From NCBI GenBank assembly GCA_913058215.1, contig CAJXQE010000019.1:1-37910 (forward strand): DNA of 37,910 bases, in the 5' to 3' direction. A model generated the notes under the pieces. That model saw only the letters and a program-made list of their open reading frames with translations. It did no database searches and was not told where the DNA came from. This stretch comes from an uncultured Verrucomicrobiales bacterium (lineage in GTDB: Bacteria > Verrucomicrobiota > Verrucomicrobiia > Verrucomicrobiales > DEV007). How positions within the stretch are numbered: the stretch's first letter is position 1; every line of letters begins with the position of its first letter. Positions 1 through 37,910 of the stretch are shown here, in pieces. The position numbers and the translations under genes were made by a program.

Positions 1-48
1 CGAGATCAGCCTCGGTCTCGTGGGCTCGGAGATGTGTATAAGAGACAG
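1..48. other. Nextera (Tn5) i7 adapter, sequencing artefact
   Basis: Positions 15-48 match the Nextera transposase/read-2 adapter, ending in the 19-bp Tn5 mosaic end AGATGTGTATAAGAGACAG at 30-48. Positions 7-14 (CAGCCTCG) have the form of an i7 index and 1-6 match the end of the P7 primer. The reverse complement of 3-48 is found at the other end of the window. This is library DNA, not genome; genuine sequence starts at 49. Confidence 0.97.
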
Positions 49-546
49 ATGCCAGTCTCCGGGTTTGTCTTTTTGATCGCGGCTTCGAAAAAGAAAATTC
101 ACGCCCGCCTGACCAGCAACTGACTTGAGTCGAAACGCCCAGTTCTGATTGGATGACGAAAACCCTTTGTTGCCGGTGCGTCCTTTGGCAATAATCACAG
201 CCTGTCCATTAAACTTGGTCGGATTGATCATCGCCTCGACCGAAATCGCATCCCCATTGTCAAAATCGAAACGTGATTTCTCACCCTCATCGGGTATGAC
301 CACCCGGTCACCTGCATTGAGACGCAGGGCACGATTCTTCTCACCGAATTTCGGATACTCCGGAGCCGTCGGTCCGCGATCGGTGATCTCTTTGTTTTTC
401 GTTTTTTCAATGGTCGGTTCCTCCCCTTCGGAAAAAGACCAACGGGCAATCGGCTTGGAATCGCTGATGGCCTTTTCAAAAGGTGCCGCAATTGCCGCGA
501 CCGAAAGAAAAGTTAAAGAAAATATAGCTGCGAAAGATCGGTGCAT
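49..546 (-). CDS. LamG/concanavalin-like secreted protein, 3'-truncated at contig end
   Basis: Reading down the minus strand from ATG at 546 gives 166 codons with no stop before the adapter. The N-terminus (MHRSFAAIFSLTFLSVAAIAA) is a clear Sec signal peptide. The following part contains 'ARWSFSEGE', 'GDRVVIPDEGE', 'AISVEAMINPTKFNGQAVIIAKG' in sequence, which is the pattern of a LamG-type jellyroll domain (a W-sF opening strand, then 'iSveaWinp' and 'iiaKG' strands). Such domains bind glycans or sit at the front of large secreted PVC proteins. The rest of the protein is missing, so its overall function cannot be stated. The frame stays open into the adapter. It lies downstream of the esterase gene and in the same direction, so it may be the third gene of that operon. 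Family assignment is by motif reading only. Confidence 0.7.
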
Positions 547-619
547 AACTCTACCGGGAATGTCGACGGCACAGGTGATCCGGGTCAAGTGGCACAAAGG
601 TCCGAATCTGCGTAGAAAA

Positions 620-649
620 AACCACTAATTTGCGCCAATCCGGGCCAAT
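620..649 (-). repeat. three 10-bp phased intergenic repeat units
   Basis: On the minus strand this reads ATTGGCCCGG, ATTGGCGCAA, ATTAGTGGTT, three consecutive imperfect 10-bp units in exact register. It lies between the partial LamG gene (start 546) and the end of the esterase gene (687). A related four-unit array occurs at 2786-2825. The rest of the 140-bp gap shows nothing else recognisable. Confidence 0.5.
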
Positions 650-686
650 GAAACCTTTAGATCCATCGGGCCTGCATCAGTGATTC

Positions 687-1511
687 CTAATCTTTCCCTT
701 CGTCAAGAAACCGGATGGCCTTTTCCATCCACTCCGCCGGAGGAGGCTTGTGCCCGTGGTCGGGAACTTCCAGAATTTGCGCATTGGCAAACCCCTCCTT
801 TTTAAGTCCATTCTCAAAAGCCGCCTGGGTATTCGCCAGATTAAAATCCTTCTCCCCGGTGATGAGAGAATAACGGCACGCTTTCTTCACCATCGGCAGC
901 AATTGCTCATTTGGAATGTAACTGAGCCCGTAGACTTTTCCGTCAGGCGCATTGAGATCCGTGTAGAAATTCACTCCCATGCAACAAATCGTCCCGCTGA
1001 ACATGTCTCCCCAGGCGACTCCGAGCATACTGGCGACCCGGCTTCCTCCGGAAAATCCTGACACGTACACCCGTCGACCATCAATTTTATAGAGTTGCCG
1101 GATATTGTGATTTGCATCGATGGCGAGACGAACCCGATCAAAAATATTTCGTTTGTTGCCGGATTTTTTCGCTCCCACAAAAATGAGTTTGTGTTTCGCA
1201 AGCACAGCCTCCCACTCTTTCGGGATTGCCGGCGAATCCCCGGCATTGATCCAGATAAAGAGACCATGTGGTTCATCAGGCTTGTACCCCTCAGGTAGCA
1301 GAATTTCAAAACTCTCTTTCGTGACATCGTAGGCCGGCGGATCCTCCGCCGCCATTAGCCGGTAGCGCACCCTCACCGGATCCGAAGACTGGGGAGGTGA
1401 TTCCGAAAAGCGGATCTCACTCCGTTTTCCCGGAACAATTTTCGCCGCCTTTTCCTGCGCGAAGGAAACCGTCAGCAATCCCGATAAGAGAAATAGAACA
1501 AAACGAGTCAT
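687..1511 (-). CDS. secreted alpha/beta-hydrolase (esterase/PHB-depolymerase-like)
   Basis: 274 residues with an N-terminal signal peptide (about residues 1-19) and a compact alpha/beta-hydrolase fold. The nucleophile elbow is 'SGFSGGSR' with Ser154 in a GxSxG motif. Candidate acid and base are Asp222 in 'TGEKDFN' and His252 or His254 in 'PDHGHKPP'. This layout is that of the small esterase group related to polyhydroxybutyrate depolymerase and feruloyl/acetyl xylan esterases; the substrate cannot be read from the sequence. The ATG at 1511 overlaps the stop of the upstream gene (ends 1508) by 4 bp, so the two are probably translationally coupled. The neighbours (SGNH-like protein, sialate O-acetylesterase) fit a role in removing ester groups from exported glycans. 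Fold is secure, substrate is unknown. Confidence 0.8.
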   Translation of the reverse strand: MTRFVLFLLSGLLTVSFAQEKAAKIVPGKRSEIRFSESPPQSSDPVRVRYRLMAAEDPPAYDVTKESFEILLPEGYKPDEPHGLFIWINAGDSPAIPKEWEAVLAKHKLIFVGAKKSGNKRNIFDRVRLAIDANHNIRQLYKIDGRRVYVSGFSGGSRVASMLGVAWGDMFSGTICCMGVNFYTDLNAPDGKVYGLSYIPNEQLLPMVKKACRYSLITGEKDFNLANTQAAFENGLKKEGFANAQILEVPDHGHKPPPAEWMEKAIRFLDEGKD

Positions 1512-2707
1512 TTGGATTTTCCTTCCTTCGAAACTCCGGAGAGCGGATGATTCACCACTGCTTCCCAGGCAATTTTTCGAAACATTTGATCCAGCTCCGG
1601 ACTCGGAAAATCAGAGCTGCCGCGCCGCGGGATTGGTACCTCGATTTGTTCCGGCGACTTTCCGTAAAGAGTCGCGTAAAACACATAGCCTTCCAGCCAT
1701 TCAAAACCCGGCCCGAGATGCCCCAACTGATCCCGCCACAGCGAACGTTCTTTTCCGCCAATCACTTTGTTGATTCCCTCTACTCCCGGCAACTCACCTC
1801 GCAAGTAGTGCTTCGCCGCCAGCCACATGGCATCAGAGGTCGGGAGAATAAAAACCTTCTCCGGATACTTTTCCCGCAGCGTCGTGACGAGTCCCGCATA
1901 GAGATCATGCTTCTCCTTCCCGATTTTGTCGAAAATCTCTTCAGTAAAGTAGCTCTCTGTTTCCGGAACCGTCTCCAACTGATACAACTGAGGCCAAGCA
2001 TCGGAGAGATAGAATTTCATCTCCGGATTGTATTTCAGGCAAAAGTCGATCCAGCAGGAATAGTATTCCGGCCGGTCATTGAAATAGGGCCCCCACATCA
2101 TCGCATCCCATTTCGCATTGGAGATCGAAGCCAGCAGCTTGGGGACTGGCTTTTTGTCGAACTGAAAAATACCGTTTTCCTGCTCCCATTTGTATCGGGC
2201 ACTGCCCGTGACTCCTCCGCCGGTATGGGTGTAGAGCCCTTGATTCAATCCGGCAGCTTCGCAGATTTTCGGAAGAGTCCCGTAACCTGGCGCCATAAAA
2301 CTGTGCCCCGTTCCGACGATTCGAAGTGCGGAGTCGGTCGGTTTTTCAAAGGAGGCGACCGCAGGTTTTCTACCAGCCATCGTGGCAAAGATCGCCTTGA
2401 TTTCTTCGGGACTTTTGTAAGCGACGGAATGTTCGGGAAATTTTTCAGCATCCCATCCCGGATCGACTTTAAATGTCACCGGGGCACCCCTTTTTCGCCC
2501 TGGTTTACTTTTGCCCTTTCCTTTAGCCCCGAACATTTTGTCGCGAAAAGCTACGGCTTCTTCTGCACTCAAGGCACCGTTCTTGTTCGTATCGGCGGCA
2601 GGAAAGCGTTTAAGCCATTTGGCGAGTTGTTCCGCTGAAGCTTTATCCTGAGCGAGACCGGGCAGCGCAAATACAAACACTGCCACCAAAAGTGAAAATC
2701 TGATCAT
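1508..2707 (-). CDS. secreted EF-hand protein with SGNH-hydrolase-like domain
   Basis: The frame is open back to 2818, but the ATG at 2707 is chosen because it opens a signal peptide (MIRFSLLVAVFVFALPGLAQ) and because the upstream stretch covers the phased repeat at 2786-2825. The mature protein (399 aa in all) starts with one canonical EF-hand loop, 'DTNKNGALSAEE', followed by a basic linker (KGKGKSKPGRKRG). The main domain starts at 'IVGTGHSF' and ends with 'RDQLGHLGPGFEWLEGYVFY', which resembles the first block and the terminal Asp/His block of SGNH hydrolases. The Asp-His spacing is one residue longer than the usual DxxH, so catalytic activity is uncertain. It is coupled to the downstream esterase gene by a 4-bp overlap. 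Function is probably carbohydrate ester hydrolysis, by inference only. Confidence 0.65.
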   Translation of the reverse strand: MIRFSLLVAVFVFALPGLAQDKASAEQLAKWLKRFPAADTNKNGALSAEEAVAFRDKMFGAKGKGKSKPGRKRGAPVTFKVDPGWDAEKFPEHSVAYKSPEEIKAIFATMAGRKPAVASFEKPTDSALRIVGTGHSFMAPGYGTLPKICEAAGLNQGLYTHTGGGVTGSARYKWEQENGIFQFDKKPVPKLLASISNAKWDAMMWGPYFNDRPEYYSCWIDFCLKYNPEMKFYLSDAWPQLYQLETVPETESYFTEEIFDKIGKEKHDLYAGLVTTLREKYPEKVFILPTSDAMWLAAKHYLRGELPGVEGINKVIGGKERSLWRDQLGHLGPGFEWLEGYVFYATLYGKSPEQIEVPIPRRGSSDFPSPELDQMFRKIAWEAVVNHPLSGVSKEGKSK

Positions 2708-2785
2708 GAGGAAACAGTAAGGGGTTTTCGGTGACTGGAACAGTTCATTTTCCCCTCTTCGATTTCGCACGAAACTCCACAAATC

Positions 2786-2825
2786 CATCTGTGGGCATTC
2801 GTGGATAATTGTGCTCATCTGTGTA
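2786..2825. repeat. four 10-bp phased intergenic repeat units
   Basis: Plus-strand units CATCTGTGGG, CATTCGTGGA, TAATTGTGCT, CATCTGTGTA follow each other without a gap; all share xAxxxGTGxx. They lie in the 166-bp gap between divergent genes (starts 2707 minus and 2874 plus). A one-helical-turn period in a divergent promoter region could mark protein binding, but such arrays may also be a dispersed non-coding repeat family. Confidence 0.55.
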
Positions 2826-2873
2826 TAGAATTCTTATTCCCTCAAGACTCATCGCGATTCTCTGGCTTCCATC

Positions 2874-4397
2874 ATGATTCTCCGAAACCTAATCATCTCA
2901 CTACTCGTCTGCGCCTTTACACACACCAGTGCAGCACCCCGCTTCGCAAATATCTTCAGTGATCACGCCGTCCTGCAACGAGACACGCAAATCACCATCC
3001 GGGGATTCGATGCTGAACCCGATGCGGAACTGCTCCTCAGAATCGGAGGAAAAGACTTCCCGGTCCAAGTGAATGACGACGGCAGTTGGTCTTCTCTCCT
3101 ACCTCCTGAACCTGCCAACAGCAAGGGGGTCGAGATTGAGCTGATCCAGGACAGCAATCACGCAGCCTCCCTGAAGGGCGTGATCTATGGAGACGTTTGG
3201 CTGGCGGCAGGACAATCCAACATGCAGTTCCAGATAAAAGGCATGCTCAAAGGAATGCCGGAAACATCGAAGTGGGTGAGTGCCGCAAATCTTCCCTCGG
3301 TCCGCTTTCGGCGAATCGGAGATCCTGTCCTCGATGATAGCAATTCAGAAGCGAAGGATCTTTCCACCGCTGACAAATGGATTCCGATGACTCCAGACAG
3401 CGTTTTGAAGTTTTCCGCCGTGGCTGCGACTTTCGCTGCAAAGGTCAATCGGGAGTCTGGAATCCCTATTGGCATCATTGATGTTTCCTGGGGCGGAAAG
3501 CCAATCGAACCATTTATTCCACGCGATTCCTTTTCCACTCCTTTCCTCAAAAAGATAAAGTCACTCGCCGATGGCGAAAAGCTGGAAGAGTTGGCGAAAA
3601 CTCCCGGGGGCGTAATTATTCGTAATCCTCAGGGATATCCGGGCGCGATCTTCAATTCCCGAATGGCTCCCATCAGCAGCGTGGGAGTAAAAGGGTTTCT
3701 CTGGTATCAGGGCGAATCGAATGCCGGCAAAGGCGAAGACCCACGTGAGTATCGACACAAAATGGAAGCTCTGATCACCGCTTGGAGGGCGAAATGGAAG
3801 AACAAAACGCTTCCCTGCTATTTCGTTCAGCTACCCTCCTTTCCGAATGCGAGCGGTTGGATCAGAATGCGGGAGGAGCAACGGCGTTCCCTGGAAATTC
3901 CGAACACCGGAATGGCAGTCACCATCGATATCCGGGGCGACGACATTCATCCGCCTGACAAGATTCCAGTTGGCGAAAGGCTCGCCCGGATTGCGCTTCA
4001 TCAGACCTACGGGGAGAAAGATCTCCCTTACTCGGGACCACTATACGACAGCCACCGAGTCGAAGGGAACGCCATCCGCGTTTCATTTCAACACACTGAC
4101 AATGGACTAATGGTCGCCAACCGTCCCGGCACTGGCCCGGCTCAAAGAACTCCGGACGCTGAATTGAAATGGTTTGAGCTGGCCGGAAAAGATGGAGTCT
4201 GGTATTCCGCCAGCGCGCTGATCGAAGGCAATGAAGTCATCGCCACGAGCGAGCGCGTTCCACAGCCCGTCGAAGTCCGCTATGCCTGCGAAACCAAACC
4301 GCATGACGGAAATCTTTACAACAGTGCAGGGCTCCCGGCTTCTCCATTCTGCAGCAGGCTGGACTGGCTCCCCTGGGAAGACCATGGACAGGAGTAG
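2874..4397 (+). CDS. sialate O-acetylesterase (SASA family)
   Basis: 507 residues, signal peptide about 1-21. The protein shows the hallmark series of this family: 'ADIFSDHAVLQRD'-type opening (here 'ANIFSDHAVLQRD'), the nucleophile block 'WLAAGQSNMQ' with Ser115, the 'WYQGESNAG' block around Glu281, and the C-terminal 'GDDIHPPDKIPVGERLAR' block that supplies His359 and a nearby Asp. Enzymes of this family remove O-acetyl groups from sialic acids or, in environmental PVC and Bacteroidota bacteria, from various acetylated glycans. Length is typical. It should act in the periplasm or outside the cell. It faces away from the SGNH/esterase pair, giving three ester hydrolases in 3.7 kb. Family assignment is secure; the natural substrate may not be sialate. 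Confidence 0.92.
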   Translation: MILRNLIISLLVCAFTHTSAAPRFANIFSDHAVLQRDTQITIRGFDAEPDAELLLRIGGKDFPVQVNDDGSWSSLLPPEPANSKGVEIELIQDSNHAASLKGVIYGDVWLAAGQSNMQFQIKGMLKGMPETSKWVSAANLPSVRFRRIGDPVLDDSNSEAKDLSTADKWIPMTPDSVLKFSAVAATFAAKVNRESGIPIGIIDVSWGGKPIEPFIPRDSFSTPFLKKIKSLADGEKLEELAKTPGGVIIRNPQGYPGAIFNSRMAPISSVGVKGFLWYQGESNAGKGEDPREYRHKMEALITAWRAKWKNKTLPCYFVQLPSFPNASGWIRMREEQRRSLEIPNTGMAVTIDIRGDDIHPPDKIPVGERLARIALHQTYGEKDLPYSGPLYDSHRVEGNAIRVSFQHTDNGLMVANRPGTGPAQRTPDAELKWFELAGKDGVWYSASALIEGNEVIATSERVPQPVEVRYACETKPHDGNLYNSAGLPASPFCSRLDWLPWEDHGQE

Positions 4398-4453
4398 TTT
4401 TAACTTACCCTGACATTAGCGAAATAGACTCCTTCAGGCGAGCCCTCGGCTGG

Positions 4454-5989
4454 TCATTCAATTCCGGCTGAATCGACCAGTTTCGCTGTCACGAAAACCG
4501 TCAAATACCGCGGAAGTCGCTCCGTGGTCACGGTCGCTTTCCCCAATCCGAATAAGCCTTTCTCCTCGATCTTGACTTCAGAATAATCAAGCGTCGTTGA
4601 AAAAACAACGGTGCTCCCGTTGGGTATAGTCACGTCCGTTTCCGATTCGCGAAAAGAAAAGACCGGACTCAGGAATTTGTTTTCAGTCACCACAATTGGT
4701 GCCGCTTTTTTCAAGCCGACCCGTTGCACGAATACCGCTTCATTTCCAAAATTGATGTGCCGGGCAAATTCCAGCACCTTCGATTTCATTTCCAGGCGGA
4801 TATTCCCCTTACCTGCAAGTGTCGGCTCAACCTCCAGAGTAACGCCGGGCATGACTGTTTTAAAATCGACCGGAACCGATGGGGATATGGGAAAGCTACC
4901 TTCTTTCTTTACCTCACTCAGCATCGGCGGATCATAGCGGGTCGGAAAAATAAACTCTCTAACGACTTCGACTTTCGCCGACTGCCCTGAATTGGTTATC
5001 GCCGAAGGCGCCGAAAGAACATCGACCCCTTTCCTCTGCACCAATCTTCGAACTTCCATCTGAAATTCAGAATCGCTCAAGACAGATTTCGTCAATTTCG
5101 GATCAATAACCGACTCGACATATCGGGAAGTAAGGTAAATAAATTTTTCGCCGGGCTGATTTATCTTATTCGGTCCGGGGACCTTCAGACGTTTCGACTC
5201 AATTTGCAGAATCCCGAATGCCGGAGCATCGGACCCTTCGATCTTCTTCAATTGGGTAGCGTGAATAAGCTCCGTATCAAGCAACTCATTCAAACGGGAA
5301 TCGGAGAGAGGGCTTCCAAGCCTAACCGGAACACAAAACGAATCCGGATTTTCCGCCCCACCTGGTTGAAGAGTCGTTTGAATTTCATATTCATCCGAAA
5401 GAAAAATTGGCTCGTGAGAAAAATTCGGCAGCAACTCGATTACTTTCTTCTGATTGCCCACTCCCTTGTGAGTCACTTTGATCGGATCCCCTTTCTCTGC
5501 AAACCCTTCAAGAACCGTGTAGGAAAAGCTCCCACTCAAATGAATCGTTCCATCATTCTTCAGAACAGGCTTCACTTTGAGTACCCCTCCACTGTTCCGT
5601 GCTTCTGTCGTGACGGGACTCTGAGGAATGATGCAAGTCTCAGTCGCCGCCTCCGATACGACGCCGGGTATTGAATACTCACCGGCATCGGATTTCGATT
5701 GAGCCAGGATCGCATCCCGATACTCAACAGGGAAATGGAATTCCCTCCCTTTTTTTAGCTTGGCCCACTTTCCGGACTCCACAACGCTTGAGTATCGCAG
5801 GAGAGGCACTCCCCCGGTTTGTGCTTCCTTTGCGGCTAGAGCACGAAGTTCTTCCTGGGATCGCCACTGCAGCCCCGCATCCTTCACGGGAACCAAAGTC
5901 GCCCGCACTTCCACCAAATCCGCCCCGATTGAATCGCCGCCGCTCAGGACCAATGCCAAAGCGAAAAGCGAAAATACTCCCCTTCTCAT
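4454..5989 (-). CDS. secretin-like protein with two tandem secretin modules
   Basis: 511 residues from the ATG at 5989, which opens a signal peptide (MRRGVFSLFALALVLSGG); the frame extends to 6031 but that start would bury the signal. The C-terminal half carries secretin-family signatures of the GspD/PilQ type: 'VDVLSAPSAITNSGQSAKVEV', 'FIFPTRYDPP', 'PGVTLEVEPTLAGKG', 'SPVFSFRESETDVTIPNGSTVV' and the closing 'RYLTVFVTAKLVDSAG'. The N-terminal half repeats this in order: 'VPLLRYSSVVESGKWAKL', 'REFHFPVEYRD', 'GGVLKVKPVLKNDGTIHL'. The usual N0-N3 domains are absent, as is the 'VPxLGDIPxLGxLF' signature of pore-forming secretins. It is therefore a secretin derivative, perhaps a periplasmic or outer-membrane accessory protein, and need not form a channel. 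It is divergent from the pseudopilin-like gene at 6136. Confidence 0.75.
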   Translation of the reverse strand: MRRGVFSLFALALVLSGGDSIGADLVEVRATLVPVKDAGLQWRSQEELRALAAKEAQTGGVPLLRYSSVVESGKWAKLKKGREFHFPVEYRDAILAQSKSDAGEYSIPGVVSEAATETCIIPQSPVTTEARNSGGVLKVKPVLKNDGTIHLSGSFSYTVLEGFAEKGDPIKVTHKGVGNQKKVIELLPNFSHEPIFLSDEYEIQTTLQPGGAENPDSFCVPVRLGSPLSDSRLNELLDTELIHATQLKKIEGSDAPAFGILQIESKRLKVPGPNKINQPGEKFIYLTSRYVESVIDPKLTKSVLSDSEFQMEVRRLVQRKGVDVLSAPSAITNSGQSAKVEVVREFIFPTRYDPPMLSEVKKEGSFPISPSVPVDFKTVMPGVTLEVEPTLAGKGNIRLEMKSKVLEFARHINFGNEAVFVQRVGLKKAAPIVVTENKFLSPVFSFRESETDVTIPNGSTVVFSTTLDYSEVKIEEKGLFGLGKATVTTERLPRYLTVFVTAKLVDSAGIE

Positions 5990-6078
5990 AATCGAAGAGT
6001 AGCATCTTTCGAACCACCGACTCAAGTCCAATAAGTGGCAGTCTGTGAGTAGGACGATGCAGAACGAAAGGTTAGCCC

Positions 6079-6115
6079 TTATACAGGGTTTAATCGTCGA
6101 CCAAACCCTGTATAA
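6079..6115. promoter_or_regulatory. 13-bp perfect inverted repeat with divergent -10 boxes
   Basis: TTATACAGGGTTT at 6079-6091 is matched by its exact reverse complement at 6103-6115, with an 11-bp spacer. The right arm runs into TATAAT (6111-6116), a consensus -10 box pointing to the gene at 6136. By symmetry the left arm gives TATAAG on the minus strand, pointing to the secretin-like gene (start 5989). No good -35 box is seen on either side, which would suit an activator-dependent or repressed promoter. It is more likely an operator/divergent promoter than a terminator, since it lies between two gene starts. Confidence 0.5.
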
Positions 6116-6135
6116 TCAGATAAGGAAATACCCTC

Positions 6136-6609
6136 ATGAAGCTCTTCTATTTTCTCTTTCTCCTAACGGCCACTTTTGCCGCACCTGATTTCTGCGTCGC
6201 TCAGCAGGAAAAACCCGACCCCACAGAGCTGATCAATAAGGAAGCAATCCAGGACTTGAAAGGACTTCACGCGGCAGCGGTGAAGTACATCAAAGACAAG
6301 GGAAGCTGGCCGCAGTTCCCCAAGGGCATCAAAGATCTCTCGGAAGATAAGTTTTACGGATTCTTCAAGGGAGCCCTGAAGCCTTACGGGGCCACTCCGG
6401 AAATGTGGAAACATTCTGCCGACAAATCCACTGCCGAAGCAAGCTACGTCCCCTCGATGTTCGATGATAAACCCAATACCCCCTATCGATGGAATCAACC
6501 CTGGTTCATTTCCCGGGGAACATTTCCGGGCAACTTTTTGATTCAACCGGACGGATCTGTTTCCAACCTGGAGAATCTTACCGGAAAAATGACTAAAGAA
6601 AATCCGTGA
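6136..6609 (+). CDS. small secreted pseudopilin-like protein
   Basis: 157 residues. A signal peptide (about 1-22, ending 'FCVAQ') replaces the prepilin N-terminal helix; there is no FTLIE-type cleavage site. The next stretch, 'DLKGLHAAAVKYIKDKGSWPQFP', looks like the start of the globular domain of verrucomicrobial pseudopilins (a helix followed by 'y..d.g.wP'). The end, 'NFLIQPDGSVSNLENL', reads like the closing strands of such domains. I do not recognise a named family. If the resemblance holds, this is a soluble pseudopilin derivative made opposite a secretin derivative (4454-5989). Known: such soluble pseudopilin-like domains are common in PVC genomes. Inferred: a link between the two neighbours. 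It stands 34 bp before the isomerase-like gene and may be co-transcribed with it. Confidence 0.6.
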   Translation: MKLFYFLFLLTATFAAPDFCVAQQEKPDPTELINKEAIQDLKGLHAAAVKYIKDKGSWPQFPKGIKDLSEDKFYGFFKGALKPYGATPEMWKHSADKSTAEASYVPSMFDDKPNTPYRWNQPWFISRGTFPGNFLIQPDGSVSNLENLTGKMTKENP

Positions 6610-6643
6610 CTCCGGATTTTTGTTCTCTTAAAAATTCAATCCC

Positions 6644-7546
6644 ATGAAAAGACGCCAGGCCTTAAGACAGATCACTCTCGGAACCGGAGCTATTGCCACC
6701 GCTCCGTTTGCCACGAATTTCAGCTCTGTTGCTGCTGACAGTGAGCCATGGCTGAAATTTGCGGTGCAACAATACAGCTTCAACCGTCAACTCAAGGACG
6801 GCAGCCTCAAAGTCATCGACTACCCGAAGACCGTCGTCGAAGGCACCGGAATCAAGGCACTCGAATACTACAATGGTCACATCGAGGACAAAGCCGGCGA
6901 CACCGCTCTTTTCAAGGAGCTCCGGAAAAGGACGGACGACCTCGGTGCAGTCAACACCATGATGCTCTGCCGCAGCAAACCCGCTCTCGATTCTCCAGAA
7001 GCTGCCACACGCGCCGCCGCCGTGGAAGGCTATCGTCCGTGGATGGAAGCCATGAAAATTCTCGGTGGCTCCTGTATCCGGGTTGATGTCCGCTCGCCCG
7101 GCGATCCGGAGGAACAGAAGAAACATGCCGTCGCCGGATTGAAGGCTCTCAGCAAAGTTGCAGCCGATGACTACGCCCTCGACATCCTTGTGGAGAATCA
7201 CGGCAATCATTCCGGAAACGGTCAATGGGTCGCCGGGGTGATGAAAGCCGTCGCCATGGAAAACTGCGGTACGCTTCCGGATTTTCAAAATTTCTCCGAC
7301 TACGATCCCTACAAAGGCGTCGAGGAAATGATGCCCTGGGCAAAGATCGTCTGCGCGAAGTCCAAGGGGTTTGACGAGAAAGGTAACGAAGTCAATGTCG
7401 ACTACCGCCGCATGTTGAAGATCGTGAAAGCGAGCGGGTTCAAAGGCTACATCGGTATCGAATTCGAAGGACACGAAATCTCGCCGGTGGAGGGGATCAA
7501 CAAGACCAAAGAGTTGATCGAAACGGTGATGGCCGAGTTGGGCTAA
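6644..7546 (+). CDS. Tat-exported sugar phosphate isomerase/epimerase-like TIM barrel
   Basis: 300 residues of the xylose-isomerase-like TIM-barrel/AP endonuclease 2 superfamily. The N-terminus has twin arginines (Arg3-Arg4 in 'MKRRQALRQ') followed by a hydrophobic stretch to about residue 31, as in Tat signal peptides, common for this family in PVC bacteria. Metal-site-like blocks typical of the family are visible: 'DILVENHG' (Glu, His), 'LPDFQNFSDYDPY' (Asp), 'WAKIVCAKSKGFDEKGN' and the final 'GYIGIEFEG' (Glu). Members isomerise or epimerise sugars or sugar acids such as inosose and keto-sugars; the substrate here is unknown. It is probably periplasmic and metal-dependent. It follows the pseudopilin-like gene by 34 bp and ends 7 bp before a convergent gene. 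Confidence 0.85.
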   Translation: MKRRQALRQITLGTGAIATAPFATNFSSVAADSEPWLKFAVQQYSFNRQLKDGSLKVIDYPKTVVEGTGIKALEYYNGHIEDKAGDTALFKELRKRTDDLGAVNTMMLCRSKPALDSPEAATRAAAVEGYRPWMEAMKILGGSCIRVDVRSPGDPEEQKKHAVAGLKALSKVAADDYALDILVENHGNHSGNGQWVAGVMKAVAMENCGTLPDFQNFSDYDPYKGVEEMMPWAKIVCAKSKGFDEKGNEVNVDYRRMLKIVKASGFKGYIGIEFEGHEISPVEGINKTKELIETVMAELG

Positions 7547-7553
7547 AGTTCAC

Positions 7554-8366
7554 CTACTCCAATTCACTCGTCTGCTCAGCACTGGAATCCGGGGCTTCAT
7601 CCTCCACGATTCCGCTGACATAGTCGTCGATACGGACACGATCTTCGATGCGTCTCGAAACCGAAGTTTCCTCTTCGAGTTGTGCCGCCAATGATGAAAG
7701 GCTGAGATTAGCGATGGATTTTTCGTCGGCAAGAAAATCCACTTCGCTGAGACGCTCCCCACGCCTTAAACGGCTGCGTGCATCAGCAATCGCCTGATAG
7801 GTGCGCTTGAGATCGGCACGGAGTTCTTCGAGCTTTTCTTCCGCACCCTCCGGCGTCTCCAAAATTGGATCAGCCATCCGTCGGGCGAGGTCGTGAATTT
7901 CCTCAGACTGGAAACAGGACTTCTCCACGATGGTCGAAATCAACTGGAGCGTGTGAACTGCGTCCGCCTCTTTCTCTTTGCCTTCACAGATTTTTTCAAT
8001 GGCATCGCGGTCCGACAAAATTTTACCCAAAAGGTCGGCGTCGCCGTTCAGCTTTGACGCTCGAAGCTCATCGAGAGCAGCATCCTCGCGTCCCTTACTG
8101 ATCCTTCGACTTTCCTCAGCCGCTTTCAGTTTCGACTGGTGATGCGAAGCGCGAACCCCGTTGTAGATCAGGAACGTAAAAGCGGCCACTGCCAGACCAA
8201 CGATCGAACCGAACCCTATCGCTCCGCCAAGGGGTGTTTCAGCGGCAAATGGAATTCCAACAGCAAACCCGGCGATCACGCCTGCCCAGGTAGCGGGCGA
8301 CACCAAAAGCTTTTTGAGGAACCATTTCCCGGCTCCCTCTTTGGCCTCTTTGTCGTCATCACCCAT
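7554..8366 (-). CDS. membrane protein with cytoplasmic coiled-coil tail, unknown function
   Basis: 270 residues from ATG at 8366; the frame is open to a TTG at 8405 but the internal ATG is preferred. No family recognised. After an acidic/basic N-terminal leader ('MGDDDKEAKEGAGKW') there are two hydrophobic segments ('WAGVIAGFAVGIPFAAE' and 'AIGFGSIVGLAVAAFTFLIY') likely to form a membrane hairpin. The remaining 200 residues are highly charged and helical, with heptad-like runs ('SKLKAAEESRRISKGRED', 'EGAEEKLEELRADLKRTYQ'), probably cytoplasmic coiled coil. The end is acidic (VEDEAPDSSAEQTSELE). The only cysteines are in the tail. It is convergent with the isomerase-like gene and divergent from the metalloprotease gene. 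A structural or scaffold role is possible, but nothing in the sequence decides this. Confidence 0.65.
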   Translation of the reverse strand: MGDDDKEAKEGAGKWFLKKLLVSPATWAGVIAGFAVGIPFAAETPLGGAIGFGSIVGLAVAAFTFLIYNGVRASHHQSKLKAAEESRRISKGREDAALDELRASKLNGDADLLGKILSDRDAIEKICEGKEKEADAVHTLQLISTIVEKSCFQSEEIHDLARRMADPILETPEGAEEKLEELRADLKRTYQAIADARSRLRRGERLSEVDFLADEKSIANLSLSSLAAQLEEETSVSRRIEDRVRIDDYVSGIVEDEAPDSSAEQTSELE

Positions 8367-8557
8367 CGCTACAGTAAAGAGCAGTGCGGATTGTTTTTCA
8401 ACCAATCACATTTCTGGTAACAGGGGCAAACTGCCGGGGTTTGTGAATACAGGCTCGCTATTTCTGACGCTGATTTCGCCTCGTCTTCGTCGGTGGAACA
8501 GAGAAAAAAATGTCAGAAAACTGATCCATTGTCGGGTTTTGAACGAAACCTTAGGTA

Positions 8558-8610
8558 AGGGGATAAGGAGTCTTTCCATTTTTGTATGGATCTAAATGTC
8601 TAAATCCCCT
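8558..8610 (+). promoter_or_regulatory. nested inverted repeats in the metalloprotease leader
   Basis: AGGGGAT (8558-8564) pairs with ATCCCCT (8604-8610), enclosing a second hairpin TCCAT/ATGGA (8575-8579 with 8586-8590, loop of six). The outer right arm runs into TATACT (8610-8615), a possible -10. Directly inside are two copies of TCTAAAT separated by one base (8591-8605). The element sits 46 bp before the ATG at 8656. It could be an operator or leader structure; support is structural only. Confidence 0.3.
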
Positions 8611-8655
8611 ATACTTAGAAGGTTGAGATCCCCCATTTCAGCCAGCAAACACAAA

Positions 8656-9684
8656 ATGAGAACTCCCAAAACCCGAAACGGACTGGCCCTCGCGCTTTGT
8701 TTGGGTTTGTTTGCTTTGCCGAAATTTTCCTCTGCTCAGGTCACCTTCAATGTGACTTACGAATCGGGATCTCAATGGGAAACGCATCCGCAGGCAGCTA
8801 CTGCAAAAGCAAATCTCGAACTCTTGCTCAGCGATCTGGGTGGTCTGTTCATTCAGACGGCCACAATTGATGTCTTTGTAAATGATGACGAAACCGAAGC
8901 ATTCGCTTCGGCTGGCGCAGATGCCCACGATTATGTCACCCTGCAGGGCAAAGCAGGCGAATATTTCGCATCCGGGGTCTGGATAAAAATTATCAATGGA
9001 GTTGATATCAACGACGCTGCCCCGGATTGCACCATTAGTTGGAACTGGGACATCAATGGCCTCTACGGAGGAGACGTGAATGCCTTTCTAGATCGAATCA
9101 GGGGACTGACCCGACACGAAATCATGCACCCGCTGGGAATGGGAAGTACACTTACCCACGACTTGCGGGGCAGCCTTTCCACCGCAACTGTGCACGATGC
9201 CTTTCTCGTAGATGCCAACGAAGCACCGGTTCTGGGTGCCTATGATGAAGCCAGTAAACGCTTTCGGATCAATAACTACGCCCTCACTCAGGAGGAGGCG
9301 CTCGACAGCAGCGGGATCCGATTTCAGGCAAGAATCGTCAGCAGTCTGGTCGAACTTCAGGATGTCGCCTCAATCGCTCAGGCTCAAGGCAACCCTGCGG
9401 TGTCCAGCTTGAACAAAAAGGCGAAGAAACTTCTACTTCAACTCCGTCGCGCCATCAAGAAGAGGCAGCCCCGAAGGAAAATTGGTAGTATCAAAAAGAA
9501 GCTGCGCGCTCTGAAGAAGAAAGCACGAACCTTGCCGATAGTAGTCTACCGGCACTCCATCGATTTCTCGCACACGCCGATTGTCTCCTACGACTACGCC
9601 CGCCCCGGTGGCCCCGGTTTTTTTGACGACATTGTTGAAGAGGATAAATACTATCTCAGAGGCCTCGGATATTTCTTAAATTGA
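8656..9684 (+). CDS. secreted zinc metalloprotease with Lys/Arg-rich insert
   Basis: 342 residues from ATG 8656, chosen because it opens a signal peptide (MRTPKTRNGLALALCLGLFA, cleavage near 'SSAQ'); the frame itself begins at 8596. The zinc-binding helix is 'HEIMHPLGMGS', an HExxHxxG motif without the metzincin third histidine. As in leishmanolysin-like bacterial proteases the third ligand may come later, perhaps a His in 'YRHSIDFSH'. Between helix and that region lies a segment of about 45 residues that is extremely basic ('NKKAKKLLLQLRRAIKKR', then 'KKKLRALKKKART'). The closing 'KYYLRGLGYFLN' matches 'AALRDLGWETL' of the paralogue at 20214-21662. The expected Met-turn methionine ('LMEP' in the paralogue) seems to be replaced ('IVSY'), so activity is uncertain. 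Both ends of the insert keep frame, so it is not an obvious sequencing error. Confidence 0.75.
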   Translation: MRTPKTRNGLALALCLGLFALPKFSSAQVTFNVTYESGSQWETHPQAATAKANLELLLSDLGGLFIQTATIDVFVNDDETEAFASAGADAHDYVTLQGKAGEYFASGVWIKIINGVDINDAAPDCTISWNWDINGLYGGDVNAFLDRIRGLTRHEIMHPLGMGSTLTHDLRGSLSTATVHDAFLVDANEAPVLGAYDEASKRFRINNYALTQEEALDSSGIRFQARIVSSLVELQDVASIAQAQGNPAVSSLNKKAKKLLLQLRRAIKKRQPRRKIGSIKKKLRALKKKARTLPIVVYRHSIDFSHTPIVSYDYARPGGPGFFDDIVEEDKYYLRGLGYFLN

Positions 9685-9685
9685 A

Positions 9686-9714
9686 TTGGCACGTCTCTGC
9701 TTTTCGAATCTAGT
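9686..9714 (+). promoter_or_regulatory. possible sigma-70-type promoter of the first sulfatase
   Basis: TTGGCA (9686-9691) and TCTAGT (9709-9714) are 17 bp apart, matching 5 of 6 and 4 of 6 consensus positions. Transcription would start within a few bases of the ATG at 9723, giving an almost leaderless mRNA. No Shine-Dalgarno is visible before this ATG, which is consistent. Weak evidence. Confidence 0.25.
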
Positions 9715-9722
9715 GTGGCTTA

Positions 9723-11498
9723 ATGAGATTTGCCTTCCTGATCCTAGCATTCAGTTCTTTATTCCCTGCCCCGGCTGGCCTGAACGCGAACGAAAAGCCC
9801 AACATTATTGTCATTTACACGGATGACCACGGTTGGCCGGATATCGGTGCCGCAGGCATTTACGACGACCTGAAAACTCCGCATATCAATGCACTCGCGG
9901 CTTCGGGAGTTCGCGCCACAAATGGTTATTCCACGGCACCGCAATGTATTCCCTCCCGCGCCGGACTTCTTTCCGGTAGAGCTCAGAATCGCTTCGGAGT
10001 GGAAAGCAACGGCGAGAGTATGGAGGGCTTCGATGCCCAGCTTACCATTGCCGACCGTTTAAAAAAGGCGGGCTATGCCACCGGTCAAATCGGCAAATGG
10101 CATCTCGGCCCCAACAACCAGATCACTGATCACGGATTCGACGATGTCTATTCCAAGAATGCCAATCGTCCCTGCTTTGCGAACTACAACCTGGATGGTG
10201 AGACGATCGAAATGCAAATGGTGGACGACAACAAGTATCACCTCGATGCCTGTTCGGATGCTGCTTTAGCGTTTATCAAACGTCACGCCGATGAATCGTT
10301 TTTCCTCTACCTCGCTTACCGTGCGCCCCACGTTCCGCTCGACGCACCGAAGAAGTATCTCGATCGCTTTCCCGGAAAGATGCCGGAAAGAAGACGCCAG
10401 GCCCTGGCCATGATTTCAGCGATGGACGATGGCGTCGGAGCCATCGTCGGCGATCTGGAGAAACGGGGACTGGCGGAAAACACGCTCATTTTCTACATCG
10501 GAGACAACGGAGCTCCCTTAAAAATTCACATGGACGACGCACCTGGTGGCGGACCGGGTTGGGATGGCTCGCTCAACAAACCGATGAACGGTGAAAAAGG
10601 AATGCTGAGCGAAGGTGGGATCCGGGTTCCTTTCCTCGTATCGTGGCCGGGGACTATTCCTGAAAATCAGGTTTACGACCATCCTGTCACCACTCTCGAC
10701 CTTGCCGCAACTGCCGTATCCATCGCAGGACTGCCGATGGATGACAAACTCGATGGAGTAAATCTGACGCCGTATCTAAGCGGGGAAAAAACCGAAGCGC
10801 CTCACGAATCGCTAACCTGGCGCTGGATCGCTCAGGCCGCTATCCGCGAAGGAAACTGGAAACTGCTGATCGGAGGCAAGCGCGAGTATCTTTTCGATCT
10901 GAAAACTGATCCCGAAGAAACGAAGAATTACCTTTCGGAGAAACCGGAAATTGTCGGGCAGCTCCGCAAAAAACTAAGTGCCTGGGCCGAAGATCTCGAT
11001 CCTCCCGGAATCAATACCAAGGGAATGTCAGAGACCTGGGAGAGGTATTTCGATTTCTATCTCGATGGAAAACCGGCTCCCGAACGCGAAAAGCCGACGA
11101 CAAATTTCCAGGGTTGGCTTCCGCGGAACTCAAGCGGCGAGCTGAAGACAGGCCAGCTGCTTATCACGCCGACCGCAGCCGCCAAACGGCAACGGCATTT
11201 TCTCGCTCAATCGGGAGTCGAGATGAACGGCCCGTTTACGGCAAAAATTGAGATCAGCTGCGGTGACGGAAACATTGCGGTATCGTGGCGAAGCAAAGGC
11301 CAGAAAGATTTTGTCGCCGGCCAAACAATTTCGACCAAAGTGAAGGCAGTACCAGACTGGCAGGAAGTCGAACTGGAGATCCCCGCTGAAGGCGAATCGA
11401 TTCACCTGCGGCTCCATCTTCCCGGCGGAAAAGTCGGACTGAGAAGCATCGAACTGACAGGGGCCGACAAAAAGCAGACTTGGTCCTTCACGCGATAA
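9723..11498 (+). CDS. secreted type I sulfatase with C-terminal beta domain
   Basis: 591 residues, signal peptide about 1-22. The alkaline-phosphatase-like sulfatase core has every expected active-site block: 'IYTDDHGW' (metal Asp pair), '[13 protein letters not shown]' with the formylglycine Cys75 in a CxPSR motif, 'GKWHLG', '[11 protein letters not shown]', 'IGDNGAP' and '[14 protein letters not shown]'. The core ends near residue 430. A further 120 residues or so form a beta-rich C-terminal part ('[14 protein letters not shown]', '[12 protein letters not shown]'). Enzymes of this kind hydrolyse sulfate esters on polysaccharides in the periplasm or outside the cell, after the cysteine is converted to formylglycine; no maturase is in this window. 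The 3' end overlaps the convergent DUF1501 gene by 11 bp. Substrate unknown. Confidence 0.93.
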
Positions 11499-12912
11499 CT
11501 TCGCGAACCACTTTTCCGTGCACATCCGTGAGACGAAACTGTCTTCCCTGGTAGCGGAATGTCAGCTTCTCATGGTTGACTCCTAACAAGTGCATAATCG
11601 TGGCATTAAAATCGTGCATGTGGACCCCCTTGTCGCCCACTGCGTAACCCAGCTCATCTGTCTCGCCATGTGAGTATCCCCCTTTGGTGCCCCCGCCGGC
11701 CATCCAAACGGTGTAGGCCTCTTTGTGATGATCGCGCCCCACGGTGAGTTCTTTTCCTTCGGCCGCCTTGCCCTGCCCCATCGGCGTACGACCAAACTCG
11801 GCTGACCAGACTATGAGGGTATCGTCCAGCATTCCGCGCATCTTCAAATCTTTGATCAGCGCAGCGATAGGTTGATCCACCTCTTTCGCCTTTTCCGGCA
11901 GGCGCTTGAAGACGCTGCCGTGGTGATCCCAGCCCTGATCGAACAACTGCACGAAACGCGTACCTCTTTCCACCAAGCGGCGGGCAAGCAGGCAGTTGTT
12001 GGCGAAACTGGTTTTACCCGGCTCCGTTCCGTACATTTCGTGAGTCTCTTTTGACTCCGAATCGATATCCATCAGCTCCGGTACTGATGTCTGCATCCGG
12101 TAGGCCATTTCATACTGGCTGATCCGGGTTGCGATCTCCGGATCCCGGACATCATCAAGCTGCAGTTTGTTCAGAAAATTGACCGAGTCCACCACATCAC
12201 GTCGCCCCTGACTATTCATCCCTTTGGGATTGGAAAGAAAAAGAACCGGATCACCCTGACTGCGAAATTCAATTCCCTGGTGAACAGTCGGAAGAAACCC
12301 GCTGCCCCATGCGCTGTTGCCCGCACCGAGAACATTGCCCGTTACGAGAACGACAAAACCCGGAAGGTTTTCGTTTTCACTTCCGAGCCCGTAACTGACC
12401 CATGATCCGATACTGGGCCGTCCGAAACGCGGAAACCCGGTCAGGGCAAACATCTGCGCCGGAGCGTGATTGAATTGATCGGTGTGTAAAGTTTTGATGA
12501 AGCAGAGCTCATCGGCAACCGACTGCAAATGCGGCATCAAGTTGGAAATATTCGAACCCGATTTTCCGCTGGGCTTAAAGGCAAACTGCTCATTCCCTTT
12601 CGGAGTCCCCAGGAGAGAAGGCCGACTGCGAATGAAAGCCAACTGCTTGCCTTCGAACATGTGCTTTGGACAAAGCTCGCCGGTTCGCTTTTGCAACTCT
12701 GGCTTGTAATCAAACAGGTCAAGGTGGGACGGTGCCCCCACCATATGAATGTAAATCACTGACTTCGCTTTTGGCGCTAGATGATTCGACGAATCCGGGG
12801 ATCCCTTTGCCATCAGTGAAGACAAGGCCGCGCCTCCAAGACCGAAGCCAGCCTGTTGGAACAGGTGGCGCCTCGTTTGGGAACGCTGATAATCCGCGAG
12901 ATTCATGCTCAC
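11488..12912 (-). CDS. DUF1501 family Tat-exported protein (orphan copy)
   Basis: 474 residues from a GTG at 12912; an ATG two codons later (12906) is also possible, but CAGAGG stands 7 bp before the GTG. Twin arginines Arg14-Arg15 in 'QTRRHLFQQ' mark a Tat signal. Diagnostic DUF1501 blocks are '[19 protein letters not shown]', '[16 protein letters not shown]', '[13 protein letters not shown]', '[13 protein letters not shown]', '[17 protein letters not shown]' and '[17 protein letters not shown]'. The fold is alkaline-phosphatase/sulfatase-like, but the biochemical role of the family is not established. In PVC genomes it usually follows a PSCyt1/DUF1549/DUF1553 gene; this copy has none nearby, unlike the copy at 24567-25970. 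It lies opposite the sulfatase, with overlapping 3' ends, and is divergent from the epimerase gene. Confidence 0.93.
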
Positions 12913-12971
12913 AGTAAAACCTCTGGAGCAGCGATTGACCAGTCCTTATCCACGCCGATGGTGAAAGGGAA

Positions 12972-13859
12972 ATGGCAGAAGTTTCAGGACAAAAAATACT
13001 CATCGTCGGACCCGGCTATGTGGGAAGTGAACTGGCAAAAGGGCTTGCTGAGAAAAGGACTGATGTCTGGGTCGCAAGCAGATCGGGAAAAATTGTCGAT
13101 GGATGCGAAACGGTCGCCATGGATGTTTCTGACCGAAATTCAGTTCAATCAGCCGGTGAAAAAATCGACAATCCTGACGCGATCATCCACTGCGCCAGCT
13201 CAAGTCGTGGAGCGGAGGATTCCTATCGAAAAGTCTATCTGGATGGTACAGCCAATCTGGTAGAAGCTTTTCCCCATACTTCCCTGATATTCACCAGCAG
13301 CACCAGTGTTTACCCGCAAACTGACGGTTCCATAGTGACGGAAGACTCTCCTGCCAATCCGGATTCAGAGAACGGAAGGATTTTGCGCGAAGCGGAAGAT
13401 ACGGTTTTAGCAGCCGGGGGTTCTGTTCTCAGACTTTCAGGGATTTACGGACCGGGGCGTTCGATCCACCTGAAGAGAATATTCAGCGGAGAAGCACAAA
13501 TCGAATCCGGAGAACCCGGGCGTCTTCTCAACCAGATTCATCGAGACGATATCGTCTCAGCCATCGTCCATCTTCTAAGCCTGGCCCCGGAGGACTTTCG
13601 CGGGGAAATTTTTAATCTGTCCGACGATACCTCACTGACAATGCGGACATGCTATGAATGGCTGGCAGAACGCTACCAAAAGAAGCTCGGTCCCGAGGTC
13701 GAAGCGAACCGGACCGGCAAACGGGCCTGGACCAACAAGCAGGTCGACAATTCAAAACTTCGAAAAACAGGCTGGGCACCCCGCTACCCAAGCTTCAAAG
13801 ACGCAGTAAAGAACGATGAGCGACTGGTGAGATCCATCGTCGATGCTCCAGCCCCGTAA
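12972..13859 (+). CDS. NAD(P)-dependent epimerase/dehydratase (extended SDR)
   Basis: 295 residues. The N-terminal Rossmann motif is 'ILIVGPGYVGSELA' (GxGxxG). Other SDR blocks are 'DAIIHCASS', 'LIFTSSTSVYPQ' (Ser/Tyr region, with Tyr of the 'SVYP' block), and 'SGIYGPGRS' followed by 'NQIHRDDIVSAIVHLL', typical of extended SDR enzymes similar to E. coli YeeZ. It is soluble and cytoplasmic, with no signal peptide. Members act on nucleotide sugars or related compounds; the substrate is not evident, and the usual YxxxK has to be confirmed by alignment. AAGGG precedes the ATG closely. It is divergent from the DUF1501 gene (59 bp gap) and convergent with the methyltransferase gene. Confidence 0.85.
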   Translation: MAEVSGQKILIVGPGYVGSELAKGLAEKRTDVWVASRSGKIVDGCETVAMDVSDRNSVQSAGEKIDNPDAIIHCASSSRGAEDSYRKVYLDGTANLVEAFPHTSLIFTSSTSVYPQTDGSIVTEDSPANPDSENGRILREAEDTVLAAGGSVLRLSGIYGPGRSIHLKRIFSGEAQIESGEPGRLLNQIHRDDIVSAIVHLLSLAPEDFRGEIFNLSDDTSLTMRTCYEWLAERYQKKLGPEVEANRTGKRAWTNKQVDNSKLRKTGWAPRYPSFKDAVKNDERLVRSIVDAPAP

Positions 13860-13888
13860 AGGAATTTACAGGAGTTTTGTGTCATCCA

Positions 13889-14998
13889 CTACCCGAATCC
13901 CTTTGCCAATTCCAAGACCTTGAACTGCTGCCCCATCAGAGACGGATGGGTCAGTGTCTGAAACTGCCTGATTTTTCCAGCAGTTTCTGCATCCGGTGGG
14001 TGCCCTTCCATCGCAAGAAGCCAGGGCTTTGCTGCGTGAGTCAAAAAATGATGTTGATCGGTCAGCTTCTCAGCCATCATTCCTTCATCCTCTGCCCACT
14101 CGCGCAGGTGAGTGAAATTGACGTGAGCGGTAATATCGATTTCTCCAATTTCGGAAAAAGGATCATCCGTCGCCGTGTGAGCCCGGTAACAACGAAGCGT
14201 TCCTTCATTTCTTGAAACGGCAAAATAGTCATCACTTTCGTGGCCATAATCAATGACCCACCATTTTCCTTTTTCGAACAAACCCGCCGCATCCTGAATC
14301 CAGTTGCGAGCCGCCGGACACAGTTCAGTCATGTAGTTGTCAGGAAATTCTTCGCCTTCCGGAAGCAGGCCTTCGACCACAACATCGCCTTCAAGATAAG
14401 CCAGCTGACTATTCTCTCCGACCCCCACACAAAGCTCCCGCCATTCTCCGGCCCGATAAACAACCCGCCGAACCGGAAATGCATCCAGCAATTCATTGCA
14501 GAGAAACACCCCACACTCCGCACTGGCTTCTTCAAAAGAGGCAACAGGCTTGATTCGATCACCTGACCCCGTTGAATCGATTAGCTTCTCCCGCACCGCA
14601 TCCCTCGGCTCGACGATGCGATACTCCACTTTTGAAAAAAGCGGGCTGTTCCGCTTTTCCAAAGCCGCCAGGATGTCCCGTGCGAGCTGAGCATCGTGGG
14701 CTCCCTGCTCCACGATTACAAAATTTTCCGCGGAACCAAAACTTTCCCGCCATTCCTCTTCAATTTTGTGACTGAGGATAGATCCAAAAGTGTCTCCGAC
14801 GGAAACACTGGTAAAAAAATCCCCTTTCCTGCCAACGACACGGGACAGAGGGTCCGAATAGTAGCCGTAAACCTGATGATACAGAGCGAGTTCCATGAAA
14901 TCCTCAAAAGAAATACAACCTTTCGGACTTTTTGATATTCTTTGAAAGATTATCTGAAAAAGGGGCGTATCTTGCGCGTTGGCACTGTGTTGGGACAT
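13889..14998 (-). CDS. MidA/NDUFAF7-like SAM-dependent methyltransferase (DUF185)
   Basis: 369 residues from ATG 14998 (a GTG at 15010 is in frame). Signature blocks of the DUF185 family occur in order: 'ISFEDFMELALYHQVYGYY', 'GDFFTSVSVGDTFGSIL', 'FVIVEQGAHDAQLARDIL' (SAM-binding; the family has E-x-G-x-G-x-L here, so this copy is slightly divergent), 'FLCNELLDAFPV', 'WWVIDYGHESDDYF' and 'DPFSEIGEIDITAHVNF'. The mitochondrial homologue NDUFAF7 methylates an arginine of a complex I subunit; in bacteria the role is unproven. Cytoplasmic. It is transcribed away from the penicillin-binding protein gene with a short gap of about 60 bp, and converges on the epimerase gene. Family assignment is firm. 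Confidence 0.9.
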   Translation of the reverse strand: MSQHSANAQDTPLFQIIFQRISKSPKGCISFEDFMELALYHQVYGYYSDPLSRVVGRKGDFFTSVSVGDTFGSILSHKIEEEWRESFGSAENFVIVEQGAHDAQLARDILAALEKRNSPLFSKVEYRIVEPRDAVREKLIDSTGSGDRIKPVASFEEASAECGVFLCNELLDAFPVRRVVYRAGEWRELCVGVGENSQLAYLEGDVVVEGLLPEGEEFPDNYMTELCPAARNWIQDAAGLFEKGKWWVIDYGHESDDYFAVSRNEGTLRCYRAHTATDDPFSEIGEIDITAHVNFTHLREWAEDEGMMAEKLTDQHHFLTHAAKPWLLAMEGHPPDAETAGKIRQFQTLTHPSLMGQQFKVLELAKGFG

Positions 14999-15056
14999 TT
15001 TCTCACTCACAGCCAGAATTAAACACCTTACTAGAACATTTCACCGCGAAGATTCC

Positions 15057-17690
15057 GTGTCTGAATTAGAAGATAAAGATTTTGAAGGCTTCGGGCCAGT
15101 AGACCCGCTGACGAAAGAAACCGCGAAGGTCGAACTACCCCTTGGTGAGCAAATCGCGAAGCGGGCCAAGCGGCGGCGGCGGATCGTGATGTGGTTGAAG
15201 ATTTCCGGCTTCCTTTTCGTACTCTTCCTCGTGATTTCCCTGATCGGAGCTCTCGGGACTTATTTCTACTGCAAACCACGCTACGATCTCGCATACTCCT
15301 TTGACATGACGGAGCTGGATGACCTCGAAGTCGCCAGCCGGATCTTTGACAGGAATGGAAAAGAGCTGGGCCGGATTTTTGTCCAGAATCGCCGCCCCGT
15401 CGCTCTCGGGGAGGTGTCCGAAAATTTCATCAATGCACTTCTCGCTGCTGAGGATGGCCGCTTTTATGAACACGACGGTGTCGATTACGTGGGTGTGATC
15501 CGGGCGATCTACCAGGGGATTATCAGCAAAGAATTTACCCAGGGGGCATCAACAATCAGTCAGCAGTTGGCTCGAAACACCTTCGAACTGAAAGAGCGCA
15601 GCCTTAGCCGGAAAGTGACCGAAGCTTTTCTCGCCCGACGGGTCGAGGCGGAGATCGAAGGCGACACCAAAATTGCCCGTAAGCAAAAAATTCTCGAGCT
15701 CTACATCAACCGAATTTATTTCGGAGCCGGGTATTATGGAATCGCCGCTGCTGCGGAAGGCTTCTTCGGGAAGGAAGCGAAAAACCTTTCACTTTCCGAA
15801 GCAGCGATCCTCGCCGGTGTTGTCCGTAACCCCTACTATCGTTCGCCGCGCCGTTTTCCCGTCGCTTCCAAGGACACTCGCGACTCCGTTCTTCTCCGTA
15901 TGTTTGCTGACGGCTACATCGACGAACGCGCCATGAAGAGCGCGCAGAACAAACCCATACTGGCGGTGGAGAAAAGTAACATCACCGGGAAGTCAGCCTT
16001 CGTTTACGAAAAAGTCAGGCAGGAAGTGATCGATCTTCTCGGATACGAAGCCGTCGCTGGTGGTGGGTTTCACATTCATACGACCATCGATGCCGATATT
16101 CAGCAGCTTGCCGAAAACAAGCTCAAAGAGCGGCTCTCGATGATCGAGGAGCATCCCGATTTCAATCACCAGACGCTCAGTGAATACAAAGCTGCGAAAG
16201 CGAAGTTCAAGGAAACTTCCGATCGTGAGGCCACTTTCGAAGCTCCGGAATACTTGCAGGGCGCTCTGCTGATGATCGACAACAAGACGGGCTCGGTCAT
16301 CGCCCAGATCGGTAGCCGTGAGTTTTCAGACAGCATGTATGACCGAACTACCCAGGGCAGTCGTCCGCCCGGAACCGCTTTTACTCCTTTTGTTTACGCA
16401 GCGGCCTTTCAGAAAGGCCTTTTCCCCGGAACGCTGGTCGATGACACCCCGATGGACGCCCGACAGGTGATGATCGGGGGAACCACCGGGATTCTCGGCG
16501 AATGGGGAACTGAAGATTTTGATAATGTCTACGAAGGCCGGATCACTTCCCGCCGGGCACTCGCGAAATCGAAGAACTCGGCAACCGTCAGTCTCGGACA
16601 AACCACTGGCCTGAACCGCGTCGTCGACCTTGCCGAAAACGCCGGACTGACCTTTGAAGGAGATCTCAAGAAATACAATGCGACCCTGCTCGGTCAGAAC
16701 CCGGTCTCGATGGATTCCTTTTGCATCGCCTACACAGTTTTCCCCAACCTCGGGAGGAAGCCGGAAAAGACCCACATCATTTCCGATATTCGTGATAGCG
16801 AAGGCAGTATCATTTACTCCCCCAGTGTCTCAATGAGCGCGGGAGAAGTGATTGATCGCTACACCGCTCATCAGATCAACAGCTCCCTGACAGACACCTT
16901 CAAATACGGAACCGGGAAAGCCGCCAAAGAGAAATACGGTCTCAAGGATTTTGCCGTCGCCGGGAAAACAGGAACCGGGTACAACTTTACCGACAACTGG
17001 TTCATCGGATACACCTCGGAAGTGACCTGTGTGGTTTGGGCAGGATTTGACCGGAACAAAACGATCTACCCGGGCGCGTTCAGTTCGGACACCGTTCTTC
17101 CAATCTGGAGCGATGTGATGAATGCCGCCGCTGAAAAATTCGAGCCACGCGCTTTCCTTCCACCACCGGATGCCGAACAGGTAGAAATCTGCCTCAAGTC
17201 AGGCGAGCTGGCTTCGGATAACTGCTACGAAATGGACCAGAAAAGTTCAGGCCGCGCCTCCCAGATTCGCTGCACTTACGTGGAGTATTTGCGCCCGGGA
17301 ACGAAGCTGGATACCGTTTGCCATATTCATGGACGCGGGGGTAATCGTCTGAAAAAGCTCACGAAGACTGACTCGACCGGAAGACTTCGGGTAGCTCCAA
17401 TGATCATCGCCACGGCCCAACCGGTGATGCCCCTCGGGCCAACTTTGTTGGGGACCAATGACCCCTACAGTTCTTTGACACCGGTGATTCGCGCCCGGGT
17501 TGCCATCCCCCGTGCAACGGTGATATCGGAAGACGGGGAAGCAACAGTTGATCCTGAAGCGATCGAAAAACCTGAAGTTGGTTCCAATGGATTGCCAGTT
17601 GCGAGACCAATCATTCTCGAAGAGGAGGCCCGAGAAATGCCTGCTCAGAGGGTGCGTCTTCCCGCCCCGAAACCTATCGACTTTGATTGA
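15057..17690 (+). CDS. class A penicillin-binding protein with degenerate transpeptidase site
   Basis: 877 residues from GTG 15057; the frame extends to a TTG at 14979, but that would overlap the divergent gene. A basic cytoplasmic tail is followed by one membrane helix ('ISGFLFVLFLVISLIGALG'). The glycosyltransferase (GT51) domain is intact: 'AAEDGRFYEHDGVD' with catalytic Glu132, 'TQGASTISQQLARN', 'RKVTEAFLARRVE' and 'ILELYINRIYFG'. The transpeptidase domain keeps the SxN motif (Ser505-Lys-Asn) and Lys637-Thr-Gly-Thr. In place of SxxK, however, it has Thr440-Ala-Phe-Thr443 within 'RPPGTAFTPFVYAAAF', where active enzymes have 'PGSxFKPF'. The acyl-accepting serine and its lysine are thus both replaced. 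It should still polymerise glycan strands but probably not cross-link by the usual mechanism. A proline-rich C-terminal tail of about 150 residues follows. Next gene starts 30 bp downstream. Confidence 0.9.
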   Translation: MSELEDKDFEGFGPVDPLTKETAKVELPLGEQIAKRAKRRRRIVMWLKISGFLFVLFLVISLIGALGTYFYCKPRYDLAYSFDMTELDDLEVASRIFDRNGKELGRIFVQNRRPVALGEVSENFINALLAAEDGRFYEHDGVDYVGVIRAIYQGIISKEFTQGASTISQQLARNTFELKERSLSRKVTEAFLARRVEAEIEGDTKIARKQKILELYINRIYFGAGYYGIAAAAEGFFGKEAKNLSLSEAAILAGVVRNPYYRSPRRFPVASKDTRDSVLLRMFADGYIDERAMKSAQNKPILAVEKSNITGKSAFVYEKVRQEVIDLLGYEAVAGGGFHIHTTIDADIQQLAENKLKERLSMIEEHPDFNHQTLSEYKAAKAKFKETSDREATFEAPEYLQGALLMIDNKTGSVIAQIGSREFSDSMYDRTTQGSRPPGTAFTPFVYAAAFQKGLFPGTLVDDTPMDARQVMIGGTTGILGEWGTEDFDNVYEGRITSRRALAKSKNSATVSLGQTTGLNRVVDLAENAGLTFEGDLKKYNATLLGQNPVSMDSFCIAYTVFPNLGRKPEKTHIISDIRDSEGSIIYSPSVSMSAGEVIDRYTAHQINSSLTDTFKYGTGKAAKEKYGLKDFAVAGKTGTGYNFTDNWFIGYTSEVTCVVWAGFDRNKTIYPGAFSSDTVLPIWSDVMNAAAEKFEPRAFLPPPDAEQVEICLKSGELASDNCYEMDQKSSGRASQIRCTYVEYLRPGTKLDTVCHIHGRGGNRLKKLTKTDSTGRLRVAPMIIATAQPVMPLGPTLLGTNDPYSSLTPVIRARVAIPRATVISEDGEATVDPEAIEKPEVGSNGLPVARPIILEEEAREMPAQRVRLPAPKPIDFD

Positions 17691-17720
17691 TGATGCGGGG
17701 CGGGGCGCTATACTCGCTCC

Positions 17721-18089
17721 ATGCTCACCATTCTCAAATTGCTGATCTCGGCGGGTATGATCTACCTCGTCAATGAGGTCGTCATCGCCAGAAGCCGCCC
17801 GCTCCTGGGCAGCTTGCTTGCCTCACTCCCCCTTGTTTCCCTGATCACATTCGTGTGGATCTACTATGGGATGAAAGCGAATCCGGAAGCGCGCGTGGAA
17901 AAACTCGCCTCGCACTCGGCCGGTGTATTCTGGTTCGTGATCCCCAGCCTCCCCATGTTCCTTATCTTTCCCTGGCTCTTGAGGAAGGGGCTTTCCTTCT
18001 GGCCCAACCTTATCATTTGCTGCTGTATCACGATGCTTCTCTATGGATTGATGGCTCTGGCACTGAAAAAGTTTGGAGCGGAGATTTAA
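17721..18089 (+). CDS. DUF3147 family four-helix membrane protein
   Basis: 122 residues, almost all hydrophobic, with four predicted membrane helices: 'ILKLLISAGMIYLVNEVVI', 'LLASLPLVSLITFVWIYYG', 'FWFVIPSLPMFLIFPWLL' and 'IICCCITMLLYGLMALAL'. The patterns 'RSRPLLGSLLASLPLVSL' and 'FWFVIPSLPMFL' are those of DUF3147, a small inner-membrane family of unknown function. It follows the penicillin-binding protein gene by 30 bp and precedes the sulfatase by 23 bp, so it may share a transcript with both. Nothing indicates a specific role. Confidence 0.85.
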   Translation: MLTILKLLISAGMIYLVNEVVIARSRPLLGSLLASLPLVSLITFVWIYYGMKANPEARVEKLASHSAGVFWFVIPSLPMFLIFPWLLRKGLSFWPNLIICCCITMLLYGLMALALKKFGAEI

Positions 18090-18112
18090 GATCGAGCCGA
18101 ACGAAATTGATA

Positions 18113-19564
18113 ATGAAAACTTTTCTCGCCCCCATACTCTTTTTCACCCTGCACCTGGCCCTTCTAACTTCTTCCGCCACCGGCGAAGAACGTAAGCCAA
18201 ACTTCATTGTCATCTTCTGCGATAATCTGGGCTACGGAGACATCGAACCCTTCGGATCCACGCTCCATCGCACTCCCCATCTCAATCGAATGGCGGAGGA
18301 AGGAATGAAGTTCACCCATTTCTGCGTCACCGCCGGAGTCTGCACCCCGTCGCGCGCAAGCATCATCACCGGCTGCTATTCGCAACGTGTCAGCATGCAT
18401 ATGAATCCGCGTGACTACCACGTGCTTCGCCCCATCTCACCCTACGGTCTGAATCCCAAAGAAGTGACCATTGCTGAAGCACTCAAGAAAGAAGGCTACG
18501 CGACCGGCATGGTCGGAAAATGGCACCTCGGCGATCAGCCCGACTTTTTGCCCCACAAGCAGGGCTTTGACTGGTTCTTCGGTGTCCCCTATTCCGATGA
18601 CATGACGGAACGAATCTGGAGTCAGGACGGTTCTCACTGGCCTCCCCTGCCGCTCATGGAAAACGAAAAAGTTCTCGAAGCACCGGTTGACCGGAACGGC
18701 CTGACAAAACGCTATACCGAAGTGGCGATTGACTGGATCGAGAAAAACAAAGACCAACCCTTCTTTCTTTATTTTCCTCAAGCCATGCCCGGAAGCACCG
18801 CGACTCCGTTCTCCAGTGAAGAGTTTCGCGGAAAAAGCAAAAACGGTCCGTGGGGAGATTCCATCGAGGAACTCGACTGGTCCACTGGTGAGCTGATGAA
18901 GAAACTCGAAGAACTGAACATTGCCAAAGACACTCTCGTGGTCTGGACATCAGACAATGGCGCGCCCATCAACAAAGACCTGTCCGACTTGAGTCGCGGA
19001 TCCAATTTGCCACTGCACGGGCGCGGATACACCACCAGCGAAGGAGCTTTCCGTGTCCCGACAATCATGTGGCAGCCCGGTAAAATTCAGGCGGGATCAG
19101 TTTGCGAAGAACTGAGCTCAACCATGGACCTTTATCCGACCTTTGTGAAAATGGCCGGAGGGAAAATTAAGGACAAAGTAAAACGCGACGGCCACGACAT
19201 TTCCGATCTCATTGCCGGGAAGGAAGGAGCGAAAACTCCTCACAAAGCTTACTATTATTATTATCTGGATGAATTACAGGCCGTTCGTTCCGGTCCCTGG
19301 AAACTGTTTTTGCCAATGGCGAAGCCGGCTCGTCACCCTCACTTCAAGGCAGGGGATGATCAAGCAGGCCCACTGCTCTTTAATGTCGTCGAAGATATCG
19401 GATGTGACCATGACGTGGCAGCAGATCATCCGACGGTCGTCAAAAAACTCACTGCGCTCGCTGAAGTGATGCGCGCCGATCTCGGCGATAAAGGAAAACC
19501 CGGTCCCGGAATACGGCCTCCCGGCAAAGTTGATAATCCCGTTCCGGTAGTGAAATTGGACTGA
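18113..19564 (+). CDS. secreted arylsulfatase-A-like protein with altered active site
   Basis: 483 residues from ATG 18113, which opens a signal peptide (about 1-24); the frame is open upstream to 17855 but that part overlaps the DUF3147 gene. The formylglycine motif is intact: 'VCTPSRASIITG' with Cys77. 'GKWHLG' (Lys136, His138) and 'TSDNGAP' (Asp281-Asn282) are also present. Three other positions differ from arylsulfatase A and from the two other sulfatases in this window: the first metal pair reads Asp37-Asn38, the PH of the 'MPHVP'-type block is 'MPGST' (Gly227), and the late lysine is Arg304 in 'HGRGYTTSEG'. A run of five tyrosines occurs in 'KAYYYYYLDEL'. It may be a subfamily with another substrate or a weak enzyme. 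It ends 217 bp before a convergent gene. Confidence 0.88.
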   Translation: MKTFLAPILFFTLHLALLTSSATGEERKPNFIVIFCDNLGYGDIEPFGSTLHRTPHLNRMAEEGMKFTHFCVTAGVCTPSRASIITGCYSQRVSMHMNPRDYHVLRPISPYGLNPKEVTIAEALKKEGYATGMVGKWHLGDQPDFLPHKQGFDWFFGVPYSDDMTERIWSQDGSHWPPLPLMENEKVLEAPVDRNGLTKRYTEVAIDWIEKNKDQPFFLYFPQAMPGSTATPFSSEEFRGKSKNGPWGDSIEELDWSTGELMKKLEELNIAKDTLVVWTSDNGAPINKDLSDLSRGSNLPLHGRGYTTSEGAFRVPTIMWQPGKIQAGSVCEELSSTMDLYPTFVKMAGGKIKDKVKRDGHDISDLIAGKEGAKTPHKAYYYYYLDELQAVRSGPWKLFLPMAKPARHPHFKAGDDQAGPLLFNVVEDIGCDHDVAADHPTVVKKLTALAEVMRADLGDKGKPGPGIRPPGKVDNPVPVVKLD

Positions 19565-19642
19565 GAAATTTCTGAGGAAAGGCAAGGCTTCGCCCCCTAA
19601 TCCTATCTAACTTGTGAGCACTCGTGTTCTATGGTTTTGCAC

Positions 19643-19703
19643 GGAGCAGGTCCGATGAAACGAATGATTTCATCATGACCACGGATCATGAGTAGATTGC
19701 TCC
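19643..19703. ncRNA. structured intergenic element, possible RNA or attenuating structure
   Basis: On the plus strand 18 consecutive bases (19643-19660) pair with downstream blocks as three stacked helices: GGAGCA with TGCTCC (19698-19703), GGTCCG with CGGATC (19682-19687, one G-U), and ATGAAA with TTTCAT (19668-19673), capped by a 7-nt loop. The 3' side has bulges of 8 and 10 bases. A GGTTCGAATCC string at 19707-19717 looks like a tRNA T-loop, but no tRNA can be folded. No promoter or T-run was identified, and the strand is unknown. It lies in the 217-bp gap between convergent genes ending at 19564 and 19782. Confidence 0.3.
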
Positions 19704-19781
19704 AGGGTTCGAATCCAAGTTAATTTGCCTCCTTCTCCCTGGCCGGGCAGACGACCAGTTCCGGCAATCTCAGCTACTCCT

Positions 19782-20144
19782 TTACGCAGCAAAACTCTCG
19801 CCGCAGGAACAGGTCACCACCGCATTGGGATTCGTCACTTTAAAGCCACCTTGCTGCAAGTCATCGCTGTAATCGAGCTCTGAGCCAGTCACGAAGAGCG
19901 CACTCTTGGGATCAATAACCACTCGCACCTCATTGGAATTCACCATGATGTCGCGATTCGCCGGACCGTCGACCAAATCCATCTTGTATTGCAAACCCGA
20001 GCAACCGCCACCAATCACAGCAACACGCAGCGCACCATTATCCAGCCGCCCTTGTTTTTTGAGAAGGGAACGCAACTGCTGCGAGGCGCCGTTCAGCACC
20101 TTGATCAGCGTTTCATTTCCGGTTTTGTATTTCAACTCTGTCAC
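19782..20144 (-). CDS. A-type Fe-S carrier (HesB/IscA/ErpA family)
   Basis: 120 residues from a GTG start. The three cysteines that bind the cluster are present: Cys48 in 'GGGCSGLQYKMDL' and Cys112/Cys114 in 'TCSCGESF'. The block 'VVIDPKSALFVTGSELDY' is typical of the family. A-type carriers receive Fe-S clusters from the assembly scaffold and deliver them to apo-proteins in the cytoplasm. Length is standard. No other isc, suf or nif gene is near, so it stands alone, as ErpA-type carriers often do; the sequence alone does not separate ErpA from IscA. It follows the metalloprotease gene by 69 bp on the same strand. Confidence 0.93.
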   Translation of the reverse strand: MTELKYKTGNETLIKVLNGASQQLRSLLKKQGRLDNGALRVAVIGGGCSGLQYKMDLVDGPANRDIMVNSNEVRVVIDPKSALFVTGSELDYSDDLQQGGFKVTNPNAVVTCSCGESFAA

Positions 20145-20213
20145 ACGGGGAAATTCCGGCAGAGCGGGACCGAACGCAAGGGGAAACCTGATGGATCTCA
20201 GGAACGATCAATA

Positions 20214-21662
20214 CTATCTCGTCTGCACCTTTACCAGACTCAGGTCCGTAGCGGAAACATCGTTCACAGACTGACTTCTGACTGTCAGGTTGATTCGTTT
20301 TCTGCGGTATTTGATGATTCGACGATTACCTCGCCGGATGGTTTTCTTGATCTTCCGTTTGTTGGGCTTGATCGTAATATTGATCTGTTCCGGCGCATCG
20401 ACGTTCGTCAAAACAGCGGTCGAGTGAGTTCCGGCAACAACCGCAGCCGTCACGTTCGCGCCGCCACTGGTGTAAGTAACTTTGAAAATGGCGTTGCCTC
20501 TGCTTCCGGTCACCTCAATTTCATCCGGATCTATACCGTCACTGGCCACCCCGACCACAGCTCGCACAGTGCGCGCTTTCTTGGAAACCAAATTGAAAGT
20601 CTGACCGGCCGTTGTGTTGTAAATGTTGCTCCCAATTGCAGAGAGAAGATTCTTCCCAACAGTATTGTCCGGCTGAAAACTCGGATCAGGAACCGCACCG
20701 CTCAAGGTCTCCCAACCAAGATCGCGCAAGGCTGCTGCATCGACATTGGTTAATTCAAAGCGGCGCTGTTGCCCTCCGAAATTCGCGATCGGCTCCATCA
20801 GAAGATCCTGCAATACCCCGTTGGGTACCACCCCGACTGTGGCTGGAGTGCCGTTGGCAAAAACAAAGGAATCGTGAGTCTGATCCTTGAAGTGATTGTT
20901 TCCCCCCCCTTGCAAACTGAGACTCGCTGCAGCTGAACCGTTGTCCGCATTCAATGCGGTCACCGCTTTAACTCCCGTGTAGGTTGATGTTCCCGCTCCC
21001 GGCCACTGATTCCAGGAGGTGCCGAGCCCGAGAGCATGACCGACCTCATGAAGAGCGATCGAGTAGAAATCTGATGAACTGAAAGGAGCAATTGTCGTCA
21101 GATCGAAATGCCAGGTTCTTCCGGTATCAAAAGAGATCGATCCACCCCAGCGCGGCAGGTCCCCCACGGTGTCCCCGGGAGTATTGTCATTGAATCCCCG
21201 GTGCATCGGTCCATTAATATCGTTGAAGGTAGATGTGAAATTCAATCCCGTCGCAGATCCCCCAACCCCACTTGAACCAAGGGGGCGACCACCCGCATAG
21301 AGAATCCAGGTATCCGCAGTCAGTCCGGGAAACCCATAAATATCCGCAGGATTAGCGCTTAAAGGATCTACCGCAGAATTCGCAGCCGTGCTGACCTGAA
21401 AACTGTTTCCATTTCCCGGGTGAGTGAATCCGATTCTCCAACCTGCTGATGTACCTGAGCCGGTTCCACCAGGGGCGACAGCGGCAAGGCTGCTGGTAAT
21501 AATTCGACTGAAGCGGTCCGCCACCGCCTGCATCGCATCCTTCTTCGCCTGAGTATCGAAGAAGTTGTTCGAGTCGTAGGTGTAATCCACCACAATGTCG
21601 ATGGCGCCAGCCGACTGAACAGAAAGTCCGGCAAAGACCAGGAGAGAGAGAAGTTTTTTCAT
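20214..21662 (-). CDS. secreted leishmanolysin/matrixin-like zinc metalloprotease
   Basis: 482 residues, signal peptide about 1-20. After a Gly/Ser-rich N-terminal region, the zinc helix 'ALHEVGHALGLGTSW' occurs near residue 210. Position 11 of the motif is Thr, not the His of matrixins, so the third ligand is probably the His in 'GNNHFKD', with a Met-turn at 'LLMEP', an arrangement like leishmanolysin. The catalytic domain closes with 'NVDAAALRDLGWETL'. About 150 residues follow as a beta-rich domain ('IYNTTAGQTFNL', 'IFKVTYTSGGANVTAAVV') whose last part is very basic ('KPNKRKIKKTIRRGNRR'). It is a paralogue of the protein at 8656-9684, which lacks this C-terminal domain and instead has its basic stretch inside the protease domain. 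Probably exported and active on extracellular protein. Confidence 0.82.
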   Translation of the reverse strand: MKKLLSLLVFAGLSVQSAGAIDIVVDYTYDSNNFFDTQAKKDAMQAVADRFSRIITSSLAAVAPGGTGSGTSAGWRIGFTHPGNGNSFQVSTAANSAVDPLSANPADIYGFPGLTADTWILYAGGRPLGSSGVGGSATGLNFTSTFNDINGPMHRGFNDNTPGDTVGDLPRWGGSISFDTGRTWHFDLTTIAPFSSSDFYSIALHEVGHALGLGTSWNQWPGAGTSTYTGVKAVTALNADNGSAAASLSLQGGGNNHFKDQTHDSFVFANGTPATVGVVPNGVLQDLLMEPIANFGGQQRRFELTNVDAAALRDLGWETLSGAVPDPSFQPDNTVGKNLLSAIGSNIYNTTAGQTFNLVSKKARTVRAVVGVASDGIDPDEIEVTGSRGNAIFKVTYTSGGANVTAAVVAGTHSTAVLTNVDAPEQINITIKPNKRKIKKTIRRGNRRIIKYRRKRINLTVRSQSVNDVSATDLSLVKVQTR

Positions 21663-21766
21663 TGGAAAGTGGATGAAGGATTCGAGGCGGTACTTGCGGG
21701 TCTGAGAAAGACGAATGACCTGGAAGATAATTCACGAGTACGTCCCTGCAATATCTCAGCCCGGAA

Positions 21767-21796
21767 AGTCTAGCTAAAAAATACAGACATTGTCAA
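21767..21796 (-). promoter_or_regulatory. candidate sigma-70 promoter of the second metalloprotease
   Basis: On the minus strand a perfect TTGACA (21796-21791) and TAGACT (21772-21767, 4 of 6) are 18 bp apart, about 100 bp before the ATG at 21662. The 18-bp spacer is T-rich. Together with the hairpin at 21854-21877 this is all that is recognisable in the 317-bp gap 21663-21979. Confidence 0.4.
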
Positions 21797-21853
21797 TACT
21801 CCATAGGTGAAACCAGGCCTGCTACCGTGTGTGCAATTGAAAGCAGTGGTTGG

Positions 21854-21877
21854 TCATCTTTCGGCGAAAGAATGACT
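21854..21877 (-). terminator. stable hairpin downstream of the helicase gene
   Basis: GTCATCTTTC (21854-21863) pairs with GAAAG and ATGAC (21867-21877) as a 10-bp stem with one bulged A and a GGC loop. It lies about 100 bp after the helicase stop on the minus strand. There is no T-run after it, so intrinsic termination is uncertain; it could also stabilise the mRNA end. Confidence 0.35.
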
Positions 21878-21979
21878 CACTTGAGAACCATCCAGTCCAG
21901 ATCGTAAACCGCCCCGCCCGGTGAGTCCGAAGCTCCGGCGTCACCAGAACCGCGGCGATTGCTTTTGAAACCCGCACCA

Positions 21980-23983
21980 CTAACCCGAAAGCATCTCCTT
22001 CATCCGCGCCCAGTAGTCGGTCGCGAAGTCTTCGGAGACGGGTTCTTTGTCAAGAGTTTCAAAACTGGTTTCGACGATCTCTTCTTTGGACATTTCTTTG
22101 AAAAAGGAACTGGCCTGGCAGGGCATTTTGTCGCCCCATCGCTTGCGGCTGTGGCACCAGGTGATGGTGAGTTCCTCCATCGCTCGTGTGATGGCGACGT
22201 AAAAGAGGCGTCGTTCTTCGTCCTTTGTCCCCTCTTCGGTCGATCTTGAGTGAGGGAGAATCCCCTCTTCGGCGCCGATGATGTGGGCGACGGGAAATTC
22301 CAAGCCTTTCGCGGCGTGCATCGTGATGAGCGACACGCCGGTTCCTTTATCTTTATCCTCCTCCTTGTCCTGCATCAGGGAGACGCTGTCGAGAAAGCCT
22401 TTGAGACCACGCTTCGACTTCTCGAAATGACGGTTCATTCCCTCGAGCAACTCGGCAATATTGCGACGGCGCAGGTCGACCTCCTCGGGGGATTTGCAGT
22501 TCCGCTTCAGGTAATCAATGTAGTCTGTTTCCTTAATCAACTCATCAGTCATCGCGGGATAGTTCGATCCCTTGGTGTGAACGACGTCGCTGTATTTGTT
22601 GAGGAAATCGGTAAATTTGGCGATGGCGTTCTGGGCGCGCGTCGTCAGGGATCCGAGAAATTCGAGATCGTTGAGCGCGTGAAAAATGCTCATATCATGA
22701 TCGATACTGAACTGCATCGCCATGGCAATGGTTCCATCACCGATGCCTCGAGGTGGAGTTGCGATGACGCGCAGAAGACTGACGTCGTCCTCGTGATTCA
22801 GAAAAACACTGAGATAGGCGAGAATGTCTTTCACCTCACGGCGCTCGTAAAAGCTCTGACCTCCAATAACTTTGTAGGGAATCTCGTTTTCGCGCAGCTG
22901 TTCCTCCATCACCCGGGACTGGGTATTCATCCGGAAGAGAATCGCAAAGTCGTCATATTTCCGACGGTCAATGCGGTGACCTTCGAGAATTTCATGGACC
23001 ACCCATTCGGCTTCCTTTTCAGCATCGGGCATGGAGACGACGCGAATCTTTTCCCCTTCGCCTCGACTGCTCCAGAGCGTCTTTTCGCGGCGGTCGAGGT
23101 TGTTCTTGATGACGCTGTTGGCGAGACGGAGAACCCGGTTGGTGGAACGGTAGTTCTCCTCCAGCTTCACGATCACCGGGTTTGGAAAGAAGCGCTCGAA
23201 GTCGAGAATGTTAGTAATGTCCGCCCCGCGCCATCCGTAGATACTTTGATCATCGTCGCCCACCACGCAGATATTCTGCTCGGTGTTGCCAATGATATTT
23301 TTCAGCAACTGCATCTGCAGTTTGTTGGTATCCTGAAACTCATCGACCATGACGAAGCGGAATTTTCGCTCCCACTGTTTGCAAATGTCAGGATTTTCCT
23401 CGAGGCCCTTCACCGCCAGGATCATGAGGTCATCAAAATCGACAGCGTTGAATTTCTTCAGTTCCTTGTTGTAGGTCGTATAGATTTCATTGATGAGCGA
23501 GTCTTCACGATCGCTGATCGGTTCGCCGGTATTCTTGGCGTGACTGATCATCGAGTTCGCCATCTTGGCGTCCATGCTCTCGTCTTTGCCAATTTTCCTG
23601 ACAATGATCCGCTTCAGCAATCCGATCTGATCACTCTGGGTGTAGATCGTGAAATTCTTCTTGTAACCGAGCCGCTCGATGCAGGTTCGGAGAATGCGGA
23701 CGCAAAGACTGTGAAAGGTGCAGATGGTGACTTTATCCACCTGCTCCTGCGAGATCATCGTCCCGACCCGTTCCCGCATTTCATTGGCAGCCTTGTTCGT
23801 GAAGGTTACCGCGAGGATGTTTTCCGGAGGAATGTCATTGTACACCATCCCGGCGATCCGGGTCGTCACCACGCGGGTCTTCCCGGTTCCCGCTCCGGCG
23901 AGAATCAGGACAGGCCCATGGATGTGCTCCGCAGCTTGACGCTGCGAAGGGTTCAGGCCGAGAAGGCCCTTATGCGATGCCAT
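21980..23983 (-). CDS. UvrD/Rep/PcrA-family superfamily 1A DNA helicase
   Basis: 667 residues with all SF1A helicase motifs: Walker A 'AGAGTGKT' (29-36), Ia 'AVTFTNKAANEMRERV', Walker B 'VMVDEFQDTN', III 'DDQSIYGWRGADI', IV 'LEENYRSTNRVLRLANS', V 'VSLITMHAAKGLEFP' and VI 'RRLFYVAITRAMEEL'. It uses ATP to unwind DNA 3' to 5' in repair or replication restart. The protein is shorter than typical PcrA/UvrD and ends soon after motif VI, lacking most of the C-terminal extension; the motif wording resembles Rep slightly more than UvrD. Cytoplasmic. It is preceded 43 bp upstream by the DUF4870 gene. A 594-codon open frame antisense to it is a shadow. Confidence 0.95.
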   Translation of the reverse strand: MASHKGLLGLNPSQRQAAEHIHGPVLILAGAGTGKTRVVTTRIAGMVYNDIPPENILAVTFTNKAANEMRERVGTMISQEQVDKVTICTFHSLCVRILRTCIERLGYKKNFTIYTQSDQIGLLKRIIVRKIGKDESMDAKMANSMISHAKNTGEPISDREDSLINEIYTTYNKELKKFNAVDFDDLMILAVKGLEENPDICKQWERKFRFVMVDEFQDTNKLQMQLLKNIIGNTEQNICVVGDDDQSIYGWRGADITNILDFERFFPNPVIVKLEENYRSTNRVLRLANSVIKNNLDRREKTLWSSRGEGEKIRVVSMPDAEKEAEWVVHEILEGHRIDRRKYDDFAILFRMNTQSRVMEEQLRENEIPYKVIGGQSFYERREVKDILAYLSVFLNHEDDVSLLRVIATPPRGIGDGTIAMAMQFSIDHDMSIFHALNDLEFLGSLTTRAQNAIAKFTDFLNKYSDVVHTKGSNYPAMTDELIKETDYIDYLKRNCKSPEEVDLRRRNIAELLEGMNRHFEKSKRGLKGFLDSVSLMQDKEEDKDKGTGVSLITMHAAKGLEFPVAHIIGAEEGILPHSRSTEEGTKDEERRLFYVAITRAMEELTITWCHSRKRWGDKMPCQASSFFKEMSKEEIVETSFETLDKEPVSEDFATDYWARMKEMLSG

Positions 23984-24026
23984 TTTCCAGCAATGAAATT
24001 AGGAGGAATCTGGAGAGTCAGCTCGC

Positions 24027-24500
24027 TTATTTGATAAGACGAAGTGCGAAAGGATAGCGGTATACCACGCCTTTGTTGGCTTCCATCCCACCAATAATTC
24101 CGAAGATAACGCTCACCAACCAGACAGCCGGACTGATGATAAGACTGGCACAACCACCGGTGACAGCACCAAGAATCATGCTGACAACGTGTCCAATTGC
24201 CAAAGTGATTTGGAAATTCAAAGCCTCTTTACCCTGATCATTCACGAAGGGACTCTCATCTTTCTTGATTGCCCAAATGATGAGTGGCCCGAGGAAATTG
24301 GTTATCGCTCCAAGAATGTGAGCGAGCATCCCGAAGAGCTTATCGTCCTTTTCGGAGAGTGTTCCCTGAGCAACTGCGATCCCGCCGGTGGGAGGTGCAG
24401 CAGTAGCAGGTGTCTCTTCAGCTGGAGGTGTCGGGGCTGGCTCGTCGCCGGCTCCGTCATTGTCCATAGGTGGTGGTGTATCAGATGGTTCGTCGCTCAT
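24027..24500 (-). CDS. DUF4870 (Tic20-like) membrane protein with Pro/Ala-rich tail
   Basis: 157 residues. The first 45 are acidic and proline/alanine-rich ('PPPMDNDGAGDEPAPTPP'), probably unstructured and cytoplasmic. The rest is the DUF4870 domain: 'GMLAHILGAITNFLGPLIIWAIKKDESPFVNDQ', in parts, with the diagnostic 'IKKDESPFVNDQGKEALNFQ', then two further membrane helices. The family is small, membrane-bound and of unknown function. The gene is bracketed by 14-bp direct repeats (see 24030-24519), one covering its last codons and one just before its ATG. It may be co-transcribed with the helicase gene 43 bp downstream. Confidence 0.88.
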   Translation of the reverse strand: MSDEPSDTPPPMDNDGAGDEPAPTPPAEETPATAAPPTGGIAVAQGTLSEKDDKLFGMLAHILGAITNFLGPLIIWAIKKDESPFVNDQGKEALNFQITLAIGHVVSMILGAVTGGCASLIISPAVWLVSVIFGIIGGMEANKGVVYRYPFALRLIK

Positions 24501-24519
24501 AGTATTTTGATAAGACGAA
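24030..24519. repeat. 14-bp direct repeats bracketing the DUF4870 gene
   Basis: TTTGATAAGACGAA occurs at 24030-24043 (inside the last codons of the DUF4870 gene) and again at 24506-24519 (six bases before its ATG). The span between them is the whole gene. A few chance 14-mer pairs are expected in a window of this size, so it is the placement, not the match, that is notable. Confidence 0.45.
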
Positions 24520-24566
24520 CCAATCGAAACTTCAAGTAAATTGGGTCAAGAATTCAGGCGGATAAT

Positions 24567-25970
24567 TCACGCCAATATCTCTTGCGCAACGTTTCCGTGA
24601 ACATCTGTCAGCCGAAAATCCCTCCCCGCATGGCGATAGGTCAGCTTCTCATGATTCAATCCCAGCAGATGCAGGATGGTCGCGTGCCAGTCGTGGATGT
24701 GCATTCTCCCCTCGACCGCTTCGTAACCGTGATCATCAGTCGCACCGTAGGAAAAGCCGCCTTTGACGCCTCCGCCCGCCATCCAGGTGGTGTATCCTTT
24801 ATGATTGTGATCGCGCCCGTCGCCGCCCTGACCGTGAGGTGTCCGGCCAAATTCACCCGCCCAAATCACGAGAGTGTCTTTCAGCATATCGCGCTGTTTC
24901 AAATCAGTGAGAAGCCCCTGGATCGGCTTGTCGATTTCATTGCAACGGGCCGGGAGATCTTCGGACAGTGCCCGGTGATGATCCCAGCTTCCGTGCGAAA
25001 TCTCGATAAAACGAACTCCGGATTCCGCAAAACGACGCGCGAGAAGACACTGGCGTCCGAAGGAATCCGTATCACCTCCATCGACTCCGTAGAGGTCGAG
25101 CATTTGTTTCGATTCCCCGCTGAGGTCCATGACCTCGGGCAAAGTGTCTTGCATCCGGAAGGCGAGCTCGAAGGATTCAATCGCCCCTTCCACACCGGGG
25201 TGATGCTGGTCTTCGCGGAGTTTGTTGGCGTTGAGTTGCTGGATAAAATCGAGCTGCTGCCTCTGCTGTTTTTCAGAAAGGTCCGGATTCTTGATGTTCG
25301 GGATGGCTGCCTGATCGGCTCTCCGCGCATTTCTCCGACCACGCGATGCTCCGCCAAATTTCGCTCCCTGATAAATGGCGGGCAAAAATGCGCTACCGAA
25401 GTGTTGAGCATTTCTCCCGGGGTTCAGGGTGACAAAACCGGGTAGATTCGTGTTCTCCGTACCGAGCCCGTAGAGACTCCAGGCACCGAGAGAGGGGCGA
25501 ACGAACTGAAAATTTCCCGTGTGCATCTGCGTCTGTGCCTGGGGATGATTCGGCATGTCAGTGTGCATACCTTTGAGCATACAAAGGTCATCGGCATGTT
25601 TGGCGAGATTCGGGAAAAGCTCCGACATCCACAATCCACCCTGGCCATGTTGCTTAAACTCCCAGGGCGAACCGAGAAGAGTCGCTCCGCGGTTGGTATC
25701 ATGAGCACCGGGTTTACCGTTGTCCTCATTCAGCTTCGGCTTGTAGTCGAAGGTATCGAGATGCGAAGGAGCTCCCTGCATGGAGAGAAAAATCACCCGC
25801 TTGGCCCGGGGCACAAAGTGAGGGGATTTCGGATCAAGCGGCCCGGCCTTTCCGGCAAGGACAGATTCCGCCATAGCCTGCCGTTGAGCAAGCGCTGCGA
25901 AAGCGAGATAGCCAAATCCGCTGGAAAGAGTTTTGAGAGTGGATCTTCGGGAAAAAGGAGAATCGATCAT
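24567..25970 (-). CDS. DUF1501 family Tat-exported protein (paired copy)
   Basis: 467 residues. Arg8-Arg9 in 'SRRSTLKTL' followed by a hydrophobic stretch forms a Tat signal. DUF1501 blocks are 'RAKRVIFLSMQGAPSHLDTFD', in parts, 'TDMPNHPQAQTQMHTG', 'FIEISHGSWDHHRA', 'WAGEFGRTPHGQGGDGRDH' and 'HLLGLNHEKLTYRHAGRD'. It starts 12 bp after the stop of the PSCyt1/DUF1549/DUF1553 gene, the standard PVC arrangement, so the two are almost surely one operon and probably act together outside the cytoplasm. The family has a sulfatase/phosphatase-like fold, but its reaction is not known. It is about as similar in motif wording to the copy at 11488-12912 as family members usually are, so the two look like old paralogues and not a recent duplication. 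Confidence 0.94.
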   Translation of the reverse strand: MIDSPFSRRSTLKTLSSGFGYLAFAALAQRQAMAESVLAGKAGPLDPKSPHFVPRAKRVIFLSMQGAPSHLDTFDYKPKLNEDNGKPGAHDTNRGATLLGSPWEFKQHGQGGLWMSELFPNLAKHADDLCMLKGMHTDMPNHPQAQTQMHTGNFQFVRPSLGAWSLYGLGTENTNLPGFVTLNPGRNAQHFGSAFLPAIYQGAKFGGASRGRRNARRADQAAIPNIKNPDLSEKQQRQQLDFIQQLNANKLREDQHHPGVEGAIESFELAFRMQDTLPEVMDLSGESKQMLDLYGVDGGDTDSFGRQCLLARRFAESGVRFIEISHGSWDHHRALSEDLPARCNEIDKPIQGLLTDLKQRDMLKDTLVIWAGEFGRTPHGQGGDGRDHNHKGYTTWMAGGGVKGGFSYGATDDHGYEAVEGRMHIHDWHATILHLLGLNHEKLTYRHAGRDFRLTDVHGNVAQEILA

Positions 25971-25982
25971 AGGAATTCAGAG

Positions 25983-28433
25983 TCAGTTGAGGTAACGAAA
26001 CTCGGCGGAAGCGAGGAGGGATTGGCAAAAGGTAGCGAGGGCTAAACGGTCGGGGTTGCCTTCATCGCCTGCGGCAAAACCAGAGAGAAATTTTTGCGAA
26101 GCAGCCATCTCCGCCCGATTGGGCACACGGCTGTAACAGGCGAGAAAAGCTTCTGTGATTCGAGCGCTCGAGTCATCAGTTTTTTCCAACAAGCGATCCG
26201 CCAGCGCTTTGCTTTGATTGAGCACGAAGGAATTATTCATCAGATAAAGTGACTGACCCGGCACGTTGGTTTCGTCGCGATCACCTGCAACCCGATTGGG
26301 ATCTGCGGCATCGAAAAGATCCAGCGCCTCGGGCAAGCCGTCCCTCACGATAGGGAGAAAGACCGACCGGTAGTTGACCGCCCTGTTTACTACATCAGAT
26401 CCAGCCCGTTGCGCGATCGCCGCATCTCCGAGCTCTCCAATGATGGAACCGAGTGGTCGCTCAGTATCCAGTCTACCGGAAGCTGTCAGCATGGCATCGC
26501 GAAGAGATTCCGCATCGAGGCGCTCAGGACTTCGTCTCCAGAGAAGGGTGTTGTCGGGATCCTGCGAATAGGCAGCCGAATCAAAGTCTGCGCTCATGCG
26601 GTAGGTTCGGGTATTCACCAAATCGCGGATCAGATCTTTGACAGACCATCCATTCTCCGCAAACTCAACCGCCAGGGTATCGAGCAGCTCGGGATGACTT
26701 GGCAGTTGCCCGGTCGCCCCGAAATTGTCGTGTGAAGTGACAAGCCCCTGCCCAAAAAGATTAGACCAGACACGATTGACCATGACCCGGGCGGTCAGCG
26801 GATTCTCCGGAGAGGATAGCCAATCGGCCAATTGCCGCCTACCACTGGCGGAATCGGGAATCGTTTCACCGGATTCCGGGATATCAATCACTTGAACAAA
26901 TCCGCGCGGCACGGTCTGGGCGGGCTTGTTGACGTCGCCCCGCACGAGCACATTCACATCGACAATTTCCGCTTTCTCCTGAACCCCCATCCCAAAGGGA
27001 ATCGGATTCCCGGCTTCGTCGTAGGAATTTACCCGCGCCTGAAACACAGAAGTCTGGGAACGGAGTCGAATGACTTGCTGGATATTATTCCCGGCAGTCT
27101 CGCCGGACATCCGGGCCCTGCGATTTTCCATGATCATTTCCTCCCTTTGACCTTCAAGACCAGCGAGCCTCGCTTTTAATTGAGCCAACTCTTCGGGTGA
27201 GTTCTCCAACATCGTCGGCGTATCTGATAGCGGAAGCTCGATCAACTTGGTCGCCCGTCTCGCCTGCACTGTATTGATCGTTCCGAAATGCGTCATCGTG
27301 TTCTGAAAAATCCCGGACATTGCGTAGTAGTCGGTCGTCGGAATTGGATCGGTCTTGTGATCGTGACAACGGGCACAGGAAACCGTCAGTCCAAGGATTG
27401 CCTGGGTGGTTGCGTCAATCTGTTCATCCGCAACATCGAGAGTAAACTGTCTTGGATTCCGCTCGATCAAACTCTTGGGACCTACAGCGAGGAACCCGGT
27501 GGCGATCAAATTTTCCTGCCACTCTGCGTCCGTTTTGGCCGGCAGCAAATCGCCTGCGATCTGTTCCTTTACGAAACGGTCATAGGGCTTGTCTTTGTTG
27601 AAAGAATCGATCACATAGTCGCGGTAACGCCAGGCATTGGGAAAGCTCATGTTGACGTCCATGCCGGTAGACTCTGCATAGCGGGCAACGTCGAGCCAGT
27701 GCCGTCCCCAACGCTCCCCAAAACGTTCGCTGGCCAGCAGTTCGTCGACCTTAGCTTTATAGGCAGCTTCCGGATCTTTCTTCCAGGCAGCGGCGAATTT
27801 TTTGATCTCATGAACCAGCGGAGGCATTCCGATTAGATCGAAATGGAGTCGTCTCAGTAGATCGTCCCCTTTTGCATCCGCTGCCGGACTGAGCTTGGCA
27901 CCTTCCAATTTTGCGAGAACAAAGCGGTCCACATTCGACTTTGCCCAGTCGGCATTCTTAACTGCAGGAGGATCTGCTTTCTCCGGATGTTGAAAGGACC
28001 AGAACTCCCGCCCTTTCTCGATATCAATCTCACTTCTAACCACAGAAATCTCGGTCACCCTGGGATCGGGTGCCCCCATCTCGATCCATCGCTTGATGTC
28101 AGCGACCGCTTCCGACGAAAGCCTTTCTTTCGGAGGCATTTCGAAATCGGGATCGGTGTAGGAAGTAGTCGTATAAAGAAGGCTCTTATCCGGATCACCG
28201 GCGACGAGAGCCGGTCCACTGTCGCCTCCGAGCAGAACTCCGTCCTTCGTATCGAGAGACAAACCCCCTTTGATTTTCTCACCGGACGAGTGACAACGAT
28301 AACAATTCTCCACCAGCACCGGGCGAATCTTTTCCTCGAAGAATTTGGTTTCTTCGGGTGTCAATTCAGCTGCATCACCAAATCCTGAAGACAGGGCCAG
28401 AAGAGGCAGGAGGATTGCTGCTCGTAGTTTCAT
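25983..28433 (-). CDS. PSCyt1 / DUF1549 / DUF1553 planctomycete-type cytochrome protein
   Basis: 816 residues, signal peptide about 1-21. An N-terminal cytochrome-c-like domain (PSCyt1) holds the haem motif CYRCH (Cys44-His48) and a later methionine in 'FEMPPKERL'. The DUF1549 (PSCyt2) domain covers roughly residues 150-360 with 'DLIGMPPLVHEI', 'ERWGRHWLDVARYAES' and a second CxxCH in 'SCARCHDHKTDPIP'. The DUF1553 (PSD1) domain covers about 530-800 with 'LADWLSSPENPLTARVMVNRVW', in parts, 'GLVTSHDNFGATGQLPSHPELLD', in parts, and 'LYLMNNSFVLNQ'. Two CxxCH motifs suggest up to two c-type haems attached in the periplasm. The family is linked by context with polysaccharide-degrading gene sets in PVC bacteria; its reaction is unknown. 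It follows the EF-hand gene by 35 bp and precedes DUF1501 by 12 bp. Confidence 0.95.
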   Translation of the reverse strand: MKLRAAILLPLLALSSGFGDAAELTPEETKFFEEKIRPVLVENCYRCHSSGEKIKGGLSLDTKDGVLLGGDSGPALVAGDPDKSLLYTTTSYTDPDFEMPPKERLSSEAVADIKRWIEMGAPDPRVTEISVVRSEIDIEKGREFWSFQHPEKADPPAVKNADWAKSNVDRFVLAKLEGAKLSPAADAKGDDLLRRLHFDLIGMPPLVHEIKKFAAAWKKDPEAAYKAKVDELLASERFGERWGRHWLDVARYAESTGMDVNMSFPNAWRYRDYVIDSFNKDKPYDRFVKEQIAGDLLPAKTDAEWQENLIATGFLAVGPKSLIERNPRQFTLDVADEQIDATTQAILGLTVSCARCHDHKTDPIPTTDYYAMSGIFQNTMTHFGTINTVQARRATKLIELPLSDTPTMLENSPEELAQLKARLAGLEGQREEMIMENRRARMSGETAGNNIQQVIRLRSQTSVFQARVNSYDEAGNPIPFGMGVQEKAEIVDVNVLVRGDVNKPAQTVPRGFVQVIDIPESGETIPDSASGRRQLADWLSSPENPLTARVMVNRVWSNLFGQGLVTSHDNFGATGQLPSHPELLDTLAVEFAENGWSVKDLIRDLVNTRTYRMSADFDSAAYSQDPDNTLLWRRSPERLDAESLRDAMLTASGRLDTERPLGSIIGELGDAAIAQRAGSDVVNRAVNYRSVFLPIVRDGLPEALDLFDAADPNRVAGDRDETNVPGQSLYLMNNSFVLNQSKALADRLLEKTDDSSARITEAFLACYSRVPNRAEMAASQKFLSGFAAGDEGNPDRLALATFCQSLLASAEFRYLN

Positions 28434-28468
28434 TTCGGGAATGGGGAACGGGATCGGAGTGACGATTC

Positions 28469-29059
28469 TTATTCTTCGACAGCGGGGCGCTTTGGCTTCA
28501 CACCGCCGCCCTGATCTTCATCGCCACCGGCACCTTTGCCTCCCTTACCCTTACCTTTGTCGCCTTTTCCCTTGTCGCCTTTTCCTTTTCCCTTGCCGCC
28601 CATTTCTCGAAAGCGGGCGATCAATTTCTCCATCTCTGCCTTATCAACATATCCATCGGCATTCGTATCGATCTGGGCAAAGCGCTCTTTCATCCTGTCG
28701 GGCGCTTCCTCTTTACTGATCTTTCCGTCTTTGTCCTTATCGAGAAAATCCATGCTCGGACCTCTTCCTCCACCGGGGCGGTCTCCGCCACCGGGCCCAC
28801 TCATTGACGGACCCCCTGCAGGTCGGAGTTCATCAGCCGAGAGCGTTCCATCCTTGTTTTTATCCAGCTTGCGGAGAGCAACCACTGCCATGTCGATTTC
28901 GCCCTGCTGAAGGGAACCGTCTTTGTCAGTATCAAGCGCCTCCATAATCGGATTTGGAGGACGACTTCCTTCCGGGCGTTTGCGCTCGCCTTCCTGAGCG
29001 AACGAAGAAACATTGAGGGAGAAAACACTAACAAGGATACAAACTGTGGACTTATTCAT
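28469..29059 (-). CDS. secreted four-EF-hand calcium-binding protein
   Basis: 196 residues from ATG 29059, which starts a signal peptide ([22 protein letters not shown]); the frame is open to 29080. Four canonical EF-hand loops follow: '[12 protein letters not shown]', '[12 protein letters not shown]', '[12 protein letters not shown]' and '[12 protein letters not shown]', each with Asp at positions 1, 3, 5 or Asn, Gly at 6 and Glu at 12. A Gly/Pro-rich linker separates the pairs. The C-terminal tail is a Gly-Lys-Asp low-complexity run (units such as 'DKGKG'), coded by a 15-bp tandem repeat at 28557-28586, which may vary in copy number. It should bind calcium outside the cytoplasm. It is 35 bp upstream of the PSCyt gene and likely heads that operon. 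A similar 'KGKGK' tract follows the EF-hand in the protein at 1508-2707. Confidence 0.88.
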
Positions 29060-29068
29060 AGATCTATA

Positions 29069-29115
29069 AACAGGCCACATCGCAAAGGGTTGCGAAAAAA
29101 ATTACCGGGCCTGTT
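29069..29115 (-). promoter_or_regulatory. nested hairpin in the leader of the EF-hand/PSCyt operon
   Basis: AACAGGCC (29069-29076) pairs with GGCCTGTT (29108-29115); inside is a second perfect hairpin TCGCAA/TTGCGA (29080-29085 with 29090-29095) with a 4-base loop and an A7 run (T7 on the minus strand). On the minus strand the outer arm ends 9 bp before the ATG at 29059, so the structure would lie directly at the translation start. It could be a translational control element or an end-of-transcript structure for queC. Confidence 0.4.
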
Positions 29116-29172
29116 CTGAGGAGACGATCAGGCAAGTACCGCAGTCGCTTTCAAAGCCCACCCGGTTTGTGC

Positions 29173-29835
29173 TTATTCGCCCGACGCATAGACCGTCGGA
29201 TCCACAATCCCCGCCAGATCAAACGCTTCAATCCTCTCGACACATGTTCCGCATTTTCCGCAGTGAACCTCCCCGCCTTTATAGCAGGACCAGGTTTGAG
29301 CAAAATCGACACCGAGCTCTGCTCCTTCCGTCGCAATATCCTCTTTCCGCATTTCAACAAAAGGGCGCAACACTTCCAGATCGACATAAGTCCCTGCGGA
29401 AATGGCATCCGCCATTGGTTTCAAAAAATCCTCGCGACAGTCGGGATAAATCGCGTGATCGCCCGAATGCGCAGCGATGACAAGACCGTTGGCTTCAATG
29501 CTTTCAGCAAACCCGGCAGCTACTGAAAGCATGATCCCGTTCCGAAACGGCACCACCGTTTGCTTCATGTTTTCCTGCTCGTAATGACCTTCGGGAATCT
29601 CTCCTCCGCTCTTGAGGAGATCACTTTGAAAAAGCTGATCCATAAAAGCCAAAGACACCGTTTGGTGCTCGATTCCCAGCTGATCGCAATGCCATTTTGC
29701 GAAAGGAATTTCGCGGTGGTTGTGTTTGGCCCCGTAGTCGAAGCTCAGACCAACAACGACCTGGTGATCTTTCGCCGCCCGATAAAGAGCGGTGACAGAA
29801 TCCATTCCGCCGCTGACGAGGACCACGACCTTCAT
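29173..29835 (-). CDS. queC: 7-cyano-7-deazaguanine synthase QueC
   Basis: 220 residues. The PP-loop ATP motif 'VLVSGGMDSVT' (Ser8 to Ser13) opens the protein, and the C-terminal zinc site has four cysteines, Cys184, Cys192, Cys195 and Cys198, in 'CYKGGEVHCGKCGTC'. 'TVVPFRNGIML' and 'AAHSGDHAIYPDCR' are also typical. QueC converts 7-carboxy-7-deazaguanine to preQ0 using ATP and ammonia in the queuosine tRNA-modification pathway. It starts 9 bp after the end of queF on the same strand, so the two form an operon. queD and queE are not in the window. Cytoplasmic, standard length. Confidence 0.97.
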   Translation of the reverse strand: MKVVVLVSGGMDSVTALYRAAKDHQVVVGLSFDYGAKHNHREIPFAKWHCDQLGIEHQTVSLAFMDQLFQSDLLKSGGEIPEGHYEQENMKQTVVPFRNGIMLSVAAGFAESIEANGLVIAAHSGDHAIYPDCREDFLKPMADAISAGTYVDLEVLRPFVEMRKEDIATEGAELGVDFAQTWSCYKGGEVHCGKCGTCVERIEAFDLAGIVDPTVYASGE

Positions 29836-29844
29836 TCGGCTCTC

Positions 29845-30267
29845 TTACAATCCCGCTTCAGGATAAGAAGCTTCGGCAGTGAGTCGAATTCCTCCTCGTG
29901 GAGCAAACTGACCTCGAACTGTCATTTTTCTCGGCGAGCAGGCAAAAACGAGATCATCGAGAATCCGGTTCACGACGTCTTCATTGAATGCTGCGTAGTT
30001 TCGAAAAGAGGCGAGATAGAATTTCAGCGACTTCGTCTCCATACAGATTTTGTCAGGGACATAACTGATTTTGATGTGCGCTGAATCAGGTTGCCCAGTG
30101 ACGGGACACAGCGAGCTGAACTCGGGATTGTCGAGTTCGATCAGGTAGTTTCGTTTCTCGTTCCGGTTGGGAAAGGTCTCGAGATTTGCCTGGTCCGGCG
30201 ACTCCGGCAGTTGGCTTTCGCTGCGACCCAGGAGGGTCAACTCATCGATTGAAGAGGGTTTGCTCAT
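29845..30267 (-). CDS. queF: preQ0 reductase QueF (short, type I form)
   Basis: 140 residues, the unimodular QueF form. The catalytic Cys54 is in 'FSSLCPVTGQPD' with Asp61, and the QueF motif is 'ETKSLKFYLASFRNYA' (Glu77, Lys79). The block 'FNEDVVNRILDDLV' follows as usual. The enzyme reduces preQ0 to preQ1 with NADPH, the step after QueC, before insertion into tRNA. It is the first gene of the queF-queC pair. The 130-bp leader upstream (30268-30397) shows no convincing preQ1 riboswitch. The OmpA-domain gene lies upstream on the same strand. Confidence 0.97.
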   Translation of the reverse strand: MSKPSSIDELTLLGRSESQLPESPDQANLETFPNRNEKRNYLIELDNPEFSSLCPVTGQPDSAHIKISYVPDKICMETKSLKFYLASFRNYAAFNEDVVNRILDDLVFACSPRKMTVRGQFAPRGGIRLTAEASYPEAGL

Positions 30268-30397
30268 AAAAACTCTTGCTCGTTTTCTAAATCTTTATCT
30301 TGCTCTTCTATAGCCGCAAAATGGCTCAATATAAGCAATAGATTTTCTGTTCCAGAACCTTTTTCGCTTTTGACTGCCAATTCTGTGACAGCAAGAA

Positions 30398-31477
30398 TCA
30401 AGGTGACTTCACGACAATTTCCACTCGCCGATTCAGCGCCTGGGCGTCGCGATCATCTTCAATTCCCGCGATGGGAATGAGCGGCCGATCTTTGCCGATC
30501 CCAACGACCTGAATATTCTTTGCTTCGATCCGCAGCTTCTGCTGAAGCCAGTCCCGCACCGCGGAGGCCCGCTTTAGACTGAGGTCTCTGTTGAATTCTA
30601 CGCCACCGATACTGTCGGTGTGGCCTTCGATGACAAACAGGGCATCCGGATTCGTTTGTACGAGAAAGGCGAGCTTCATCATGCTGAGACGGGCCTGCTC
30701 TTTTAGTTTATATTCATTGAACTCAAAAAGAATATCCGTCGGCAAAGCAATTTTCTCCTCACCCGATGGGAGACCTCCTGTGTGGCCAAGCAATCCGTCG
30801 AGTGTGGAATAACCTTTCACAAATTCATCGGCTTCAGTCCCGAAGGCTTTGGATACCGCATTTTTGAAAAACTCATCCGTGTCGACGCCTTTTCCGACAT
30901 CGTCGGACTGACTCAACTCCAGGATCGGCTGATCAGCGGAAACAATTGCCGAAGAATCGACCAACTTGTTCCGCATGTCGTTGATGTCCTTGGAGAACAT
31001 ATCTCCGGCAGAGATTTGGAGATCGCGACTGGCGACGTCGAGTGCCTGACTGGGAACTTTCGGAGCTTCGCCGGAAAAAATCTGAGGAGCCTCAATCGGA
31101 GCCAGGCGGATAGCCTCCTCCTTGATCTTCTCCATTAAATCAAACTCGTCGAGTGACTTGTCGATCGTGTCCATATCGGAGAGTTTCTCCGGCTTGATGT
31201 CAGGCCGGTCTTCCGGGATTGTCGAATCGGCGAGCAACTCATTCAGCTTTTTCGGATCGATCGAAAGTTGCTTGTCACCTCGCAAGGGAATGATCTTTTC
31301 CGTATATTCTTCCAGCTTCTTCTGCTGCCGAATGGCCCCGAGCGCGAGGTAGAGAAGCATGTGAATAATCACCGAAACAAAGATAGCCAGCAGAACCCAC
31401 CAACCAACGTTGCGGGTTTCCACTTTGAAGACCGAACCCTGTGCTGGGGCCGGATGCCAATCGTATTCAGAAGCCAT
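30398..31477 (-). CDS. inner-membrane-anchored OmpA/MotB-domain protein
   Basis: 359 residues. A short cytoplasmic N-terminus is followed by one membrane helix (about 24-49, 'VGWWVLLAIFVSVIIHMLLY'), not a cleaved signal. A long acidic, probably extended periplasmic region runs to about residue 240. The C-terminal OmpA-like peptidoglycan-binding domain shows 'ILFEFNEYKLKEQA', 'FVIEGHTDSIGGVEFNRDLS', in parts, 'RASAVRDWL', 'VVGIGKDRPL' and 'NRRVEIVV'. Such proteins tie the cytoplasmic membrane to the cell wall. The TolA/TonB-like layout (helix, spacer, C-terminal binding domain) is notable, but no tolQ/tolR or exbB/exbD is adjacent. It is divergent from the lipase maturation factor gene. Confidence 0.87.
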   Translation of the reverse strand: MASEYDWHPAPAQGSVFKVETRNVGWWVLLAIFVSVIIHMLLYLALGAIRQQKKLEEYTEKIIPLRGDKQLSIDPKKLNELLADSTIPEDRPDIKPEKLSDMDTIDKSLDEFDLMEKIKEEAIRLAPIEAPQIFSGEAPKVPSQALDVASRDLQISAGDMFSKDINDMRNKLVDSSAIVSADQPILELSQSDDVGKGVDTDEFFKNAVSKAFGTEADEFVKGYSTLDGLLGHTGGLPSGEEKIALPTDILFEFNEYKLKEQARLSMMKLAFLVQTNPDALFVIEGHTDSIGGVEFNRDLSLKRASAVRDWLQQKLRIEAKNIQVVGIGKDRPLIPIAGIEDDRDAQALNRRVEIVVKSP

Positions 31478-31562
31478 AAGGGTTTTCGAAAAAATACAGA
31501 ACCCCGCAAGATAAGGCCATTTTCCGTTTTCGGCAAAGGCAGAAGGGGCTTATTAAAAGAAC

Positions 31563-33155
31563 GTGGCAGGGACGTTTTCGCATAGATTTTTCTCCGAATG
31601 GCTCACGGAATACCGAATTTCGCGCAGTCTGCTGGTTCGTGGTCTCGGATTGATCTACCTGATCGCGATTCTCTCGTGGTGGAGTCAGGCGATCCTGCTG
31701 GTAGGGGAGAACGGGCTTGTTCCTGCGGCAGATTTCCTCGAAGTGGTCGATTCTAATCTGACGGCGCAGGGAAAAAGCAGTTTTGCGGCATTGCCCAACC
31801 TCTTCTGGATTACCGGAGCATCAGATATTGCGATTCACATGCTTTGCCTGATCGGCTGTGTCTTCGCGACTCTGGTGATACTTGGATTCCTTCAGGGCCC
31901 TGCTCTGTTTGGCTTGTGGGCGATTTATCTGACTTTTGTCCACACGGGCAATGCCTTCATGAGCTTTCAGTGGGACATGCTTTTACTGGAGGCTGGATTC
32001 CTCGCCCTGTTTGTTTCCCCCTGGAAATTTCGGACCTCGTGGCGGAATCCCGAATCGCTCTCCCTGGTGAATCGTGTCGGGATATTCGGCTTCTGGTTTC
32101 TCATCGCCAAACTCATGTTTTTCTCAGGTTGGGTAAAGCTCGCCTGGGCAACGGATGCCAACCCCGAATGGTGGGGCGAGGACACGGCGATGACTTTTCA
32201 CTACATGACTCAACCGCTCCCATGCTGGACGGCGTGGTGGGCGCATCAGCTTCCGGTCTGGTTTCATAAGTTCTCCCTCTGGCCTATGTATGCATTTGAG
32301 ATTGGATTTCCTTTCTTGATTCTATTCGGAAAAAGAGCCCGACTCATCGCCGCAATAGGAATGGCAGGATTGATGTTTTTGATTCTGCTGACGGGTAATT
32401 ACACCTTCTTCAACTGGCTGACGATTTTGCTCTGTGTGCCGCTGATTCCTGATCGATTTTGGCCAACAGGAATTTTCAAGAGTTGGTTCAAGGTCGAGTT
32501 ACCAAAACAGAAACCGAAAAAGGCACCCGAAAAGTCCGGCATTCCCCTGCGAATTCTTTTTGCATCACCGCTCATCCTTCTTCTCCTCGTGGCACTCTTG
32601 AACGTTCAAGTTGTCCTGAATGATCTGCACCGCGCGCCAATCCCGCTTTTGAAAAAAGCCCTGTCGCCGATCTGGCTGGACAAACTGGCGGGTTCCCTTT
32701 CCCCATACCGAACCGTCGGCGGCTACGGGCTTTTCCGAACAATGACCACGGAACGGCCTGAAATCATTGTCGAAGGTAGCCGTGATGGGATCACGTGGCG
32801 GGTCTACGATTTCAAATGGAAACCGGACAAACTCGACGAGCGCCCGCGCTTTGTCGCCCCTCATCAACCGCGCGTCGCCTGGCAACTCTGGTTCGCCGCA
32901 CTGGAAAAACAGTTCCATCCCCAAAGCCGAAACGCCGCCTGGTTTCAGTCGCTTGTCCTGAAGCTGCTGGACGGGGATGATTCGGTGAATGCGCTTTTCC
33001 GCGACAACCCGTTTCCTGACAAGCCTCCAAAATTTATCCGGGCCCGGCTTTTCAACTACGAGTTCACTGATCGAAAAAGCCGCAAACGCACCGGCGATTG
33101 GTGGAAACGGAAAGCAGCGGGCGAGTTTCTCCCCAAGGTCTGGAAGAACCCGTAG
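31563..33155 (+). CDS. lipase maturation factor family protein (LMF1/LMF2-like)
   Basis: 530 residues from a GTG start. Multi-pass membrane protein with about eight to nine helices in residues 20-360. Family blocks: 'YRISRSLLVRGLGLIYLIA', 'FMSFQWDMLLLEAGFLALF', 'WFLIAKLMFFSGWVKLA', 'AMTFHYMTQPLPCWTAWWAHQLP' in parts, 'GNYTFFNWLTILL', then the C-terminal soluble part 'GYGLFRTMTTERPEIIVEGSRDG', in parts, and 'PRVAWQLWFAALE'. The animal homologues help fold lipases in the ER. The bacterial role is unknown, though a part in export or folding of secreted enzymes is a fair guess given the secreted hydrolases nearby. It is divergent from the OmpA-domain gene by 85 bp. About 127 bp separate it from the alcohol dehydrogenase. 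Confidence 0.93.
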   Translation: MAGTFSHRFFSEWLTEYRISRSLLVRGLGLIYLIAILSWWSQAILLVGENGLVPAADFLEVVDSNLTAQGKSSFAALPNLFWITGASDIAIHMLCLIGCVFATLVILGFLQGPALFGLWAIYLTFVHTGNAFMSFQWDMLLLEAGFLALFVSPWKFRTSWRNPESLSLVNRVGIFGFWFLIAKLMFFSGWVKLAWATDANPEWWGEDTAMTFHYMTQPLPCWTAWWAHQLPVWFHKFSLWPMYAFEIGFPFLILFGKRARLIAAIGMAGLMFLILLTGNYTFFNWLTILLCVPLIPDRFWPTGIFKSWFKVELPKQKPKKAPEKSGIPLRILFASPLILLLLVALLNVQVVLNDLHRAPIPLLKKALSPIWLDKLAGSLSPYRTVGGYGLFRTMTTERPEIIVEGSRDGITWRVYDFKWKPDKLDERPRFVAPHQPRVAWQLWFAALEKQFHPQSRNAAWFQSLVLKLLDGDDSVNALFRDNPFPDKPPKFIRARLFNYEFTDRKSRKRTGDWWKRKAAGEFLPKVWKNP

Positions 33156-33282
33156 AGGCCCACGCCTCCCCAAGTTTCCGGACCGTCGAGCTACGAAAGT
33201 ATCGCCACCTTGGCTACGGGAAAAGAAACAGATCGCTCTACCCAAGGTTGCCTCTCCACGTCCTCAACTCTACACTACCAAC

Positions 33283-34398
33283 ATGAAAGTTCTCGCCGCT
33301 GTCCTTCACTCCGCCAAAAGCCCGCTCTCGATTGAAGAGATCGAGGTCGCTGATCCCAAAGAGGGAGAAGTTCAGGTGCGAATGCTGGCATCCGGAGTTT
33401 GCCACAGCGACCTTCATGTGATGAAAGGCGATCTTCCGCTCGGCATGCCGGTTGTTCTCGGTCATGAAGGAGCCGGTGTCGTTGAACAAGTCGGTAAAGG
33501 AGTGACCTCGGTTGCGCCCGGCGATTCAGTGGTTCCGATTTGGAGAATGTCCTGCGGTCTCTGCGGATACTGCCTCAGCGGACGTCCGGCCTTATGCGAT
33601 GTGGGAACAAAAATGCGCTTCACTGGATTGATGCCCGACGGCGGAACCCGTTTTAAAACCGCAGGCGGCGATCCGATCAAACATTACGCCGGGGTTTCCA
33701 CTTTCTCCCAGGTCTCAACGATGCCTGAGGGAGCGGTCGTCAAAATCGATCAGGATTTTCCGCTCCAGGATGCGGCGCTGATCAGTTGCGGAGTTATCAC
33801 CGGATACGGAGCCGTCTTTCGCTCCGCCTGTGTTGAACCGGGCAGCACCGTCGCCGTTTTCGGAGCAGGGGGGATTGGGTTAAATATCATCCAGAGCGCC
33901 CGGCTCGCCGGTGCCGTGGAGATCATCGCCGTAGATCCTTTTGATTCGAAAAAGAAGCATGCCGAAAGACTCGGAGCCACTCATTTCATCAACAGTAAAG
34001 AGAACAATGCGGTCGAGGCGGTGATGGATCTGACCGGCGGAATCGGAGTCGACTTTGCCTTTGAAGCCGTTGGTTTGCCGGAACCCATGGAACAGGCCTA
34101 CGACGTCACAAAAAAGGGCGGGACCTGCGTCGTGGTTGGTATTGCCCGCCAGGATGCCCGAGCCAAAATCAATGTGAACTCGCTCGTCTACGCCGAAAAG
34201 ACACTGAAGGGGTCCATCTACGGATCGACCCGCCCTCGCATCGATATCCCCCGACTGATCAATCTTTCAAAAAGTGGCGGGCTTGAGCTGGAGCCATTGC
34301 TCACAAAAACCTGGCCGCTTACTCAAATCAACGAAGCCTATGCTTCAATGGAGCGGGGAGAAGTGGCGCGCAGCCTGATCCTGCCTCAAGAAGTTTAG
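33283..34398 (+). CDS. zinc-dependent alcohol dehydrogenase (class III-like MDR)
   Basis: 371 residues from ATG 33283; the frame is open upstream into the previous gene, but the family's N-terminus begins here. Catalytic zinc ligands are Cys40 ('GVCHSDLHV'), His61-Glu62 ('GHEGAGVVE') and Cys169 ('ISCGVITGYGA'). Structural zinc cysteines are Cys91, Cys94, Cys97 and Cys105 ('SCGLCGYCLSGRPALC'). The NAD-binding motif is 'VAVFGAGGIGLN'. It oxidises an alcohol or an aldehyde-thiol adduct with NAD(P); the substrate is not clear from the sequence. Cytoplasmic. The next gene starts 5 bp downstream, so they form an operon. Confidence 0.93.
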   Translation: MKVLAAVLHSAKSPLSIEEIEVADPKEGEVQVRMLASGVCHSDLHVMKGDLPLGMPVVLGHEGAGVVEQVGKGVTSVAPGDSVVPIWRMSCGLCGYCLSGRPALCDVGTKMRFTGLMPDGGTRFKTAGGDPIKHYAGVSTFSQVSTMPEGAVVKIDQDFPLQDAALISCGVITGYGAVFRSACVEPGSTVAVFGAGGIGLNIIQSARLAGAVEIIAVDPFDSKKKHAERLGATHFINSKENNAVEAVMDLTGGIGVDFAFEAVGLPEPMEQAYDVTKKGGTCVVVGIARQDARAKINVNSLVYAEKTLKGSIYGSTRPRIDIPRLINLSKSGGLELEPLLTKTWPLTQINEAYASMERGEVARSLILPQEV

Positions 34399-34403
34399 AA
34401 AAA

Positions 34404-34886
34404 ATGCGGCGTTTCTGGATCAAACTGATTGTCAATCTGGCGATTCCCCCGGGAGTCTGGTGGATTCGCCGGCACGAGGCGGTGATTCTCCGTGAAGGGC
34501 GTGTCCTTTCTGAGGAGGAATTCGGCTGGGCCCGGCAGGTAGGAGTGGACGAGCCCGAAACCGTTCGAGTCCTCCCAGTCCCCAGAGTTCCGACTCCCGG
34601 TGCGCCGATTCTAAAACTAATGGCCGGACTTTCCCGGGTTCCAGTCGACTCCCCCACCGGAATGGCAGTGAATCGCGGAATTTTTCTGGAGGCCTCCCAC
34701 GCAACCAACCCATCCCTGCTCGTCCACGAACTTGTTCATGTGGCGCAGTTCGAAAAAATGGGAGGAATCGCCGCTTTCCTCAGAGAGTATCTGACCCAAT
34801 GCCTCCGCGACGGTTACTGGGACTCTGCCATGGAAGAAGAAGCTCGCGCAGCGGCGGCCCCATTTCCGCGCCCACCCGACCGGTGA
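34404..34886 (+). CDS. small HExxH protein, putative zinc metallopeptidase
   Basis: 160 residues. The only clear motif is 'LLVHELVHVAQFEKMGG', an HExxH helix near residue 108, followed by 'YWDSAMEEEARAAAA', whose glutamates may supply the third zinc ligand as in gluzincins. The N-terminal 35 residues are amphipathic and Arg/Trp-rich ('IPPGVWWIRRHEAVILREGR') and there is no clear signal peptide. The wording 'HELVHVAQ...GGI..FLREYL' resembles small uncharacterised bacterial HExxH proteins of the DUF4157 kind, but I do not recognise an exact family. It follows the alcohol dehydrogenase by 5 bp, implying co-transcription. Function unknown. Confidence 0.7.
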   Translation: MRRFWIKLIVNLAIPPGVWWIRRHEAVILREGRVLSEEEFGWARQVGVDEPETVRVLPVPRVPTPGAPILKLMAGLSRVPVDSPTGMAVNRGIFLEASHATNPSLLVHELVHVAQFEKMGGIAAFLREYLTQCLRDGYWDSAMEEEARAAAAPFPRPPDR

Positions 34887-34956
34887 GCTTTTCCCAAAGT
34901 GGAAACGCACATCCGCCATAGTGGCCGGGTAGAGTTGCAGGATAGCCTTTGACCTT

Positions 34957-36552
34957 ATGAAGCATCTTTTGAGTTTGATCCTGCCTCCTCATTTCACTCC
35001 CTTTAATTATCTGATCCCCGCTTCACTGATTCTTTGCTCAAGCGTCATTTTTGCAGCCGGGGAAAAGGAAGCACCAACCCGCATTGATGACCGCCGGGAA
35101 CTTTTCGTTGAAGACTCTCTCATTGATCGAATCGAAGGAGATGGAAGCCTTCGATTGCATCATCCAACTTCTCAGGAAATTTCACTGAATCACGATGAGG
35201 AGTGGGAAGGAACCGGGTCCGGATATCACAGCATTTTTCAGGATGGGGAGATTTACCGAATGTATTACAAAGCCTGGCACCTGGATGTCTCACCGGGCAA
35301 AGTCAATACAGGGACTCATCCACTTTTTTGCTGCTATGCAGAAAGCAAAGACGGGATTCACTGGACGAAACCGAAGCTTGGAATCCATGAATTCAAGGGA
35401 TCAAAAGAGAACAACATCGTCATGGTGAGCGGACCCCTCGGAGATTTGAAAGTGGATGCCGGACACCCCGCAGTTTTCCGCGACAACAATCCGGCCGCAC
35501 CAGATGCGGAGCGCTACAAAGCTGTCGTGCGATCCTCGGGAAAAAGCGGACTGCTCGTGTTTCAGTCTCCCGATGGACTCCATTGGAAACTAAGAAGCAA
35601 GGCTCCCATCTTTAGCGGCATAGGAGCTTTCGATTCCCAGAACCTCGCTTTCTGGGATCCTACGCTCGGAAAATACCGGGCTTACTGGAGAATTTTTACC
35701 GAGGGCGTTACAACGGAAAAAGAGTGGGCACCCGGAGGTTACCGGGCAATTCGAACAGCGACTTCCGAAGACTTGGATAATTGGAGTAAAGCGAAAGACC
35801 TCACTTATCAGGACTCGCCGGCAGAGCACCTTTACACCAATCAAGTGAAGCCCTATCTGCGTGCTCCGCATCTTCTCTTAGGATTCCCCACCCGCTATGT
35901 CGAACGCAAGCCGACCAGCTCCATGACTGCCCTGCCTGATTCGAAAGAACGGGAAATGCGCGCTTCAGCGACGGAACGATATGGCTACGCTCTGACGGAA
36001 GGGCTGGTGATGGCGAGCCGCGACGGCGTTCATTTTAAACGCTGGAACGAAGCCTTTCTCCGACCCGGAATTGAGCGAAAGGGAACCTGGCATTACGGGC
36101 ACCAATACATGGCCTGGCATGCGGTGGAAACCCGATCGTCTACACCCGGCGCTCCCAATGAATTGTCCCTCTACGCGTCCGAAGATTACTGGCACGGGAA
36201 AGGAAGCGCCCTGCGTCGCTACACTCTTCGACTTGATGGCTTTGTTTCTTTCCACACCAACTGGAAAGGCGGCGAACTCGTCACCCGGCCGATCATTTTG
36301 AAAGGAAAATCCTTGAGCGTAAATTTTGCAACTTCGGCAGCGGGAAGTTTGCGCCTTGAAATTCAAAATCCGGATGGATCCCCCGTTCCCGGGTTTGGAC
36401 TCGACGACTGTGTCGAACAATTTGGCGACTCAGTAGATCGAACTATGACCTGGAAAAAAGGCACCGATCTTTCTGCCGTTTCCGGAAAGCCGGTTCGACT
36501 TCGCTTTGTTGGCAAGGATGCAGACCTTTATTCCTACAAAGCGAATCCCTGA
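34957..36552 (+). CDS. secreted beta-propeller, glycoside-hydrolase 43/32-like
   Basis: 531 residues with a long signal sequence (about 1-34). The body begins 'DDRRELFVEDSLIDRIEG', then 'YHSIFQDGEIYRMYYKAW', 'YAESKDGIHWTKPKLGI', 'SPDGLHWKLRSKAP', 'LAFWDPTLGKYRAYWRI' and 'MASRDGVHFKRWNEAFLRPG'. These repeated 'S.DG.HW' and 'YRMYYR' blades are those of the five-bladed propeller of GH43/GH32-related proteins found widely in PVC bacteria. A C-terminal beta-sandwich part starts near residue 440. The acidic catalytic residues cannot be fixed from the sequence alone, so enzyme activity is inferred. It has its own 70-bp upstream gap and ends 3 bp before the convergent sulfatase gene. Confidence 0.82.
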   Translation: MKHLLSLILPPHFTPFNYLIPASLILCSSVIFAAGEKEAPTRIDDRRELFVEDSLIDRIEGDGSLRLHHPTSQEISLNHDEEWEGTGSGYHSIFQDGEIYRMYYKAWHLDVSPGKVNTGTHPLFCCYAESKDGIHWTKPKLGIHEFKGSKENNIVMVSGPLGDLKVDAGHPAVFRDNNPAAPDAERYKAVVRSSGKSGLLVFQSPDGLHWKLRSKAPIFSGIGAFDSQNLAFWDPTLGKYRAYWRIFTEGVTTEKEWAPGGYRAIRTATSEDLDNWSKAKDLTYQDSPAEHLYTNQVKPYLRAPHLLLGFPTRYVERKPTSSMTALPDSKEREMRASATERYGYALTEGLVMASRDGVHFKRWNEAFLRPGIERKGTWHYGHQYMAWHAVETRSSTPGAPNELSLYASEDYWHGKGSALRRYTLRLDGFVSFHTNWKGGELVTRPIILKGKSLSVNFATSAAGSLRLEIQNPDGSPVPGFGLDDCVEQFGDSVDRTMTWKKGTDLSAVSGKPVRLRFVGKDADLYSYKANP

Positions 36553-36555
36553 ACT

Positions 36556-37864
36556 TTATTGGATTGACGACTTTCGCCGGTCTGCCAGAGCCCTTTTCAA
36601 AATTCCCAAGGGCCGACCGTGAGAGATATCGTCTTTCACATCGGTGACTTCTCCGGGATCGGCGCGAAGATCGGTGAGAATGCTGGCGTCCAGCTTGCCC
36701 TTTTCATCAATCCACTCGGTGTACCGATAGTCTCCGTAGCGAAGGCTGTGTCCCATGAATTTCCCATGAGGATAAACGGTGTAGGCATGCTTGCGATGCT
36801 CCGACTCAGGATTTTCGAAGAGGCCGGCAAAACTTTTCCCCTGAACATGATCAGGTATTTTCAAACCACTGAGATCGCACAAAGTCGGATAGATATCGAT
36901 CAGCTCCACCATCGTGTCCGTCTTGACCTTGCTTGCACCACCCGGAGCCCGGACCATCAGCGGAACTCTCGTGTCGCATTCGAAATTGGTGTGTTTGCAC
37001 CAGGAGGAATGATCCCCCAGTTTCCATCCGTGATCTCCCCAGAGCACCACGATGGTATTGTCCGCTTCACCTGATTGATCCAAAGCGTCGAGCATTCGAC
37101 CAAGATTGGCATCCGTGTAGCTGACGCAAGCGGCATAGCCGTGAAGGAGACGCTTGTTGAGCTCATCAGAAAAATCCGTCGGCTTTTTCCCCTCGTAATC
37201 GCAGTAGGCCTTCATTTCCCCCGCCGATACATTTCGGGCGTAGTCAGGATATCCGGGAGGAAACCCGGCGTTGTCCGGCATCGAAAAAGAATCCCGCTCG
37301 TAAAGATCCCAGTATTTCTTCGGTGCAATAAAAGGCAGGTGCGGCTTGGTGAAGCCGACTGCGAGAAAAAATGGAGAGTCCTCTTTCGCCAGCGATTTCA
37401 GTTTCTTCGCAGCTGTGACCGCCCTTGCTCCATCGGTATAGACATCGTCTGCTACGTCAGCGGACTCCGTTGTTGGACCGCGGAGCCTCTTCTTATCTTT
37501 GCCGGGGTTGGCCTTTTGAAACGCAAGAGCTGCTGCTTCGCTTTCCTTGAGCGCGTAGTTCTTCCCTTTCACACTGAGATACTCATCCCAGTTCTTTTCA
37601 TCGACACCGGGACCTCCGGAACCATGATAAATCTTTCCTATGCCAACGGTGCGATAGCCCTCGCTCCTGAAATGTTGCTGCAATGTAAGGACATCCGCGT
37701 GACGCTTTCTCCATCCGTCGACGTGATAAGTATGCTCCTTCGTTTTCGTTGGATAGAGCCCGGTCATCAAGGACACCCGCGAAGCTCCGCAAACAGCCTG
37801 CTGACAGTATGCCCTGTTGAATTGAATCCCGGATGCCGCCAAACGATCAAAGTTCGGTGTGACC
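36556..37864 (-). CDS. iduronate-2-sulfatase-like protein, 5'-truncated at contig end
   Basis: About 436 genuine codons; the start is lost at the contig end. The first real residues are 'VTPNFDRLAASGIQF'. The active-site blocks are 'QQAVCGASRVSLMTG' (formylglycine Cys in CxASR), 'GIGKIYHG', 'FTKPHLPFIAPKKYWDLY', in parts, 'LWGDHGWKLGDHSSWCKHTNFE', in parts, and 'DTRVPLMVRAPG', all as in the iduronate-2-sulfatase group. The signal peptide and the first metal-binding Asp pair are missing. An apparent start 10 codons further out is coded by adapter sequence and is not real. Enzymes of this group remove 2-O-sulfate or related sulfates from glycans. It converges with the propeller gene at 34957-36552. 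Confidence 0.92.
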
Positions 37865-37910
37865 CTGTCTCTTATACACATCTCCGAGCCCACGAGACCG
37901 AGGCTGATCT
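37865..37910. other. Nextera (Tn5) i7 adapter, sequencing artefact
   Basis: CTGTCTCTTATACACATCT at 37865-37883 is the Tn5 mosaic end in reverse; it is followed by the rest of the adapter to 37898, an 8-base index CGAGGCTG (37899-37906) and ATCT. It is the exact reverse complement of 3-48. Not genomic. Confidence 0.97.

Follow-up and report, generated by a model that had tools for sequence, protein, structure and literature searches.

A class A PBP-like protein lacking the SxxK residues represents a conserved subfamily in Verrucomicrobiota with a probably non-catalytic transpeptidase domain

Class A penicillin-binding proteins (PBPs) are known as bifunctional enzymes and as targets of antibiotics, in which the serine of the SxxK motif in the transpeptidase (TP) domain is activated by the lysine for ordinary acylation and the KTG motif holds the carboxylate of the peptide. 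We asked what has become of this domain in a class A PBP-like gene with a putative pseudo-transpeptidase, found in a stretch of 37 910 nucleotides from an uncultured Verrucomicrobiales bacterium (the window), which is contig C19 of a 7.67 Mb draft genome comprising 595 contigs. The gene occupies 15057..17690 on the plus strand (877 aa from a GTG codon at 15057), and the longest form of the same frame extends over 14979–17690 (TTG start, 903 aa), from which residues are numbered herein. The GTG at 15057 is the likelier start, because position 14979 lies inside the divergent neighbouring gene and the orthologues L022 and L038 start near 15057.

The encoded protein has a single N-terminal transmembrane helix (approximately 15201..15266, plus strand, as for all features of this gene), placed by a hydropathy peak and a long helix in the structural model, followed by a glycosyltransferase (GT) domain (PF00912, Transgly, 15357..15902, Pfam 1.4e-53) and a TP domain (PF00905, 16260..17021, Pfam 4.3e-18). 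E158 (15450..15452), the glutamate of the GT motif ED-x-x-F-x-x-H, was invariant in 22 aligned members of profile A1. At 16371–16388 the codons GGA ACC GCT TTT ACT CCT give G-T-A-F-T-P, thus placing T466-A-F-T469 (16374..16385) where S-x-x-K is expected. Since P-G-T-A-F-T-P-F aligns with P-G-S-S-F-K-P-F and P-G-S-T-I-K-P-F of solved PBP1A sequences, where T466 corresponds to the catalytic Ser and T469 to the Lys, this motif assignment, as proposed in a first-pass annotation made from the sequence alone, is right. The same annotation had regarded the SxN motif, KTGT and the GT domain as kept, which agreed with what we found; S531-K-N533 is coded at 16569..16577 and K663-T-G-T at 16965..16976. 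The segment GGTTGILGEWGTE (G500–E512, 16476..16514), finally, replaces the W-x-P-x-N of ordinary class A PBPs and is a motif of the subfamily described below.

Compared with known families, the protein is closest to a PBP1A-type class A PBP (PF00912 plus PF00905; TIGR02074), with which it shares domain order, membrane anchor, GT motifs, TP fold and KTG, and its best sequence matches in the PDB are named PBP1A. Of the features that define a class A PBP, it has a GT51 domain with the catalytic Glu motif, a C-terminal TP fold, SxN and KTG, but in place of SxxK it reads TAFT, and it also differs from the PBP1A type in having GILGEWGxE at the W-x-P-x-N site. Its TIGR02074 score was 465.8, below the cut-off of 508.75, a threshold exceeded by L112 of the subfamily (514.6) and narrowly missed by L001, an ordinary paralogue (508.7). 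It resembles a monofunctional glycosyltransferase (TIGR02070; MtgA/SgtB) in that it would probably polymerise without cross-linking, but differs in keeping a whole conserved TP domain, and it scored 120.7 against the TIGR02070 cut-off of 182.65.

For residue counts we fetched 87 distinct TP sequences with the subfamily marker and removed one (L148), an ordinary PBP matched by chance, leaving 86 members, not including five decayed paralogues or four fusion proteins, which were tallied separately; these sequences are the best matches of our queries, not a random sample, and weight the lineages unevenly. Position 466 was Thr in 85 members and Ser in one. Position 469 was by contrast free, being Lys in 28, Leu in 25, Thr in 22, Met in four, Phe in three and Gln, Ala, Val or His in one each, such that the lysine is gone in 58 of 86. 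The conservation of TxxT that the first-pass annotation had considered thus held for the first threonine and not for the last. The SxN serine (position 531) was Ser in 60, Gly in 25 and Ala in one, and the asparagine (533) was Asn in 60, Ile in 24, Thr in one and Leu in one, each thereby being lost in 26 of 86, and the KTG lysine (663) was Lys in 84 and Gln in two. Thr, Lys, SxN and the KTG lysine occurred together in 23 of the 86. All 123 ordinary class A PBPs (122 plus L148) had S, K, S, N and K at the five sites. In an 89-row tree, the distribution of Lys versus no Lys at position 469 needs at least 11 changes, or 22 counting all residues, and loss of K469 was not significantly linked to loss of S531, the six usable independent pairs being too few.

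A match to the window gene was found in all 56 genomes of a search among relatives, its own genome included. At the level of the genus (at least 50% identity), 30 distinct sequences covered the TP region, these being the window and 29 others, and read TxxK in 23, TxxM in four and TxxT in three. The 29 others had Thr first without exception and Lys fourth in 23, and SxxK, the presence of which in all close relatives would have pointed to an error in the window, was seen in none; a fourth-position Thr was also present in L026 and L045, on separate branches of the tree. The Ser-to-Thr change is thus family-wide, and the Lys-to-Thr change in the lineage of the window looks recent. The sole subfamily member read with SxxK (L059 / L258, genome G034) has GSAFK together with GEWA instead of GEWG, and may represent either a reversal or an early branch.

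We compared gains and losses between 54 subfamily members and 30 ordinary proteins. Ser466 was lost in all but one of the 54, Lys469 and the Pro511 and Asn513 of W-x-P-x-N in most, Gly520 in about half, and Ser531 and Asn533 in part, with R462, G465, P470, KTG and W687 largely kept. G500, G504, L506, G507, E508, G510 and E512 were near-invariant gains, constituting a motif G-x-L-G-E-W-G-x-E; among the 86 members, G507 and E508 were found in all and W509 and E512 in 85 each. The gain of a near-invariant motif shows that the TP domain is not merely decaying. The median divergence of the TP domain relative to the GT domain was 1.18 in the subfamily; two ordinary groups had 1.31 and 1.16, and the decayed paralogues 1.6 (nine pairs). 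Among the 25 closest pairs, TP dN/dS was at most 0.093 in 22, of which 20 were between members without the lysine, and 0.30–0.46 in the remaining three; over 475 pairs with dS below 1.2, many of them distant, the medians were 0.56 for TP and 0.33 for GT. Together, these values indicate that the TP domain is preserved, if under weaker constraint than the GT domain. In the decayed paralogues, G-E-W was retained in all five, with the threonine lost in one (L080, reading GEWS) and the KTG lysine in four, and this persistence beyond the loss of Thr or the KTG lysine argues that the motif has a role in structure or contacts, independent of that site, and not in the chemistry at it.

An AlphaFold2 model built with 50 sequences had a mean pLDDT of 83.7 with both domains folded, and a second model with nine sequences had a mean of 72.9. 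The best Foldseek matches, from E 1.3e-38, were PBP1A of A. baumannii and H. influenzae and PBP1b of E. coli. The GEWG loop, which carries E508, had a pLDDT below 50 in both models; its alignment to W-x-P-x-N, together with known PBP structures, would place it at the active site.

We consider it probable that the protein is an active glycan polymerase, with a TP domain that is non-catalytic and serves binding, allostery or docking. The membrane-anchored GT half would polymerise lipid II, as suggested by its intact motifs, and the TP half would keep its fold and the KTG strand and be unable to form an acyl-enzyme in the usual way. The domain, being under selection, may act by binding to the nascent strand, by binding to a partner or by controlling the GT domain, and cross-links would be supplied in trans by other PBPs of the cell, of class A or class B, that are intact; the GT activity, the loss of TP activity and the binding or docking role are all what we infer. 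As the Ser is absent, and the Lys absent in most members, ordinary acylation is not expected, whereas the kept KTG means that peptide binding may remain. Against a non-catalytic TP domain speak the Lys in 28 members, the Thr version of the triad in 23, the KTG lysine in 84 and the SxxK of L059, as well as the missing link between the losses of K469 and S531, the higher TP than GT dN/dS over the 475 pairs, the three close pairs at 0.30–0.46 and the near-invariance of Thr466, which exceeds what a dead site would need.

This near-invariance bears on whether the domain could instead be a threonine-based transpeptidase or carboxypeptidase, with T466 as nucleophile and a base other than K469, e.g. 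K663 or E508. We hold that to be quite unlikely, and still a candidate since Thr466, Lys663 and Glu508 hardly vary in a TP domain under constraint; the SxN serine and asparagine are nonetheless each dispensed with in 26 members, G-E-W stays in decayed paralogues in spite of the threonine being lost in one of five and the KTG lysine in four, and the loop bearing E508 was placed with low confidence in both models. The first-pass annotation had proposed a glycan polymerase with either a pseudo-transpeptidase or a threonine enzyme. The GT motifs and the replaced TP residues support such a polymerase with an altered TP domain, and the pseudo-transpeptidase fits better of the two, although sequence gives no final separation between them.

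It is also conceivable, if unlikely, that the family is mixed, with TxxK members transpeptidating weakly via Thr and lineages like that of the window having lost this secondarily to become pure polymerases. The lysine in 28 of 86 members and in 23 of 30 within the genus, along with the 23 complete Thr-version triads, would suit this, but the new motif is the same with or without Lys, constraint in most close pairs without Lys matches that in the two close pairs having it, and it would be strange for a reaction on which some lineages depend to be lost several times while the domain is kept. An error of sequencing, assembly or annotation, or a pseudogene in decay, is exceedingly improbable even with a draft genome of 595 contigs, considering the open frame of 877–903 aa, the Ser-to-Thr change in all 29 other genus-level sequences and the fourth-place Thr in two of these; we rejected it as relatives share the Ser-to-Thr change.

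Returning to the favoured reading, in which the polymerase is active and the TP domain non-catalytic, relatives with a dead TP domain were found together with class B PBPs. At all five loci of decayed paralogues that were read, from four genomes, an intact class B PBP gene immediately precedes that of the paralogue on the same strand (L246, G000:C340, 2618–6797; also L250–L253). These upstream class B PBPs have SxxK, SxN and KTGT, and both of those scanned with Pfam had PBP_dimer and TP domains. The next gene codes for an M15-type peptidase at three of these loci and a YkuD L,D-transpeptidase at one. In addition, four fusion proteins of 1280–1371 aa, from other families of the class, have the order GT, dead TP, PBP_dimer and intact TP (L236 1–4026; L237 298–4137; and, on the minus strand, L238 126–4142 and L239 2–4114). 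The first TP domain of all four reads ALLQ or SLLQ for SxxK and M-[TSP]-G for KTG, and the second has a good Pfam score, with SxN and KTG/KSG in all four and SxxK in both of the alignments examined. A fusion match spanning both parts in a long frame was found in eight of 113 genomes of the class, two of the matches holding one stop, and these eight genomes did not overlap with the 36 having the subfamily. In AU tests with 48 rows, addressing whether dead TP domains had one origin or two, grouping of the fusions with the subfamily (p 0.41) or with ordinary paralogues (p 0.38) was in neither case rejected.

Tentatively, the degenerate TP domain of class A PBPs in this class of bacteria could have become a module for docking with, or handing over to, a separate class B PBP. 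This would amount to a third type of polymerase/cross-linker pair, next to bifunctional class A PBPs and to SEDS–class B PBP pairs, with the fusions as its one-chain form. This pairing was seen in paralogues and distant relatives and not beside the window's own gene, so that a link to class B PBPs would be an argument from relatives and not from the neighbourhood of the window. Pairs of SEDS proteins and class B PBPs, such as RodA–PBP2 and FtsW–FtsI, likewise have a separate polymerase and cross-linker, as the class B neighbours and fusions of the dead-TP relatives suggest here; the polymerase is in this case instead a GT51 class A PBP, and all 15 genomes examined for SEDS genes still have them, wherefore replacement of SEDS by the fusions was not supported. 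In a study of C. difficile (PMC12539705), the GT and TP roles of the class A PBP1 are reported to be separable, and the class B PBP3 to complex with PBP1 and act there without catalysis; in that case the natural class A PBP is catalytic with TP deficiency being engineered (PMC12539705), and the roles are thus reversed compared to those suggested here. Neither this subfamily nor class A–class B fusions came up in the open-access literature searched, which also gave nothing useful on Ser-to-Thr PBP mutants. A conserved subfamily having lost the acylation residues and gained a motif suggests that retaining a TP domain can be of value even if it makes no cross-links; it allows testing of what such a domain does for a polymerase, and the natural fusions, in which a dead-TP class A PBP is joined to a live one of class B, point to a partner.

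With regards to other PBPs of the window's genome, PF00912 matched seven places and PF00905 twelve. A second intact class A PBP, which the first-pass annotation had advised looking for, was indeed present, with SxxK-containing class A PBPs on contigs C289 (GSTFK), C119 (SAGK) and C38 (GSTLK) and a fragment with SxxK on C455; a GT frame on C288 is cut off at the contig end. A second odd class A PBP, on C340, reads GTAFA, GKN and TTGT. Among the 36 subfamily-bearing genomes of the class sample, 16 were read for a second class A PBP with SxxK, and all 16 had one.

Defining full-length members as those scoring above 840 bits with profile A1, we counted them in 36 of the 113 genomes sampled in the class, among the matches listed, and in a sample of 193 genomes of the phylum the strong matches listed (above 840 bits) were all from the window's own class. 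Named carriers are labelled Akkermansia, a cultured gut genus (contigs L115 and L116), Haloferula, Akkermansiaceae, Spartobacteria and Verrucomicrobiota MAGs. Within the genomes sampled, this is an old subfamily, found in many families of one class, which by the named relatives belongs to Verrucomicrobiota. In the main tree, built without the motif columns, the subfamily and decayed paralogues formed one group of 59 rows (SH-aLRT 99) inside a Verrucomicrobiota group, with a support of 96 in a second sequence set; the subfamily without the decayed paralogues had a support of only 75 in the second set and was not one side of a branch in the first tree. The branching broadly follows the taxonomy codes, and descent therefore looks mainly vertical, with the exceptions of G033 and G034, which share the family code of the window and fall away from its genus. 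With the tree broadly tracking taxonomy and all strong matches of the phylum sample within the class, a recent horizontal oddity was not favoured. Akkermansia is classed as having an aPBP in PMC8406291. One contig labelled Akkermansia muciniphila (L114) falls with a different family code of the order and apart from the other Akkermansia, and its label is doubtful.

Genomes G042 and G048 have a genus code shared with genomes that group with named Akkermansia. Both encode an additional GT protein, approximately 597 aa long, in which a remnant of the TP domain is left, not recognised by Pfam in the one scanned. Shorter class A PBPs with a TP remnant, from genomes whose family code is grouped with named Akkermansia, were observed at L260 (380–2170, minus strand), L261 (920–2707) and L263 (530–2251).

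As for the neighbourhood of the window gene, the divergent gene (13892..15010, minus strand) was assigned by Pfam to PF02636, a SAM-dependent methyltransferase (MidA/NDUFAF7-like). We tested 43 subfamily loci for this neighbour, three of which were too short in flank, and found it divergent from the PBP gene at 36 of the remaining 40, the four where it was not found being L115, L116, L255 and L259; this conserved neighbour has no clear functional link to the PBP-like gene. The window also holds two sulfatases and DUF1501 / PSD1–PSCyt genes (9723–11495, 18113–19561, 11491–12912 and 24570–28433), typical of polysaccharide-degrading planctomycete and verrucomicrobial genomes.
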